Below, piece after piece: positions 1 to 56,993 of a stretch of DNA of 56,993 nucleotides. This stretch comes from Lentilactobacillus sunkii DSM 19904. Lineage in GTDB: Bacteria > Bacillota > Bacilli > Lactobacillales > Lactobacillaceae. Position numbers and translations under genes: made by a program. The notes under the pieces were generated by a model. That model ran no database searches. It was given only the letters and a program-made list of their open reading frames with translations, and was not told where the DNA came from. The stretch lies in contig NZ_AZEA01000015.1 in the NCBI RefSeq assembly GCF_001435575.1, forward strand, positions 1 to 56,993. Reading direction: 5' to 3'. Numbering within the stretch: the first letter of the stretch is position 1; the number at the start of each line of letters is the position of its first letter.

Positions 1-1
1 G

Positions 2-52
2 GATTCACCAACAACAGTTGACGAAGAGCCATTACAATTGGCTATTTTGTAA
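2..52 (+). CDS. 3' end of an unidentified gene (partial)
   Basis: An open frame enters from the left edge and encodes DSPTTVDEEPLQLAIL before a TAA stop. The peptide has ordinary protein-like composition and ends 40 bp before a bidirectional terminator shared with rpoC, as expected for a convergent gene. Only 16 residues are visible, so no product can be named. It could be a chance open frame. Confidence 0.35.
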   Translation, partial: DSPTTVDEEPLQLAIL

Positions 53-94
53 CGCAACAATTCCAAGATGTCCTTATTTCATTAATTTCATAAA

Positions 95-136
95 CAAAAA
101 AGGATTTCAGCCCATGACGGGTTGAAATCCTTTTTT
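95..136. terminator. bidirectional terminator after rpoC
   Basis: A 14-bp stem (AAAAAAGGATTTCA paired with TGAAATCCTTTTTT) around a 13-nt loop has A and T runs on both sides. It would end rpoC on the minus strand and the incoming gene on the plus strand. Confidence 0.85.
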
Positions 137-162
137 GAAACCGACTATTTTAATCTAAATAC

Positions 163-3100
163 TTATTTAGTGGTCTTGCTCTTATTAGCATCTTCAGCTT
201 TCATTTTTTCTTCAAGCTGGCTAATTGAGTAAACCCCGTCAGTAGATGAACTACCGATTTCTTCAGGCTTAATTCCACGGTAATCTGGCATTCCAGTACC
301 AGCAGGAATCAACTTACCAATGATAACATTTTCCTTCAAACCAACAAGTGGATCATTCTTACCACGAATTGCAGCATCGGTAAGAACACGAGTAGTTTCC
401 TGGAATGATGCAGCTGACAAGAAACTATTGGTTTCAAGGGCAGCCTTGGTAATACCAAGCAATACAGGACGCGCCGTTGCAGGGATTCCACCTGTAACAA
501 CAGTATCCCCGTTGCTTGTTCTGAAGTCATTGATATCCATCAAAGTACCAGGCAATACATCAGTGTCACCAGGATCCATGATACGAACCTTACGAAGCAT
601 CTGACGAATCATGATTTCCACATGCTTATCAGCCACTTCCACACCTTGCATCCGGTAAACTTTTTGAACTTCATGAAGCAGGTAGTTTTCAGTTGAAAGA
701 ACATCCCGAACCTTCAACAATTCCTTAGGATCAACAGAACCTTCGTTCAAAGCTGATCCACGGTGAATGTAGTCGCCTTCAGCAACTCTCATTCGAGCCG
801 TAATTGGAACTGTGTAAGTTCTGGTATCGGATTCACCTTTAATAGTAACTTCTTTAGTTCTTTCAGCAGGGTTTTCTTCGATTGACTCAACAGTACCGGT
901 AACTTCACTGATCTCAGCTTTACCTTTTGGATTACGAGCTTCAAAAATTTCTTGAACACGAGGAAGTCCTTGGGTAATATCAGCATTTCCGGCAACACCA
1001 CCGGTATGGAAGTTACGCATAGTCAACTGAGTACCTGGCTCACCGATTGATTGGGCAGCAACAGTACCAACTGCTTCACCAACTTCGACTTCGTCACCGG
1101 TAGCCATGTTCCGGCCGTAACACTTCTCACAAACACCGTGAATCGTGTTGCAGGTAAATGCTGAACGGATTGTGACTTCTTTGATGCCGAGGTCGTCAAT
1201 CTTGGTAGCCTGATCTTCTGTGATCATGGTGTTGGCAGGAACAATGACATCGCCAGTCTTAGGATTCTTAACAGTCTTGTGGGCATAACGGCCTACAATC
1301 CGATCGTATAATGGTTCGATCATTTCATTACCTTCAGCAATTGCACTGACGGTTAAGCCACGATCGGTCCCACAATCCTTTTCACGGACGATAACATCTT
1401 GGGCAACATCAACCAAACGACGGGTCAGATAACCAGAGTTGGCGGTCTTAAGGGCGGTATCAGTCATACCTTTACGAGCCCCATGGGTTGAAATGAACAT
1501 TTCCAAAACAGTCAATCCTTCACGGAAGTTTGAAGTGATTGGTAATTCCATGATTTCACCGTTAGGAGCAGCCATCAAGCCACGCATACCAGCCAACTGA
1601 GTAAAGTTGGAAATGTTACCACGGGCACCAGAATCGCTCATCATAAAGATAGGGTTCTGAGGGTCTTGATTTTCCAACAAACGTTTTTGAATATCATCTT
1701 TGGCATCATTCCAGATACCGATAACTCGTTCATAACGCTCATGGTCAGTAATCAATCCACGACGGAACTGCTTGGTAACCATGTCAACTTTCTTATGGGC
1801 TGCGTCAATGATTTCCTGCTTATCAGGCAACTGAGTAATATCAGTAATACCAACAGTTAAACCGGATTTAGTTGATTCATTGTAACCAAGGTCCTTCATT
1901 CTATCAAGTAGGAATGAAGTTTCGGTCACTTTGTAAATCTTATAAACCTCAGCAATGATGTCACTTAAGAAACCTTTCTTAAATGGCAGGATCAATTTAG
2001 CATTTTTAAGGTGTTCATGAATATCTTCCCCTGGTTCAAGGAAGAAATGATCATCAACATAACCATTCAGATTGGTCTCTGAAGGTTCATTAATGTATGG
2101 GAAGTCTTCTGGCAAAATTTCATTGAAAATGATCTTACCAACAGAGGTAACCAGGATTTTTCCTAGTTGGTCTTTGGTGAAGGTCTTCTTTGGATATGCA
2201 GAAGTCTTGATTCCCACACGGGTGTGCCAATGAACGATTCCGTTCTTAAATGCTAACTGAGCTTCATCAGGTGAATTGAAGATCATCCCTTCACCCTCAC
2301 GGCCTGCTTCTTCCATAGTCAGGTAATAGTTACCGATAACCATATCCTGAGAAGGTGTAACAACTGGTTTTCCATCCTTAGGTGCAAGAATATGACCAGC
2401 AGCTAACATCAGCAAACGTGATTCGGCTTGTGCCTCGTCAGATAATGGAACGTGAATCGCCATTTGGTCGCCATCGAAATCGGCATTGTAAGCTTCACAA
2501 ACCAATGGATGCAGACGCATGGACTTACCACTTACAAGAACGGGTTCAAAGGCTTGAATACCAAGTCTATGAAGTGTAGGGGCACGGTTCAACAGAACCG
2601 GATGCTCCTTAATAACGTCTTCCAATACACTAAAGACATCATCATCTTGACGTTCAATCTTACGTTTGGCGTTCTTAATGTTGGATGCCAAATTACGGCC
2701 AACCAATTCCTTCATAATGAATGGCTTGAACAATTCCATCGCCATTGGGACTGGGAGTCCCATTTGGTTCATCTTCAAATGAGGACCAACATCGATAACT
2801 GAACGGCCGGAATAATCAACACGCTTGCCAAGTAAGTTTTGACGGAAACGTCCCTGCTTACCTTTAAGCATGTGAGAAAGCGACTTAAGTGGACGGTTAC
2901 CGGGACCGGCAACTGGACGGCCACGACGACCGTTATCAATCAAAGCATCAACGGCTTCTTGAAGCATCCGTTTTTCGTTTTGAACAATAATTCCAGGTGC
3001 ATTCAAGTCAAGTAATCTCTTTAAACGGTTGTTACGGTTGATAACCCGACGGTACAAATCGTTCAAATCAGAAGTGGCAAAACGGCCACCTTCAAGTTGA

Positions 3101-3825
3101 ACCATTGGTCGTAAGTCAGGTGGGATAACTGGAATTGCATCCATTACCATCCAAGAAAGTTCATTTCCAGATTGAACGAAGGCTTCCAAAATATCAAGAC
3201 GACGAACAGCACGGGTCCGCTTTTGACCAGTAGCATTCTTTAATTCGTCCTTCAACTCAACAACTTCTTTATTGATATCAACATCATCAAGCAGGGTTTT
3301 GATTGCTTCAGCACCGATTTGGGCAGAGAAACGAGGACCATATTCCTGTTTCTTTTCACGATATTCACGTTCTGAGAGCAATTGTTTCTTTTCCATAGGG
3401 GTGTTACCAGGTTCAGTAACAACATATGAAGCGAAATAGATAATTTCTTCCAAGGCACGGGGGCTCATATCCAAAACAAGACCCATCCGACTTGGAATTC
3501 CTTTGAAGTACCAGATGTGGGTTACTGGAGCTGCTAATTCAATATGGCCCATTCGTTCACGACGAACCTTTGAACGAGTAACTTCAACTCCACAACGGTC
3601 ACAAACGATACCCTTGTATCGGATCCGCTTGTACTTACCGCAGGCACATTCCCAATCCTTGGTAGGACCGAAAATTCGTTCATCAAACAAACCGTCTTTT
3701 TCTGGTTTCAAAGTTCGGTAGTTAATGGTTTCAGGCTTTTTAACTTCACCATATGACCAACTACGAATTTTATCAGGAGAGGCTAGTCCAATCTGCATAC
3801 TTTCGAATTTATTAACATCGACCAC
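163..3825 (-). CDS. rpoC: DNA-directed RNA polymerase subunit beta'
   Basis: Catalytic beta' subunit of RNA polymerase, 1220 aa, full length for lactobacilli. The N-terminal zinc ribbon has C60, C62, C75 and C78 (CACGKYKR and CDRCG). The invariant [10 protein letters not shown] loop that binds catalytic Mg2+ lies near residues 446-455. The second zinc site is formed by a Cys near 818 (CGTDRG) and [11 protein letters not shown] near 892-902. The start is GTG with GGGAGG 8 nt upstream, giving [13 protein letters not shown], the usual N-terminus. It follows rpoB by 17 bp and is certainly co-transcribed with it. No anomalies seen. Confidence 0.99.
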
Positions 3826-3842
3826 TAGTTTGACCTCCCATT

Positions 3843-6800
3843 CTAGTCATTACTATTGTTAGCGTTGGTTGATTTAGTTGGTGCTTCAACTTTATCAGCA
3901 GGCTGTTTGGCAGCTTGATCGGCTTGCTCTTTCTTCTTGTCGGCCAACTTGCTTAATGCGTCAACATTAACCACGTCGTCATCGTCGTCAAGATCACGGA
4001 GTTCGATTTCTTTATGACTTGCGTCAAGCACTTTCATGTCAAGACCAAGCGATTGTAATTCCTTAACCAACACACGGAATGATTCAGGAACACCAGGCTT
4101 TGGAATTGGTTCACCCTTAACAATGGCTTCGTAAGTCTTTACACGACCAACAACGTCATCTGACTTGTAAGTCAAGATTTCTTGAAGGGTATAAGCGGCA
4201 CCATAAGCTTCAAGTGCCCAAACTTCCATTTCACCAAAACGCTGACCACCAAATTGTGCTTTACCACCAAGTGGTTGTTGCGTAACTAATGAGTAAGGTC
4301 CAATTGAACGTGCATGGATCTTGTCATCAACCATGTGGGCCAGCTTAAGGTAATGCATGACACCAACGGCGATCTTCTTATCAAATGGTTCACCGGTACG
4401 GCCATCGTACAAGATGTACTTACCATCTGAAGGCATGCCGGCTTCCTTAACGGCATCCCAGATATCCTTATCACGGGCACCATCAAAAACAGGTGTTGCA
4501 ACATGAATACCAAGTTTGCGGGCAGCCATACCTAAATGGAGTTCCAAAACTTGACCAATGTTCATACGTGATGGCACACCCATGGGACTCAGCATAATAT
4601 CAACTGGGGTTCCATCAGGCAGGAATGGCATATCTTCTTCAGGGATAACAACGGAAACAGTACCTTTGTTACCATGACGACCTGACATCTTGTCACCAAC
4701 TTGAATCTTACGCTTTTGAGCGATGTAGACACGGACCATCTTGTTAACACCAGGAGAAAGTTCGTCCCCGTTTTCACGAGTAAAGACCTTAACATCCTGG
4801 ATGATACCGCCACCACCATGAGGAACTCTCAATGAAGTATCACGAACTTCTCGTGACTTTTCACCAAAAATTGCATGAAGCAAACGTTCTTCGGCTGAGA
4901 GTTCAGTAACTCCTTTAGGTGTTACCTTACCAACTAAAATGTCGCCATCATGAACTTCGGCACCAATTCGGACAGTTCCGTCTTCATCAAGGTTCTTCAA
5001 AGCATCTTCACCAACGTTAGGAATTTCGCGGGTCATTTCCTCAGGTCCTAATTTAGTGTCCCGAGTTTCTGATTCGTATTCCTCAATATGGATTGACGTA
5101 TAAACGTCATCCTTAACCAAACGTTCGCTGATCGCGATGGCATCTTCGAAGTTATAGCCTTGCCAAGTCATAAATGCAACAACAGGGTTTTGGCCAAGTG
5201 CCAATTCTCCGCCTTCCATTGATGGGCCGTCAGCTAAGATTTCGTCAGCATCAACATGATCGCCAACCTTAACAATTGGGCGTTGGTTGTAGTTCTTACC
5301 GCCGTTTGAACGACGGAACTTCATTAATTTATATTTATCGAGGGACTTGTCGTCACGACGTACTCGAATCTCACGAGCATCAACGTATTCAACAGTTCCT
5401 TCATACTTACAGATGAGGGCAACACCAGAATCATGGGCAGCCTTGTATTCGATACCGGTACCAACAAGTGGTGCATGGGGATCGATCAAAGGAACGGCCT
5501 GACGCTGCATGTTGGCACCCATCAAGGCACGGTTTGAATCATCGTTTTCCAAGAAAGGAATACATGCGGTTGCGACAGCAACTACCTGCTTAGGTGAAAC
5601 ATCCATGTAATCGACTTTATCGATGCTGATTTCAATGTTGTTTGACTTATGACGAGCCATAACAATCTTATTAACAAATGAACCATCATCGTTCAATGGT
5701 GAGTTGGCCTGTGCAATAACAAAGTTATCTTCTTCGTCGGCAGTCAAATAATCAATTCGGTCAGTAACCTTATGGCTGGTCCAATCCACACGACGATATG
5801 GTGTTTCAATGAAACCGTACTTGTTAACCCGGGCATAACTGGACAAACTGTTAATCAATCCAATGTTAGGGCCTTCAGGGGTTTCAATAGGACACATACG
5901 GCCATAATGGGTATAGTGAACGTCTCGGACTTCATATCCGGCACGGTCACGAGTCAAACCACCAGGTCCAAGGGCAGACAAACGACGCTTATGAGTTAAT
6001 TCACCAAGTGGGTTGGTCTGATCCATGAATTGTGAAAGTTGTGATGAACCAAAGAATTCTTTGATTGAAGCCACAACTGGACGGATGTTAATCAATTGTT
6101 GCGGAGTAACGGTTGAAGTGTCTTGAATTGACATTCTTTCACGAACAACCCGTTCCATCCGTGATAAACCGATTCGGAATTGGTTTTGTAATAATTCACC
6201 AACTGAACGAATTCGACGGTTACCCAAGTGATCAATATCATCAATTGAACCGATGCCTTCTTGAAGGTTAAAGAAGTAGTTCATTGCTGAAATGATGTCA
6301 GCCGGGGTGATGTGCTTAAAGCTCAATGGAATATTGTCGTTTCCGATCAAAGGCACTACCCGGTCAGGATCGTTAACTGATTGAACCTTGATGATTTGAA
6401 CAGTCATCGGTTCTGTTACAACAGCTTCGTCTGATGGGTTGAAAGTATAAGCCTTGAACTCATCATTATCGAGGAACGGTGCCAAATCCTTCATAACATC
6501 TTTGGTCACAACAGTTCCTTTTTGAGCGATAACTTCACCTGTATCAGGATCAGCAAGGGTTTCAGCCAATGTCAAGCCTAATAAACGGTTCTTCAAACTA
6601 AGCTTCTTATTAGTCTTGTAACGACCAACAGGAGCCATATCATAACGTTTTGGATCAAAGAAGCGCGCAGTCAGCAAACTTCTTGATGAGTCAGCAGTCT
6701 TAGGCTCACCTGGACGTAGTCGTTCATAGATATCCTTTAATGATTCTTCAACACGGGAATCATCGGTATCCTTATGAACATCCTTTTCCAAAGTTAAACC

Positions 6801-7451
6801 TAAGCTGTCACTGTCACCCAAGATGTCAATGATTTCAGAATCACTGCCAAATCCAAGGGCTCTAATCAGTTCAGTTAAAGGAATTTTTCGTGTTCGGTCA
6901 ATTCGAACATAGGCGATATTTTTTGCGTCGGTTTCAAATTCAAGCCAGGCACCTCTGTTAGGAATAACAGTCGTACCAAATGAATCACGGCCGTTCTTGT
7001 CCTTATCGGCATGGTAATATACGCCGGGTGAACGAACCAATTGTGAAACAATAACTCGTTCAGCACCATTAATAATAAATGTTCCTTGATCAGTCATTAA
7101 TGGAAAATCGCCAAAGAATACATCTTGAGTCTTAATTTCACCAGTCTCGTGATTGGTTAATTTTAAGGTGATGTGAAGTGGAGCAGAATAATTTGCCTCG
7201 TGCTCACGGGCCTCATCAACAGTGTACTTTGGTGTTAATAATTGATAATTGACAAACTCTAAAGAAAGCTTGCCCTGAAAGTCATCGATTGGCATAATGC
7301 CATCGAAGGTTTCCTTAAGTCCCTCATGTAAAAACCAGTTGTAAGAATTAGTCTGGATTTCAATCAGGTTAGGTAAATCAAGCACTTCTTTAATTCGTGC
7401 ATAACTTCGTCGGGTACGGTGTTTTCCATATTTAACTAAATGTCCTGCCAA
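3843..7451 (-). CDS. rpoB: DNA-directed RNA polymerase subunit beta
   Basis: Beta subunit of RNA polymerase. I place the start at a TTG at 7451 ([15 protein letters not shown]), giving 1202 aa, because GGAGAGGTG lies 6-7 nt upstream and this is the conserved N-terminus. An in-frame GTG three codons earlier overlaps that ribosome binding site. The rifampicin region ([16 protein letters not shown], then [10 protein letters not shown]) near residues 465-500 carries the susceptible-type residues. The C-terminus ends in an acidic, Lys/Ala-rich tail. First gene of rpoB-rpoC; its leader carries its own promoter and an intrinsic hairpin, described separately. Confidence 0.99.
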
Positions 7452-7460
7452 GTTTTTCAC

Positions 7461-7640
7461 CTCTCCAAAAAATTCCGGAATCGAAATGTTACAATTTGAT
7501 TACAAATGCGCTTTTGAACACATTTGACCGAGTTTAGGGCAAAAAAAATCCAAAAACAAGACTTACTTGCTTTTGGTTTTTTATGCAGGCCAACCCGGAC
7601 AATAGATCGCGTCGACCATTTCGATTCACAACAAATACAG
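7461..7640 (-). promoter_or_regulatory. rpoB 5' leader (possible Lacto-rpoB type RNA)
   Basis: A leader of about 190 nt runs from the predicted transcription start near 7639 to the rpoB start. It holds an 11-bp hairpin followed by eight U residues (7541-7576). Downstream is AAATGTG/CGCATTT, which can form a second small hairpin. A conserved 'Lacto-rpoB' RNA motif is known upstream of rpoB in Lactobacillales. I infer this may be that element but cannot check the consensus from memory. Confidence 0.45.
7541..7576 (-). terminator. intrinsic terminator/attenuator inside the rpoB leader
   Basis: CCAAAAGCAAG pairs with CTTGTTTTTGG (one G-T pair) around a 5-nt loop and is followed by TTTTTTTT on the minus strand. 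It lies downstream of both clpC and the predicted rpoB promoter. It could therefore stop clpC read-through and also attenuate rpoBC. Confidence 0.75.
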
Positions 7641-7645
7641 TTAAA

Positions 7646-7674
7646 AGAATAACAATTTATAGAAGTAAAGTCAA
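7646..7674 (-). promoter_or_regulatory. predicted rpoB promoter
   Basis: On the minus strand TTGACT (7669-7674) is separated by 17 nt from TATTCT (7646-7651). It lies between the clpC stop and the leader hairpin. It is the best sigma-A-type match in the 255-bp gap. Confidence 0.6.
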
Positions 7675-7706
7675 CCTTTTAGACCATGGTTCATTTTGAA
7701 TCGCGT

Positions 7707-10199
7707 TTATTTTTTATCGTTAACTAATGTTTTGTGTTCAGGCTTCTTAACTGAAATTGTAATCTGGTTGTTTCGACCACCAACAGTTACTGAATCGCCG
7801 GGAACAATTTCTTTGGCAAGCAGCTTGGCACTCAAGTTATCTTCAAGCTCGGTTTGAATTGCTCTTCGGATAGGACGGGCACCATATTCAGGATCAAATC
7901 CACGTTTGGAAATAATCCCGATTGCCGTTTTGGTAATCTTGATGTCAATTCCCTGATCGTGAATTCGTTTGATAACCGGCTTTGCCATCAAGTAAACAAT
8001 CTGATCAAGTTCAGCCTTGGTCAATAAGTGGAAGACAACCACTTCGTCAATCCGGTTAAGGAACTCTGGACGGAATCGTTGCTTGAGGGCAGCTTGGATG
8101 GTGTCCTTCATTGCAGCGTAACCTTCTTTGGCATCCTCTTGGCCAAATCCAACCGTCTTCTTATCTCGAAGAGTGGTTGCACCGAGGTTGGAAGTCATAA
8201 TGATAACCGTATTTCTGAAGTCAATCTTACGACCCTTTGCATCCGTCAGGTAACCATCATCAAGAACTTGTAGCAACAGGTTGAAGACATCAGGGTGGGC
8301 CTTTTCAACTTCATCAAAGAGAACAACTGAATAAGGTTTCTGACGAACCTTTTCAGTTAATTGGCCACCTTCATCGTATCCAACATAGCCGGGTGCTGAA
8401 CCAATCAAACGACTGGTTGAGTATTTCTCCATGAATTCACTCATATCAACCCGGATCATGTCGTCTTCAGAACCAAATACGGCTTCAGCGACTGCTTTTG
8501 CCAATTCAGTCTTACCAACACCGGTAGGACCGAGGAACATAAATGAACCAATTGGGCGATTTGGATCTTTCAAACCGCTTCGTGCTCGACGAATCGAACG
8601 TGAAACCGCTGAAATAGCCTCTTCCTGGCCGATAACCCGCTTATGAAGAACCTTTTCCAAATTAACCAAACGATCCGCTTCAGTACTGCTCAAACGGGTC
8701 ACTGGAATCCCAGTCCATTCGCCAACAATCTCGGCAACATCCTGGGGTGTTTCCTTGACTGGATAATGAGCATCTGCAGGATTCTCATCGGCGTCATCAT
8801 CGTGAGCCAACTCATCCTGCAATTTATTAGTCTGTTTACGAAGCTTGGCTGCCTTTTCGTAATCTTGGGCAACTAAAGCTTCATTTAATTCAGACAATAA
8901 ATCTGATAATTTCTTGTGGTCATCGACAGCATCGGATTTCTGTAAATGATCGATTCGAACCTTGGCAGCTGCCTCATCCATCAAATCAATGGCTTTATCA
9001 GGCAGGAACCGATCGCTGATGTAACGACTGGAAAGATTAACAGCTGTTTCAATTGCTTCATCAGTAATTTCAACGTGGTGATGTTGTTCATACTTGGGAC
9101 GCAAGCCCTTTAAGATTTCAACGGTTTCATCAGTGGTTGGTTCGTCAACCATGACTTTGGCAAATCGACGTTCCAGAGCAGCATCGGATTCAATGTACTT
9201 TTGGTATTCGTCCAAAGTGGTAGCACCGATTAATTGAAGCTCACCACGAGCCAACGCTGGCTTTAAAATATTGGAGGCATCAATGGCACCTTCAGCACCA
9301 CCCGCACCAATCAAAGTGTGTAATTCATCAATGAATAAGATGATATTGCCATCTGAGTAAATTTCATCAATGACTTTCTTCAAACGGTCTTCAAATTCAC
9401 CACGATACTTGGTACCGGCAACTAATGAACCCATATCAAGCATCATCAGGCGCTTCTTAGCCATGTCGCCAGGCACGTCACCGCTGACAATTCGTTCTGC
9501 CAAACCTTCAGCAATGGCAGTTTTACCAACACCGGGTTCACCAATTAAAACAGGATTATTCTTTGTTCGACGAGCTAGGATTTGGACAACCCGCTTAACT
9601 TCAAGATCACGGCCGACAGTTGGGTCAAGTCGGTCTTCTCGGGCCATTTCAGTTAAATCACGGGCTAATGAATCAATGGTTGGTGTCTTTGAATCAGCTT
9701 TCTTTTGCTGACGGCCTCGTTGCTTGTTAGCCAAGTTCGAAGCCATGGAACCACCACTGATTCCCATTTTACGTAAGGTTACTTTTCTGATTTGTGATAA
9801 ATCGAGTCCCAAATTAATCAGGATTCGTGATGACAGAATTGTTTCATCCGTCAACAGTGAAAGCAAAATATGCTCAGTTCCTACTTTCGGAACACCATTC
9901 TTCTTGGCAAATTCTCCTGCCTGAGCTAAAACCTCTTTTGCTTTTGGAGAGTATGGCAGATAATCGTTGCTGCTAAGGTCCTTTAGGTTGCCGTAGCCGG
10001 CGAAACGCTCTACTTCTTCAGTAACGTCTTCGGCAGTTACAGAAAACTGCTGGAGAGCCTTGTAGGCGATTCCGTTGGTCTCAATCAGTAAGCCTAATAA
10101 TAGATGTTCAGTTCCAATCGCCTGGTGCTTGAATTTCTTGGCTTGTTCCTGAGCAATGGTCAAAACGTTCTTAGCACTTGGAGTAAATAAATTATTCAT
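7707..10199 (-). CDS. clpC: ATP-dependent Clp protease ATP-binding subunit ClpC
   Basis: HSP100-family unfoldase of 830 aa that feeds substrates to ClpP. Order: Clp_N repeats (about 1-145), first AAA+ module with Walker [10 protein letters not shown] near 220 and Walker [11 protein letters not shown], a UVR-type coiled middle region (about 425-460, [16 protein letters not shown]), then a second AAA+ module with GPTGVGKTE near 556 and [12 protein letters not shown]. The UVR region marks it as ClpC rather than ClpB or ClpE. It follows ctsR by 15 bp and shares its CtsR-controlled promoter. Start ATG with GAGGG upstream. Confidence 0.97.
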
Positions 10200-10214
10200 A
10201 GATACCCTCGCTTC

Positions 10215-10682
10215 CTATCGTTCGTATCGCAACCGGTTCAAAATCGACACCATGATGTTGGCGCGCATGATGTCAGTTAGATCGCTGCTGTTTAAGTCAA
10301 TTGCATCTTTGTCAATCGCGGCTAATATGATACTCACCTCGCGACGATTAATTAATTCATTATTATATAACGTTTGGACGATTGTTTCACTATCTCGTTT
10401 CGATAATTTGTTGCCAATCGCAGCAATGAGTGAATTCAAAACGTCAATGTCATCTAATAAATGAACCTTTTCTATTCTAATGTAGCCGCCGCCACCGCGT
10501 TTACTTTCCACAATGTATCCATTCTGAATTGTAAAACGGGTGTTAATCACATAGTTGATCTGAGACGGTACAACGTCAAACAAGCCAGCAATTTCAGAAC
10601 GACGAATTTTCACCTGCTCGTTCTGCGCAAGGATTTCTTTGAGATAACGTTCAATTAAATCAGAAATATTTTCGTCCGCCAT
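10215..10682 (-). CDS. ctsR: class III stress gene repressor CtsR
   Basis: Winged-helix repressor of clp genes. The wing motif RGGGGYIRI, diagnostic for CtsR DNA binding, is intact. I choose the ATG at 10682 (MADENISDLIERYLKEI, 155 aa) because it matches the usual N-terminus and GGGTGAT lies just upstream; an in-frame TTG at 10694 is a less likely start. It heads the ctsR-clpC operon. McsA and McsB, the partners found in Bacillus, are absent. A CtsR box lies 16 bp upstream of the start, so the operon is probably autoregulated. Confidence 0.96.
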   Translation of the reverse strand: MADENISDLIERYLKEILAQNEQVKIRRSEIAGLFDVVPSQINYVINTRFTIQNGYIVESKRGGGGYIRIEKVHLLDDIDVLNSLIAAIGNKLSKRDSETIVQTLYNNELINRREVSIILAAIDKDAIDLNSSDLTDIMRANIMVSILNRLRYER

Positions 10683-10697
10683 GTAATCACCCAATTC

Positions 10698-10714
10698 TTT
10701 GACTAATATTGACT
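10698..10714 (-). promoter_or_regulatory. CtsR operator
   Basis: On the minus strand the site reads AGTCAAT-ATT-AGTCAAA, two direct heptads spaced by 3 nt. This matches the known CtsR box. It lies just downstream of the ctsR -10 element, where bound repressor would block initiation. Confidence 0.9.
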
Positions 10715-10717
10715 ATT

Positions 10718-10745
10718 ATTATACGAATGTTGGGGGAAAGTGCAA
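10718..10745 (-). promoter_or_regulatory. ctsR-clpC promoter
   Basis: Minus strand TTGCAC (10740-10745), a 16-nt spacer and TATAAT (10718-10723). The CtsR box overlaps the predicted start of transcription. Confidence 0.8.
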
Positions 10746-10758
10746 GGAAAGTGTTTGA

Positions 10759-10879
10759 GAGTGCGACGAGCCACGGGTGAACCCGGAGTATAAGACAAGG
10801 CAGAGAATGATGAACAAATCTTGTTCGTCATTCTCTGCCTTGTCTTATACAGTAGGGTTCAGTGGCTCGGAGCACGTTT
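10759..10879. repeat. nested-palindrome intergenic repeat, copy a
   Basis: The outer arms GAGTGCGACGAGCC and GGCTCGGAGCACGTTT are imperfect inverted repeats. Inside is a second 30-bp palindrome (10788-10850, one mismatch, 3-nt loop) and a GAACCC/GGGTTC pair. The same plan (terminal GAGYGYG and CGGARCRCGTTT, variable inner hairpin) recurs at 28825, 37791 and 37911. It starts 13 bp upstream of the ctsR -35 element. Non-coding. Confidence 0.75.
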
Positions 10880-11317
10880 GGGAGGCTGCCTCACCCACCA
10901 AAAGAAAATAACCTCACAAATTAATTCCACTCTATCCAATCAACTAACAAACGGTGTTCATTGATTACCATTCCCTTCTTGTGTGTAGCGATCAGGGCAG
11001 TCGGAGCACGTTTAGGAGGCTGCCTCGTTCACCAAGAGAAAATACCCTCACAAACCAACCCCCTGTTTATTCAAGTAAAAAACAAACTTTGTTCATTGCT
11101 AATTCTTCTGTCTTATACAGTAGGGTTCAGTGGCTCGGAGCACGTTTGGGAGGCTGCCTCGTCTACTAAAAGAAAATAACCTCACAAATTAATTCCACTC
11201 TATCCAATCAACTAACAAACGGTGTTCATTGATTGCCATTCCCTTCTTGTGTGTAGCGATCAGGGCTGTCGCCCACAGGACTAGCCGGACTTGCAGCCGG
11301 GCGTCGGAGCACGTTTC
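10841..11317. repeat. tandem array of ~134-bp intergenic repeats
   Basis: A segment of about 158 bp (10841-10998) is repeated nearly exactly at 11109-11266, an offset of 268 bp. Within it the motif CGGAGCACGTTT followed by GGCTGCCTC-like sequence recurs at about 10868, 11002, 11136 and 11306. This gives A-B-A-B units spaced 134, 134 and about 170 bp. The motif is the right end of the nested-palindrome repeat. No gene is supported in 10746-11341; short open frames here have no ribosome binding site and are repeats of each other. Confidence 0.8.
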
Positions 11318-11341
11318 GAAAGCTGCCTCATCTGCCAAAAC

Positions 11342-11373
11342 AAAAAAGCCAGAATCCAAGAAACAGATTCTGA
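11342..11373 (-). terminator. terminator of the tRNA operon
   Basis: GTCAGAATC pairs with GATTCTGGC around an 8-nt loop, followed by TTTTTT on the minus strand, 56 bp after the last tRNA. Confidence 0.8.
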
Positions 11374-11428
11374 CCCTCACTAAATATGTATGTTTAAACG
11401 ACTATCACTGAAATTTCCCACAAAAAAA

Positions 11429-11502
11429 TCGGGAAAACAAGATTTGAACTTGCGACCCCTACGTCCCGAACGTAGTGCTCTACCAAGCTGAGCTACTTCC
11501 CG
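11429..11502 (-). tRNA. tRNA-Pro (CGG)
   Basis: A 74-nt cloverleaf with acceptor CGGGAAG/TTTTCCCG, anticodon stem CTACG/CGTAG and loop TTCGGGA, anticodon CGG. CCA is not encoded. Last gene of the eight-tRNA operon. Confidence 0.93.
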
Positions 11503-11562
11503 ATGATTAAGTACTATTCAATTAACAATATAAATATATCATATTATCTATGTTGTAAAAAG

Positions 11563-11636
11563 TCGGGAAGACAGGATTCGAACCTGCGACCCCCTGGTCC
11601 CAAACCAGGTGCTCTACCAAGCTGAGCTACTTCCCG
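11563..11636 (-). tRNA. tRNA-Pro (TGG)
   Basis: 74 nt, acceptor CGGGAAG with CTTCCCG, anticodon stem CCTGG/CCAGG and loop TTTGGGA, anticodon TGG. Very similar to the neighbouring Pro(CGG) gene, suggesting duplication followed by anticodon change. Confidence 0.95.
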
Positions 11637-11658
11637 AAAAATTTATTGCAATAAAAAA

Positions 11659-11732
11659 TGCACCCAGTAGGAGTCGAACCTACAACCTTCTGATTCGTAG
11701 TCAGACACTCTATCCAATTGCGCTATGGGTGC
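11659..11732 (-). tRNA. tRNA-Arg (ACG)
   Basis: 74 nt, acceptor GCACCCA with TGGGTGC, anticodon stem TCTGA/TCAGA, loop CTACGAA, anticodon ACG. A34 is expected to be deaminated to inosine by TadA. Confidence 0.95.
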
Positions 11733-11778
11733 ATAATAAGTATTTAATTAAGTAACCTCAATCATGAATCTTGATTGA

Positions 11779-11850
11779 AGCGGAAGACGGGATTCGAACC
11801 CGCGACCCCCACCATGGCAAGGTGATGTTCTACCACTGAACTACTTCCGC
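11779..11850 (-). tRNA. tRNA-Gly (GCC)
   Basis: 72 nt, acceptor GCGGAAG with CTTCCGC, anticodon stem TCACC/GGTGG, loop TTGCCAT, anticodon GCC. Confidence 0.95.
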
Positions 11851-11854
11851 AAAA

Positions 11855-11928
11855 TGCCGACTAGACGATTCGAACGCCCGACCTCTTCATTACTAGTGAA
11901 GCGCTCTAACCAACTGAGCTAAGTCGGC
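11855..11928 (-). tRNA. tRNA-Thr (AGT)
   Basis: 74 nt, acceptor GCCGACT/AGTCGGC, anticodon stem CTTCA/TGAAG, loop CTAGTAA, so the anticodon reads AGT. The T stem GGGCG/CGTCT contains two G-T pairs. An A34 threonine tRNA is unusual in bacteria and would need inosine to read several ACN codons. Confidence 0.92.
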
Positions 11929-11940
11929 AAAATGTTAATT

Positions 11941-11960
11941 CATAGGTACTAGTACCTATG
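11941..11960. repeat. perfect 20-bp palindrome beside tRNA-Leu
   Basis: CATAGGTACT is followed directly by its reverse complement. Its last two bases are the 3' end of tRNA-Leu. It lies in the spacer between tRNA-Leu and tRNA-Thr and might serve transcript processing; this is inference. Confidence 0.6.
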
Positions 11961-12040
11961 CGGGCGAAGGGATTCGAACCCCCACGTCATAAGACACTAG
12001 AACCTAAATCTAGCGCGTCTGCCAGTTCCGCCACGCCCGC
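11959..12040 (-). tRNA. tRNA-Leu (TAG)
   Basis: 82 nt with a long class II variable arm. Acceptor GCGGGCG with CGCCCGC, anticodon stem CTAGA/TCTAG, loop TTTAGGT, anticodon TAG. Confidence 0.95.
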
Positions 12041-12058
12041 ATTGTTTAAAACTGGCAA

Positions 12059-12131
12059 TGAGCCGTGGCAGTCTCGAACTGCCGACCCTCTGATTAAAAG
12101 TCAGATGCTCTACCAACTGAGCTAACGGCTC
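12059..12131 (-). tRNA. tRNA-Lys (TTT)
   Basis: 73 nt, acceptor GAGCCGT with ACGGCTC, anticodon stem TCTGA/TCAGA, loop CTTTTAA, anticodon TTT. Confidence 0.95.
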
Positions 12132-12133
12132 AA

Positions 12134-12206
12134 TGGAGGATACAGGGATCGAACCTGTGACCTCCTGCTTGTAAGGCAGATGCTCTCCCAGCTGAGCTAA
12201 TCCTCC
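12134..12206 (-). tRNA. tRNA-Val (TAC)
   Basis: 73 nt, acceptor GGAGGAT with ATCCTCC, anticodon loop CTTACAA, anticodon TAC. First gene of the tRNA operon, only 2 bp from tRNA-Lys. Confidence 0.95.
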
Positions 12207-12260
12207 ATGAAACTAATATTCGAAATTGGTTGGTAGATACGTCATCAACACAACTATTAA

Positions 12261-12289
12261 ATTTTACAATACCAGTCAATTCAAGTCAA
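12261..12289 (-). promoter_or_regulatory. promoter of the tRNA operon
   Basis: Minus strand TTGACT (12284-12289), 17-nt spacer, TAAAAT (12261-12266). Transcription would start about 48 bp before tRNA-Val. Its presence argues that the cluster is independent of any rRNA operon. Confidence 0.75.
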
Positions 12290-12426
12290 GATGAATTTTC
12301 AAAAATTGTAATTGGTTAACGGTTGATCGGTAACGACTTTTTCCGACAAAAAATATTATATCCTATCCTGGAAAACATTGCTAGTCCAATTTTGAAATAA
12401 TTCAATTTTTATTCAGCTTAAACAAA

Positions 12427-12460
12427 GAAGGCGGAAGACCTTTTACAGTCTTCCGCCTTC
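12427..12460. terminator. hairpin ending the serS transcript
   Basis: A perfect 13-bp stem, GAAGGCGGAAGAC with GTCTTCCGCCTTC, has an 8-nt loop. On the minus strand it is followed by TTTGTTT, a moderate U tract. It lies about 125 bp beyond the serS stop. Confidence 0.65.
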
Positions 12461-12523
12461 TTCTGAATCAGGGAAACAAGCAGCGCCAATCGGATTGATC
12501 GGGGAAACCAATCGTGGATCGGT

Positions 12524-12553
12524 GGTAACTCGAATGAACATCATTCGGGTTAC
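12524..12553. other. hairpin in the serS 3' region
   Basis: GTAACTCGAATGA and TCATTCGGGTTAC form a 13-bp stem (one G-T) with a 3-nt loop. It lies between the serS stop and the terminator. The adjacent 12470-12523 has a smaller inverted repeat (CCAATCG/CGATTGG-like). No gene is visible here. Confidence 0.5.
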
Positions 12554-12583
12554 ATTTATTAATTACGCATTTTGTCCACGAAA

Positions 12584-13867
12584 TTATTTTTGCTTTTCAA
12601 TTTTTGTCATGCCATGCATGTATGGACGCAACACTTCAGGAATTGTGACACTACCATCTTCGTTTTGATAGTTTTCAAGAATGGCGGCAACGGTTCGTCC
12701 AACAGCTAATCCGGAACCATTTAAAGTATGAACAAAGTGCAGCTTGCCATCTTCGTCACGATATTGAATATGGGCCCGACGTGCTTGGAAGTCGGTACAG
12801 TTTGAACAACTCGAGATTTCACGATACTTATCCTGGGCTGGGAACCAAACTTCCAAGTCGTGTGTCATTGCAGCGGTGAAGCTCATGTCGCTGGTCGTCA
12901 AAGTGATGACGTGGTAGGCCAATCCTAACTTCTGTAGGTTGGTTTCCGCTTGATGGGTAATTTCTTCCAATGCATCCCACGAATCTTCTGGCTTGGTAAA
13001 TTTGACCATCTCAACTTTGTTAAATTGATGCAGACGAATCAAGCCTTTGGTATCACGGCCGGCACTTCCAGCCTCGGAACGGAAGGCTGGTGTCAATGCG
13101 GTTACCGAAACCGGAAGTTTTTCAGTTGGAATGACTTCATTACGGTAATAGTTGACCAACGGAACTTCGGCAGTTGGAATCAAAGTTAGATCACTATCCT
13201 GGATTTCATAGCCGGCTTTGGTTTCCAAGAACTTTGGAAATTGGCCGGTGCCGTACATTGAGTCCTCATTCACCATATACGGCGGAATCACTTCGGTGTA
13301 ACCGGCAGCAGTGTTTTGATCAAGATAGAAGTTATACACTGCCCGTTCCAGAAGGGCACCATCACCAATATAGTAAACGAATCGACTACCTGACACTTTG
13401 GCTGCCCGTTCAAAATCAAGGATTCCAAGATCCTCACCAATATCCCAGTGATGCTTTGGCTTGAAATCAAATGACGGGATTTTGCCAATCTTTCGTAACT
13501 CGACAGAACCTTCTTCGGTTAGTGAAACCGGCACACCATCATGGGGAATGTTTGGCAGATGAGCTGCTAAATTATGCTCTTCTTCTTCAACTTGGCGTAA
13601 TTGTTCATCAAGATTCTTAATCTTTTGACCAACTTCCTTCATCTGGTTGATTGCTTCGGAAGCATCTTCCTTGTTGCGCTTTTTTTGAGAAATCTGGTCT
13701 GAGACTTCATTTCGTTTTGCTTTTAATGACTCCGATTCAACAATTAAATCACGACGTTTGGCATCGTATCCAACCAACTCATCAACTGTTTCTGGTTTGA
13801 TCCCGCGAGTTGCCAATTTTTCTTTGGTAAAATCAGGATCTTTTCGTATCTTTTTGATATCTAGCAT
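12584..13867 (-). CDS. serS: serine-tRNA ligase
   Basis: Charges tRNA-Ser in the cytoplasm. The 427-aa protein starts at the ATG at 13867 ([13 protein letters not shown]) with GGAGG 8 nt upstream; a longer frame merely reads through that site. The N-terminal coiled-coil arm (about 25-100) carries tRNA recognition. The class II core shows motif 2 ([15 protein letters not shown]) and motif 3 ([18 protein letters not shown]). It is preceded by a T-box leader with a probable serine AGC specifier, so expression rises when tRNA-Ser is uncharged. Single-gene transcript. Confidence 0.98.
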
Positions 13868-13887
13868 TTCAATTCCTCCCAAATATA

Positions 13888-14100
13888 TAGAAAAAGGACC
13901 CTTCGTCTATGGGACGAAGGATCCTTTTCGCGGTACCACCCAAGTTCCCGACAGTATCTTGTCGGACTCTCAAAGTATGGTAACGGCATACACCGTGCAG
14001 CATTGCCTGCCCGTTTACTTGTGCTGGAATATTCGATAACAGTTCACACCGGCCACTGTCTCTCTGAAATCTACTTGATAGGCACAAAACGTTTTATCTG
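13888..14100 (-). promoter_or_regulatory. T-box leader of serS (Ser, AGC specifier)
   Basis: The minus strand shows the T-box core GGGTGGTACCGCG (13929-13942). Upstream stem I signatures AGAGAG and GGTGTGAA are present, with a candidate specifier AGC in TTCCAGCACAAG. Downstream is a terminator stem (13890-13928, AAAAGGATCCTTCGTC pairing with GACGAAGGGTCCTTTT). Known family: uncharged tRNA binding shifts the terminator to the antiterminator. The specifier assignment is by eye. Confidence 0.93.
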
Positions 14101-14106
14101 CATCTG

Positions 14107-14135
14107 ATTATAACCAATCAATCCAGAAATCACAA
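14107..14135 (-). promoter_or_regulatory. serS promoter
   Basis: Minus strand TTGTGA (14130-14135), 17-nt spacer, TATAAT (14107-14112), placing the start at about 14100, the 5' edge of the T-box. Confidence 0.75.
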
Positions 14136-14148
14136 GGGGAGACTGCCC

Positions 14149-14787
14149 TTAAATCGCCAGTTTTTCGACCTTGGCATCAATCATGTCAATCACTTTATTC
14201 TTATCGGCATCATTTTCAACAAAATCGTACTTATCACCGTCAATCTGAATTTTCGGTGATTTATCATATTCCCGGTACCAGTTTTGATAACGATTATTTA
14301 AATCCTTGTAGTATTGATACAAATCCGGATCGTTATCGATCTGTTCAAACGACCGGCCCCGTTTCTGGATTCGGTTCAACATTGTCTCAAAAGAGATGTT
14401 GATGTGAATCAGGAGATCCGGATTCTTGCTATGGTCAGCAGCCGCCATCTCCTGCATCATGTTCTGCAGGAGCGAATCGTAGATGTTGACCTCTGTTTCG
14501 GTTGCCCGACCAAGATCGGCGTTTAAGTGGAAAAGCAATGAATCCTCGAAAATTGAACGATCCAGAACACTTTCACTGTTTCCCCAAGCTTTTTTGATGT
14601 CATCCATACGCCGATTCAAAAAATCGATTTGCAGCAGAAAAGCATACTTTTTAGGATCCTTGTAAAATAGCGGCAGGATCCGGTTGTTTTCAACAGATTC
14701 ATAGTAAGCAGGTGTTCCCAAATGCTCAGAAAGCATCTTGGTTAATGACGTTTTTCCGGCACCAATTGTTCCAGCAAGTACAAGCAT
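14149..14787 (-). CDS. deoxynucleoside kinase (dAK/dGK/dCK family)
   Basis: Salvage kinase that phosphorylates deoxynucleosides with ATP. The 212-aa protein has a P-loop GTIGAGKTS at residues 6-14, the conserved DRSIFEDS motif (about residues 76-83) and the Arg-rich lid RIQKRGRSFEQ. The length is typical of lactobacillar deoxyadenosine/deoxycytidine kinases. Start ATG with AGGGG upstream. In lactobacilli such kinases often occur as tandem pairs; only one is seen here. Base specificity cannot be decided from sequence by eye. Confidence 0.9.
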   Translation of the reverse strand: MLVLAGTIGAGKTSLTKMLSEHLGTPAYYESVENNRILPLFYKDPKKYAFLLQIDFLNRRMDDIKKAWGNSESVLDRSIFEDSLLFHLNADLGRATETEVNIYDSLLQNMMQEMAAADHSKNPDLLIHINISFETMLNRIQKRGRSFEQIDNDPDLYQYYKDLNNRYQNWYREYDKSPKIQIDGDKYDFVENDADKNKVIDMIDAKVEKLAI

Positions 14788-14892
14788 AATTATTCCCCTA
14801 ACATTTAAATGTGTGTTAAATTCTCTTAATCGATTTCGTTAACGCTACATGTTGTACTAGTTAGGCAGCAGTTATGCAACATATTGTGGAAT

Positions 14893-15933
14893 TTATTTTA
14901 TGTCAGAAATGTCAACGACTTGAATATTGTCTTTGCCACCGTATGCTTCAAACCACGGTGTGGCGTTCTCAGACAAGATTTGAGTCAATTCGGTTACGTT
15001 CTTAGTGCCTTTACGCTTCAACCAATCGACCAAGCCATCCTTACCGTCACGGATGTAAATATCGACGCCTTCGAGCCAAGTTGCCCGGCCGCTTAACACA
15101 CCGTTGAACTTGGCACCGGCATCCCCGGCTAACTTAAGTTCTCGCTGGAAAACCGGGGTTGGCACACCGGCACTCAAGAAAATGAACGGACGGGTTGCTT
15201 CATCACTGAGCTCTTTGAGATAGCCTTTGGCCTGATCCTCAGTGTAGGCATAATCATCCCCATCTGCCCACTCTTTGACATAGGTTGGGTTAAATGGAAT
15301 TTCCATCTTCAAGACATCAATGTGGTATTTATCCTGAGTGAATTCCTTCATCGACTTCAATACCAATTCAGGCTTGATCTTCGCGAAGTCGAGTGACTTG
15401 CTGTCATAACGATCGTCATACGTCACAATTTCAAAGAACGTTGGTGTCTCGGCAGCCAAACCTTCCGTTCCGTAACGTTCTGCGAATGCTTTTTTAACAT
15501 CGTTAATCTCATCAGGATCGTTTGGATTGTAGTAAACCAACACTTTTAGGGCATCTGCACCCTTTTCAACCATAATTTGGGCGGACTGGTCGGGAATCAA
15601 GCTGGGCAAGCGGCCGGGCGTATCAGCATCATAGCCGGTTTTTTCGTAAGACATGATTAAACCGGTATCTTTAGCCTTTGATTGGATTGCTTTGAATCCC
15701 ATCTGCTCATCAAGCAGTACTGCAGAACTCAACGGACTCAGAATTTCAGAAACAATTTCTTTGAAATCATAAACCATCTTCATACTGAAAAGCTTTCCGT
15801 ATTTTTCGGAAGCTTTTTTCATACCCTTAACAAGCGATCCACGCTGGTCTAACGCCAATGCATCGATAATATCTTCATCATTGGATAATTTGTTCATTCT
15901 TTCAAATTTACCTTTGGAAATTAATTTTTTCAT
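14893..15933 (-). CDS. lacD: tagatose 1,6-bisphosphate aldolase
   Basis: Class I aldolase that splits tagatose-1,6-bisphosphate (family members also accept fructose-1,6-bisphosphate) into DHAP and glyceraldehyde-3-phosphate. The 346-aa sequence begins MKKLISKGKFERMNKLSN and contains LALDQRGSL and VLKMEIPFNP, the region with the Schiff-base lysine. Start ATG with GAGGAGAGAG upstream. It stands alone: no other lac/tagatose genes are nearby. In a heterofermentative host that lacks fructose-bisphosphate aldolase it could be the only such aldolase; this is inference. Confidence 0.94.
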   Translation of the reverse strand: MKKLISKGKFERMNKLSNDEDIIDALALDQRGSLVKGMKKASEKYGKLFSMKMVYDFKEIVSEILSPLSSAVLLDEQMGFKAIQSKAKDTGLIMSYEKTGYDADTPGRLPSLIPDQSAQIMVEKGADALKVLVYYNPNDPDEINDVKKAFAERYGTEGLAAETPTFFEIVTYDDRYDSKSLDFAKIKPELVLKSMKEFTQDKYHIDVLKMEIPFNPTYVKEWADGDDYAYTEDQAKGYLKELSDEATRPFIFLSAGVPTPVFQRELKLAGDAGAKFNGVLSGRATWLEGVDIYIRDGKDGLVDWLKRKGTKNVTELTQILSENATPWFEAYGGKDNIQVVDISDIK

Positions 15934-15973
15934 CTATCTCTCTCCTCATGTTTTAAATATACCAATTGTTGAA

Positions 15974-16003
15974 ATTGTACCAAACATTGATATGTAATAT
16001 CAA
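15974..16003 (-). promoter_or_regulatory. lacD promoter
   Basis: Minus strand TTGATA (15998-16003), 18-nt spacer, TACAAT (15974-15979), 41 bp before the start codon. Confidence 0.6.
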
Positions 16004-16025
16004 GCCTTGCGCCAATAAATAATAA

Positions 16026-16055
16026 AATTGGCCTATCCGGATGGATAGACCAATT
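16026..16055 (-). terminator. terminator of the lysine permease gene
   Basis: AATTGGTCTATCC pairs with GGATAGGCCAATT around 4 nt, followed by TTATT on the minus strand, 14 bp after the permease stop. Confidence 0.75.
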
Positions 16056-16068
16056 ACAAATTAATATA

Positions 16069-17553
16069 TTACTTGTTGTTCAATTCTGAAAGGTTTTCTT
16101 CTTTGTGAGATGGGGAAACGTCAACCTGATCCAAAGGAATGATTTTCGTATGGTGCTTAATCTTGTACCAAATATAGAGAACCAGTACTAATGGCACACT
16201 CATGTAAGTGACCAGAATTTGTTTCCAATCAAAGTTGGCAAATGCCTGTGGGTTTTGGCCGACAATAACCAGAATACACAAGATTAAACAAAGAACCGGC
16301 CCAAACGGGAACAGCTTGGCATGATACTTCAATTCACTGATACTGTGCCCCTGCTTAACAAAGGCTCTTCTAAACCGGTAATGTGAGATGGCAATTCCGA
16401 ACCAGGCAATAAACCCGGTCAGCCCGGAAGCTGCAACCAACCACATGTAAATTTTTGGACCTGCAATACTGGAAATGAAGGTCAACAAAGACACAAATGT
16501 CGTGACCAGCAGTGAATAATATGGAATCCCGTTAGGTGCTGTCTTTCCAAGTGACTTGGGCGCATATCCACTATTTGACAGTGAGTAAAGCATCCGAGTC
16601 GAAGCATACATTCCTGAGTTGGCCGACGAAATCACTGACGTCAAAATAACCGCGTTCATGACGCTGGCAGCTGCGGCAAGCCCCGCTCTCTGAAAGACCA
16701 GGGTAAATGGACTGATGGCAATGTCGGTCGCACTTGAGCCCAACAGTGAATGACTGGTATAAGGAATGATCGCTGCAATCACGAAAATTGTCAAAATATA
16801 GAATAAAATAATCCGCCAGAAGACTTCGTTGATTGCTTTTGGCACACTGTGTTGCGGATCTTGTGATTCACCAGCGGTAATTCCGACCAGCTCAGTTCCC
16901 TGAAACGAGAATCCTGCGACCACGAAAACACTCAAAATAGCGGGAAATCCACCGACAAATGGCGCCTGCTTAATGGAGAAGTTTCGCATCCCGACAAAAT
17001 GACCGCCCATAATACCGAAGATTGTCAGGAATCCAACTGCCAAAAAGACAATGATGGTGACAACTTTAATGGCCGACATCCAAAATTCAGTTTCGCCAAA
17101 TGTGCTGACTGACATCGCATTAATCAAGAAAATGATTAATAACGCAATGGCACTCCAAATCCAGGCCGGCACGTTTGGCAGCCAGAATTTCATAACCAAA
17201 GCAGCCGTACTGATATCAACAGCAACGGTAATTGCCCAGTTGAACCAATAATTCCAACCCATTGCAAATCCCAACGCAGGATCTACGTACTTTGATGAGT
17301 ATGCGGCAAATGACCCTGAAATCGGCATATTTGTCGCCATTTCGCCCAAGCTGGTCATTAAGAAGTAAACCATCAGGCCCATCAAAACATATGCTGTCAG
17401 CGCCCCACCAGGACCCGCCTGGCTGATTGCAGAACCACTGGCTACGAAAAGTCCGGTTCCGATACATCCGCCCAAGGCGATCATTGACACGTGGCGGGCT
17501 TTTAATCCCCGCTTGACCTGCCCAGTGGCTTCTTGGTTCTCGTTTTCGTTCAT
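16069..17553 (-). CDS. lysP: amino acid permease, probably lysine-specific
   Basis: APC-superfamily transporter of 494 aa with about 12 membrane segments. The signature GGCIGTGLFVASGSAISQAG at about residues 28-47 begins TM1, and GLKARHVSMIALGG matches the AAT/LysP family. The ATG at 17553 (MNENENQEATGQ) has AGGAGA 6 nt upstream; a longer in-frame extension into the riboswitch is not real. Lysine specificity rests mainly on the lysine riboswitch directly upstream, plus family resemblance to LysP. Single-gene transcript. Confidence 0.9.
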   Translation of the reverse strand: MNENENQEATGQVKRGLKARHVSMIALGGCIGTGLFVASGSAISQAGPGGALTAYVLMGLMVYFLMTSLGEMATNMPISGSFAAYSSKYVDPALGFAMGWNYWFNWAITVAVDISTAALVMKFWLPNVPAWIWSAIALLIIFLINAMSVSTFGETEFWMSAIKVVTIIVFLAVGFLTIFGIMGGHFVGMRNFSIKQAPFVGGFPAILSVFVVAGFSFQGTELVGITAGESQDPQHSVPKAINEVFWRIILFYILTIFVIAAIIPYTSHSLLGSSATDIAISPFTLVFQRAGLAAAASVMNAVILTSVISSANSGMYASTRMLYSLSNSGYAPKSLGKTAPNGIPYYSLLVTTFVSLLTFISSIAGPKIYMWLVAASGLTGFIAWFGIAISHYRFRRAFVKQGHSISELKYHAKLFPFGPVLCLILCILVIVGQNPQAFANFDWKQILVTYMSVPLVLVLYIWYKIKHHTKIIPLDQVDVSPSHKEENLSELNNK

Positions 17554-17594
17554 TTTTTCGTCTCCTATATAAAATAATTTCAAAACCAAATCTA

Positions 17595-17812
17595 CAAAAA
17601 AATCCCTTTCAAAATATTGAAAGAGACAATGAAGTTTCTCAACATCTTGATAGCTCTCCGCGGAATTCCGCGACAGTCCCCAGCCTCTTAAACTGGGACC
17701 CAACAAATAGATGGAAGGCAACTATTTGTTTCGGCATTCATCCCTTTTTACTTCAGTCATAACTTCCTTCAAGTTCCTGAAATATACTTTTGATGAATGC
17801 GCCTCTACTCGA
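17595..17812 (-). promoter_or_regulatory. lysine riboswitch (L-box) with terminator
   Basis: The minus strand carries L-box signatures in order: GAGTAGAGGCGC, GACTGAAGTA, GATGAATGCCGAAAC, then a GTTGGGTCC...GGCTGGGGACTGTC segment and GGAGAGCTATC. These match the lysC-type lysine aptamer (17649-17812). An intrinsic terminator follows (17595-17626: CTCTTTCA/TGAAAGGG stem, then TTTTTTT). Known logic: lysine binding promotes termination, so the permease is made when lysine is scarce. Confidence 0.95.
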
Positions 17813-17855
17813 ATATATTGAATGATTTAGTTTGTAAATAACTTTGACAATCAAA

Positions 17856-17884
17856 ATTGTAACTCACTTAAGTGGAATTGACAA
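17856..17884 (-). promoter_or_regulatory. lysP promoter
   Basis: Minus strand TTGTCA (17879-17884), 17-nt spacer, TACAAT (17856-17861), about 45 bp upstream of the riboswitch. Confidence 0.75.
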
Positions 17885-17903
17885 ACTTGAAAGATTTTTG
17901 AAA

Positions 17904-18410
17904 TTACAATTCAAGCTTGTAAATCAACTTTTTTCTGCCGACCAACGGATCAATGACCGTGGAAACTTGTTGAAATCCAACTTGTCCCAATAAAGCTTTT
18001 GATGAAACGTTATCCACAAACACTTCGGCATTGAACGTTCTCACTTCAGAAGTCTGCTTGAAAACCTCAACGAGTTTCTCCAGTGCTTCAGTCATGAGCC
18101 CTTGATTCCACAGTTCCGGATCAAGAAAATAGCTGATTTCCAGATTGGCTTCGTCCGGAAAACCACATTGGCCAATTTGTTCATACAACAAGATTGCCCC
18201 AACCAGCTGATCATGAACGCGAATCCCAAATGTGTTGTCATTTGCAATCTGACGTTTGGCCAGTTCGCCCAGCATTTGTTTATTGCTGATCAAATTAAAA
18301 CCGGCACCCTCAGCAATTTGCGGAAATGAAATCAGTTTTTCATACGCTTCAAGGTCATCTGCTGTTATCTTTGTGATAGTAATTCTGTTGGTCTTCATCG
18401 GTAATTGCAC
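17904..18410 (-). CDS. GNAT family N-acetyltransferase (RimJ/RimL type)
   Basis: A 168-aa acetyltransferase of the Acetyltransf_3 type. Visible features: LEISYFLDPELWNQGLMTEAL (acetyl-CoA-binding strand and helix region, with Q-G-L in place of the usual Q/R-x-x-G) and VDNVSSKALLGQVGFQQVS, the typical ending in which N-x-x-S-x-x-L precedes GF. I favour the GTG at 18410 because AAGGAG lies 8 nt upstream; the internal ATG at 18398 has no ribosome binding site. The acceptor substrate is unknown. Confidence 0.85.
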   Translation of the reverse strand: MQLPMKTNRITITKITADDLEAYEKLISFPQIAEGAGFNLISNKQMLGELAKRQIANDNTFGIRVHDQLVGAILLYEQIGQCGFPDEANLEISYFLDPELWNQGLMTEALEKLVEVFKQTSEVRTFNAEVFVDNVSSKALLGQVGFQQVSTVIDPLVGRKKLIYKLEL

Positions 18411-18427
18411 AGCTATTTCTCCTTAAT

Positions 18428-18456
18428 AAAAAGTGCCGGGGACAATACCCCCGACA
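18428..18456 (-). terminator. terminator after the PAP2 gene
   Basis: TGTCGGGG pairs with CCCCGGCA (with one G-T pair), followed by CTTTTT on the minus strand, 9 bp after the phosphatase stop. Confidence 0.75.
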
Positions 18457-18464
18457 TCCCAAAA

Positions 18465-19157
18465 CTATATTTTAGTATGAACAACAAAACGGTACCTGGC
18501 TACCTGTGGGGCATATTGTGCGTACAACATTTCCGCAAATAATAGCCATGAATAACCAACTAGGCAGGCACCAATGGTATCTGTTGGAAAGTGGGCGTTT
18601 AAATAAATCCGGGAAAGCATCACCAAGACGAGCCCAACTACCAACAGCGCTTTAAGAACGATTCGGATCAAAGCGTGTTCAATCAGCGGTAGGACAATAA
18701 TCCACAATACCCCGGCGACAAAGAAAAAGCCAATGACGTGTCCACTTGGGAAGCTATAACCATTATCAACGCCAAGATGTAACGGTGGCCGGTGTCGGCG
18801 AACCAGCTGCTTGACAACAAGGTCGATGACCCCACCACTTCCAATTGTGAGTAAAGCCCACAACGCAGGAACTTTGTATTTAAATCCCCACAGGAAAAAA
18901 GCAGCAATAAAGACCCAAAACCCGTCCATCACAGGGCTTGATAAAAACGTGATAATTGAGTAGAAATGCTCAAGTCCGGGAGTCGGAGAAGTTCCTTGGA
19001 TGGCCGTGGTAAAAACTGAATCCAAAAATTGCAAATAGTCAAAATTAAACGCCACTGAAACTGCAAGCAATGCTGTAAAGCATAGACTGACAATCAGTTT
19101 GACCAAACGGTTCGGATCTCGTTCCATGAGCATGTAGTCTTCATTTCCGTACATCAT
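18465..19157 (-). CDS. PAP2 superfamily membrane phosphatase
   Basis: Membrane lipid or pyrophosphate phosphatase, 230 aa, with about six membrane segments. The three PAP2 motifs are intact: KQLVRRHRP, then YSFPSGHV, then SRIYLNAHFPTD, which supply the Lys/Arg, His and Arg/His-Asp catalytic residues. The family includes undecaprenyl-pyrophosphate and phosphatidylglycerol-phosphate phosphatases; the substrate here cannot be decided. It is divergent from the TauE gene and followed by its own terminator. Confidence 0.92.
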   Translation of the reverse strand: MMYGNEDYMLMERDPNRLVKLIVSLCFTALLAVSVAFNFDYLQFLDSVFTTAIQGTSPTPGLEHFYSIITFLSSPVMDGFWVFIAAFFLWGFKYKVPALWALLTIGSGGVIDLVVKQLVRRHRPPLHLGVDNGYSFPSGHVIGFFFVAGVLWIIVLPLIEHALIRIVLKALLVVGLVLVMLSRIYLNAHFPTDTIGACLVGYSWLLFAEMLYAQYAPQVARYRFVVHTKI

Positions 19158-19310
19158 TTCAACAACCTCTCGTATGTATTACTCAAAAATGAGTATATCA
19201 CAAATCGGAAACCTGTTTTTGGTTTCTGAAAATTTTTGCTGTCTTTTAATTATTTACAGAAAGTGTATAATCTTGTGAGTTGGTTAAAGAAATGACAAGG
19301 AGTGAGAGAC

Positions 19311-20147
19311 TTGATAAATTATGCTTTATTGATGATTGCAATCGGAATGTTCGCCGGGTTTGCCGGAGCCATTCTCGGTTTGGGCGGTGGCATTATTCTG
19401 ACCCCCATTTTGACACTGATCATGGGCGTGGATATTAAATACGCGATTGGTGCCAGCATTATTGCGGTTATCGCAACCAGTTCCGGTGCTACAATTGCCT
19501 ATCTGCGGGATAAGGTTCTCAATCTGCGGGTGGCAATGTTTCTGGAAATTGCGACAACCCTCGGTGCTTTAAGCGGTGCTTTGCTGACCGGTGTCATCGA
19601 TCCAAAGTATCTCTACATATTATTTGGATTACTGCTATTATTCTCTGGATATAATATGATTCGCAAACTGATCAGCCACCAGGAAGTGCTCCATCTTGCC
19701 CACCCTGACAAGTTATCGTCAAAATTCAAGCTGGACAGCAACTATTTTGATAACGTGGAAGGCAAAACAATTAATTATCAAGTTGAACACATCCCCGGCG
19801 GCCTGGCCGTCATGTACGGAGCAGGAATTGCCAGTGGCCTGCTTGGAATTGGTTCAGGTGCCTTCAAAGTAATGGCAATGGACACGGTTATGAAAATGCC
19901 GCTCAAGCCGTCCACATCAACCAGTAACCTAATGATGGGTGTCACCGCGGCAGCCAGTGCCACCGTGTACTTCTTCAACGGTTCAATCAAGCCAATGATT
20001 GCCGTTCCACTGGCGTTGGGAATCCTAGTTGGTGCCCGTGGGGGATCACGGATCATGCGGGATATGTCGGCGCGAACCATCCGGATGATTTTTGTTCCCA
20101 TCCTGTTTTATATCGGCATTGAAATGTTCTTGAAGGGGATCAGATAA
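19311..20147 (+). CDS. sulfite exporter TauE/SafE family permease
   Basis: Integral membrane protein of 279 aa (TauE/DUF81), with about eight helices. Glycine-rich signatures GFAGAILGLGGGIILTPI in the first helix and GIASGLLGIGSGAFKV in the second half show the internal duplication typical of the family. I choose the TTG at 19311 because AAGGAG ends 8 nt upstream; the in-frame GTG at 19302 overlaps that site. The next gene (DUF1634) follows after 1 bp, a pairing common in lactobacilli. Possible role: export of an organosulfur or other small anion; the substrate is unknown. Confidence 0.9.
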   Translation: MINYALLMIAIGMFAGFAGAILGLGGGIILTPILTLIMGVDIKYAIGASIIAVIATSSGATIAYLRDKVLNLRVAMFLEIATTLGALSGALLTGVIDPKYLYILFGLLLLFSGYNMIRKLISHQEVLHLAHPDKLSSKFKLDSNYFDNVEGKTINYQVEHIPGGLAVMYGAGIASGLLGIGSGAFKVMAMDTVMKMPLKPSTSTSNLMMGVTAAASATVYFFNGSIKPMIAVPLALGILVGARGGSRIMRDMSARTIRMIFVPILFYIGIEMFLKGIR

Positions 20148-20148
20148 A

Positions 20149-20529
20149 ATGGACAAGAATACAAAAGAACAAATGAATGAAGAAATGGCTGACGTTCAAC
20201 TGATCATCGGAAAGATTCTCCGGTTGGGGGTCATGATTTCCGCAACCGTGATGTTGGTTGGCTTAATTCTATTGATTGTTAAGGGAAATGGTGGCTATCC
20301 AAACAACGCCTTCCCGACTGATTTTACTGATATTTGGGCCGGCATCGCCACACTCAAGCCCTATGCAATCATGATGCTGGGCATTTTCCTGTTGATTTTG
20401 ACACCGGTTTTACGAGTAGTCGTATCAATCTACTCATTTTATCGTGAAGGTGACAATCTATATGTCGTAATTACAACGATTGTCCTGGTCATTTTAGCCA
20501 TCAGCTTTATATTCGGAATTCTAAGATAA
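20149..20529 (+). CDS. DUF1634 domain membrane protein
   Basis: 126 aa with three predicted helices: about residues 25-45 (LGVMISATVMLVGLILLIV), 70-95 (PYAIMMLGIFLLILTPVLRV) and 105-125. DUF1634 proteins are regularly encoded beside TauE/SafE permeases, as here with 1 bp between the genes. That suggests an accessory subunit, but the role is unproven. A strong terminator follows. Confidence 0.9.
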   Translation: MDKNTKEQMNEEMADVQLIIGKILRLGVMISATVMLVGLILLIVKGNGGYPNNAFPTDFTDIWAGIATLKPYAIMMLGIFLLILTPVLRVVVSIYSFYREGDNLYVVITTIVLVILAISFIFGILR

Positions 20530-20562
20530 GTTCAATCAACTAACAATACGAACAGAATAAAC

Positions 20563-20614
20563 AAAAGGACCCGCAAATTCAGTTAATGCAATACTGAATT
20601 TGCGGGTCCTTTTT
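20563..20614. terminator. bidirectional terminator
   Basis: A 21-bp stem (beginning AAAAGGACCCGC, closing GCGGGTCCTTTT) around a 9-nt loop lies between the convergent DUF1634 and DUF4097 genes and has T runs on both strands. Confidence 0.9.
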
Positions 20615-20639
20615 CGTTAAAAATTGCTTAGATTGTTTG

Positions 20640-21581
20640 TTAGCGAACCGTCACATCGCCGCCATCTGAGGACAAACGATACAACGCAAGGTTCTGCTTG
20701 GACATCTGCCATGAATGATTGTCATGGCCAAACATTGATACGTCACCACCATCGACACTGGCATTTACCTGAACCTTCTTACGGTTTGGAATAATGGCAT
20801 CAATGTCACCGCCGTCTGTGGTGGCGATGATTGAACCGGTCACATTATTGTGATTCAACGTGATATCGCCACCGTCGCTGTTGATCATGGTGTCCTTTAA
20901 CTTTGTGGAGGCAAATGAAACGTCACCACCGTCAGTTGAAATGGTTGTAGCACCATCTGAGAAGTCGGCGTTTTGATAAGTTAAATCGCCACCATCGCTG
21001 GTTTGGGTAATGCCAGGGGCTGTCACATTCTTCATAGAAGTATCATCGGTATTCTTCAAAGTAAGTCCAGACCGTGATTTGACATTTTCCAGGCTGATAT
21101 CTGCTTCGCCCATCAGCTTAACATTGTTGACGTTCAAATTCTTAATCGAAATACCGTTATAATTTCGTCCAGAGATTCCGTCCAAATGATGCTTCTTAGG
21201 AATCGTAATGATAATCCGTCCACCGCCATTATTATAGCTTTCAATACTGAATCCAATGATGCGGGTGCGATGCTGCTGTTCGCCGGTAATCGTCAATGTT
21301 CTCCCATGCTGCTTAACTGTATTGAATTTGGGATAAGAAATAGTTGGTTGTTTGACGTCGCCTGATTGAATGTCCACCGCACTTTCAGTTCGAAAATCAA
21401 TCTGATTAACCGATCCCTTCAGATCTTTGGAGACCATCTTAGTAGCTCTTGCATGTTCATCTTCAACCTTAAAGCCGTTATCCCACACAATCGTCTTAAA
21501 GCCCGTGTGGCCAATAGCGAGGGCAAACATAATCCCGCCAAGGATCGTTAATGAAAGCCCAATAATCATTGATTTTTTCAT
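20640..21581 (-). CDS. DUF4097 family envelope protein
   Basis: 313 aa. An N-terminal membrane anchor (MIIGLSLTILGGIMFALAIG) is followed by an extracytoplasmic DUF4097 beta-helix. The C-terminal half repeats DGGD five times, at spacings of about 20 residues (TSDGGDLTY, STDGGDVSF, NSDGGDITL, TTDGGDIDA, SVDGGDVSM) with a sixth near the end (SSDGGDVTVR). Related proteins (LiaX-like) sense or buffer envelope stress. The start codon overlaps the stop of the DUF1700 gene (ATGA), so the genes are translationally coupled in padR-DUF1700-DUF4097. Confidence 0.9.
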   Translation of the reverse strand: MKKSMIIGLSLTILGGIMFALAIGHTGFKTIVWDNGFKVEDEHARATKMVSKDLKGSVNQIDFRTESAVDIQSGDVKQPTISYPKFNTVKQHGRTLTITGEQQHRTRIIGFSIESYNNGGGRIIITIPKKHHLDGISGRNYNGISIKNLNVNNVKLMGEADISLENVKSRSGLTLKNTDDTSMKNVTAPGITQTSDGGDLTYQNADFSDGATTISTDGGDVSFASTKLKDTMINSDGGDITLNHNNVTGSIIATTDGGDIDAIIPNRKKVQVNASVDGGDVSMFGHDNHSWQMSKQNLALYRLSSDGGDVTVR

Positions 21582-22210
21582 TGTTGTGGCCCCCTTCCGT
21601 GCTTTTCAGCACGATTTTTCGGAACAAGCTTTCGGTATGCCCAACGAGAAAAGTTTGTAACGCCACGAATGACGCCGTTAAATGCTGCTGAGAATACTGG
21701 GGTCATCATGACAATCAAACCAACGATCATCAGGCCAGTGCCAGTGTAGAGCAAGCCAAGCCATGCATCTGTCGGCAACACGCCAATTCCGACGACCAAA
21801 CTTCCAAGGCCGCCAAACATAACTCCGAAGAGCAGGCCAAGCAAGCCGACAATAACGCCAAATGCAGTCACAAAGATTCCAATTGATAAGCCAAAGATCC
21901 CAAGAGCCAATGGAATCGTGACCGGTGTTGAAAGAACAGCCAAGACAATCAGCCAAATAGTTTTAACATCATTTTTCGGTTGCTTCTTGCGACTCCCATC
22001 GGATGCCGGCTCATTCAATGTTCGAATCGAGTAATCAGCCAACACTTTTCTTGCCAGCTGATGAGGCGTTCCCAACTCTCTGACACAGTCGTCATAAGAA
22101 TCATAGCCGCCATCCTGTAAATATTCGGTATAAAAGTCAACGGCTTCATCCCGTTCTTCTGGACTTAATTGGCCGAGCAAAGCCCGAAATTCTTCAATAA
22201 AATCATTCAT
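21578..22210 (-). CDS. DUF1700 family membrane protein
   Basis: About 210 aa. The N-terminal cytoplasmic HAAS-type domain (MNDFIEEFRALLGQLSPEERDE and YDDCVRELGTPHQLARKVLAD) is followed by four hydrophobic segments. The ATG at 22210 matches the usual family start and has AGGGG about 9 nt upstream; another ATG at 22219 is possible. It overlaps the end of padR and the start of the DUF4097 gene. Such trios are thought to form a PadR-controlled envelope-stress module. Confidence 0.88.
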   Translation of the reverse strand: MNDFIEEFRALLGQLSPEERDEAVDFYTEYLQDGGYDSYDDCVRELGTPHQLARKVLADYSIRTLNEPASDGSRKKQPKNDVKTIWLIVLAVLSTPVTIPLALGIFGLSIGIFVTAFGVIVGLLGLLFGVMFGGLGSLVVGIGVLPTDAWLGLLYTGTGLMIVGLIVMMTPVFSAAFNGVIRGVTNFSRWAYRKLVPKNRAEKHGRGPQQ

Positions 22211-22520
22211 CCTGATCATCCCCTAACATTTTATCAATTCCTGTTTTGAAGTCCTGCCATTCCTGTTGGATAATGCCAAATTGTTTTTTCCCTTCCGGTG
22301 TGATCTTGTAATACCGTCGATTCCGACCCTGGTATGGCTCATCGTAGGTCGTCAGCAAGTCACCTTTTTTTAATCGTCGCAAGACTGGATACATGGTCGA
22401 CTCCGACACGGAGATCGACTCTTGGACTTTCTGGGTTAAGGCGTAACCGTAGTAATCCTTGTCGTTTAGAATCCCCAGCACACATCCGTCTAATAGTTCT
22501 GAACTTATTTGAATTGCCAT
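22203..22520 (-). CDS. PadR family transcriptional regulator
   Basis: 105-aa winged-helix repressor of the short PadR-s2 type. The signature ELLDGCVLGILNDKDYYGYALTQKV, then STMYPVLRRLKKGDLLTTY and GRNRRYYKITPEGKK, covers the recognition helix and wing. GGAGGTGA precedes the ATG. It is first in its operon with DUF1700 and DUF4097. A perfect palindrome sits 15 bp upstream of its start and is probably its own operator. Confidence 0.95.
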   Translation of the reverse strand: MAIQISSELLDGCVLGILNDKDYYGYALTQKVQESISVSESTMYPVLRRLKKGDLLTTYDEPYQGRNRRYYKITPEGKKQFGIIQQEWQDFKTGIDKMLGDDQDE

Positions 22521-22534
22521 ATTGTCACCTCCAT

Positions 22535-22557
22535 AATATTATATGTCATATAATATT
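22535..22557. promoter_or_regulatory. probable PadR operator
   Basis: AATATTATATG and its exact reverse complement are separated by one T (23 bp in total). It contains a TATAAT-like -10 element on the minus strand just upstream of the padR ribosome binding site. Autorepression by PadR is inferred from position and symmetry. Confidence 0.75.
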
Positions 22558-22619
22558 GTTCAACACAAAGAATACGCCCATTTAGTCATTTGTCAACTAA
22601 GTGATTTGTAAAAGAATGC

Positions 22620-22651
22620 AAAAAATAGAAGCCAAACTTTCGTTTAACTTC
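22620..22651 (-). terminator. terminator of the CDF-DtxR-ThrE operon
   Basis: GAAGTTAAAC pairs with GTTTGGCTTC (two G-T pairs) closed by a GAAA loop. TATTTTTT follows on the minus strand, about 70 bp after the last stop. Confidence 0.75.
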
Positions 22652-22721
22652 TCAATCGTTACTCTTAATGATCCATACTTGAAAAGCGTACCTGTAAGCA
22701 AACCGCTTAACAGTATGATTT

Positions 22722-23177
22722 TCATTTTCCCCAGCCAAATGGCAGGTATTTAATTTTAATTCGAATTTTATTGATCAGTTCAGCCACGATGAACCCAAGG
22801 GCTATCGATCCGGCAATCCAAACCACTTCTGATAAGTAATTGAATGCGACTTGGTAATCGCCCAGAGCAAAGTTTTTAATCGTGTTGTACGCTTGGCCCC
22901 CTGGAACCAGTGGCACCAATCCTGGTACATCAAATAAAATACTCGGCATTTTTTTGATATGGGCAATTACCACTGAGACCAACCCGATGGTCAGCCCACC
23001 AAAGAAATTGGGTGCACCCAAGCCACCCCAAGTATTGATGATAACGTAATACACCAGCCAACTTAAAGTCGCGGTGATCCCGGCAACATTCAACGCCCGG
23101 TGGGGGAGATTGACAATTAAGCCAAAACCAATCCCTGAAAAGTATACGCAAATGCATTTAATAATAAACAGATTCAT
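22722..23177 (-). CDS. threonine/serine exporter, C-terminal-type subunit (YjjB/DUF3815)
   Basis: About 151 aa with four membrane helices; matches the ThrE_2 (DUF3815) half of ThrE. Signatures: GFGLIVNLPHRALNVAGITATLSW and VPGLVPLVPGGQAYNTIKNFALGD. The ATG at 23177 has GAGGG 6 nt upstream; the ATG two codons earlier touches that site. It follows the YjjP-type partner by 9 bp. Together the two polypeptides make the equivalent of one ThrE exporter. A second such pair lies at 46384-47621. Confidence 0.9.
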   Translation of the reverse strand: MNLFIIKCICVYFSGIGFGLIVNLPHRALNVAGITATLSWLVYYVIINTWGGLGAPNFFGGLTIGLVSVVIAHIKKMPSILFDVPGLVPLVPGGQAYNTIKNFALGDYQVAFNYLSEVVWIAGSIALGFIVAELINKIRIKIKYLPFGWGK

Positions 23178-23186
23178 AAGCATCCC

Positions 23187-23957
23187 TCAAAAGAAGTGCA
23201 GCGCAATTGCCACACCAAAGCCCAGTGCACAAGCACTGATCAAAGCCTCAATTCCCCGTGCAGGTCCACTGATCAGATTCCCCGACAACGCATCCCGAAC
23301 CGCATTAGTCAACGGAATCCCCGGGACCAGCGGCATCATGCCGCCAATGATAATATCGTCCGCCTTGTAGCCAATCCCGTTTTTCACGGCGATCAGCGCC
23401 AGCGCACCAACGACTACCGCCGCCAAGAACTCACTCAAAAAGCGAATTTGAATATAAATATTCAAGAAATAATAGACTGCCCAGCCGCACATGCCGACAA
23501 TAAACGTAATCCAGAAATCTGGTAAATTATTCTGAAAGACCACGACCAGGGTTCCACTGACCAGCCCTGCACCAAGGGTCTGAAGCCATAACGGAAAATT
23601 GGCAACCAGATCGTCAATATGAATCAGATCATCTCTGAACTCATAGATATCAATCTTTTTGGCAGCGTAAGCGCGCGAAAGCTCATTCACTTTGGCCACC
23701 TTTTCCATATCAAAGGCCCGTTTGTCAATGGAGCCAACCTCTGCACCAACTTCTTTGACGCCGCCAGACATGATAATTCCAGTCAGGGTGGCATAGACCT
23801 GGGCATCTTTTAACCCGGCATTTTTGGCAATCCGCATAATGGTGTCATTGACCCGTGACATTTCCGACCCGGATTCAATCATAATTCTTCCTGCAAGCAC
23901 ACAGGTGTTTAACACCAAATGATCATAATTCTCCTGTCGAGTTGCAGTGTCTGCCAT
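23187..23957 (-). CDS. threonine/serine exporter, N-terminal-type subunit (YjjP/DUF1212)
   Basis: About 256 aa. A cytoplasmic N-terminal half carries the DUF1212 signature AGRIMIESGSEMSRVNDTIMRI; five helices follow, with GGMMPLVPGIPLTNAVRD. GAGGTGAT lies 5 nt before the ATG at 23957. It forms a split ThrE with the next gene and lies directly behind a DtxR-type regulator and a CDF metal exporter. The operon context hints at metal-linked regulation. The substrate is inferred from the family. Confidence 0.92.
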   Translation of the reverse strand: MADTATRQENYDHLVLNTCVLAGRIMIESGSEMSRVNDTIMRIAKNAGLKDAQVYATLTGIIMSGGVKEVGAEVGSIDKRAFDMEKVAKVNELSRAYAAKKIDIYEFRDDLIHIDDLVANFPLWLQTLGAGLVSGTLVVVFQNNLPDFWITFIVGMCGWAVYYFLNIYIQIRFLSEFLAAVVVGALALIAVKNGIGYKADDIIIGGMMPLVPGIPLTNAVRDALSGNLISGPARGIEALISACALGFGVAIALHFF

Positions 23958-23962
23958 CTCAA

Positions 23963-24610
23963 TCACCTCACGAAAACATAATGGGCCGTTTTAAATCCAA
24001 TCACCAATTTTTTCTTATCCGTCAAATTCTTAACCGAGACTGAACCTTCAAAGGGATCATGAGAAATAATTTTTAACCTGTCGCCAATATCAAGCTTAAT
24101 ATCGCCCAATAAGGTCAGCAGATCATGATTATCAATAAAACGATTAACAACGACTTCATCGCCGTCTTTTGTATCCGAAAGAAGTTTATCATGATCCGGG
24201 TGATAATTACCATTCTTATCTGGAATAACGCCGCCATGAGGACAACGTTTCGGGTTGCCCAAAAAGTCGTCCAAATGGTCGATCATCTTATCCGAAGTGA
24301 CATGCTCCAGTAATTCCGCCTCATCATGAACGTCTGAAATATCGTAATGCAGTGTATCTGCAAGAAACGTCTCCCAGATTCGATGCTTGCGAACCAGCTC
24401 TTCTGCGTATCGTTTGCCTTTCTTCGTCAATTGAACACCTGAATAAGGTTCATGGGTGACCAGCTTTTCGTCGACCATCTTATTCACCATTTCAGTGACT
24501 GAACCGGCAGCGATATTCAAGCTGATGGCAATCTGTTTGTTGCTGACCAAGTCATCAGTGCCGCCAAGTTCAAATATAATCTTTAAATAGTCCTCTTTCA
24601 TTGGGGTCAT
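23963..24610 (-). CDS. DtxR/MntR family metal-dependent regulator
   Basis: Metalloregulator of about 215 aa. N-terminal winged helix (MTPMKEDYLKIIFELGG, then SVTEMVNKMVDEKLVTHEPY), dimerisation and metal-binding domain (HRIWETFLADTLHYD, HDEAELLEHVTS, CPHGG), then an SH3/FeoA-like C-terminal domain. The long form resembles IdeR/DtxR more than the 142-aa MntR of Bacillus. The ATG at 24610 gives the usual start; an in-frame TTG at 24619 is nearer to GGAG. It sits between a CDF exporter (13 bp upstream) and split ThrE. It may sense Mn2+ or Fe2+. Confidence 0.92.
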   Translation of the reverse strand: MTPMKEDYLKIIFELGGTDDLVSNKQIAISLNIAAGSVTEMVNKMVDEKLVTHEPYSGVQLTKKGKRYAEELVRKHRIWETFLADTLHYDISDVHDEAELLEHVTSDKMIDHLDDFLGNPKRCPHGGVIPDKNGNYHPDHDKLLSDTKDGDEVVVNRFIDNHDLLTLLGDIKLDIGDRLKIISHDPFEGSVSVKNLTDKKKLVIGFKTAHYVFVR

Positions 24611-24632
24611 TAGGCTCAAAATCTCCTATATT

Positions 24633-25544
24633 TTATGGAATGTCATTTCCGCGATCGTAAATCATATCTTCGTGCTCGCCCCGGGTTGTTTCAGCCTGAA
24701 TCGTGACGTGGCACATGTGGTACTTGTCCTTTAATACTTTGCTAATCTCCGAATAAATCGGCTGAGCTTCACTTATCTTCATGTCATGCATATTGATATG
24801 GGCAGAAAAGATAATGTTGTTCTCATCAATCGACCATGCATGAACGTGATGAACGCTAAAGACGCCGTCGATCTGCAGCAAATCGTGTTTGATTTGATCA
24901 TAGTCAAGGTTCGGAGCGCCCTGCATCAATATCCGTAGTGTCTGGCGGATAATTGGGATTGACTCGTAAAAAATGTACACTGCAACCAGGATTGTGACAA
25001 TCGGGTCTGCCAACGTCCAATTGTACAAATCAATCAAAATTCCGCCAAAGATGATTGCAACTGACGACAAGGCGTCACTCAAAATGTGAAGGTAGGTTGC
25101 TTTCATATTCAAGCTGCTTTTTGATCCAGAATTCAACAAATAAGCCGACAGTACATTGGCTGCCAAGCCAATCACTGCAATTGTCAGCATCAAATTACCG
25201 TTAATCGGTTGAGGATTGCTGATCCGCTTCACCGCTTCAATCACCAGGAACACACAAATCAATGCCAAGGCAATCGAGTTCAAAAATGCGGCGATGATTT
25301 CAGCTCGCTTATATCCAAACGTATTTCGAGCGTTTTGACGCCGTTTACTGATGCGGCTGGCAGCGAAACTGAAAACAATTGAAACCGAATCTCCCGCGTT
25401 ATGAAAGGCATCCGAAATTAATGAAAGACTCCCAGACAACGCACCACCAACAAATTCAGCGATTGTAATAACAACGTTTAGAACGGTTACCCAGAAAAAC
25501 TTGGCACCGGCCAATTCTTCGTGATCATGATTTTTTTCAGCCAT
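24633..25544 (-). CDS. czcD: cation diffusion facilitator (zinc-type CDF, CzcD-like)
   Basis: About 303-aa CDF exporter with six helices, driving divalent metal out in exchange for protons. The metal-site residues are HNAGD in TM2 (SDAFHNAGDSVSIVFS) and HILSD in TM5 (YLHILSDALSS), the HxxxD/HxxxD pattern typical of Zn2+ members. A His-containing N-terminus (NHDHEE) and a cytoplasmic C-terminal domain are present. First gene of a four-gene operon with a DtxR-like regulator and split ThrE. Zinc or cobalt rather than manganese is my inference from the motif. Confidence 0.93.
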   Translation of the reverse strand: MAEKNHDHEELAGAKFFWVTVLNVVITIAEFVGGALSGSLSLISDAFHNAGDSVSIVFSFAASRISKRRQNARNTFGYKRAEIIAAFLNSIALALICVFLVIEAVKRISNPQPINGNLMLTIAVIGLAANVLSAYLLNSGSKSSLNMKATYLHILSDALSSVAIIFGGILIDLYNWTLADPIVTILVAVYIFYESIPIIRQTLRILMQGAPNLDYDQIKHDLLQIDGVFSVHHVHAWSIDENNIIFSAHINMHDMKISEAQPIYSEISKVLKDKYHMCHVTIQAETTRGEHEDMIYDRGNDIP

Positions 25545-25656
25545 CAATTAATCACTCCAATCTATTAACATTATTGCATTACTTGGTGAAAATTTCCATA
25601 AGGAACGAACAATCCTTTTAGGGATACCGTAAATTTTTAATTCAATCAATCCAAAT

Positions 25657-25687
25657 GAAAAGGACTCGTCAATATTCCAACGGGTCC
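25657..25687 (-). terminator. weak terminator after azoreductase
   Basis: GGAC-C-CGT pairs with ACG-A-GTCC and is followed by TTTTCATTT on the minus strand, about 12 bp after the azoreductase stop. The stem has one mismatch. The rest of 25548-25698 shows nothing else. Confidence 0.5.
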
Positions 25688-25698
25688 CAAGGTCAGTA

Positions 25699-26316
25699 TT
25701 AAAATTCGTCAGCCATTCTTTTGGCCTCAATTTTCGCATTCTCGATAATCTGATCTGCCTGATCCGGGAAATGATCCATCCCCTCAACACTCAATTTCTC
25801 AACTGATTGAACACCAATGAAGCCAAGGATTTCCTTTACATACTGAGTCCCAAAATCTTGATTATTATATTTTCCGCCGGCAGCCTGAATATGCATCACC
25901 TTTTTGCCCCGAGTCAATGGAATTGCCCCTGTCTCAGTGTATTTAAATGTTTTACCAGCCACGGTGATTGAATCAATCCAAGCCTTCAATTTGGTTGGAA
26001 TCATCAAGTTAACCAGTGGATTGGCAATAATTACTTTATCACTGGCCAGAAATTGGTCGGTCGCATCATTGAATTCAGTGACTTTTGTCTGTTGGACTGA
26101 GCTCAAATCGGCAAATGACTGGCCATTCTCCAACATATCCCATGCAGACAAAAGTTCGCCATCGATTTCCTGGAAATTTGTTTGATACAAATCTAATGTT
26201 TGGATTTTATCCTCTGGGTGGGTTTTAACATACTCATCCATAAAGACTTTTAATACTTTCAACGTCCTGGATTTTGGACTTTCCGGTCTCGCAATTACTA
26301 CTAGTATGTTTGACAT
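25699..26316 (-). CDS. azoR: FMN-dependent NADH-azoreductase
   Basis: Flavodoxin-like quinone/azo-compound reductase, 205 aa. N-terminal strand ILVVIARPESPKSRTLKVL binds the FMN phosphate; IIANPLVNLMIPTKLKAWIDS and HIQAAGGKYNNQDFGTQYVK are typical AzoR segments contacting the isoalloxazine ring. I choose the ATG at 26316 (AGAGG 8 nt upstream) over the GTG three codons earlier. Monocistronic, with a good promoter 40 bp upstream. Confidence 0.92.
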   Translation of the reverse strand: MSNILVVIARPESPKSRTLKVLKVFMDEYVKTHPEDKIQTLDLYQTNFQEIDGELLSAWDMLENGQSFADLSSVQQTKVTEFNDATDQFLASDKVIIANPLVNLMIPTKLKAWIDSITVAGKTFKYTETGAIPLTRGKKVMHIQAAGGKYNNQDFGTQYVKEILGFIGVQSVEKLSVEGMDHFPDQADQIIENAKIEAKRMADEF

Positions 26317-26355
26317 GACAGACACCTCTTCTTAATCATCATTTTCAACCACGAC

Positions 26356-26384
26356 AATATAACATTATCCCGTGTGGTTGGCAA
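26356..26384 (-). promoter_or_regulatory. azoR promoter
   Basis: Minus strand TTGCCA (26379-26384), 17-nt spacer, TATATT (26356-26361). Confidence 0.7.
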
Positions 26385-26678
26385 CGTTTTCATTCCACGT
26401 CAAAGAAAAAGACCAGGGCAAAACTGCACTGGCCTTTCCTGAGGGGAATCGGCAACTCGATGGTTTTAATCAAATATCACTTCGTTCATACTCGAATACT
26501 GATCCGGTTTATAACCGAATACTCAAAGTGCTTTTATTCGCACGATGGAACTCATTTGTCACATTACTTGTGCAATCTAACAGTTATACAAACGATCATC
26601 TAATTAATTACTTAAAGAGCGCCAATACCCCTCATGCCTAGAATATCATTCAATTCTTTGTTTAACAATAACTTTGTA
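26385..26678. other. gene-free interval with one terminator-like hairpin
   Basis: On the minus strand GGCCAGTGC/CCCTGGTC with TTTTTCTTT (about 26405-26433) looks like an intrinsic terminator. It could end the small MerR-like gene at 26679. An 89-codon plus-strand open frame across this interval lacks a ribosome binding site and protein-like composition. I see nothing else. Confidence 0.5.
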
Positions 26679-26900
26679 CTATATATTACAATGTTTAATC
26701 AGCTGCTTAATATCATCAATTGACGAACCGTTCTCAATAAAACAGTGAACCATGTCAACCCAATACATATCAGTCTCATCAAAATCGGAGACGCTGGCAG
26801 AATCAGTTCTGCCGGGCACCAATCCATTCTGAATATAAGCTGCAATTTCTGCCGGACTAACATTAAATTTGGCTGCAGTTTCGTCCAATGTAAGTTTCAT
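26679..26900 (-). CDS. small MerR-like helix-turn-helix protein
   Basis: 73 aa. The sequence MKLTLDETAAKFNVSPAEIAAYIQNGLV resembles the first helix-turn-helix of MerR/excisionase-type DNA-binding domains. FDETDMYWVDMVHCFIENGSS then IDDIKQLI corresponds to the second half of a MerR N-domain (the 'I..L..Y' segment). There is no effector domain, so it is either a stand-alone regulator or a shortened MerR. No neighbour shows its target. Confidence 0.75.
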   Translation of the reverse strand: MKLTLDETAAKFNVSPAEIAAYIQNGLVPGRTDSASVSDFDETDMYWVDMVHCFIENGSSIDDIKQLIKHCNI

Positions 26901-26960
26901 ACTCTTACTCCTGAATAGTCATTAAAATTCAAATCAAATGTAAGTCTATCAGCTTGCTGT

Positions 26961-27000
26961 AAAAAAGCAACCGCCAATTATTCGACCATCCGCCAGTTGC
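26961..27000 (-). terminator. terminator overlapping the end of the 27.0-kb gene
   Basis: GCAACTG pairs with CGGTTGC and is followed by TTTTTT on the minus strand. The stop codon of the gene at 26978 lies inside the loop, so the last codons and the terminator are one element. Confidence 0.7.
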
Positions 27001-27373
27001 CTTCATCGGCTTTGGAGATTTGATCCAGAAAATGCAGAATTGAAGCGGCACGATCCTTGTCATGCTTGACCAGCAGATTAAGTGCTTCTCCGGTAATAAT
27101 CGGATTACTCAACGAAAATTGTTCGCCCTTCTTCTCACCGGTAGAAAATGCCAACACCGTGTTGCCGTCATCAATCTCAGTAATGATGAAGAACATGCTG
27201 AAATCATCGTCATCCTTCATGTAGGCCGGCATCGCCCAAATACCATCGCTGATCTGAACCAATTCTTCATTATCGAACCGATAATCACGGTGGTTCTTGT
27301 CATTGACCGGCTTGTCCAGTACAAACAGCATCTTGTCAAAAATCGGGTCGCCAAGCTTAATATTGTCTTCCAT
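26978..27373 (-). CDS. hypothetical cytoplasmic protein
   Basis: 131 aa, acidic, no signal or membrane segment. I do not recognise the family. Segments such as ELVQISDGIWAMPAYMKDDDDF, FFIITEIDDGNTVLAFSTGEKK and LLVKHDKDRAASILHFLDQI suggest a small alpha/beta domain ending in a helix. AAGGGG lies 6 nt before the ATG. It stands alone; a terminator overlaps its stop codon. Confidence 0.75.
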   Translation of the reverse strand: MEDNIKLGDPIFDKMLFVLDKPVNDKNHRDYRFDNEELVQISDGIWAMPAYMKDDDDFSMFFIITEIDDGNTVLAFSTGEKKGEQFSLSNPIITGEALNLLVKHDKDRAASILHFLDQISKADEGNWRMVE

Positions 27374-27482
27374 ATGAATCCCCTTTTTGCAGAATTAATT
27401 TCGAGAAAATCATGCAAAAACAATCTTACTTGTCCTGTTGGATTTGTGCAAGTCGAACATCGATGCCGGTTAAAAATCCCTG

Positions 27483-28016
27483 TTATTCTTTATAAACTTT
27501 GGTGGTAAATATATCATACCCACACATTAAGACTCCAAAGAGCAAGCCGGATTCGACTGCTTTCCAAATTGTATTTGCACGCTGCATGTTTTGAACCGGA
27601 TTTGTTCCATCAAAAAACCAATCCAGAACAATTTTCACAAAAAACATGAAGACCCCCACATAGATTCCAAGACCAATGCCTCTGATGATTGCTTTTTTAA
27701 TTGCCTGTTTCCGACTGCTTGCACGAATCTCTCTATCAATAATGTGGGCTCGATTTGTGGCGATCAATAAATAAATATTAATTACAAATCCAACCATTAC
27801 CACATTGCCCATTATGAGCCATACTAATGCTTTTCCAGGATTACTATTCGCAACAAATGCTGCTGCAACACTGGAAAGCAGCATATACACAGCCAAAATC
27901 ATATATGCATTAGTCGCAATCCGACCAATTTCCATGCGCTTGTATTCATCCAGTGGTCCGTGAATGCCAAACCAGTGCTTAATGATCTTGGTTCCAATAC
28001 TTTCTTTAACTTTCAT
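27483..28016 (-). CDS. DUF3278-type membrane protein (distal)
   Basis: 177 aa. N-terminal cytoplasmic segment (IIKHWFGIHGPLDEYKRMEIGRIATNAYMIL) and four helices. The same head occurs in the gene upstream (IMRYFFSIRGVLDEHSIREINKVATNAFMYL), so the two are paralogues of the DUF3278 family found in lactobacilli beside small XRE regulators. Last gene of the XRE-DUF3278-DUF3278 cassette, 23 bp after its paralogue. Function unknown. Confidence 0.82.
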   Translation of the reverse strand: MKVKESIGTKIIKHWFGIHGPLDEYKRMEIGRIATNAYMILAVYMLLSSVAAAFVANSNPGKALVWLIMGNVVMVGFVINIYLLIATNRAHIIDREIRASSRKQAIKKAIIRGIGLGIYVGVFMFFVKIVLDWFFDGTNPVQNMQRANTIWKAVESGLLFGVLMCGYDIFTTKVYKE

Positions 28017-28039
28017 GAATAGCCCACCTTTTCAATCTT

Positions 28040-28543
28040 TTACTCAACTTTAACAATATGACCAATTTCTCTTTGGGTATCTGATGTCCAACCCACCACG
28101 ATGATAAACAGGGTAAATAATATTCTGGAGAGTGAAAACGTCCCCTGAACCCCTGTAAGCAAGAAATAGCAAAACATACCATAAATAATGCCAAACCATG
28201 CGCCATGAATAATCGCTTGATGAACCGCCTTGGGATATTCCTCGACTGATACTTCATGATAATTTAATTTTAATTTTGAAACCTTTCGCGTAACGTAAAA
28301 ACTCACGCCACCCCAAGCAACGATCAAATTAACAAACAAAAACCAGATTAAAGTGGAATGCGTCAAAAACTTATCGGAACCCATGAGTAAAGCAACATTG
28401 GCAAAACCTGTATAAATCCATAAATACATAAACGCATTCGTTGCTACCTTATTAATTTCCCTAATGCTATGCTCATCCAGTACGCCCCGGATGCTGAAGA
28501 AATAACGCATGATCTTAATCAAAAAGCTTTCATTGAGTTTCAT
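28040..28543 (-). CDS. DUF3278-type membrane protein (proximal)
   Basis: 167 aa, four predicted helices, with an N-terminal motif shared with the next gene (F..RG.LDEH..REI..ATNA). Its start overlaps the end of the XRE regulator gene by 14 bp, indicating translational coupling. The pair probably acts together in the membrane; no biochemical role is known to me. Confidence 0.83.
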   Translation of the reverse strand: MKLNESFLIKIMRYFFSIRGVLDEHSIREINKVATNAFMYLWIYTGFANVALLMGSDKFLTHSTLIWFLFVNLIVAWGGVSFYVTRKVSKLKLNYHEVSVEEYPKAVHQAIIHGAWFGIIYGMFCYFLLTGVQGTFSLSRILFTLFIIVVGWTSDTQREIGHIVKVE

Positions 28544-28730
28544 CCACTTTCCAAAATAATGTATTTAAATCTGTTCCCAATTCCTCGGCCAAACTAATAC
28601 AAAGTTTGAGTGACGGGTTGTACTTGTCATTCTCGATTAAATTAATCGTCTGTCTGGCAACGCCTACCTTCTCAGCCAAAGCAAACTGGGAAAGCCCCCG
28701 ATTCTTTCGATATTCCCTGACTCTGTTCAC
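28530..28730 (-). CDS. XRE family transcriptional regulator (small, YozG-like)
   Basis: 66 aa, essentially one Cro/C1 helix-turn-helix: RVREYRKNRGLSQFALAEKV followed by GVARQTINLIENDKYNPSLKLCISLAEELGTDLNTLF. The start is GTG with GGGAGG 9 nt upstream. Small XRE proteins of this type are regularly coupled to membrane proteins and are thought to repress their own operon. Two TGTCA-containing AT-rich repeats at the promoter are the likely operators. Confidence 0.95.
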   Translation of the reverse strand: MNRVREYRKNRGLSQFALAEKVGVARQTINLIENDKYNPSLKLCISLAEELGTDLNTLFWKVDETQ

Positions 28731-28754
28731 ATTAGTTGGCCTCCCTTGATTTTA

Positions 28755-28818
28755 TGTCACATATATATGTCATTAACAATATAAAACTGTCGAGCCATTG
28801 TGTCAACTATATATGACA
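28755..28818 (-). promoter_or_regulatory. promoter and paired operators of the XRE-DUF3278 cassette
   Basis: Minus strand TTGACA (28801-28806), 17-nt spacer, TATATT (28778-28783). Two similar sites flank it: TGTCACATATATATGTCA (28755-28772) and TGTCAACTATATATGACA (28801-28818). The second covers the -35 element. Both have an ATATAT core with TGTCA/TGACA flanks, fitting autorepression by the adjacent XRE protein. Confidence 0.75.
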
Positions 28819-28824
28819 AAAAGT

Positions 28825-28970
28825 GAGCGTGACGAAAGACGCTTTTGCTTCCGCCAAATAGGCTAGGCATTTCATGGCCGTCGTAGCATAACCTAGAATA
28901 ACTTTTTTGAGCTGAAAGCTCGGAAAGTTATTCTAGATTATGCATAGGAAGCGGCCTTTCGGAACGCGTT
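28825..28970. repeat. nested-palindrome intergenic repeat, copy b
   Basis: Terminal arms GAGCGTGACGAAAG and CTTTCGGAACGCGTT are inverted repeats with one bulge. A long inner hairpin (about 28886-28945) pairs CTAGAATAACTTT with AAAGTTATTCTAG and contains GAGCT/AGCTC. Same plan as the copies at 10759, 37791 and 37911. It sits between the XRE cassette promoter and the next terminator. Confidence 0.75.
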
Positions 28971-28997
28971 ATGGCTATATAAAAGTAAAAATGCAAA

Positions 28998-29038
28998 AAG
29001 GAGCCGTGAACAAAACGTTAGTTTTGTCACGGCTCCTT
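28998..29038. terminator. terminator after the GNAT gene
   Basis: AAGGAGCCGTGA and TCACGGCTCCTT with inner CAAAAC/GTTTTG form a stem of about 18 bp. TTTTT follows on the minus strand, 9 bp after the acetyltransferase stop. Confidence 0.85.
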
Positions 29039-29046
29039 CGTTGCTG

Positions 29047-29637
29047 TTATACGTATAAAAGACTGTGTTGCTTAGCTGCCCTTTGCATATGATCATACAG
29101 ATGGTCCCCGATCATTTGGGTGCCGACAGTCTTAAAACCTTTACGTTCATATAATTTTTTTGCTTCAGGATTTTCGAAATCAACGTTCAAGCCGATCACT
29201 GATTTTCCGTCATTCAATGCCATTCTGGGAACGGCAGCCAGTAATTTACTGCCAATTCCATGGCCCTGCCAATCAGGATCTACGGCAATTGAATCCAAGT
29301 ACCATTCGTCGGTATTGGTTTCGGAATCAGGAATATACGGCTCTTTAAAATCGGCACTCTTTTTCGATAAATTAATCAGAACCTTGTTGATATCGTCCTC
29401 GTTTTCGCTGGGGTATCCAAACACAACCCCAACAACTTGGCCATTGGCCTCGGCCACCACGGTGGATGCCTTACTCGACAGATACGTGTCTGTCTGGTAA
29501 GCCCTCGTGATGACCTTGGCTAATCCAGGTTCGGGAACGTCTTCTAATTCATCAAGTTCCATTTCATCAAAAATAATATCAATCAACGGGGCTATCTGGC
29601 CCGCGTCATCCTGCTGTGCTTCTCTAACGGTTATCAA
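29047..29637 (-). CDS. GNAT family N-acetyltransferase
   Basis: 196 aa. Acetyl-CoA motif A is clear: YLDSIAVDPDWQGHGIGSKLL (Q-G-x-G-I-G-x-K/L). The downstream NVDFENPEAKKLYERKGFKTVG is the typical end of the fold. I place the start at the TTG at 29637 (MITVREAQQDDAGQIAPLI), which has AGGAGG 7 nt upstream; the longer frame from 29700 is not supported. The acceptor substrate is unknown. Monocistronic. Confidence 0.9.
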   Translation of the reverse strand: MITVREAQQDDAGQIAPLIDIIFDEMELDELEDVPEPGLAKVITRAYQTDTYLSSKASTVVAEANGQVVGVVFGYPSENEDDINKVLINLSKKSADFKEPYIPDSETNTDEWYLDSIAVDPDWQGHGIGSKLLAAVPRMALNDGKSVIGLNVDFENPEAKKLYERKGFKTVGTQMIGDHLYDHMQRAAKQHSLLYV

Positions 29638-29725
29638 AAAAATCCTCCTAATAAATGAACATGCATTATGTGTTACATCATATATTACTGAAGTTTTCAT
29701 TTATTGTCAAAACGTAGGAAGTAAT

Positions 29726-30517
29726 TTAGCTGTCCTTTTCAGAGCTGTTTTCATTTTCCTGCTGTGGATTTTCATTTAACCCACTCTTAGGGTTGCCTAA
29801 TTGATTTCGTTGAATCATATCAAGTTCAGTGCGAATTTGACCAAGAATTTCAATCTCCAACTTCTGGATTTCCAATGAATGAGGCAGCTGATTTTGGGTT
29901 AGATTATCCAGCTTTGCATGTAAAATTCTTAATTCATGTTCCGATTTCTGATTAACGTGGTAGTCGTTTTCAGAACTCATCCGGTCACGATCGGCGGCTC
30001 GATTCTGACTCATCATGATGATGGGTGCCTGAATGGCAGCAATACAGCTCAGCGCCAGGTTTAACAAAATAAATGGATACGGATCAAAGTGCATCCCAAA
30101 CAAATGGAGCGCATTAATGCACATCCATGCAACGAGCACAAACGTGAAAACCCCAATGAAACCCCAGCTACCACCAAAACGGGCAACGGCATCCGAAACC
30201 CGCTGGCCAAACGTCAAACTCTTAGCCAAATTATCGTTAACATCGACAATATCATAGTCATCGCTCTGCATCGCTTTGGTTAACCGGCGGCTGATTTTTT
30301 GGGTCTGCTTCACATCCGAGTTAACCATTCCATCCACTCTCATCAGTTGATACTTTAATAAATCATGGTCACAAATAAAGTCGGTTACTTTTGACTTTGG
30401 ATAATCACCCTTAATCAAATTTCTGGTCGCGGGCTCCAAGTCTTTGAGATACCGACCGTCGATCTCCATATGTTCACGGTGATCAATGAAACAAATGGCT
30501 GTTTTAGCTTCTGCCAT
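29726..30517 (-). CDS. DUF1003 family membrane protein
   Basis: 263 aa. A cytoplasmic N-terminal part is followed by the DUF1003 signature: FGQRVSDAVARFGGSWGFI, one helix, PYPFILLNLALSCIAAIQAPIIMMSQNR, a second helix, then RAADRDRMSSENDYHVNQKSE. A basic/acidic C-terminal tail is probably coiled coil (residues 185-245). GGGAGGGG precedes the ATG. Function unknown; two membrane segments. Confidence 0.93.
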   Translation of the reverse strand: MAEAKTAICFIDHREHMEIDGRYLKDLEPATRNLIKGDYPKSKVTDFICDHDLLKYQLMRVDGMVNSDVKQTQKISRRLTKAMQSDDYDIVDVNDNLAKSLTFGQRVSDAVARFGGSWGFIGVFTFVLVAWMCINALHLFGMHFDPYPFILLNLALSCIAAIQAPIIMMSQNRAADRDRMSSENDYHVNQKSEHELRILHAKLDNLTQNQLPHSLEIQKLEIEILGQIRTELDMIQRNQLGNPKSGLNENPQQENENSSEKDS

Positions 30518-30546
30518 ATTCCTACCCCTCCCTTATATGTATACAA

Positions 30547-30590
30547 AAAGAATGTCCTACCGATATATTATATCAGTAAGACATTCTTTT
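30547..30590. terminator. terminator after the small 30.7-kb gene
   Basis: AAAGAATGTC(C) and (A)GACATTCTTT pair around an AT-rich inner stem (CCGATATA/TATATCAG). T runs lie on both strands. Confidence 0.8.
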
Positions 30591-30641
30591 AAAATCATTT
30601 AATAGTCGTTAAAAACTAGAGCCTAACCAAAGACTGAAACC

Positions 30642-30818
30642 TTACGCCTTAATTAAATCTGATTTTGCTTTCAGCAAGGCTGCTTTCAAAGCACGGATAT
30701 GCTCTTGAGTTTCCTTGTCTTCCTGCGCGCCCTTCATCCATGTTAGTACAGACAAATTAGTTTCCATTTCAGCAATAATTTTTTGAATCGTCTGATCCGA
30801 TTCACCATTGGTAGACAT
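30642..30818 (-). CDS. small hypothetical protein
   Basis: 58 aa from the ATG at 30818 (MSTNGESDQTIQKIIAEME). AAGGAGGAG lies about 8 nt upstream, which excludes the longer frame. The sequence is charged and helical throughout, probably one or two amphipathic helices (HIRALKAALLKAKSDLIKA). Has its own terminator. I do not recognise it. Confidence 0.75.
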   Translation of the reverse strand: MSTNGESDQTIQKIIAEMETNLSVLTWMKGAQEDKETQEHIRALKAALLKAKSDLIKA

Positions 30819-30977
30819 ATCTAGTCTCCTCCTTAAGTTAATAACCATACTATACCAGAATCCAGGATAAAGGCAACGGAAATGAACCCGCTTTCATCAA
30901 ATTCTAATTTATAATTTGTATAAGTTATCTAACCATTGATTTAACAATGTTCATTTGTGCACAATATGAGTATCTTT

Positions 30978-31856
30978 CTAATCAAGAAGAGCTGAAATGT
31001 CTTGTGGGAGTTGAGACTGGAAGCTTAACCCCCTGTTTGAAAACGGGTCTTCAAAATCCATCTCGGATGCATGAAGGGCCTGCCGATTAATTCCTAAATT
31101 CATTGGTCCGTGATAGAGTTCATCACCAAGCAGTGGATGACCAATCGAAGCAAAATGAACGCGAATTTGGTGGGTCCGGCCAGTATGAAGAATCACGTCG
31201 ACGAGTGTCCGATCGGCTAATCGGCGCATGACTGTATACTCGGTTTGAGCTGATTTGCCTTCTTCGCTGATAATCTGGCCATAGCCGTTTGGATCTTTGG
31301 CAATTGGTTGGTCAATCAAACCGTGGTCAGGCAGGTCGGCCCCGCTTACCACAGCCTGATATCGTTTATGGAGCGTCTTGGCTGCCAACATTTCATTGGC
31401 CAGACTATTTGCGAGACGATGCTTGGCAATCAGGACGATTCCGCTGGTAAACCGGTCGAGCCGCGTAATAATATGGGGAACCAGATCTTCAGCTCCAGAT
31501 TCAACCAGATGCCCTTTCACCCGATTAACCAGCGTATCATCTCGATTGGCAGGCCCCGGGACAACCGTCAAGCCGGCCTGCTTGTTGACAACCAGCCAGT
31601 TGTCATCCTCATAAATGATACGAATTGGTCCATCACTAACGGCCACATTGGGATCACTGGCTTCGGGCGGAAGTGTGACTTCAACTTGATCACCATCATG
31701 GAGCTCAACTGCTCCATCAACTGGACGGCCACCAATGACAAAGGCCCCGCCACCCGTCTTGATACTCTTATACATCCGGTGACTGATGCCTTTGGTATTC
31801 AAAAATTTTTTCAAACTCTGCGGGTCGTTTTTAGTTACATTCCAGGAAAATTTCAA
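30978..31856 (-). CDS. RluA family pseudouridine synthase
   Basis: Converts uridine to pseudouridine in rRNA or tRNA. About 292 aa. N-terminal S4-like RNA-binding part (LKKFLNTKGISHRMYKSIKTGGG) is followed by the catalytic domain. The active-site motif HIITRLDRFTSGIVLIAK has the catalytic Asp with F in place of the more common D/E-T. HTGRTHQIRVHFASIGHPLLGDELY is the second RluA signature. The TTG at 31856 has GGAGG 5 nt upstream. RluD/RluC-like; the target site is not determinable. Confidence 0.93.
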   Translation of the reverse strand: MKFSWNVTKNDPQSLKKFLNTKGISHRMYKSIKTGGGAFVIGGRPVDGAVELHDGDQVEVTLPPEASDPNVAVSDGPIRIIYEDDNWLVVNKQAGLTVVPGPANRDDTLVNRVKGHLVESGAEDLVPHIITRLDRFTSGIVLIAKHRLANSLANEMLAAKTLHKRYQAVVSGADLPDHGLIDQPIAKDPNGYGQIISEEGKSAQTEYTVMRRLADRTLVDVILHTGRTHQIRVHFASIGHPLLGDELYHGPMNLGINRQALHASEMDFEDPFSNRGLSFQSQLPQDISALLD

Positions 31857-31981
31857 AATGGCCTCCAAAAATATTTTTTAAGTTGTACACAACTGTTTCG
31901 CTTGCGTCCTAAATGCTGATTTAACGGCAATTGCACTATGTGAACAGACTCTCATGAAGAGCAAACGCGTTTGTCAAGGTC

Positions 31982-32031
31982 TTGACATCGTTTGCACAAC
32001 TTGTAATATGTAAGTACAAGCAAGTGCTTGT
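31982..32031 (+). promoter_or_regulatory. nox promoter with downstream palindrome
   Basis: TTGACA (31982-31987), 16-nt spacer, TAATAT (32004-32009). Just downstream ACAAGCA-AG-TGCTTGT (32016-32031) is a perfect 7-bp inverted repeat over the expected transcription start, a plausible operator for an unidentified regulator. Confidence 0.65.
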
Positions 32032-32063
32032 GAATCTTTTTATAATTCGAAGGAGAAGATAAT

Positions 32064-33419
32064 ATGAAAGTTGCAGTTATTGGTTGTACTCACGCAGGAA
32101 CCTTTGCGATCAAAACAATTTTAGCAGAACACCCCGATGCAGAGGTGACTGTTTACGAAAAGAATGATAATATTTCGTTTCTTTCATGTGGGATTGCCTT
32201 ATATCTCGGGGGACATGTAAAGGATCCACAAGGCTTGTTCTATTCTAGCCCAGACGAACTTAAAAAACTAGGTGCCAACGTTAAGATGCAACACGAAGTC
32301 ACCAACGTTGACCCAGCTAAAAAAACAATTGAAGTCACTGATCTTGAAAACAATCAAGCTTTTGAAGATACCTATGACAAATTGGTTGTCACTACAGGTT
32401 CATGGCCTGTCATCCCACCTATTAAGGGCATCGACAACAAGAACGTTTATCTATGTAAAAACTGGAACCATGCCAAAGAATTATTTGAAACCGCACCTGA
32501 AAAGAAACGCATCATCATCGTTGGTGCCGGCTACATTGGCGCTGAATTGGCAGAAGCATACAATACCAGAGGCCACGACGTTACCTTGCTGGACGGTGCC
32601 GACCGCATCATGAGCAAGTATTTTGACAAGGAATTCACTGATATTGTTGAAAAAGATTTCACTGATCACGGCGTTACCCTTGGCTTAGACCAACAGGTTA
32701 CCGAAATTTCCGGTGACGATACCGTTACGATTAAAACCACCAAAGGTTCATATGAAACCGACCTGGTTGTCATGTGTGTCGGCTTCCGTCCTAATACCGA
32801 CCTGTTCAAAGGCAAGCTGGCAATGACCGACAATGGCGCTCTGATTACCAACGAATATATGCAGACCTCTGACCCTGCTATTTATGGTGCGGGAGATAGT
32901 GTTGCCGTTCACTACAACCCAACCCACGATTTAGCCTATATTCCACTGGCAACCAACGCGGTTCGTCAGGGAATCCTGGTTGGCAAGAACATTGAGAAGC
33001 CAACTGTTAAATACATGGGCACCCAATCTTCATCCGGATTGAAGCTCTACGACAAGACCATCGTTTCAACCGGGTTGACTCTGGCTGCAGCTAAGACCCA
33101 AAACATTAACGCCCGCGAAGTGATCGTCAAAGATAACTACCGTCCTGAGTTCATGCCAACAACCGAACCCGTCTTAATGTCATTGGTTTACGATCCGGAT
33201 TCACGGAGAATTCTTGGTGGCTCTCTTCTTAGCACCTACGATGTTTCTCAATCTGCCAACACCCTTTCAGTATGTATCCAAAATGAAAATACGATTGATG
33301 ATTTGGCTATGGTTGATATGTTGTTCCAGCCACAATTTGACCGCCCATTCAATTACTTGAACATTTTGGCACAAGCTGCTCAAGAGCAGGAAGCTAAGGT
33401 TGCTGAGCCGTCTAAGTAA
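32064..33419 (+). CDS. nox: NADH oxidase (H2O-forming)
   Basis: FAD-dependent Nox of 451 aa that reduces O2 to water with NADH and regenerates NAD+, important in heterofermenters. N-terminal FAD fold MKVAVIGCTHAGTF with His10, redox-active Cys42 in SFLSCGIALYLGG, NADH fold IIIVGAGYIGAELAEAY, second FAD segment IYGAGDS, and the dimer-domain signature MLFQPQFDRPFNYLN. It closely resembles lactobacillar Nox. GAAGGAGA precedes the ATG. Monocistronic, with a terminator at 33526. A related NADH peroxidase lies at 48021. Confidence 0.96.
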   Translation: MKVAVIGCTHAGTFAIKTILAEHPDAEVTVYEKNDNISFLSCGIALYLGGHVKDPQGLFYSSPDELKKLGANVKMQHEVTNVDPAKKTIEVTDLENNQAFEDTYDKLVVTTGSWPVIPPIKGIDNKNVYLCKNWNHAKELFETAPEKKRIIIVGAGYIGAELAEAYNTRGHDVTLLDGADRIMSKYFDKEFTDIVEKDFTDHGVTLGLDQQVTEISGDDTVTIKTTKGSYETDLVVMCVGFRPNTDLFKGKLAMTDNGALITNEYMQTSDPAIYGAGDSVAVHYNPTHDLAYIPLATNAVRQGILVGKNIEKPTVKYMGTQSSSGLKLYDKTIVSTGLTLAAAKTQNINAREVIVKDNYRPEFMPTTEPVLMSLVYDPDSRRILGGSLLSTYDVSQSANTLSVCIQNENTIDDLAMVDMLFQPQFDRPFNYLNILAQAAQEQEAKVAEPSK

Positions 33420-33525
33420 TAGCGGTTACATTTATCTTTGTAAATCTATCTGAGTCACGTTATAATATTTAGTGCATGGTGATGACGATCTTTTCTAAAC
33501 CACATTTAGCGTCTCACAAATGCAT

Positions 33526-33559
33526 CCCGTCTGACTTCTGGTCCGGCGGGTTTTCTTTT
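33526..33559 (+). terminator. terminator after nox
   Basis: CCCGTCTGAC and GGTCCGGCGGG form an imperfect stem with a TTCT loop, followed by TTTTCTTTT. Confidence 0.7.
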
Positions 33560-33629
33560 ATGATGTTGCTCACTGACGATTTAAGCTATAATGATGGCGA
33601 ATCGACTAACTCAATTGGAGGAATCAATT

Positions 33630-33959
33630 ATGGCTGAAGATAATTTTATTGTTTCTACCACTGAACACATTCCCGGAAAAGAATATGAAGTTATTGGTGA
33701 GGTTTTCGGATTAACCACTCAATCCAAAAACGTTGTCCGAAACATTGGTGCCGGCCTGAAAAATATTGTCGGCGGCGAAATTAAGGATTATACCAAGATG
33801 CTTGATGAAGCACGAAATACATCTGTTGACCGTCTGAAACAAAACGCACAGAAAATGGGAGCAGATGCAGTTGTCATGATGCGATTTGATTCGGGATCAA
33901 TCGGAGGCGATATGCAATCAGTCGCTGCGTATGGAACTGCAGTGAAGTTTGTAAAATAG
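33630..33959 (+). CDS. UPF0145/YbjQ family heavy-metal-binding-domain protein
   Basis: 109 aa from the ATG at 33630 ([19 protein letters not shown]) with TGGAGGAA upstream; an upstream in-frame ATG is not supported. Signatures: [64 protein letters not shown]. The family forms pentameric beta-rich rings of unknown function; the 'heavy-metal-binding' label is historic. Has its own terminator. Confidence 0.93.
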
Positions 33960-33987
33960 AGCCTAAAATTCTAATCAGTATATAAGT

Positions 33988-34021
33988 AGGACCTGACATT
34001 TCCAATTGTCAGGTCCTTTTA
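33988..34021 (+). terminator. terminator after the UPF0145 gene
   Basis: AGGACCTGACA and TGTCAGGTCCT form an 11-bp perfect stem with an 8-nt loop, followed by TTTTATT. Confidence 0.9.
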
Positions 34022-34158
34022 TTATCTTTCAGAAAACCAATGTAAATGTCTTGTAAATCCTAAGTAAATGTTTAACCATTTCCATTTCAAAACAACAATT
34101 TCACGATACTATGAGTTTGCAGGGTAATATATCAAAAGAATTCATGGAGATGAAATTA

Positions 34159-36267
34159 ATGATTGTTAAGTTAAAAAGTTCGATTTTTATCTCAGCGGTT
34201 GCGTTGGGAATGCTTGGGGTCAGTTGTGTTTCAGTACAGCCTGCCCATGCCAGCAGTACAGGTACGATTGTTTCAAATCGAAAATTAACCGGTAATCCCA
34301 GTAATCGAAGTGTCACGTTTACCGGTTCATCGGCACTTTATTCAAAGCCTCAAATTAGTAAGGGCGCTCGGATTATCGCAACCAAAGCTGCTCTAACAGA
34401 TTTGGCAGCATCAAAATCATCCAGTGACAATTTTGCCGCCTATCGTCAGGCAACAACCAAGAAAGGGTCGACCTATTACAAGGTGACTTCTTTGGACGGC
34501 AAATACCGTGGCTGGATCTATGGTGGCAAAAAAGCCGGTCAATTTAACGGCGGGCTTGAACAATTTACAACCTTTGATGAGAGCAGTGTTCCTTCAAGCT
34601 TAAGCAACTATACATTTAAAATTGCGGCGCCAGGTTTTCAAAATGACGGGAAAACCGTTACATACAAAGACCCATTAAACACCGTGTATGAATCCGGCAA
34701 ACAAATTGGCGATTCAGTCAGATATGCTGATACCACATTCAAGATTGACGGGTTTGGAACCAGAACCCGTGAAGGTGATACCTGGGTTCATATCAGCGCA
34801 ATTAATTCGGCTGATTCTGCTGCTAATGGCTGGATCCTTTATAAAGGACTCAGACAGGCAGAATCACCAATCCCCAACAACGCTTTGAGAATCGACCTGG
34901 TCGACTCAAAGGGAAATTTGATTCGCTACATCAATTACACTGACGCAAATGCCAAGTACAATCAGCCGCTTGGTGTTCCTTATGGTACCTCATGGACCCT
35001 TGGAAACGACGATCAGGCAAATATTCAGGTTGCCGTTCGTCAGGCACTTCAAGGCACTGGATATGCACTTGATACATTGTCCGGCAACCAGGCCGGCTTC
35101 CTTGCCCAAGCCAAGTTTGGCCACAAAGCATCTCTGACCGTCAAAGCAGCCGACCCAATTCCGGGCAACACCGTTCGAATTAACATTGTCAACGATGAAA
35201 ATGCCGTCGTTGATACCGTCGACTACACCAACCAAAGCGCACAAGTCGGTCAAACGCTGGGTTCTGTGTCAAGTGGCACGGCTTCTCTCAGTGCTGCTGA
35301 TCAAAAGGCCATTCAATCGGATATTTCCACAGCTCTGAATAAATCCGGTTATAAGCTGGACGATTTATCTGCAGAACAATTAGCAGATCTTGCAAAAACC
35401 AAGTTTGGCGGATCTGTCTATCTAAAAGCAGATAACGCCACGACAACCATCGCTGACAACGCAGTCAGAATCAATTTCACCGATCCGGCGACCGGTAAGA
35501 TCATCAAGTCGATTGATTATGTTAATACAGATGCCGATGATCCCGCTAAAAAAGGAACAACTCTGGGAACTCAAAAATCCGGCAAGTGGACAATGGACGA
35601 TAATGATGTCGTTGAAATCGATGCGCTCGCTGCATCATCATTATCCGGGACGGGTTACATTCTAAACAATGAACACCTCTCAGATGATCAGGAAACAACC
35701 CTGGCTCAAACAAAATTCGGCTCATCAGTTTCAATTAATGTCGGTAAACCGGCTAATTCCAGTAACTTTGCGTTGTATGCCGCATCTTCTGCTTCCAACA
35801 GTGCCAATGCACAAGAATTGGTTCCAACTTCATTGCCTTATGTTGACAATAGTTGGGAGTTCCCCGATGTCGGCGGCGGCAACACCCCAACTTACAGCAA
35901 GTTAAGCGCAGCAGATATTGCCGGACTTTCAGCAACCAATCTTGCGAACTTTAAACAAGCTTTAGGAAAATATAGTTCAGACGCCCTTTCAAAAATCAAC
36001 AACGATTTTAAGTCGGCCGCAGAAATGCAATACGTTGATTCAGGTCAGACTGATGCATTGAAATCCGCTGATTTGAACTCAGTCAAAAGTGGCCTTCAAA
36101 ATGCGGGCTGGGCAACTCTTCAATCACCAAAATACCCAGTCTTCACTAAGGACGGCAACGGATCTGTTTCAATTAATTGGCAGACCATTTCCTACCATGC
36201 AAAATCTGCCAACCAAGACTCAAACGATGGGTCAATCAACGTTTACTACACATTCGATGCACAATAA
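34159..36267 (+). CDS. secreted S-layer-like surface protein with three internal repeats
   Basis: About 702 aa. Signal peptide MIVKLKSSIFISAVALGMLG ends at PAHA before SSTG. The ATG at 34159 has GGAG 8 nt upstream; earlier in-frame ATGs are less likely. Residues ~35-125 form a wall-binding SH3-like domain ending KYRGWIYGGKK, as in S-layer and associated proteins of this group. Three repeats of ~96 aa follow, starting near 241, 337 and 434 (NALRIDLV, NTVRINIV, NAVRINFT) and each ending in a KFG motif. A unique ~170-aa C-terminal domain follows. No LPXTG. It is followed 39 bp later by a second secreted protein. Confidence 0.85.
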   Translation: MIVKLKSSIFISAVALGMLGVSCVSVQPAHASSTGTIVSNRKLTGNPSNRSVTFTGSSALYSKPQISKGARIIATKAALTDLAASKSSSDNFAAYRQATTKKGSTYYKVTSLDGKYRGWIYGGKKAGQFNGGLEQFTTFDESSVPSSLSNYTFKIAAPGFQNDGKTVTYKDPLNTVYESGKQIGDSVRYADTTFKIDGFGTRTREGDTWVHISAINSADSAANGWILYKGLRQAESPIPNNALRIDLVDSKGNLIRYINYTDANAKYNQPLGVPYGTSWTLGNDDQANIQVAVRQALQGTGYALDTLSGNQAGFLAQAKFGHKASLTVKAADPIPGNTVRINIVNDENAVVDTVDYTNQSAQVGQTLGSVSSGTASLSAADQKAIQSDISTALNKSGYKLDDLSAEQLADLAKTKFGGSVYLKADNATTTIADNAVRINFTDPATGKIIKSIDYVNTDADDPAKKGTTLGTQKSGKWTMDDNDVVEIDALAASSLSGTGYILNNEHLSDDQETTLAQTKFGSSVSINVGKPANSSNFALYAASSASNSANAQELVPTSLPYVDNSWEFPDVGGGNTPTYSKLSAADIAGLSATNLANFKQALGKYSSDALSKINNDFKSAAEMQYVDSGQTDALKSADLNSVKSGLQNAGWATLQSPKYPVFTKDGNGSVSINWQTISYHAKSANQDSNDGSINVYYTFDAQ

Positions 36268-36306
36268 CTGCCAATATGACTAATCTATGAAAAGGACGAG
36301 ATAAGA

Positions 36307-37791
36307 ATGAAAAAACCGTTAAAAGCTATTGTTATCGCTGCATTTGCTCTGACATCGGCAGGCATGTTTGCCACGACTTCGACTGTCAAAGCAGATATCA
36401 TTGACGTTCCAGGCGCCGTCAAATCCATCCCCCAGATTAATTCCGGGAACGTGTTAACGAATTACAACTCTGATGATCTAAAAACAATTAACAACACCTC
36501 TCCGGTGGGAAATATGGATCGGAAATACAACCAGGGAACAATTGACCCAACGACAACCAACGCTGGCGATACATTTGCAACAACAGCCGCCACGACAACT
36601 ACTGCAAATGCGTTTAAAACCCAATGGTTCCTGCCTGATGGCTTTAATGTCACTGACTACCAACATGGTAACTTTCAAAGTGTTGCCTTGGATGATTCCG
36701 GCAATGTTTACTTCGTTGAATCCAACGGAAGTGACACAAACCTTGGTGTCATCATTAAATTTGATACAAACAAACTAAAGCAGCTTGGATTGGAAAACGA
36801 TCCAATGGCTTTGTGGACAGCCTTCAATTACTTCAACCCATACACCGAAGAAGGCGCCGAGCACAACAACCAATATGAAAGCTATTATGAATCAATGAAA
36901 GGTTCATTTAACGCTGTCAAAAAGTATTCCAACAAATTGGCGAATGTGAAAGCAGAAATCAATGATCTGAAGAATGCCAAACGGACCGATCAGACCAAAT
37001 TCAGAAAAGCTAAAGATACTGCCAAAAACCATTTGGAAAAAGTTCTCAAGGCAAACACCAAAAAGCAAGCTGCTGATGAGAAGAAGATTACTGCCCTTCA
37101 AAAGGAAATTGACAGTAATCAATCTGATATCGATAAAATTAAGGCTCAAAATCCTGATTTGTTCAAAAATATTGAAATTGCCGAGACTGCTCAACTGAGT
37201 CCCCAAGTTGATATTGGCCACGGCCAGACTTTGACCTTCAACCCTCAAAACAAACATTTGTATCTGGTTGAAGACAACACCCTGACCGATTTGAGAAACC
37301 GAGACGAAAACAATAACGTTTTGGAAATAGATCCTAACACAATGGAGCCAATTCGCCAATATAACTTCAAGATGTTCCAAGGTACCAAAGGCAATCTCCA
37401 GCTGCATACCCTGGTATTTGACAAAAACGGAAACGCCTATTGGGGCCGAAAGAACGGTATGGGCTATATGATCTTCTATGGTCGATTGGATGAGAACGGC
37501 GTTAAGTTCGCAGCTGCCCCACAAAAGCTGAGAACCCGTGGTGGTTCACCTAACCAGGGGGTTGCGTTCAATAACGTCAACAACCGTATCTATATCGTTT
37601 CCGATGACGTGCTGACATCAATCCCAATCGACAAGCTGGAAGCCGGTTCCGCAACCCCGGATGACATCAACTACTCGGTATTCCAGTCAAAGCGTGAGTG
37701 GGAATGCCTGGCATTTGATCAGCAAGGATACGGCCACCTGTTGGCACTCTGGCCTGCCGAGTTGATGAAGACGACGGAGCCATTAAATTAG
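36307..37791 (+). CDS. secreted beta-propeller-like protein with coiled-coil insert
   Basis: 494 aa. Signal peptide MKKPLKAIVIAAFALTSAGM ends near VKADI. Blade-like strands recur (FQSVALDDSGNVYFVE, HTLVFDKNGNAYWGR, QGVAFNNVNNRIYIVSDD, ECLAFDQQGYGHLLAL), resembling NHL/SMP-30-type propellers. Residues ~195-280 are a highly charged coiled coil (KLANVKAEINDLKN to KIKAQNPDLFKN) inserted between blades. AAAGGAC precedes the ATG. No anchor motif, so it is secreted or held by its neighbour. The last base of its TAG stop is the first base of a palindromic repeat. Function unknown. Confidence 0.82.
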   Translation: MKKPLKAIVIAAFALTSAGMFATTSTVKADIIDVPGAVKSIPQINSGNVLTNYNSDDLKTINNTSPVGNMDRKYNQGTIDPTTTNAGDTFATTAATTTTANAFKTQWFLPDGFNVTDYQHGNFQSVALDDSGNVYFVESNGSDTNLGVIIKFDTNKLKQLGLENDPMALWTAFNYFNPYTEEGAEHNNQYESYYESMKGSFNAVKKYSNKLANVKAEINDLKNAKRTDQTKFRKAKDTAKNHLEKVLKANTKKQAADEKKITALQKEIDSNQSDIDKIKAQNPDLFKNIEIAETAQLSPQVDIGHGQTLTFNPQNKHLYLVEDNTLTDLRNRDENNNVLEIDPNTMEPIRQYNFKMFQGTKGNLQLHTLVFDKNGNAYWGRKNGMGYMIFYGRLDENGVKFAAAPQKLRTRGGSPNQGVAFNNVNNRIYIVSDDVLTSIPIDKLEAGSATPDDINYSVFQSKREWECLAFDQQGYGHLLALWPAELMKTTEPLN

Positions 37792-37909
37792 AGTGTGAGC
37801 CAAGCCGGTTAGCTTCCGAGCATTAGGTGAATAACGAGTTTTAATGCGGGTCTTGCATTGAAGCTCGTTATTTGGCTAAGCGGAGGAAGTTGGCTTGGGG
37901 AACACGTTT
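37791..37909. repeat. nested-palindrome intergenic repeat, copy c
   Basis: Ends GAGTGTGAGCCAAGCC and GGCTTGGGGAACACGTTT are inverted repeats. The inner hairpin AATAACGAGTTTTAATGC with GCATTGAAGCTCGTTATT has two non-Watson-Crick positions. It starts on the final G of the preceding stop codon and may serve as that gene's transcript end. Confidence 0.75.
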
Positions 37910-37910
37910 A

Positions 37911-38028
37911 GAGCGTGCCGAGACCCGGGTGATGCGATTTCTAAGGGTACTTTGATTGGAGTTCCTGGGTTTGGAACTCTGATTAAAGTGCACTTAGAAG
38001 TAAGCATCAGGTCCGTCGAAACGTGTTT
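37911..38028. repeat. nested-palindrome intergenic repeat, copy d
   Basis: Directly follows copy c. Starts GAGCGTGCCGAGACC and ends near GGTCCGTCGAAACGTG. The inner imperfect hairpin (about 37933-38009) has 35-nt arms, including GGAGTTCC/GGAACTCT around TGGGTTT. 38029-38110 holds nothing recognisable. Confidence 0.65.
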
Positions 38029-38114
38029 CCGAAGCAGAAGGAACCAGAAAGTAAAATAAAAAAACGCACTCGAATGTTACTTCTCCTCTCCCCCAAAAAA
38101 TAAAGACAAACCAA

Positions 38115-38155
38115 AAGGCCTGCAACCCAACATCCACTGGAGTTACAGGCTTTTT
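38115..38155 (-). terminator. terminator after the 38.1-kb membrane protein gene
   Basis: AAAAAGCCTGTAAC and GTTGCAGGCCTTTT pair imperfectly around a 15-nt loop, followed by TTTGG on the minus strand. The left arm overlaps the last codons of the gene. Confidence 0.65.
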
Positions 38156-38655
38156 CTCTGCCTAAATTTCTTAACAACCACATAAACCAGAAATAAAGGT
38201 CCACACATAATAATCAAAATATTTAAAAACAAGTTCTTAGCAACATTAAAAGAGAAGTCAGCTGCTCCTTTATACGACTGGGTTTGAGAATACTGATACT
38301 CCCAAGGATTTGTTGTTACCCCGTTTGCCGACCAGGATCTGCCTTTATGATTCGCCTGGGCATCGGAATGGTGTAAACGCAACGCCTTATCTTTATAAGT
38401 CTCGAACTCAACGGAATCCTTGCGGTAAGCGCGCTTCATGACTCCCCTGACAAATGGCAGAATCAGGCATAAGTTAAACAAATAATACCAGTCCAGCATC
38501 GATAAGTTAACTGTCCAACGGGAATGTCCGGTTGCATAGATATACTTCAGTGCCAGACCGCCATCGTAAAAGTAGATCAACAATAATGCAACGCCACCAG
38601 CCAACAGGTACCATGCATATTTCAACATATAAACGGCTGCCTTCACTGTACTCAT
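38143..38655 (-). CDS. hypothetical membrane protein
   Basis: About 171 aa. Two N-terminal helices (YAWYLLAGGVALLLIYFY; WYYLFNLCLILPFVRGVM), a polar central part (SVEFETYKDKALRLHHSDAQ), and a C-terminal helix (LFLNILIIMCGPLFLVYVVV) ending in KKFRQRKSL. The start is uncertain: ATG at 38655, or GTG at 38646, which has AGAGGG at better distance. TTGTCA-17-TATCTT lies upstream. I do not recognise the family. Confidence 0.72.
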   Translation of the reverse strand: MSTVKAAVYMLKYAWYLLAGGVALLLIYFYDGGLALKYIYATGHSRWTVNLSMLDWYYLFNLCLILPFVRGVMKRAYRKDSVEFETYKDKALRLHHSDAQANHKGRSWSANGVTTNPWEYQYSQTQSYKGAADFSFNVAKNLFLNILIIMCGPLFLVYVVVKKFRQRKSL

Positions 38656-38755
38656 CCCTCTCGCGAACAATTGTTATCTTAAAGATAACTGTTGCGGAGG
38701 GGATTGACAAGGTAATATGAGAAATATTCACAGTTTTTTCACATTTTAACCAGCT

Positions 38756-39910
38756 CTATAATTCAACTGTCAAATCAATGGATTCCAAGACACCGGCAAT
38801 CTGGTTGATACCGGTAAGCAGGTCTTCTTGACTCATCACGAGTGGTGGTAATAGCCGCAACGTGTTGTGTTTGGCAGAAAGTGTTAACATCCCTTCATCT
38901 TGAAGCTTGGCAATAACGTCATCTACTTTAATTGAAGGATTCAAATGAATTCCGATCATCAACCCCAGCCCACTGATGCTATCGACGACCGCTAGTGGTT
39001 CAATTTGTTCGTTGATCGCCGCAAACACTGCTTTTGATTTCTGTTGAACTTCCGTTAAGAAGCTTGGTGTCAACTGTTCAAGGACTGCTTTGGCAGATGA
39101 CAGAGCAATCTTGTTGCCGCCAAAAGTCGTCCCATGAGAACCGGGGCCAAATGCTGACGCAAGCTTCTTCTTGCCCAGCATGGCACCAATCGGCAGCCCG
39201 TTTCCCAATGCTTTGGCACACGTAATGATATCCGGATCCAAATCAAAATTTTGGTAGGCAAACTTTTTGCCAGTTCGGCCAATTCCAGTCTGCACTTCGT
39301 CAATAATCAACAAGACACCTTGATCATGGCACTTATCTGCAACCTTTTGCAGCCATTCGCCATTACCAGAGACGACACCACCCTCACCTTGAATCACTTC
39401 AAGAATAACGGCTGCCAAATCATCTGTGATCGCGTCCAAAGCATTGGGATCGTTATAATCTGCAAAACTGACTTCGGGGACCAGCGGTTTAAAGCCGGCT
39501 TGAATATCCGGATTTCCAGTTAACGACATCGACCCGTACGTCCGTCCATGAAAGCCATTGTTAAAAGCAAGTACCTTACCTTTACCAGTTGCCTTACGGG
39601 CTAATTTGAATGCCGCTTCGTTGGCCTCAGTTCCCGAATTACAGAAGAAAGCCAGCATGCCGTCAGGACACAGGGCGTTGGCAACGTCATCCTGCAATTG
39701 GCTGGGATACAAATTAGACGTGTGCCAAACTTTTCCCAATTGATTCAAGACGCTCTGCTCAATCCAGTCGTTACTGTAGCCAAAGCTGCAGACACCGATT
39801 CCACTCGTAAAATCTAAATATGATTTCTGATTGCTATCGACCAAATGCCAATCGTGACCCGAAACAATTTCCATTGGGTATTGGGCATATGTCGGAAAAA
39901 TATGTTCCAT
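38756..39910 (-). CDS. argD: acetylornithine aminotransferase
   Basis: PLP enzyme of 384 aa that transfers an amino group to N-acetylglutamate semialdehyde, giving N-acetylornithine. Class III aminotransferase signatures: FFCNSGTEANEAAFKLAR, NNGFHGRTYGS, EVIQGEGG, LLIIDEVQTGIGRTG and the lysine that binds PLP in CAKALGNGLPIGAML. GAAGGGAGA precedes the ATG. Last gene of argCJBD. No argF, argG or argH in the window. Confidence 0.97.
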   Translation of the reverse strand: MEHIFPTYAQYPMEIVSGHDWHLVDSNQKSYLDFTSGIGVCSFGYSNDWIEQSVLNQLGKVWHTSNLYPSQLQDDVANALCPDGMLAFFCNSGTEANEAAFKLARKATGKGKVLAFNNGFHGRTYGSMSLTGNPDIQAGFKPLVPEVSFADYNDPNALDAITDDLAAVILEVIQGEGGVVSGNGEWLQKVADKCHDQGVLLIIDEVQTGIGRTGKKFAYQNFDLDPDIITCAKALGNGLPIGAMLGKKKLASAFGPGSHGTTFGGNKIALSSAKAVLEQLTPSFLTEVQQKSKAVFAAINEQIEPLAVVDSISGLGLMIGIHLNPSIKVDDVIAKLQDEGMLTLSAKHNTLRLLPPLVMSQEDLLTGINQIAGVLESIDLTVEL

Positions 39911-39925
39911 TAAATCAGTCTCCCT

Positions 39926-40675
39926 TCAAACCGCCAGCTGGTCAACCGATAAATTGGTACCGGGATGCTGCAGCTGATTTGTAATTTCTACTTCTTTTAC
40001 ACCATGTTTTAAAGCATCGAACGCTGCTTTTATCTTGGGCTTCATTCCTGACTTGATGACCTCATCTTCAAATAATTGATTAGCCTTTTGCAGGCTCAAT
40101 TGATCAATCACCTGACTGTTGACCATCACGCCAGGAACATCGGTCACCAAGTACAACTTTTCCGCACCCAACAGACGGGCAATTGCCGCTGCCGCAACGT
40201 CACCGTTGACGTTCAGGTAATTTCCTTCATGAGTGGCAGCTAAGGGTGCGCAAACGCCAATTCCGGCTGATAACGCATGTTTTATGTAAGCCTCGTTGAT
40301 TGCCGTCACACTGCCAACTTCACCGTAGACTGCTTGATCCAAATAATCAGCAAATGCCACGGCCTGACCAGTCGCATTCATACCAATCACCGAGAGACCA
40401 TGAGCAGACAATTGGCTGCATAAAGCCGGTTGAACAAGCCCCAACAGCACTGCCTGAGTCACTTTCAGTGTCTGTTGACTGGTCACTCGAATGCCATTAA
40501 TCTTGTTGACCGGCAAATCCAGTTGATTACTCCATTCAGAAATCTGGGGCCCGCCGCCATGAACAATCAAAATCTGCTTGCCGGCTTTTCGCCATGCATG
40601 TAACTGTTCAAAGAATCCGTTTGTTAGGTGGTTTGTTGCGTTACCACCAACCTTGATCACAATTATCTGACTCAT
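39926..40675 (-). CDS. argB: acetylglutamate kinase
   Basis: Amino-acid kinase of 249 aa that phosphorylates N-acetylglutamate with ATP. N-terminal KVGGNA, substrate loop IVHGGGPQISEWSNQL, nucleotide region YLVTDVPGV, and KAAFDALKHGVKEVEI near the end. The ATG at 40675 has AGGAGGT 7 nt upstream; a GTG three codons earlier is unlikely. It lies 15 bp before argD and 12 bp after argJ. Confidence 0.97.
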   Translation of the reverse strand: MSQIIVIKVGGNATNHLTNGFFEQLHAWRKAGKQILIVHGGGPQISEWSNQLDLPVNKINGIRVTSQQTLKVTQAVLLGLVQPALCSQLSAHGLSVIGMNATGQAVAFADYLDQAVYGEVGSVTAINEAYIKHALSAGIGVCAPLAATHEGNYLNVNGDVAAAAIARLLGAEKLYLVTDVPGVMVNSQVIDQLSLQKANQLFEDEVIKSGMKPKIKAAFDALKHGVKEVEITNQLQHPGTNLSVDQLAV

Positions 40676-40687
40676 GTTTCCCACCTC

Positions 40688-41896
40688 CTAGCTTCGATAT
40701 GAAGCGTTAATTTGAACGTATTTATAAGTCAAATCGCATCCCCAGGCAGTTCCGGTCGCTTTGCCTGCATTTAAATCCACATCGATTGTGACTTTCTTTT
40801 GTTTAAGGGTTTTTGTCACTTCGTCATCGTCAATGCCTGTTCCCAAGCTGTTTTTGACTAACTGAAGACCATTGATTGAAACGCTGACACCATTCAAGTC
40901 AACATGGGCGGTTGTCTGACCGATCGCCTGCATGATTCTGCCCCAGTTGCCGTCCTCACCAAATATCATTGCCTTAACAAGATTGGACCCGACAATTGCC
41001 TTGGCAACCTGCTGGCCTTCCAAATGGCTGTATGCGCCTGCCACGTTGACTTCAACCAGCTTGGAGGCCCCTTCACCGTCCCCGGCAATCTCTTGTGCCA
41101 AGTGGGTTAAAACCTTCTTGAAAGCCGAAACAAAAGTTGAGTAGTCGGCCGTGCCTTCTTCAAGCGGTTCATTTTCAGCCGCCCCATTGGCCATGACAAC
41201 AACCATGTCATTGGTTGAAGTATCACCGTCAACCGTGATTTGATTAAAGGTCTCATCAACCGTTGTGCTTAAAAGATGTTGCAAATCTGCGCCAGCAATC
41301 GCAGCATCGGTTGTGACAAATCCCAGCATGGTAGCCATATTCGGATGAATCATGCCAGAGCCCTTGCAAAAACCAGTTGTTGTAATTTCCTTGCCATCTA
41401 CCATACATTTCACGGTAATGGTTTTTGGATGAGTATCGGTTGTCAAAATTGCTTTGGTCAAGCCAACATTGTGGGTTAATTTAAGTTGTGAAATACCATC
41501 CTTGATTTTAGCCATTGGCAGCGGTTCGCCGATGACACCGGTTGAAGCAATTCCCACTTCACTGGCGTCAATTTTCAAACGATCGGCTGCCATCTTTTGC
41601 ATCAGCAGGGCATCGGTTTCACCCTGTTCGCCATTACAAGAATTGGCATTTCCACTGTTCATGACCACGGCCTGTAACTGATGAGCCACGTTGATGGTCA
41701 GCTTGGTCAATTTAGTTGGGGCTGCCTGAAATTGGTTGGTCGTGTATACTCCGGCCGCATCTGCCGGGGTTTCGGAATAGATCCAGCCCATATCATCTTG
41801 ATCAGGCTTTAATCCGGCATGGGTTGAGTCAGCATAAAAGCCCTTCGGCCAGGTAAACTTACTTACTTCAATTGAATCTTCACTTGTCATCTGCAT
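40688..41896 (-). CDS. argJ: bifunctional ornithine acetyltransferase/N-acetylglutamate synthase
   Basis: 402 aa. Moves acetyl from acetylornithine to glutamate, which recycles the acetyl group; bifunctional forms also use acetyl-CoA. The self-cleavage motif is intact in GSGMIHPNMATMLGFVTTDA, the Thr of MATML being the nucleophile that starts the beta chain. GEDGNWGRIMQAIG is a second signature. GGAGAGA precedes the ATG. Its presence means a cyclic acetyl pathway, so argE is not needed. Confidence 0.97.
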   Translation of the reverse strand: MQMTSEDSIEVSKFTWPKGFYADSTHAGLKPDQDDMGWIYSETPADAAGVYTTNQFQAAPTKLTKLTINVAHQLQAVVMNSGNANSCNGEQGETDALLMQKMAADRLKIDASEVGIASTGVIGEPLPMAKIKDGISQLKLTHNVGLTKAILTTDTHPKTITVKCMVDGKEITTTGFCKGSGMIHPNMATMLGFVTTDAAIAGADLQHLLSTTVDETFNQITVDGDTSTNDMVVVMANGAAENEPLEEGTADYSTFVSAFKKVLTHLAQEIAGDGEGASKLVEVNVAGAYSHLEGQQVAKAIVGSNLVKAMIFGEDGNWGRIMQAIGQTTAHVDLNGVSVSINGLQLVKNSLGTGIDDDEVTKTLKQKKVTIDVDLNAGKATGTAWGCDLTYKYVQINASYRS

Positions 41897-41913
41897 CGCA
41901 ATCTCTCCTTGTT

Positions 41914-42942
41914 TTATGGCAGGAACGTCTGAAGTTCCAGTCCACTGGTTTCTTGATAATCAAACATTTGGTTAAAGTTTTGAACGGCTTGTCCGGCCGC
42001 TCCTTTTAATAAATTGTCAATGACACTGTCTGCCATCACTGTGCCGGTTACCGGGTTGTAGACAACGCCGATATTGCAATTATTGGTTCCAACAACCTGC
42101 TTGATGTCAGGTAAATGCTCACCGGTGTAATTGACGAATGGTTTGCCTTCATATGTCTGCTTGTATGCCCGATCGATTTGTTTGGCATCCACACCTGGTT
42201 CAACTTTTGCATAGATCGTACTCATGATGCCTCGAGTAATCGGAATCAACGTTGTCATAAATTGAATAGCTTTTACGTGATCGTTCCAATGTTGCAACTC
42301 CAACATGATTTCTGGAATATGCTGATGTTGGTTGGGCTTATATATTTGCAAATTGTCATTGGCTTGAGTGAAATGGGTTGATTGAGCCGGATTCTTACCG
42401 GCGCCGGACGTCCCTGACTTTGCATCAACAATGATCGTATCGGGATCAATCAAATCAGCTTGAACCAACGGTGCCAGGCCAAGCAATGTTGCAGTCGCAT
42501 AACAGCCGGGATTGGCAACATACTTTTGCTCATGGGCGGATTCAAAATCTGCCAGACCATAATGAGCGGAATTAAGTGCCTGTTTGGAAGCAGACGGCTT
42601 GTGGTACCAGCGTTCATACTCGGCTTCATCGTTAAGCCGCAAATCCCCAGACAAATCAATCACCGGAAAGTCGGCTTCGATGTATGGCCGGCTAAGTTTT
42701 GAAGTAACCCCCGCTGAGGTTGCGAAGAACACCAGCTGATTATCTGCCATGATTGAATCTGGAGAATATGGCTGAACAAATGTCTCATCTGTATAAAAGG
42801 CAGGTACCATTTCTGAAAGTTTCTCATTCTTCGTTAGCTTGTGGTCATACAAGTTAATGCCATCCACTTCTGGGTGCTGGCGAAGAAGCTGGTACAACAC
42901 CATTCCCGCATATCCTGTTATTCCAACAACTGCAACTTGCAA
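41914..42942 (-). CDS. argC: N-acetyl-gamma-glutamyl-phosphate reductase
   Basis: NADPH-dependent reductase of 342 aa, third step of arginine synthesis. Rossmann motif VVGITGYAGMVLYQLLRQHP and the catalytic cysteine in VANPGCYATATLLGL; SGTSGAGK and HQHIPEI are also conserved. The start is a TTG with GAGGCGAT upstream. First gene of argCJBD, behind a promoter and an ARG box. Confidence 0.97.
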   Translation of the reverse strand: MQVAVVGITGYAGMVLYQLLRQHPEVDGINLYDHKLTKNEKLSEMVPAFYTDETFVQPYSPDSIMADNQLVFFATSAGVTSKLSRPYIEADFPVIDLSGDLRLNDEAEYERWYHKPSASKQALNSAHYGLADFESAHEQKYVANPGCYATATLLGLAPLVQADLIDPDTIIVDAKSGTSGAGKNPAQSTHFTQANDNLQIYKPNQHQHIPEIMLELQHWNDHVKAIQFMTTLIPITRGIMSTIYAKVEPGVDAKQIDRAYKQTYEGKPFVNYTGEHLPDIKQVVGTNNCNIGVVYNPVTGTVMADSVIDNLLKGAAGQAVQNFNQMFDYQETSGLELQTFLP

Positions 42943-42975
42943 ATAAATCGCCTCACATTTTTTAAATATTCAATT

Positions 42976-42994
42976 AGAAGAATATTAATGAATG
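42976..42994. promoter_or_regulatory. candidate second ARG box
   Basis: The AT-rich inverted sequence GAAGAATATTAATGAATGA lies just downstream of the argC -10 and resembles half-sites of the ArgR operator (TNTGAATWWWWATTCANW), with several mismatches. Together with 43063-43080 it would bracket the promoter. Confidence 0.4.
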
Positions 42995-42999
42995 AAAAC

Positions 43000-43028
43000 A
43001 TCTTACAACGATATACAATAAAATGCAA
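43000..43028 (-). promoter_or_regulatory. argCJBD promoter
   Basis: Minus strand TTGCAT (43023-43028), 17-nt spacer, TAAGAT (43000-43005), about 58 bp upstream of argC. Confidence 0.7.
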
Positions 43029-43062
43029 CGTTTTTTAGGTATTATTCATTATTTTATTTTGC

Positions 43063-43080
43063 TTTCAATATTTATTCACA
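43063..43080 (-). promoter_or_regulatory. ARG box (ArgR operator)
   Basis: Minus strand TGTGAATAAATATTGAAA matches the consensus TNTGAATWWWWATTCANW at all but one position. It lies 35 bp upstream of the -35 element. Arginine-dependent repression is inferred from the family. Confidence 0.75.
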
Positions 43081-43170
43081 ATTAAGGCCATAAACATGTA
43101 TATTAGCCTATGAAATGAAATTTATTCACCCTTTTATTCATGCAAAAATACTTGCTTTCATTGATATAAA

Positions 43171-43576
43171 TATACATGGTGGGATTTTGACTGTCGCCGT
43201 TTTTCAGTTTCCCGTCTCCGCCTGCTGTAGTGGCTTGGATTTCGAGCCTGTAGTCTCGAAATACCAAGATGCTGTAATCATGGCTTTCAGCCGTTTCAAC
43301 AGCATCGATACTACTGCTGGCAATGCCTGCAAACTGAAAAACGGCTACTTTGAGATCTTCTAACTTGCAATAGTCGTTGACCATCCAAGTGAATTGACGT
43401 CTGTCAGAGATATTGCTGCCCGATTTTGCCGGCTTGGCGTTGCCAGCCATAGTGAAAGTATCGTTGATGCCGATGAAATCGGTGATTACGATACCTTTGC
43501 ATTTCAAGACTACAGGCTTGAAATCAAAGCCACTATGGCAGGCAGAGCCAAGCCGGCAAAATCCACCACGAATTGG
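43171..43576. other. inverted pair of structured, covarying elements (unknown family)
   Basis: Two units lie head to head. Unit 1 (43196-43345) closes with GCCGTTTTTCAGTTT/AAACTGAAAAACGGC. Unit 2 (43422-43563, minus) closes with GATTTTGCCGGCTTGGC and its exact complement. Each holds an inner GCCTGC..TAGTGG stem, an 8-bp hairpin with loop CCTGTAGT, and a hairpin with AATCA internal loop and TTC apical loop. Stems differ in sequence but still pair; loops are nearly the same. Outer flanks GGTGGGATTTTG and CAAAATCCACC are also inverted. Open frames across it have no ribosome binding site. Spacer 43346-43421 is unique sequence. Confidence 0.7.
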
Positions 43577-43638
43577 CAGCCAATGAAAACCACTACAGCA
43601 GGTGGAGCCAGCAAACTCAGGCACAGCAGCAACGCAAA

Positions 43639-43671
43639 AAAGGATTAACCGCAAAACGCAGTTAATCCTTC
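43639..43671. terminator. terminator after metY
   Basis: AAGGATTAAC and GTTAATCCTT pair around an 11-nt loop. On the minus strand TTTTTTGCG follows, 27 bp after the metY stop. Confidence 0.85.
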
Positions 43672-43697
43672 TATATAAATACATATTTCATTATGCG

Positions 43698-45020
43698 TTA
43701 AGGCTTGGGTGCAACAACGGTTTCTTCGACAGTGTCTGGAATCTTTTCAAGTGCCTGACTCAGGTCTGCAATTAGGTCGTCGGCATTTTCAACCCCGACT
43801 GAAACCCGGATCAAATCTGGGGTAATCCCGGCTTCACGTAATTCTTCTTCATTCAATTGGGCATGGGTTGTTGATGCCGGATGAATGATCAGTGATTTGG
43901 CATCAGCCACATTCGCCAGTAATGAGAACAACTTGAGGTTTTGAATCAGCTGTTTGCCGGCCTTTTCGCCACCCTTTAAACCGAGTGTAAAGATTGAACC
44001 GACACCCTTTGGGAAATACTTCTCTGCCAAATCATGATATTTGCTGTCTTCAAGTCCTGGATAGTTGATCCAAGCAACTTTTGGATGATTGTGGAGGAAT
44101 TTAACGATCTTTTGGGTATTTTCAACGTGACGTTCCACTCGTAGTGACAATGACTCAAGTCCTTGAAGCAACAGGAATGAATTAAATGGACTGATGGTTG
44201 CCCCCAAGTCACGTAATGACTCTGCCCGGACTTTGGTGGTAAAGGCCCCTCCCCCGAGGTCTGCAAATACCAATCCGTTATATTGGGCATTTGGCTCGGT
44301 AAAGCCTGGATATCGGCCGCTTGCTTTCCAATCAAACTTGCCATTTTCAACAATCACGCCGCCCATTGTTGTGCCGTGGCCGCCAATAAACTTGGTAGCG
44401 GAATGAACGACAACGTCAGCTCCATGATCCAATGGCCGAACCAGATATGGTGTGCCAAAGGTATTGTCAACAATCAAAATGATCCCGTGCTTATGCGCAA
44501 TTTTTGCGACTGCCTCAAAATCAATCAGGTTGATTCCGGGATTACCGATACTTTCAATGTAAAGCGCTTTGGTATGCTCGTTGATTGGTGCTTCAAAATT
44601 GGCTGGATCGTCGGGATCAACGAAGTGAGTCTTGATCCCTAATTTTGGTAAGGTAACATTGAATAAGTTGAAAGTTCCACCATATAATGTGCTGGCAGAA
44701 ACAATTTCATCCCCTTTAGCAGCAACGTTGAGAATCGCTGCGGTAATTGCTGCCGAACCAGTTGCCAGCGTCACCCCGCCGGTTCCGTTTTCCAGCGCAG
44801 CCACCCGTTTATCAACGACATCGGTTGTCGGGTTGGTGAGTCGCGTATAAATGTTTCCGGGATCAGTTAGGCCAAAACGCCCAGCTGCCTGTTCTGGATT
44901 GTCGAACACGTATGAAGTGGTTTGGTAAATCGGCACTGCTCTTGAACCTGTTTCATCTACGGTTTGTCCTGCGTGTACTTGAAGTGTTTCAAAGCGTAAG
45001 TTGTTGTTTTCTTCTGTCAT
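43698..45020 (-). CDS. metY: O-acetylhomoserine sulfhydrylase
   Basis: PLP enzyme of the Cys/Met metabolism family, 440 aa from the ATG at 45020 ([18 protein letters not shown]). Makes homocysteine from O-acetylhomoserine and sulfide. Conserved features: [73 protein letters not shown] with the PLP lysine in SATKF, and GGMxxSL-type C-terminal signals. Its start overlaps the metA stop by 4 bp (ATGA), so the two are translationally coupled under the methionine T-box. Confidence 0.96.
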
Positions 45021-45892
45021 ATTGATAACCCTACTTTCTTTTTTTCGATAATTTTTGTCCAATTGTCATAAATCTGAATACTGCTGCTCTTCCATGAATA
45101 ATCAACGGTTCCGGAATCCTGGTCGATAAAATAATTCCGAGGTAATCTGATGGGCATCTGTTCGTACAGGTCCCGGTAGTATTCCAGTGCCAACGTGCCC
45201 TCGGAATACTCGGGGTGACCTGTGATGTACGTGCTGTGACGCTTTGCCGACGATAAGATGATTGGGCCGGTTTCAACTGATGATACGTCTACCAACAAGT
45301 CGGCCGGCAAATCATCCTCGTCGAGAACAATGCTAGTATGCCTGGATTGGGGCATTCTGAGTTGTTCCGGTCCAACGAAGCCTTGAGCAATTTCAGACGC
45401 CGGATTAATTTTATCAGCTGGAAAAATACCAAATAGTTTACTGATCAACTGGTGTTTTCTGATACCAAAGTCATGGAACAAGCACGCTTGAGCAGCCCAA
45501 CACTCGTACAAACATTCTGTACAGTGCGTGCGTGCCCAATCAATAATCGTTTCAATTTCGTTCCAGTAGTCAACTTGATTGAAAGGCAGGGTTTCCACTG
45601 GTGCACCGGTGACGATCAAGCCATCATAATGAAAGTCCCTAATTTGATCCAAACAGACATAATCCCGCTCGATATCTTCTCTCGACGTTCCTCGGAAATG
45701 ATGGGACTGCGGATACATAAACGTGAGTTCGGCGTCGGTGGAAATCTCACTGAATCGTGTTAAGAATTGCTGTTCTGTGTTCTCCCGGGTTGGCATCAAA
45801 TTCAACACCAAGATTGATAAAGGATTGGTTACTTCGTGGTGGTTCCACTTTTGTTCTGCGTTCAAAAATCCGTTTAATGCATTTGCCGTCAT
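45017..45892 (-). CDS. metA: homoserine O-acetyltransferase (MetA family)
   Basis: About 291 aa, first committed step of methionine synthesis; activates homoserine by acylation. Signatures: [45 protein letters not shown] with the nucleophilic Cys near residue 131, and [22 protein letters not shown] with the catalytic His/Glu. Annotated historically as succinyltransferase; the neighbouring O-acetylhomoserine sulfhydrylase suggests acetyl-CoA is used. The ATG at 45892 has AAGGAGA about 9 nt upstream. First gene of metA-metY. Confidence 0.94.
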
Positions 45893-45916
45893 CCAAATCA
45901 TCTCCTTAAATAAAAT

Positions 45917-46250
45917 AAAAAAGCTTTCGTCCACGTAGTTATATAACTACGGGACGAAAGCTTCGCGATGCCACCCTGATTTATCGTTACCTCACAATAA
46001 CGACCTTGATAAGTACGACAGATTTCTGTATCGAAAATATCCACTATTTGGTGGATACGTGCTTGAAGATGATGTTCTTCGTCGCACTCTGTTTATACTC
46101 GGCCATATATCGGTAGCAACCGGACACCCTAGCCTTTCGACCGGATACCTGACTCAGAGCTCATCTTCACGCCGCTGCAAACCGCTTCTCTCACCAAACG
46201 AAGCTCTCTTTAGGAATACATTAACGCTACTCTTCTCTTCAATGTCTAAT
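45917..46250 (-). promoter_or_regulatory. T-box leader of metA-metY (Met, ATG specifier)
   Basis: On the minus strand the T-box core AGGGTGGCATCGCG (45964-45977) is followed by a long terminator stem (45921-45963, AAGCTTTCGTCC with GGACGAAAGCTT) and TTTTTTATTTT. Upstream AAAGAGAGC and GGTGAGAGAAGCGG are stem I motifs. The likely specifier is ATG in GTGAAGATGAGCTC. CATC replaces the usual TACC in the core, a mild deviation. It predicts induction by uncharged tRNA-Met. Confidence 0.92.
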
Positions 46251-46271
46251 TTGTTTTTAATAATTGATGTA

Positions 46272-46300
46272 ACTTTATCATCTTGATTTACCATTGTCAA
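46272..46300 (-). promoter_or_regulatory. metA-metY promoter
   Basis: Minus strand TTGACA (46295-46300), 17-nt spacer, TAAAGT (46272-46277), directly upstream of the T-box. Confidence 0.75.
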
Positions 46301-46383
46301 CCAACTTTTTGAAAATATTTTTGCGAATATTAAAATAATATGAGTTTATAATAGGCAACATAGACTAAATGAGGGGTGGAACT

Positions 46384-47166
46384 ATGGATCAATCAATATC
46401 AGAAGACGAGTTAATCGCCGTCTGCGGAAAAGTCGGCAGAATCCTTCTCACGAGTGGTGCCGAAACTTCGCGCGTGGAAGGAACCGTTGAGTACATTGGC
46501 CGCGCAGCTCACTATGACATCACCTGCCATGCGACAATCACCGCTCTGTTCGTGGGTGTCAACAATCAGACCAGAACCCACTTGGTGAAAGTTCGCTTGG
46601 GCGATTTCAATTTGGAAAAAGTTGATGAAATTAATACAATGTCTCGAAAGTTTGTCACCGGCAAAATTGATTTTAACGAACTCAAAAAGACAATCAACCA
46701 AATTGACAAAAAAGTAATTGATTTCACCTGGCCGGAAAAAATCTTTGGTGCTGCATTGGTTTCCGTTGCCCCCATGCTGCTGTTCAAAGCAACCTGGTCT
46801 GACTTGGGGCTGGCATTTTTTGTTGGAATTTTCGGCTATTTGGCTGCCGCACTATCAAGTCCACGGATTAAAACACCCTACGTTTCACCCGGTTTAGGTG
46901 GATTCGTGGTTGGCTTTTTGGCTGCTTTTCTTCAGTCGATGGGAATTGCTACCAATGCTGGAAATATCATTGTCAGTGCCTTGATGCCCCTTGTGCCCGG
47001 AGTTGCCATTACCAATTCATTTAGGGAAATTATTGATCGAAATACGATTTCCGGGGTTGTCCGTGCCGTTGATGCACTCATTATCGCAGGTTCCATCGGT
47101 GCTGGTGTTGTGATTGGAGCTTCACTGTCCGGAATTATTTTCCATCTGATCGGAGGTGCCTTATGA
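46384..47166 (+). CDS. threonine/serine exporter, N-terminal-type subunit (second copy)
   Basis: 260 aa, DUF1212/YjjP type: VGRILLTSGAETSRVEGTVEYI, HATITALFVGVNNQTRTHLV, then five helices with SALMPLVPGVAITNSFREII. Paralogous to 23187-23957 but clearly diverged. GAGGGGTGGA precedes the ATG at 46384. It overlaps its partner by 4 bp (ATGA). Divergent from the methionine T-box operon; the substrate may be threonine, serine or another small amino acid (inference). Confidence 0.92.
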   Translation: MDQSISEDELIAVCGKVGRILLTSGAETSRVEGTVEYIGRAAHYDITCHATITALFVGVNNQTRTHLVKVRLGDFNLEKVDEINTMSRKFVTGKIDFNELKKTINQIDKKVIDFTWPEKIFGAALVSVAPMLLFKATWSDLGLAFFVGIFGYLAAALSSPRIKTPYVSPGLGGFVVGFLAAFLQSMGIATNAGNIIVSALMPLVPGVAITNSFREIIDRNTISGVVRAVDALIIAGSIGAGVVIGASLSGIIFHLIGGAL

Positions 47167-47621
47167 AAATTCTCATTGAGCTGATTGTCAGTTTTCTGTC
47201 AACCGTGGGCTTCGGCTTGGTCACCAACGTGCCGAGGCGCTCATTACTGCCTGCGGGAATTACCGGATCGCTTGCCTGGGTTGCCTATTATTTGGTTCTC
47301 CAAGTCGATAACGGTCTGATCCTTCCAAACTTCACGGCAGCCATCGTGATTGGCATTTTGGGGAATATTTCTGCCATGCTGTTTCGGGTCCCTGTCAACA
47401 TCATTTATGTCCCAAGCCTGGTCTCACTGGTTCCCGGTGGTATTTTGTACCTCGGCATGCGCAGTTTCACCCTTGGAAATGAAATGCGAACCGGTCAATA
47501 TATGTTTAACGCTTTAACAATCGCGATCGCCTTGGCAGTCGGGTTCGTTGTGGCCGAGGTCATCTTTTATCGCATAAAGCCCATATTGATAAACGCTTTG
47601 GAAAAGAAAAGTGAAAACTAG
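47163..47621 (+). CDS. threonine/serine exporter, C-terminal-type subunit (second copy)
   Basis: 152 aa with four helices, DUF3815/YjjB type: GFGLVTNVPRRSLLPAGITGSLAW and VPSLVSLVPGGILYLGMRSF. It pairs with the preceding gene (4-bp overlap) to form a split ThrE, as at 22722-23957. Its C-terminus ends in a lysine-rich tail. Confidence 0.92.
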   Translation: MKILIELIVSFLSTVGFGLVTNVPRRSLLPAGITGSLAWVAYYLVLQVDNGLILPNFTAAIVIGILGNISAMLFRVPVNIIYVPSLVSLVPGGILYLGMRSFTLGNEMRTGQYMFNALTIAIALAVGFVVAEVIFYRIKPILINALEKKSEN

Positions 47622-47724
47622 GAGGCCTTTTGTTTGAATACTGAGCAGAAGGTTTGAAAGACTTTGCTTACTTTATCGAAAAAAGATACTGGCACTCAAA
47701 TATTTACTCAAATAATGGTGCTTG

Positions 47725-47752
47725 AGTCCTGAAATTTTCAGGACTTTTTTTA
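47725..47752 (+). terminator. terminator after the second ThrE pair
   Basis: GTCCTGAAA and TTTCAGGAC with a short loop, followed by TTTTTTTATT. It lies about 100 bp beyond the stop. An upstream pair (GGCACTCAAATA / GGTGCTTGAGTC region) may extend the structure. Confidence 0.8.
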
Positions 47753-47785
47753 TTGGAAATTTGCCTGAACATGATAACGCTTTCG

Positions 47786-47929
47786 GAATAATCATTCTAA
47801 ATAGAATTTTATAAAATCAAACGCCGGTTGTATTTTACCGAGTTTAACAATTCCCTAAGTTTCTTGATTTTAGTGAAACATATAAGTTATTCGGAATAAG
47901 CACCAAAGTATATATTGTAATCATTCTAA
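47786..47929 (+). promoter_or_regulatory. two PerR-like boxes upstream of NADH peroxidase
   Basis: GAATAATCATTCTAA (47786-47800) and TTGTAATCATTCTAA (47915-47929). On the opposite strand they read TTAGAATGATTATTC and TTAGAATGATTACAA, 12 and 13 of 15 positions of the PerR/Fur-type box TTATAATNATTATAA. A related site lies before ahpC. No perR gene is in the window. Confidence 0.65.
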
Positions 47930-48020
47930 ACTATTCAACATTTATACTCATTAATATGTTACGCTATATTTAACAAGTGAATGACTTGTTCACAATTCGC
48001 AAAGAAAGGTGGAATTACTG

Positions 48021-49379
48021 ATGAAAGTAATCGTTGTTGGTTCGTCTCATGGTGGTTTTGAAACCGTTCGAGGAATATTAGCTGAGAAGCCCGATACTGA
48101 AATCCAATGGTATGAAAAAGGTGACTTTGTTTCATTCCTGTCTTGTGGGATGCAGCTTTATCTTGAAGGGGTCGTCAAAGACGTTAATTCCGTTCGTTAT
48201 GCAACCGCAAAGGGCATGCGTGCCAAGGGAGTGAATGTCTTCGTCCACCAGGAAGTCACATCAATTGATCCAAAAGCCCATACTGTCGTGGTCCACAATC
48301 TCGATGATGATTCAACCCGTGAAGAAAAATATGACAAGTTGGTTCTGTCGGCCGGTGCTGTTCCAGCCAGTATTCCTGTTCCTGGTAACGATTTAGCAAA
48401 CATCTATGCAATGCGAGGACGTGACTGGGCGATCAAACTAAAAGCCAAGACAGTTGATCCCGATGTTCAAAATGTGACGGTCATTGGTGCCGGATATATT
48501 GGGATTGAAGCAGCCGAAGTCTTCTCAAAGGCCGGCAAACACGTCACCCTGATTGATATTCTTCCTCGCCCACTGGCTCTGTATCTTGACCAGGAATTCA
48601 CCGATGTCTTATCCAAGACTTTGACCGACCACAATATCTACCTGGCAACCGGCCAAACAGTCAAAGAATTTAATGGCGAAAACGGCAAAGTCCAAAGTGT
48701 TAAAACGGACCAGGCTGAATACCCAAGCGATCTGGTTGTCGAGACTGCCGGCATTAAGCCAAACACCAGCTGGCTCAAAGATACCCTTGATTTAAACAAT
48801 AAGGGACTGGTTAAAGTCAATGATCATTTGGAAACCAGTCAACCCGACATTTACGCGGTTGGTGACAGCACTAAGGTACCATTTGCCCCTACCGGTAAAA
48901 AGCTACAGATTGCCTTAGCTACCAACGCCCGTCGTCAAGGTCGAATTGCTGCCAAGAATCTCCTTGGTCACGACATGAAGATGCCGGCCGTTTCCGGTTC
49001 ATCCGCCCTGTCAGTCTTTGATTACCACTTTGCATCAACTGGAATCAAAGAAGGTACTTCAGAAGCCAATGGTGTCAAGAGCCAATCAGTCTTTGTGACT
49101 GACACCACTCAACCACCATTTGTACCTGACGAAGCAGGCAATGAAGAAGTTTACTTCAAACTGACTTTTGATCCGGAAAATCACAGGATCTTGGGTGCTC
49201 AAATCATGTCAAAACGAGATGTTACTGCGAATATGAACGCAATCAGTTTGGCAATTCAAGGCAGCATGACGTTGGATGATTTGGCTTATGCCGATTTCTT
49301 CTTCCAACCAGGATTCGACCGTCCATGGAACGTCATTAACGTCGCAGCTCAAAAAGCATTACAGGACTTGTCAAAATAA
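48021..49379 (+). CDS. npr: NADH peroxidase
   Basis: FAD enzyme of about 453 aa that reduces H2O2 to water with NADH. MKVIVVGSSHGGFET carries active-site His10; SFLSCGMQLYLEG carries Cys42, which cycles through a sulfenic acid. NADH fold VTVIGAGYIGIEAAEVF; FAD segment IYAVGDST; C-terminal FFFQPGFDRPWNVIN. It follows enterococcal Npr closely. The ATG at 48021 has AAAGGTGG 8 nt upstream; a GTG four codons earlier overlaps this site. Two PerR-like boxes lie upstream. Confidence 0.95.
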   Translation: MKVIVVGSSHGGFETVRGILAEKPDTEIQWYEKGDFVSFLSCGMQLYLEGVVKDVNSVRYATAKGMRAKGVNVFVHQEVTSIDPKAHTVVVHNLDDDSTREEKYDKLVLSAGAVPASIPVPGNDLANIYAMRGRDWAIKLKAKTVDPDVQNVTVIGAGYIGIEAAEVFSKAGKHVTLIDILPRPLALYLDQEFTDVLSKTLTDHNIYLATGQTVKEFNGENGKVQSVKTDQAEYPSDLVVETAGIKPNTSWLKDTLDLNNKGLVKVNDHLETSQPDIYAVGDSTKVPFAPTGKKLQIALATNARRQGRIAAKNLLGHDMKMPAVSGSSALSVFDYHFASTGIKEGTSEANGVKSQSVFVTDTTQPPFVPDEAGNEEVYFKLTFDPENHRILGAQIMSKRDVTANMNAISLAIQGSMTLDDLAYADFFFQPGFDRPWNVINVAAQKALQDLSK

Positions 49380-49482
49380 ATAATTAGCTGAATTCCTCTG
49401 AAAAAAGATTGCTCAAAGTTACTCAAGCTCAAATTTGCGGTATAGTGAAGATGTAGCTAAATCTTTTTTGGGAGGAATTCTT

Positions 49483-50124
49483 TTGAAAACTGTATTAATT
49501 CTTGGTGCTGCCGGACAAATTTCCAGTTTCTTAATTCCCCAGCTCTTAAAACAAACTGATTTTAATTTAAAACTGTACGCTCGGAACGCAAGCAACCGAA
49601 TTAAAGTGACCGATCCAAAACGGGAAACCGTGATCGATGGCGATTTCAACGACAAAGACACGTTAAACAAGGCAATGGATGGTGTTGATGCCGTTTATCT
49701 CAACGAAATGCGCGACATCACCTCCGTTAATAACATCATTGAAGCAATGGACGCCAACCACGTTCGTCAATTCATCGGTGCCACAGTCTTGGGCATCGAA
49801 GACGAAGTTAAGGGTGCCTTTGGCCAATGGAATACCAGCATGATCGAAAGCTCGATTACCAAACGAAAAGTAACCGCAAAAGCGATTAAAGATTCTGATT
49901 TGACTTATACGTTGTTGCGTCTGGCATGGCTGTATGACAAAGACGGCAATACCAATTACGAGTTGACTCAAAGCGGTGAACCATTTGGCGGAACAGAAGT
50001 AACCCGTCAGGCGGTTGCCCAACTCATCGTTGATATTTTGAATGATGATTCACGCAAGTATGCGCGCAAGAGTCTTGGTGTCAACGAACCAAACACCAAT
50101 TTCGATAAACCATCATTTTATTAA
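49483..50124 (+). CDS. NAD(P)-binding protein (NmrA/SDR-like)
   Basis: 213 aa from a TTG at 49483 (MKTVLILGAAGQISSFLIPQLL) with GGGAGGAA upstream. ILGAAGQIS is the GxxGxxG-type nucleotide-binding turn. DGVDAVYLNEM and FIGATVLGI follow, and there is no canonical YxxxK catalytic pair, so it is of the atypical (NmrA-like) class. Such proteins may sense or use NAD(P)H. It lies between npr and ahpC with its own ribosome binding site, so a link with redox stress is likely but unproven. Confidence 0.87.
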   Translation: MKTVLILGAAGQISSFLIPQLLKQTDFNLKLYARNASNRIKVTDPKRETVIDGDFNDKDTLNKAMDGVDAVYLNEMRDITSVNNIIEAMDANHVRQFIGATVLGIEDEVKGAFGQWNTSMIESSITKRKVTAKAIKDSDLTYTLLRLAWLYDKDGNTNYELTQSGEPFGGTEVTRQAVAQLIVDILNDDSRKYARKSLGVNEPNTNFDKPSFY

Positions 50125-50134
50125 TCTCCATGAC

Positions 50135-50175
50135 AAATAGGATTCAACAACCGATCGGCTGCTGAATCCTATTTT
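50135..50175. terminator. bidirectional terminator between convergent redox genes
   Basis: AAATAGGATTCA and TGAATCCTATTT form a 12-bp stem with an inner loop and T runs on both strands. It serves the NmrA-like gene and ahpC. Confidence 0.85.
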
Positions 50176-50203
50176 GTTGACCATATTTGAATTTGTTAAT
50201 TAA

Positions 50204-50767
50204 CTAAATTTTGCCAACCAATTTAGTGCCTGGTTTAAGTGTCTTTTCTCCCGGCTTCCAATTAGCTGGGCAGACTTGATCACCATGTTCAGCCACAAAC
50301 TGAGCAGCTTCCAACGTCCGCAATACTTCTTTGGCGTTTCGGCCGATGCCCATATCATTAATCGTGTATGAACGGACTTTGCCTTCAGGGTCAATGATGA
50401 ACACCCCACGATAGGCTTGACCGGCATCTTCATCCAAGACTTCGAAGAAACGGGCAAGCTTGCCGGCAGGATCAGCAATCATTGGATATTCAACCTTACC
50501 AACTTCCTCGCTCTGCTCATGCCATGCCTGGTGAACGAATTCTGTATCTTCAGAAACCGAATAGATTTCAGCACCGGCTTTTTTGAAATCTTCATAATTA
50601 TCGGCCAAGTCGCCCAATTCGGTTGGACAAACAAATGAAAAGTCAGCCGGATAGAAGAAAACAATTGACCAATGCCCCAATAGGTCCTTCTTGGTAATCT
50701 GCTTAACATCCCCATCTTGAAATGCATTTACCTTAAAATCGTCAATTTCTTTACCAATGAAATTCAT
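50204..50767 (-). CDS. ahpC: alkyl hydroperoxide reductase subunit C (peroxiredoxin)
   Basis: Typical 2-Cys peroxiredoxin of 187 aa. Peroxidatic Cys47 in FSFVCPTEL; resolving Cys166 in VCPANW; GxxxR-type segments TEFVHQAWHE and YPMIADPAGKLARFF. AGGAGGA precedes the ATG. No ahpF or thioredoxin reductase is adjacent, so the electron donor is encoded elsewhere. A PerR-like box overlaps its promoter. Confidence 0.97.
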   Translation of the reverse strand: MNFIGKEIDDFKVNAFQDGDVKQITKKDLLGHWSIVFFYPADFSFVCPTELGDLADNYEDFKKAGAEIYSVSEDTEFVHQAWHEQSEEVGKVEYPMIADPAGKLARFFEVLDEDAGQAYRGVFIIDPEGKVRSYTINDMGIGRNAKEVLRTLEAAQFVAEHGDQVCPANWKPGEKTLKPGTKLVGKI

Positions 50768-50807
50768 ATTCGTATCCTCCTATGTCAGTCATTTACTACC
50801 TGACTCC

Positions 50808-50848
50808 AGTGTACGATATTCTTAGAACGTTTTCAATAATGATTCTAA
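50808..50848 (-). promoter_or_regulatory. ahpC promoter with PerR-like box
   Basis: Minus strand TTGAAA (50831-50836), 17-nt spacer, TACACT (50808-50813). TTAGAATCATTATTG (50834-50848, minus strand) matches the PerR box at 12 of 15 positions and overlaps the -35 element. Confidence 0.7.
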
Positions 50849-50936
50849 ACTAGAACTAATTTAAATATTATGAATCCCACTCTATCAACTTTATTGCATA
50901 CCATGGCTTCATGAATTTAATAAGTCTATTTACAAA

Positions 50937-50967
50937 TAAAGCAGCCGGAAATTGTTCCGACTGCTTG
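50937..50967 (-). terminator. terminator after the small secreted protein gene
   Basis: AAGCAGTCGGA and TCCGGCTGCTT pair around 7 nt, followed by TATTTG on the minus strand. Confidence 0.75.
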
Positions 50968-50971
50968 TTGA

Positions 50972-51421
50972 TTAATATTTGTAAAACACACCATTACCAT
51001 CTGACCGACCATTAACTTGTTTGAAATAGATCTTGTGATGGCTATAAACTTTGGCTAAGAAGTGAATTTTTAATCCACCAGCAGGGGCGTTATTGTACTC
51101 ACGACCCACAATACTATACACATGCTTACCGAGATATCTGTAATGGAGCTTGTTGGAATAGTTTGGATCCTGCGGTGGAAACTTGGGTGAATTGGTTAAT
51201 GCATGCTTGGTGATGTGCAAATGTGCCCGCCCGGTTACTCCTGATAGTCTGGCCACTTTGGTCCGCCACTTACCGCGAAGAATTTTTGGTGTTCCCTGAT
51301 GCCAAGTTGCAGCAGAGGTGTTGTTCACGGCTCCCGCCATCACAAACAGTGCAACGGCTGCGAAAACCGCCACCAACACCCCTTTGATCATTTGGTTCAA
51401 ATTACGTCTCAATATGTTCAC
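50972..51421 (-). CDS. small secreted protein
   Basis: 149 aa. The N-terminus MNILRRNLNQMIKGVLVAVF plus AAVALFVMAGAVNNTSAA is a classic signal peptide, cleaved near SAA/TW. The mature part of about 108 aa is basic and rich in Tyr, His and Lys (GKWRTKVARLSG, YRYLGKHVYSIVGREYNN, HKIYFKQVNG). It resembles the small secreted lactobacillar proteins of unknown role. The start is GTG with GAGAGG very close, so the exact start is uncertain. Confidence 0.78.
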   Translation of the reverse strand: MNILRRNLNQMIKGVLVAVFAAVALFVMAGAVNNTSAATWHQGTPKILRGKWRTKVARLSGVTGRAHLHITKHALTNSPKFPPQDPNYSNKLHYRYLGKHVYSIVGREYNNAPAGGLKIHFLAKVYSHHKIYFKQVNGRSDGNGVFYKY

Positions 51422-51484
51422 GTTCCTCTCATCGTTGATAACTAAATTATAGCCTTTCGAGAAACGAACAGCTCAACAAATTTA

Positions 51485-51802
51485 TTAATCAAAAATCTTT
51501 TTTGCGATGCCAAATGCCGACCAAGCTTTTGGCCAGCCTGCATAAAATGCTAAATGAGTGATGATTTCAACCATCTCATCCTTGGTTACACCATTTGCCT
51601 TGGCAATCTTCATATGCGCCTCCAACTGCGGGAACAGCCCTTGAGACATCAGGCTTGCGCAGGTAATCATACTGCGGTCCCGTGCGGATAATTGTGATTC
51701 TCTTGACCAAACTTCCCCAAACAAAACATCATCATTTAATTCAGCAAATTTCGGCGCAAAATCTCCCAATGCATCCCGACCTGCTGTTTGTTTTTTTGTC
51801 AT
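51485..51802 (-). CDS. carboxymuconolactone decarboxylase family protein
   Basis: 105 aa, AhpD/CMD fold. Signature ELNDDVLFGEVWSRESQLSARDRSMITCASL and GVTKDEMVEIITHLAFYAGWPKAWSA. The CxxC of true AhpD is absent (TCASLMSQ holds one Cys), so peroxidase activity is doubtful. It follows the cupin gene by 2 bp, a common partnership in lactobacilli, under the control of the divergent MerR protein. Confidence 0.93.
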   Translation of the reverse strand: MTKKQTAGRDALGDFAPKFAELNDDVLFGEVWSRESQLSARDRSMITCASLMSQGLFPQLEAHMKIAKANGVTKDEMVEIITHLAFYAGWPKAWSAFGIAKKIFD

Positions 51803-51804
51803 AA

Positions 51805-52221
51805 TTACTTAACCTCCAATTTGTCATATTTTTCATCTGAAACAGGTTCCAGCCATTCTGGGGTCCCAGCCGTAATCGCAATGTGTGAAAACCAACTGTC
51901 TTTGGTTGCGCCATGCCAGTGCTTGACGCCATCATGGGTCACCACAACGTCACCGGGAACCAAATGTTGCGCCGGCTTCCCAGCTTCTTGATACCAGCCT
52001 TCACCACCAGTCACCAATAAAATTTGGTAGCCGTCATGGTGAATGTGCCAGTTATTGCGACAGCCGGGCTCAAAGGTCACATTGCCAACACCCACGTTCA
52101 CTTCAGGATCATTAACCAATCCCTGCAGATAGCTTTGACCAACAAAATATTTTGCATATGCGTCATTTTTCGGACCAGCGGGAAAAATAACCCCGTCCTT
52201 GATACTTTCATTTTTTGCCAT
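51805..52221 (-). CDS. cupin domain protein
   Basis: 138 aa from the ATG at 52221 (MAKNESIKDGVIFPAGPKND) with AAGGAGG upstream. Single cupin_2 barrel: motif 1 NNWHIHHDGYQILLVTGGEGWY has the metal-binding His residues and Gln in place of Glu; motif 2 is PGDVVVTHDGVKHWHGA. Family members are dioxygenases, isomerases or quercetinase-like; the substrate is unknown. First gene of the cupin-CMD pair. Confidence 0.93.
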   Translation of the reverse strand: MAKNESIKDGVIFPAGPKNDAYAKYFVGQSYLQGLVNDPEVNVGVGNVTFEPGCRNNWHIHHDGYQILLVTGGEGWYQEAGKPAQHLVPGDVVVTHDGVKHWHGATKDSWFSHIAITAGTPEWLEPVSDEKYDKLEVK

Positions 52222-52269
52222 TAAATCCTCCTTGATTTGCAAGATTCGGTTTACAAGGAGTAGACTACA

Positions 52270-52298
52270 ACTTAAAGTGAACTTTAAGTCAACTGTTT
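52270..52298 (-). promoter_or_regulatory. MerR operator/promoter of the cupin-CMD operon
   Basis: A perfect palindrome (52270-52289, ACTTAAAGT-GA-ACTTTAAGT) lies between TTGACT (52287-52292) and TAGTCT, read on the minus strand. The spacer is 19 nt, the over-long spacing that MerR activators correct by twisting DNA. On the plus strand TTTACA-17-TAAAGT overlaps it and may drive merR. Confidence 0.78.
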
Positions 52299-52318
52299 TT
52301 GATACTGGAGGAATTTAT

Positions 52319-52756
52319 ATGCCCACAACAACCAAAGAACCCACTTACGAAATCGGCCAATTTGCCGGGATCGTCGGCCTTTCTGCACCAACCATCCGTT
52401 ATTACGAAAATCAGGGCCTGCTCAAAGCCCGCCGAACTGCCAATGGCCGAAGGTACTTCACCGAACAGGACATTAAATGGGTCAAATTCCTGCTCCACCT
52501 CAAAGGAACCGGAATGAGCATCAACGACCTGAAGAAATATGTGACATGGCGAGCTGAAGGTGATTCAACCATTCCGTATCGCCTTGATTTGCTCAAACAA
52601 ACCAAAGCGGATTTCATGGAAGAATATCGCCAGGTCCAACATCACTTACAAATTCTAAACGACAAAATTGACTGGTATGAAGCTAAAGAATCCGGTAAAG
52701 ATACCGGCAAGGAACCATTTGCAGATTATCTTAAACAAGTCGGTCATGAAGAATAA
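52319..52756 (+). CDS. MerR family transcriptional regulator
   Basis: 145 aa from the ATG at 52319 with GGAGGAA upstream. MerR DNA-binding domain: YEIGQFAGIVGLSAPTIRYYENQGLL, then GRRYFTEQDIKWVKFLLHLKGTGMSINDLKKYV, then a coiled-coil dimer helix (KADFMEEYRQVQHHLQILNDKIDWYEAK). No cysteine metal site, so it is not a metal sensor of classic type. Divergent from the cupin-CMD operon, whose promoter has MerR geometry. Confidence 0.95.
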   Translation: MPTTTKEPTYEIGQFAGIVGLSAPTIRYYENQGLLKARRTANGRRYFTEQDIKWVKFLLHLKGTGMSINDLKKYVTWRAEGDSTIPYRLDLLKQTKADFMEEYRQVQHHLQILNDKIDWYEAKESGKDTGKEPFADYLKQVGHEE

Positions 52757-52757
52757 A

Positions 52758-52789
52758 AAAAGGGAAATGCAAAATTGCGTTTCCCTTTC
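52758..52789. terminator. bidirectional terminator between merR and cfa
   Basis: AAAGGGAAATGC and GCGTTTCCCTTT with a 5- to 7-nt loop. A and T runs lie on both sides. Confidence 0.85.
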
Positions 52790-52806
52790 GTGCTTTTATC
52801 AAAGGT

Positions 52807-53991
52807 TTATTCACCCTTTGCCTGATAGACGTATTGCCGGGTCATCGGCAGACCAGTTCCACTTGGAGAATTGGTCAGCAAATACTGCATCACGTCAATG
52901 TTTCCAGCTTCAAATGAAGCTGCACATGCTTGGAGATACATGCCCCACATTCTGGAGAATGGCACGCCATACTTTTCTTTCACTTGGTCAATCACCTTGG
53001 TGTAGTTATCATACCAAATTTCCAAAGTCTTTTGATAATGACGGCGCAACGGCTCCAAGTCACTGATCTGCATCCCGGCATCCATGATGTGGGTCAGGTT
53101 TTCAGCAACGTTTGGAATATATCCGCCATGGAAAATATACTTATTCAAGAACGGGTCCACTCCGGCACCCTCATGTTGACCAGTGATTCCGTGAATCAAT
53201 GCGCGGCCCTCAGGCTTCAAGAAATCATGAACCTTTTGGAAATACAGGCCAAGATTTTCCTTCCCAACATGTTCAAACATGCCGACAGAGGTTACATAAT
53301 TGAATTGCCCTTTAACTTCTCGATAATCTTCGAGTAAGATATCAACCTTACCTTCAAGATGGCGGGCTTTGATTTGGTCCTTAGTGTAGTCATATTGTTC
53401 CTGGCTCAGTGTAATCCCGGTGGCTTTTAGACCAAAGTCTTCGGCAGCCATGAACAACAAAGTTCCCCAGCCGCTTCCAATATCAAGCAGTGAATTGCCG
53501 GCAACCGGCTTGAGCTTATGTAGAATATGACGATCCTTGTTAATTTGAGCTTGTTCCAACGTATCGTCGTCATGCTCAAAGTAGGCACATGAATAAGTCA
53601 TACTCTTGTCAAGCCACATTTTGTAAAAGTCGTTTCCGATATCGTAATGCTTTTGAATATCATTTTCACTGGCTTTTTCCGAATGGGAGATTTTTGGCAG
53701 ATGTTTTAAAAATGGGTTGTTTGTTAAGAAACTGTGATCGGCTCTGAATGCAGAGGTCACCAATTTCTGGATGCTGCCTTCAATGTCAATATCGCCATTC
53801 ATGTAGGCTTCAGCCAATACTAAAGTTGGTTTGGAGGTTAGGTACTTTAATGGAATCTCTTTTTTGATATCAATTTTAACTTGCGGTTCGCCATCGCCAT
53901 AATTGTCGGTCTTACCGTCCCAGTATGTCACTGATACAGGAATATCAAAGGCGTGGCTAAGCAGCTCTTTATAAGTGATCTTCTCTAACAT
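52807..53991 (-). CDS. cfa: cyclopropane-fatty-acyl-phospholipid synthase
   Basis: 394 aa. Adds a methylene group from S-adenosylmethionine to unsaturated acyl chains in membrane lipids (for example lactobacillic acid), linked to acid and stress tolerance. N-terminal lipid-binding region (to about 120), then KHYDIGNDFYKMWLDKSMTYSCAYF, the SAM motif LLDIGSGWGTLLF, GITLSQEQYDY and SVGMFEHVGKENL. Typical length. Monocistronic. Confidence 0.97.
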   Translation of the reverse strand: MLEKITYKELLSHAFDIPVSVTYWDGKTDNYGDGEPQVKIDIKKEIPLKYLTSKPTLVLAEAYMNGDIDIEGSIQKLVTSAFRADHSFLTNNPFLKHLPKISHSEKASENDIQKHYDIGNDFYKMWLDKSMTYSCAYFEHDDDTLEQAQINKDRHILHKLKPVAGNSLLDIGSGWGTLLFMAAEDFGLKATGITLSQEQYDYTKDQIKARHLEGKVDILLEDYREVKGQFNYVTSVGMFEHVGKENLGLYFQKVHDFLKPEGRALIHGITGQHEGAGVDPFLNKYIFHGGYIPNVAENLTHIMDAGMQISDLEPLRRHYQKTLEIWYDNYTKVIDQVKEKYGVPFSRMWGMYLQACAASFEAGNIDVMQYLLTNSPSGTGLPMTRQYVYQAKGE

Positions 53992-54080
53992 AAATTCTCC
54001 TCCATCATTTTTCTAATATAAACAGTGTAACGCTTATAGGGGTCTAAAATGCAAGCAGAAAGTTGTCTAATTAATCAAAA

Positions 54081-54521
54081 TTATTTTTTAACCGGGACAA
54101 TCTTGAACTTGGTCCCATCTTTTTGGACAACTGCGTAGAGAATTGAATCTTGATTATCGTTTAAATACCCTAAGTTAACTGCAGGGTGACCATCAATGGT
54201 TGCCATTCCCTGGAAGCGGTCAAACAAAACCTGCTTGACTAATCGTAAATCACGGCTTTTTGAATCCGCCTTCTGGGCAGCAACTGATAAAGTATATCCC
54301 TGATCCAATAATAGTTTCATCTGGTAAACCTTCATCAGCATCATATAGGTAAATTTGCGATTTTGCCCTTTTCCCTGGGTACTTTCAATGTATCCCTTCC
54401 GCTCCCAGTATCTCAGCTTGGTTTGCGAGACCCCGGTTGCGTTGGCGACATCCCCAATTCCCAGGTGCCAGTCATTATTATTTATAATTTGAGCCAACTT
54501 TTGTTGGAACTCTTTATCCAA
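54081..54521 (-). CDS. MerR family transcriptional regulator
   Basis: About 147 aa if started at the TTG at 54521 (MDKEFQQKLAQIINNNDW), which has GAGGG 6 nt upstream; the longer open frame is not supported. MerR domain: LGIGDVANATGVSQTKLRYWERKGYI and KFTYMMLMKVYQMKLLLDQGYTLSVAAQKA. A short C-terminal effector part (ILYAVVQKDGTKFKIVPV) follows. It is divergent from the MFS exporter and probably controls it through the palindrome between the two promoters. Confidence 0.92.
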   Translation of the reverse strand: MDKEFQQKLAQIINNNDWHLGIGDVANATGVSQTKLRYWERKGYIESTQGKGQNRKFTYMMLMKVYQMKLLLDQGYTLSVAAQKADSKSRDLRLVKQVLFDRFQGMATIDGHPAVNLGYLNDNQDSILYAVVQKDGTKFKIVPVKK

Positions 54522-54652
54522 AATTATCCCTCGTTTCCGGATAAGCAATTCTTGTAATTGCTTCCATTGCCGTGATATCGGCATTTTTATTATTAGATTG
54601 TCTGGTACTCGTAAGACATTTATTAACATTAAGTATATATTTTTAAATGTCC

Positions 54653-54693
54653 TTGTCAAGATACTTGACAATCACGACGAATAATCTTATATT
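54653..54693. promoter_or_regulatory. divergent promoters with shared palindromic operator
   Basis: TTGTCAAG-ATA-CTTGACAA (54653-54671) is a perfect inverted repeat whose arms contain both -35 elements. Plus strand: TTGACA (54665-54670), 17 nt, TATATT (54688-54693) for the exporter. Minus strand: TTGACA (54654-54659) with TATACT at 16 nt for the MerR gene. Confidence 0.8.
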
Positions 54694-54751
54694 AGTCCAT
54701 GTTCGATTTTTGAAAGTAAGTAAATTTTATAAATAAAGAAGGTCATAAATC

Positions 54752-56224
54752 GTGGGTAACGCAGTAGATAAAAATGGAAATTCATATAACCGTGGTTTAA
54801 TGATTATCGTTATTTTGATCGGAACGTTCTGTACCGTTCTTAACCAAACGATTCTTTCAACCGCATTTCCTACCATTATGAAAGCATTCGATGTCAACAC
54901 CTCGACTGTTCAGTGGCTGACCACTGGTTTCATGATGGTTAACGGAATTATGATTCCAGTTAGTGCTTGGCTAAGCACAAGATTTGATTCAAAGTGGCTG
55001 TATATCAGTGCCATGTCAGTCTTTTTTGCAGGTACGATTGTCTGTTACATCGCACCAAATTTTGGTACCTTATTAGTTGGTCGTCTGATTCAAGCACTGG
55101 GTGTTGGTGTAACCATGCCATTGCTTCAGACAATCATGCTGTCAATCTTTCCACCTGCCAAGCGAGGAACCGCAATGGGACTCGCCGGAATTGTTATCGG
55201 GCTGGCGCCTGCCATTGGGCCAACCCTTTCAGGATGGGTCATTGATACATGGACATGGCGTGACCTTTTCGGAATGATCATTCCTTTGATGTTCCTGGTT
55301 ATTTTAGCAAGCTTCTGGCTTGTTAAAAGCGTTTTGGATACCAAGAAGACAAGTATCGATTTACTCTCCGTTGTGATGTCAACAATTGGATTCGGCAGCC
55401 TGCTTTACGGCTTCTCATCCGTTGGTGATGACGGCTGGGGCAGTACACTCGTTATTTCAACATTGATTGTCGGGGTTGTCTTCATTGGTTTGTTCATCTG
55501 GCGTCAATTAACCATGAAAACCCCATTCTTGGAATTCAGAGTTTATCGATCAGTTCCATTTACCGTATCGGCAATCCTGAGTTCTGTTACCATGATGGCC
55601 ATGGTCGGAGTAGAAATGGTCATTCCGCTGTACCTTCAGATTGTTAAAGGGATGTCAGCGTTCCAGTCTGGATTAACGTTGTTAGCCGGAGCCTTGATGA
55701 TGGGAATTATGAGCCCAATTACCGGTCGGGCTGTTGACCGATTTGGTGCTAAACGCCTGTCGATCTTAGGAATGTTCCTGCTGACTTTGGGTTCAATTCC
55801 ATTTATCTTCATCACCAAAAGCACATCAACACTCTACATTGTTGTTTTCTACGCAATTCGAATGTTTGGAATTTCAATGACAATGATGCCGGCTACCACA
55901 GTTGGTATGAATTCTCTGCCAATCAATTTGCTGAGTCACGGAACTGCTGTCAACAACACCCAGCGACAGGTTGCCGCTTCCGTTGGTACCGCGATTCTGA
56001 TCAGTATTTTGACAAACGTCACCAAGAGCAACCAGCCTGGTAAATCAATGCTGACATCCAACCCATTGGGATATCGTGATCACATGATTAACGCGACATT
56101 GAGTGGGTATCACGCCGCATTTGCCATCTCACTGCTCTTCTGTATCCTAGCCCTGATCACCGCCTTCTTCTTGAAGAACCGCGGTCACTCAAGCGACTAT
56201 ACTAAAAATGGAGGTGAAGAGTAA
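54752..56224 (+). CDS. MFS multidrug transporter (DHA2, EmrB/QacA type)
   Basis: 490 aa, 14 predicted helices. Drug:H+ antiport signatures: LNQTILSTAFPTIMKAF in TM1 (motif D1), WLTTGFMMVNGIMIPVSAWL, LVGRLIQALGVGVTMPLLQT, and motif C GLAGIVIGLAPAIGPTLSGW in TM5. The start is GTG with AAGAAGG upstream. It overlaps the next gene by one base (TAATG). The adjacent MerR regulator and palindrome suggest drug-inducible efflux. Confidence 0.95.
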   Translation: MGNAVDKNGNSYNRGLMIIVILIGTFCTVLNQTILSTAFPTIMKAFDVNTSTVQWLTTGFMMVNGIMIPVSAWLSTRFDSKWLYISAMSVFFAGTIVCYIAPNFGTLLVGRLIQALGVGVTMPLLQTIMLSIFPPAKRGTAMGLAGIVIGLAPAIGPTLSGWVIDTWTWRDLFGMIIPLMFLVILASFWLVKSVLDTKKTSIDLLSVVMSTIGFGSLLYGFSSVGDDGWGSTLVISTLIVGVVFIGLFIWRQLTMKTPFLEFRVYRSVPFTVSAILSSVTMMAMVGVEMVIPLYLQIVKGMSAFQSGLTLLAGALMMGIMSPITGRAVDRFGAKRLSILGMFLLTLGSIPFIFITKSTSTLYIVVFYAIRMFGISMTMMPATTVGMNSLPINLLSHGTAVNNTQRQVAASVGTAILISILTNVTKSNQPGKSMLTSNPLGYRDHMINATLSGYHAAFAISLLFCILALITAFFLKNRGHSSDYTKNGGEE

Positions 56225-56940
56225 TGATCGTTTTAACACTTGTTATCGGAGTTGTTCTCTCATTTGTTTTCTTCATCTACATTTCCAGTAAGCCAGCCAG
56301 TTACACGTTAACCGCGCTGTCACTCCTGCTTGCGATTGTCTCACTGGTCTTCATTATCAAAAACGACCATGATCATTACGGCATGAAGCAGGTTACCAAG
56401 ACCACAACCGAACAAATATACCCAATTGGCAACAAGCAGATGCAGATGATTTTGTATCAACCAATTGGTACTGCCAATAAGCACCAGGTTTATATCTACC
56501 AAAAAGCCCAAGATTCCAAGAAAAAGTCTCATACCCAAACCACTGACACGACCAATAAAGTCGTCAAGGTCGATGGAACAACTCACATGGTGACGAACAC
56601 AACTCGTTGGGAATATACGAGCGATGCCACCAAATTGTGGTTTGGTATCTCAGGTGAAAATCACAAGTTTATCAAAAGACAAAATATTCTTTATGTAAAC
56701 AAATCAGTCCAGGTTCTCTCCGTTCAGCAAGCCAAAGCCTTAAAGAAAATGATGGCAAGCAAGTCTTACCAGGCAAAGCTTAAGACTCAGGCCAAAGCCT
56801 TCATCACTAAGCAAGTGATGACCGCTATGAAGAAGAATCCAACCATGTCGGCTGCTGACCGTGCCAAGGTTATGAAGCAGGCTCAGGCTGATTTCCAAGC
56901 ACAAGCCGTTAAAAATGCACTTACTCAAATCAAAAAATAA
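56224..56940 (+). CDS. DUF4811 domain protein
   Basis: 238 aa. Two N-terminal helices (VLTLVIGVVLSFVFFIYISS; YTLTALSLLLAIVSLVFII) then a Lys/Gln-rich extracytoplasmic part. The last 70 residues are helical and charged (KKMMASKSYQAKLKTQAKAF). DUF4811 proteins are found in lactobacilli beside DHA2 exporters; coupling here is by a 1-bp overlap. Possibly an accessory factor that links the pump to the wall, like EmrA in Gram-negatives, but this is speculative. Confidence 0.9.
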   Translation: MIVLTLVIGVVLSFVFFIYISSKPASYTLTALSLLLAIVSLVFIIKNDHDHYGMKQVTKTTTEQIYPIGNKQMQMILYQPIGTANKHQVYIYQKAQDSKKKSHTQTTDTTNKVVKVDGTTHMVTNTTRWEYTSDATKLWFGISGENHKFIKRQNILYVNKSVQVLSVQQAKALKKMMASKSYQAKLKTQAKAFITKQVMTAMKKNPTMSAADRAKVMKQAQADFQAQAVKNALTQIKK

Positions 56941-56960
56941 TCTGCGTAACCCAATCTAAA

Positions 56961-56988
56961 ACACGGGGCCGGGACATAAGTCCCGCCG
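56961..56988 (+). terminator. hairpin after the efflux operon
   Basis: GGCCGGGAC and GTCCCGCC pair imperfectly around ATAA. It lies 20 bp after the last stop and runs close to the window edge, so the U tract is not visible. Confidence 0.4.
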
Positions 56989-56993
56989 ATAAA

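Follow-up and report, generated by a model that had tools for sequence, protein, structure and literature searches.

The stretch of DNA analysed here (the window) comprises 56,993 nucleotides of a Lentilactobacillus sunkii DSM 19904 contig, and carries two facing foldback units in opposite orientation between two minus-strand open frames. The frames are called argC and metY after a first-pass annotation of the same DNA, and are read here as open frames alone. We interpret the locus as a single copy of a DNA element that resembles REPINs, is non-autonomous, has branched ends and has spread through the Lactobacillaceae, a reading to which we give about an even chance. A broader proposal is made tentatively, as possible rather than probable: that such loci form an undescribed superfamily of branched, facing DNA pairs in at least 12 Lactobacillaceae genera, in which the folded single strand is read by an enzyme other than a Y1/RAYT transposase, the pair turns in place, and copies take up a noticeable share of the intergenic DNA of some species.

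The first unit (U1, plus strand) occupies positions 43192..43348, with TGTCGCC at its 5' end and GGCTAC at its 3' end, the latter being the spacer side. The second (U2, minus strand) occupies 43413..43569. Each is 157 bases long, and a 64-bp spacer (43349..43412) separates their 3' ends. Copies differ in this spacer, which is not conserved (identity 0.44-0.60 of ungapped columns for the species compared at two sites). Read in the same sense, both units follow one plan, in which a closing stem leads to an inner stem broken by mismatches and this in turn to two hairpins, hairpin 1 with the loop CCTGTAGT and hairpin 2. In U1, the closing stem pairs 43200-43216 with 43325-43341 and the inner stem, beside internal mismatches, pairs 43224-43232 with 43309-43317. 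Hairpin 1 lies at 43234..43268 with its loop at 43247-43254, and hairpin 2, which has an internal loop, at 43269..43305. U2 belongs to another subtype than U1 and has the closing stem GATTTTGCCGGCTTGG.

A half-unit relic of the U1 type lies just outside U2 (43582..43632, minus strand); it consists of a 5' arm and inner stem, the hairpins and the 3' arm being gone, and was recognized from an inverted repeat of 43206-43241 with 43582-43617 (81%). Half-units beyond U2 were also seen in loci L009 (1341-1368) and L040, which makes three such composites including the window. That of L009 is 96% complementary to the 5' arm of its own U1, as if copied across the element. Past the metY frame, at 43640-43670, the minus strand carries a 13-bp inverted repeat and then a run of T, which together have the look of an ordinary terminator.

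Both units fold far more strongly than shuffled sequences. The minimum free energy (MFE) of U1 was -66.3 kcal/mol against a mean of -37.7 for 300 dinucleotide shuffles (z -8.0), and that of U2 -85.0 kcal/mol against -39.6 (z -12.0). Covariation was assessed on 24 Lentilactobacillus units (23 distinct), both window units included; the alignment omits L038 and the truncated U1 of L042. Among these 24, both sides had changed at 30 of the 48 pairs, cells changed on both sides numbered 204 (shuffled mean 66), and 96.2% of cells were paired (mean 79.3% in 500 shuffles). The signal was lost when the partner was slid by 1-3 columns, pairing then dropping to 31-45% of cells. Helix 1, the closing stem, had 15 of 17 pairs changed on both sides and 92.3% of cells paired; judged from this alignment, its sequence is free and its complementarity is kept. 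In helix 2, the inner stem, 98.9% of cells were paired, and in helices 4 and 5 of hairpin 2, 7 of 10 pairs had changed on both sides. The loop closed by helix 3 in hairpin 1 was identical across the 24 aligned units, except at one position in L044.

A coding relic or protein domain repeat is scarcely credible as the source of this pattern. The antisense strand does read GIASSS..DYRLEI.., a 193-aa open frame crosses the locus, and 11 of the 24 units are open in the corresponding frame; however, the other 13 contain stops, and unit lengths of 148, 149 and 130 shift the frame. We therefore rejected this candidate.

Units of the same plan are widely distributed in the family. Covariance model R1, built with both window units, scored 151.2 bits for U1 (43196-43344) and 166.4 bits for U2 (43419-43567), and found 12 distant units of the same plan, spread over eight genomes of which two belong to the genus and six to other genera. 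Model R2 was built from these 12 distant units with the window units left out, its alignment being fitted to R1, which holds them. It recovered both window units at 89.1 bits (U1) and 102 bits (U2), with E-values (3e-22 and 4e-19) that, like those of R1, are rough. R2 matched at least 117 of 397 Lactobacillaceae genomes, in at least 12 of 40 genera; these counts are floors and absence is weak evidence, because scans of more than 40 genomes scored 6-10 candidates each. At the level of the order, at least 9 of 246 genomes had matches, eight of them within the family and one weak (33 bits), and across the phylum the single match among 398 genomes was the window's own genome (6-10 candidates scored per genome). 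In six chosen genomes the matches numbered at least 150 (G354), 116, 93, 79, 52 and 16.

In the distant units the stems change, while three features recur with exceptions: a loop rule (AG-CC..GT-CT), a core in hairpin 2 around GTTSTAA and AACAAC, and a TTTCAC junction. Ends of the TGCCGC..GGCTA type recur in several sets and are absent from some units, their stems varying, and some distant units have an extra hairpin. By blastn, from which copies with diverged stems would escape, the window locus had no match in plasmids or phages, loci L118, L121 and L125 had none in plasmids, and L118 had none in phages. R2 matched none of the pattern hits in viral contigs.

On the units searched, no match to an Rfam family attained the gathering score, the best sub-threshold hits being isrG on U2 (17.8 bits, threshold 100) and HOTTIP_3 on U1 (9.5 bits). 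The first-pass annotation had described two inverted units here with conserved loops and compensated stems, and had denied a coding origin and membership of a known family. All of this is borne out, the last by the Rfam searches, with bounds refined to those given above. It had also staked its reading on a covariance-model search, which a known family or a lack of further compensated copies was to overturn; as there is no Rfam match at threshold and further copies with compensatory changes do exist, in at least 117 family genomes by R2, the reading survives.

We examined the arrangement of the units in 400 kb of G354, which contains 101 of them. As this region was picked partly for its hits, the density is not to be scaled up. 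All 28 pairs of neighbours less than 400 bp apart were convergent, none being divergent or tandem. The same held for 3 of 3 close neighbours in 200 kb of G183 and for 8 of 8 among 26 loci (two of them from Lentilactobacillus); one exception, a tandem close pair, was found in L045. Facing neighbours in the 400 kb numbered 32 in total, four of them more than 400 bp apart (543, 720, 2988 and 3882 bp). The 2988-bp interval was considered as an autonomous copy and rejected: Pfam gave SHOCT, DUF6056 and, just beyond, an acyltransferase, with no transposase. Partners fell into different sequence clusters in 22 of the 28 pairs, and U1 and U2 are likewise of different subtypes. Spacers in G354 are rich in A and T (GC content 26%), and some are alike (55 hit rows, both directions counted). 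Almost all units are intergenic, overlap with any retained open frame being at most 50 bp for 99 of 101, where open frames covered by a unit over more than 35% had been removed before the count.

This setting bears on a rather doubtful alternative, in which the units are sites that serve the host on both strands, as two-way terminators or insulators, or as replication or nucleoid sites, handling traffic from both sides. Facing pairs, a mostly intergenic location and the strand symmetry described below would suit such a role, as would a T-rich stretch that follows the 3' ends of the G354 units. Convergent gaps were also somewhat more frequent among gaps with units (15 of 70) than among unit-free gaps of at least 100 bp (14 of 99; raw counts). 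However, units also lie in 13 divergent and 42 tandem gaps, in the latter being nearer to the upstream stop in 21 of 42; the T-rich tail is, by eye, not general in Lentilactobacillus or G183 units; and 280 of the 397 family genomes gave no match, few candidates being scored per genome. With no clear preference of gap or distance and no general T-rich tail, we rejected a terminator role.

Two comparisons, of sequence and of predicted fold, suggest that the stems are conserved at the level of DNA and not of RNA. A transcribed RNA is expected to tolerate G-U pairs and to reject A-C. We counted pairs in four unit sets (55, 17, 24 and 22; 118 units in total), including 94 of the 101 G354 units and leaving out the 7 in tiny clusters. 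The stem cells comprised 6726 Watson-Crick pairs, 1009 of them changed on both sides, with 131 G-U, 120 A-C and 82 other mismatches; the largest set leans the other way (66 G-U against 39 A-C). Control RNAs from these genomes had 12-14% G-U. The sense strand also folded no better than the antisense, the MFE difference (sense minus antisense) per unit being +2.0 (101 units), +4.3 (24) and +4.2 (34) in overlapping sets. In the controls the sense strand folded better on average, by -6.4 per 100 nt for six T-box and lysine riboswitches and -3.7 for ten tRNAs. Three of the ten tRNAs folded slightly better antisense, and of the four T-box controls three lie below the Rfam gathering score and one is cut by the locus end. 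The eight clustered tRNA genes and the lysine riboswitch of the window (11429-12206 and 17643-17815) served among these controls. Since G-U is about as common as A-C overall and folding does not favour the sense strand, unlike in the controls, the constraint appears to act at the DNA level. R1 also scores the antisense of strong units, so its seven matches in G000 correspond to four units.

A structured non-coding RNA, with the two units as twin genes, is therefore not our first choice, and we regard it as very improbable. It would account for the strong fold, the covariation, the conserved loops and the G-U excess of the largest set, and the strand symmetry would likewise be produced by RNAs made from both strands. 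Apart from the tests above, it is opposed by the lack of an Rfam family at threshold and of any sense bias, units in 66 tandem contexts being sense to the neighbouring genes in 27 and antisense in 39. The first-pass annotation had offered a structured RNA or a folded single-strand DNA site; the DNA half agrees with the strand symmetry and the RNA half does not, and its suggestion of a twin non-coding RNA is not supported by comparison with the T-box, lysine riboswitch and tRNA controls.

By blastn, 5 of 60 genomes searched had a match, all of them in the genus (the window's own and four mates), and R1 matched 7 of 24 genomes of the genus. In the own genome, contig C14 carries another composite. 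Units were found at four intergenic sites in more than one species: the argC-metY site in four (G000, G022, G006 and G005), two sites in three each and one in two. Both flanks were homologous in all nine shared-site comparisons. At argC-metY the orientation of the composite was unchanged in the three comparisons made, and at two of the four shared sites the pair was reversed between the same flanks (L009 versus L040 and L039; L034 versus L042). The reversed pairs have either turned in place or arrived twice; recombination between the inverted units could suffice to flip them.

The argC-metY site in G006 and G005 gives a comparison of units with their surroundings. U2 was identical at 150 of 150 bases and U1 at 152 of 156, against 122 of 205 in the spacer, 205 of 247 in the outer gap, 362 of 426 in the argC part and 493 of 606 in the metY part. 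By these alignments, the units outlast the spacer and even the adjoining genes. In more distant species, same-site units were not always each other's closest relatives. At L043 (1253-1401), U2 combines the left half of one subtype with the right half of another and its hairpin 1 is partly broken; on its sequence it is a visible recombinant between unit subtypes. Therefore, exchange between copies also appears to be at work.

In one alternative the units are passive palindromes, whose arms are kept by template-switch (quasipalindrome) repair at forks and whose copies are spread by ordinary recombination, with no enzyme and no function. Most changed pairs have changed on both sides and few are G-U, and sister species contain part-deleted units, both of which fit this explanation together with the recombinant. 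On the other hand, different genera again show the mismatches and loop bases that repair of this kind should remove, the facing of 28 out of 28 close neighbours requires a rule, and the units outlast the spacer at one site. On balance, we consider passive palindromes unlikely.

For the REPIN-like element that we prefer, three observations suggest mobility, namely that copies are dispersed, that some sites are empty in other species and that two pairs are reversed. At three G022 sites the unit is absent from the other species examined and the flanks there have diverged, both flanks being kept at one of these sites in G005 alone. The g41 species are ~94% identical over the stretches compared, and matches run unbroken across most of the units in 40 kb; breaks at the one g41 composite aligned in full read as deletions. 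No target duplication was readable, the junctions having diverged at the G022 sites and being deleted at the g41 site, and spread of the unit is accordingly something we infer. In G160, match ends overlap by 8 bp; this was considered as a target duplication and turned out to be a deletion through a unit. In L156, matches to G105 break in or near units (5568-5638 and 18481-18617), as expected of palindromes losing inner parts. Of the mobile foldback element that the first-pass annotation had suggested, the structured ends fit the facing pairs, and the mobility stays at the level of a suggestion, no target-duplication junction having been read.

A Y1 transposase (PF01797) was matched in 54 of 117 carrier genomes and 85 of 278 others (odds ratio 1.9, p 0.004, at raw genome sizes). 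There was no PF01797 match in 63 of the 117 carriers, nor in the copy-rich genomes G354, G232 and G312. We rejected a Y1/RAYT link on this weak association and the lack of a match in the richest genomes.

We propose that a unit, about 130-190 nt long, would adopt its branched shape when single-stranded or extruded: two or three hairpins would sit on an inner stem, itself enclosed by the closing stem, with the inner-stem mismatches and hairpin loop bases being kept. Units often lie in facing pairs with a free spacer between them. When the strand is single during replication, transfer or repair, the branched ends may be recognized by a DNA-processing enzyme supplied in trans. Such an enzyme would have copied, moved or turned the pair at intergenic sites, and either its recognition or template-switch repair between the arms could maintain the shape of the copies.

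Among known systems, MITEs are short and non-coding with inverted ends and no transposase of their own, in which the units resemble them; here the ends are branched folds of free stem sequence, and no target duplication was read. Branched folded ends in an inverted pair of similar size are also a feature of AAV-type inverted terminal repeats, but with no replication gene or virus at the locus the comparison is an analogy only. SPRITE is the name of one pneumococcal repeat, and the BOX and RUP repeats of pneumococcus are dispersed and intergenic (PMC3049150 for BOX and RUP). All three are likened to our units by description alone, as dispersed intergenic repeats of Lactobacillales; R2 gave one weak match (33 bits) outside the Lactobacillaceae among the 246 genomes of the order.

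The closest likeness is to REPINs, REP doublets associated with RAYT transposases (Bertels and Rainey 2011, PMC3116915), which are described there as non-coding intergenic inverted foldback pairs with a less conserved spacer and many copies, and for which single-strand folding has been proposed. One REPIN feature recurs here: inverted pairs around a spacer (28 of 28), 99 of 101 units intergenic, and at least 150 matches in G354. In contrast to the short 20-40 bp REP unit, units here are branched and about 130-190 nt long; no GTAG or CGTC tag was seen by eye at their ends; and the RAYT (Y1) match is missing in 63 of 117 carriers. REPIN doublets are better conserved than singlets, whereas best identity here was 0.81 for paired (56) and 0.85 for single units (45; p 0.10). 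Because three of the four features (size and tag, transposase, doublet conservation) differ, we group the units with paired palindromes and not as REPINs.

GTAG- and CGTC-tagged REPs are likewise dispersed palindromes, often dimers, and the CGTC class is said to lack a dedicated transposase (PMC3733652). According to that account, their stems are 5-13 bp, a point of difference from ours, and G-T stem pairing is frequent, which it is not in the present units; the words Lactobac, Firmicutes and Gram-positive are absent from its main text. A survey of stem-loop families in 40 bacterial genomes (PMC2267715) also dealt with folded repeat families, beside which our units are set by description; Lactobacillus johnsonii is the sole lactobacillus in its table, with three clusters. 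We found no earlier description of these units in a literature of which our coverage is incomplete, so a prior description is possible.

If our reading is right, food and gut bacteria commonly carry a feature that has so far escaped naming, the rapid change of its stems having hidden it from sequence searches. Paired folded-DNA sites would then be available as a large natural data set; the units would also serve to test how DNA-level covariation can be separated from RNA-level covariation (G-T versus A-C), and could point the way to an unknown enzyme that recognizes branched single-stranded DNA.

Two other insertions were noticed at the loci compared. In L156 of G183 (3339-3505), a different repeat lies inside the loop of a terminator-like hairpin, the uninterrupted form of which is present in G135, G160 and G105; other copies of this repeat match at 84-95%. 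In L116 of G105 (~1886-2181), an insertion of ~294 bp with an N run, IS-like by eye, is missing from the G160 copy.
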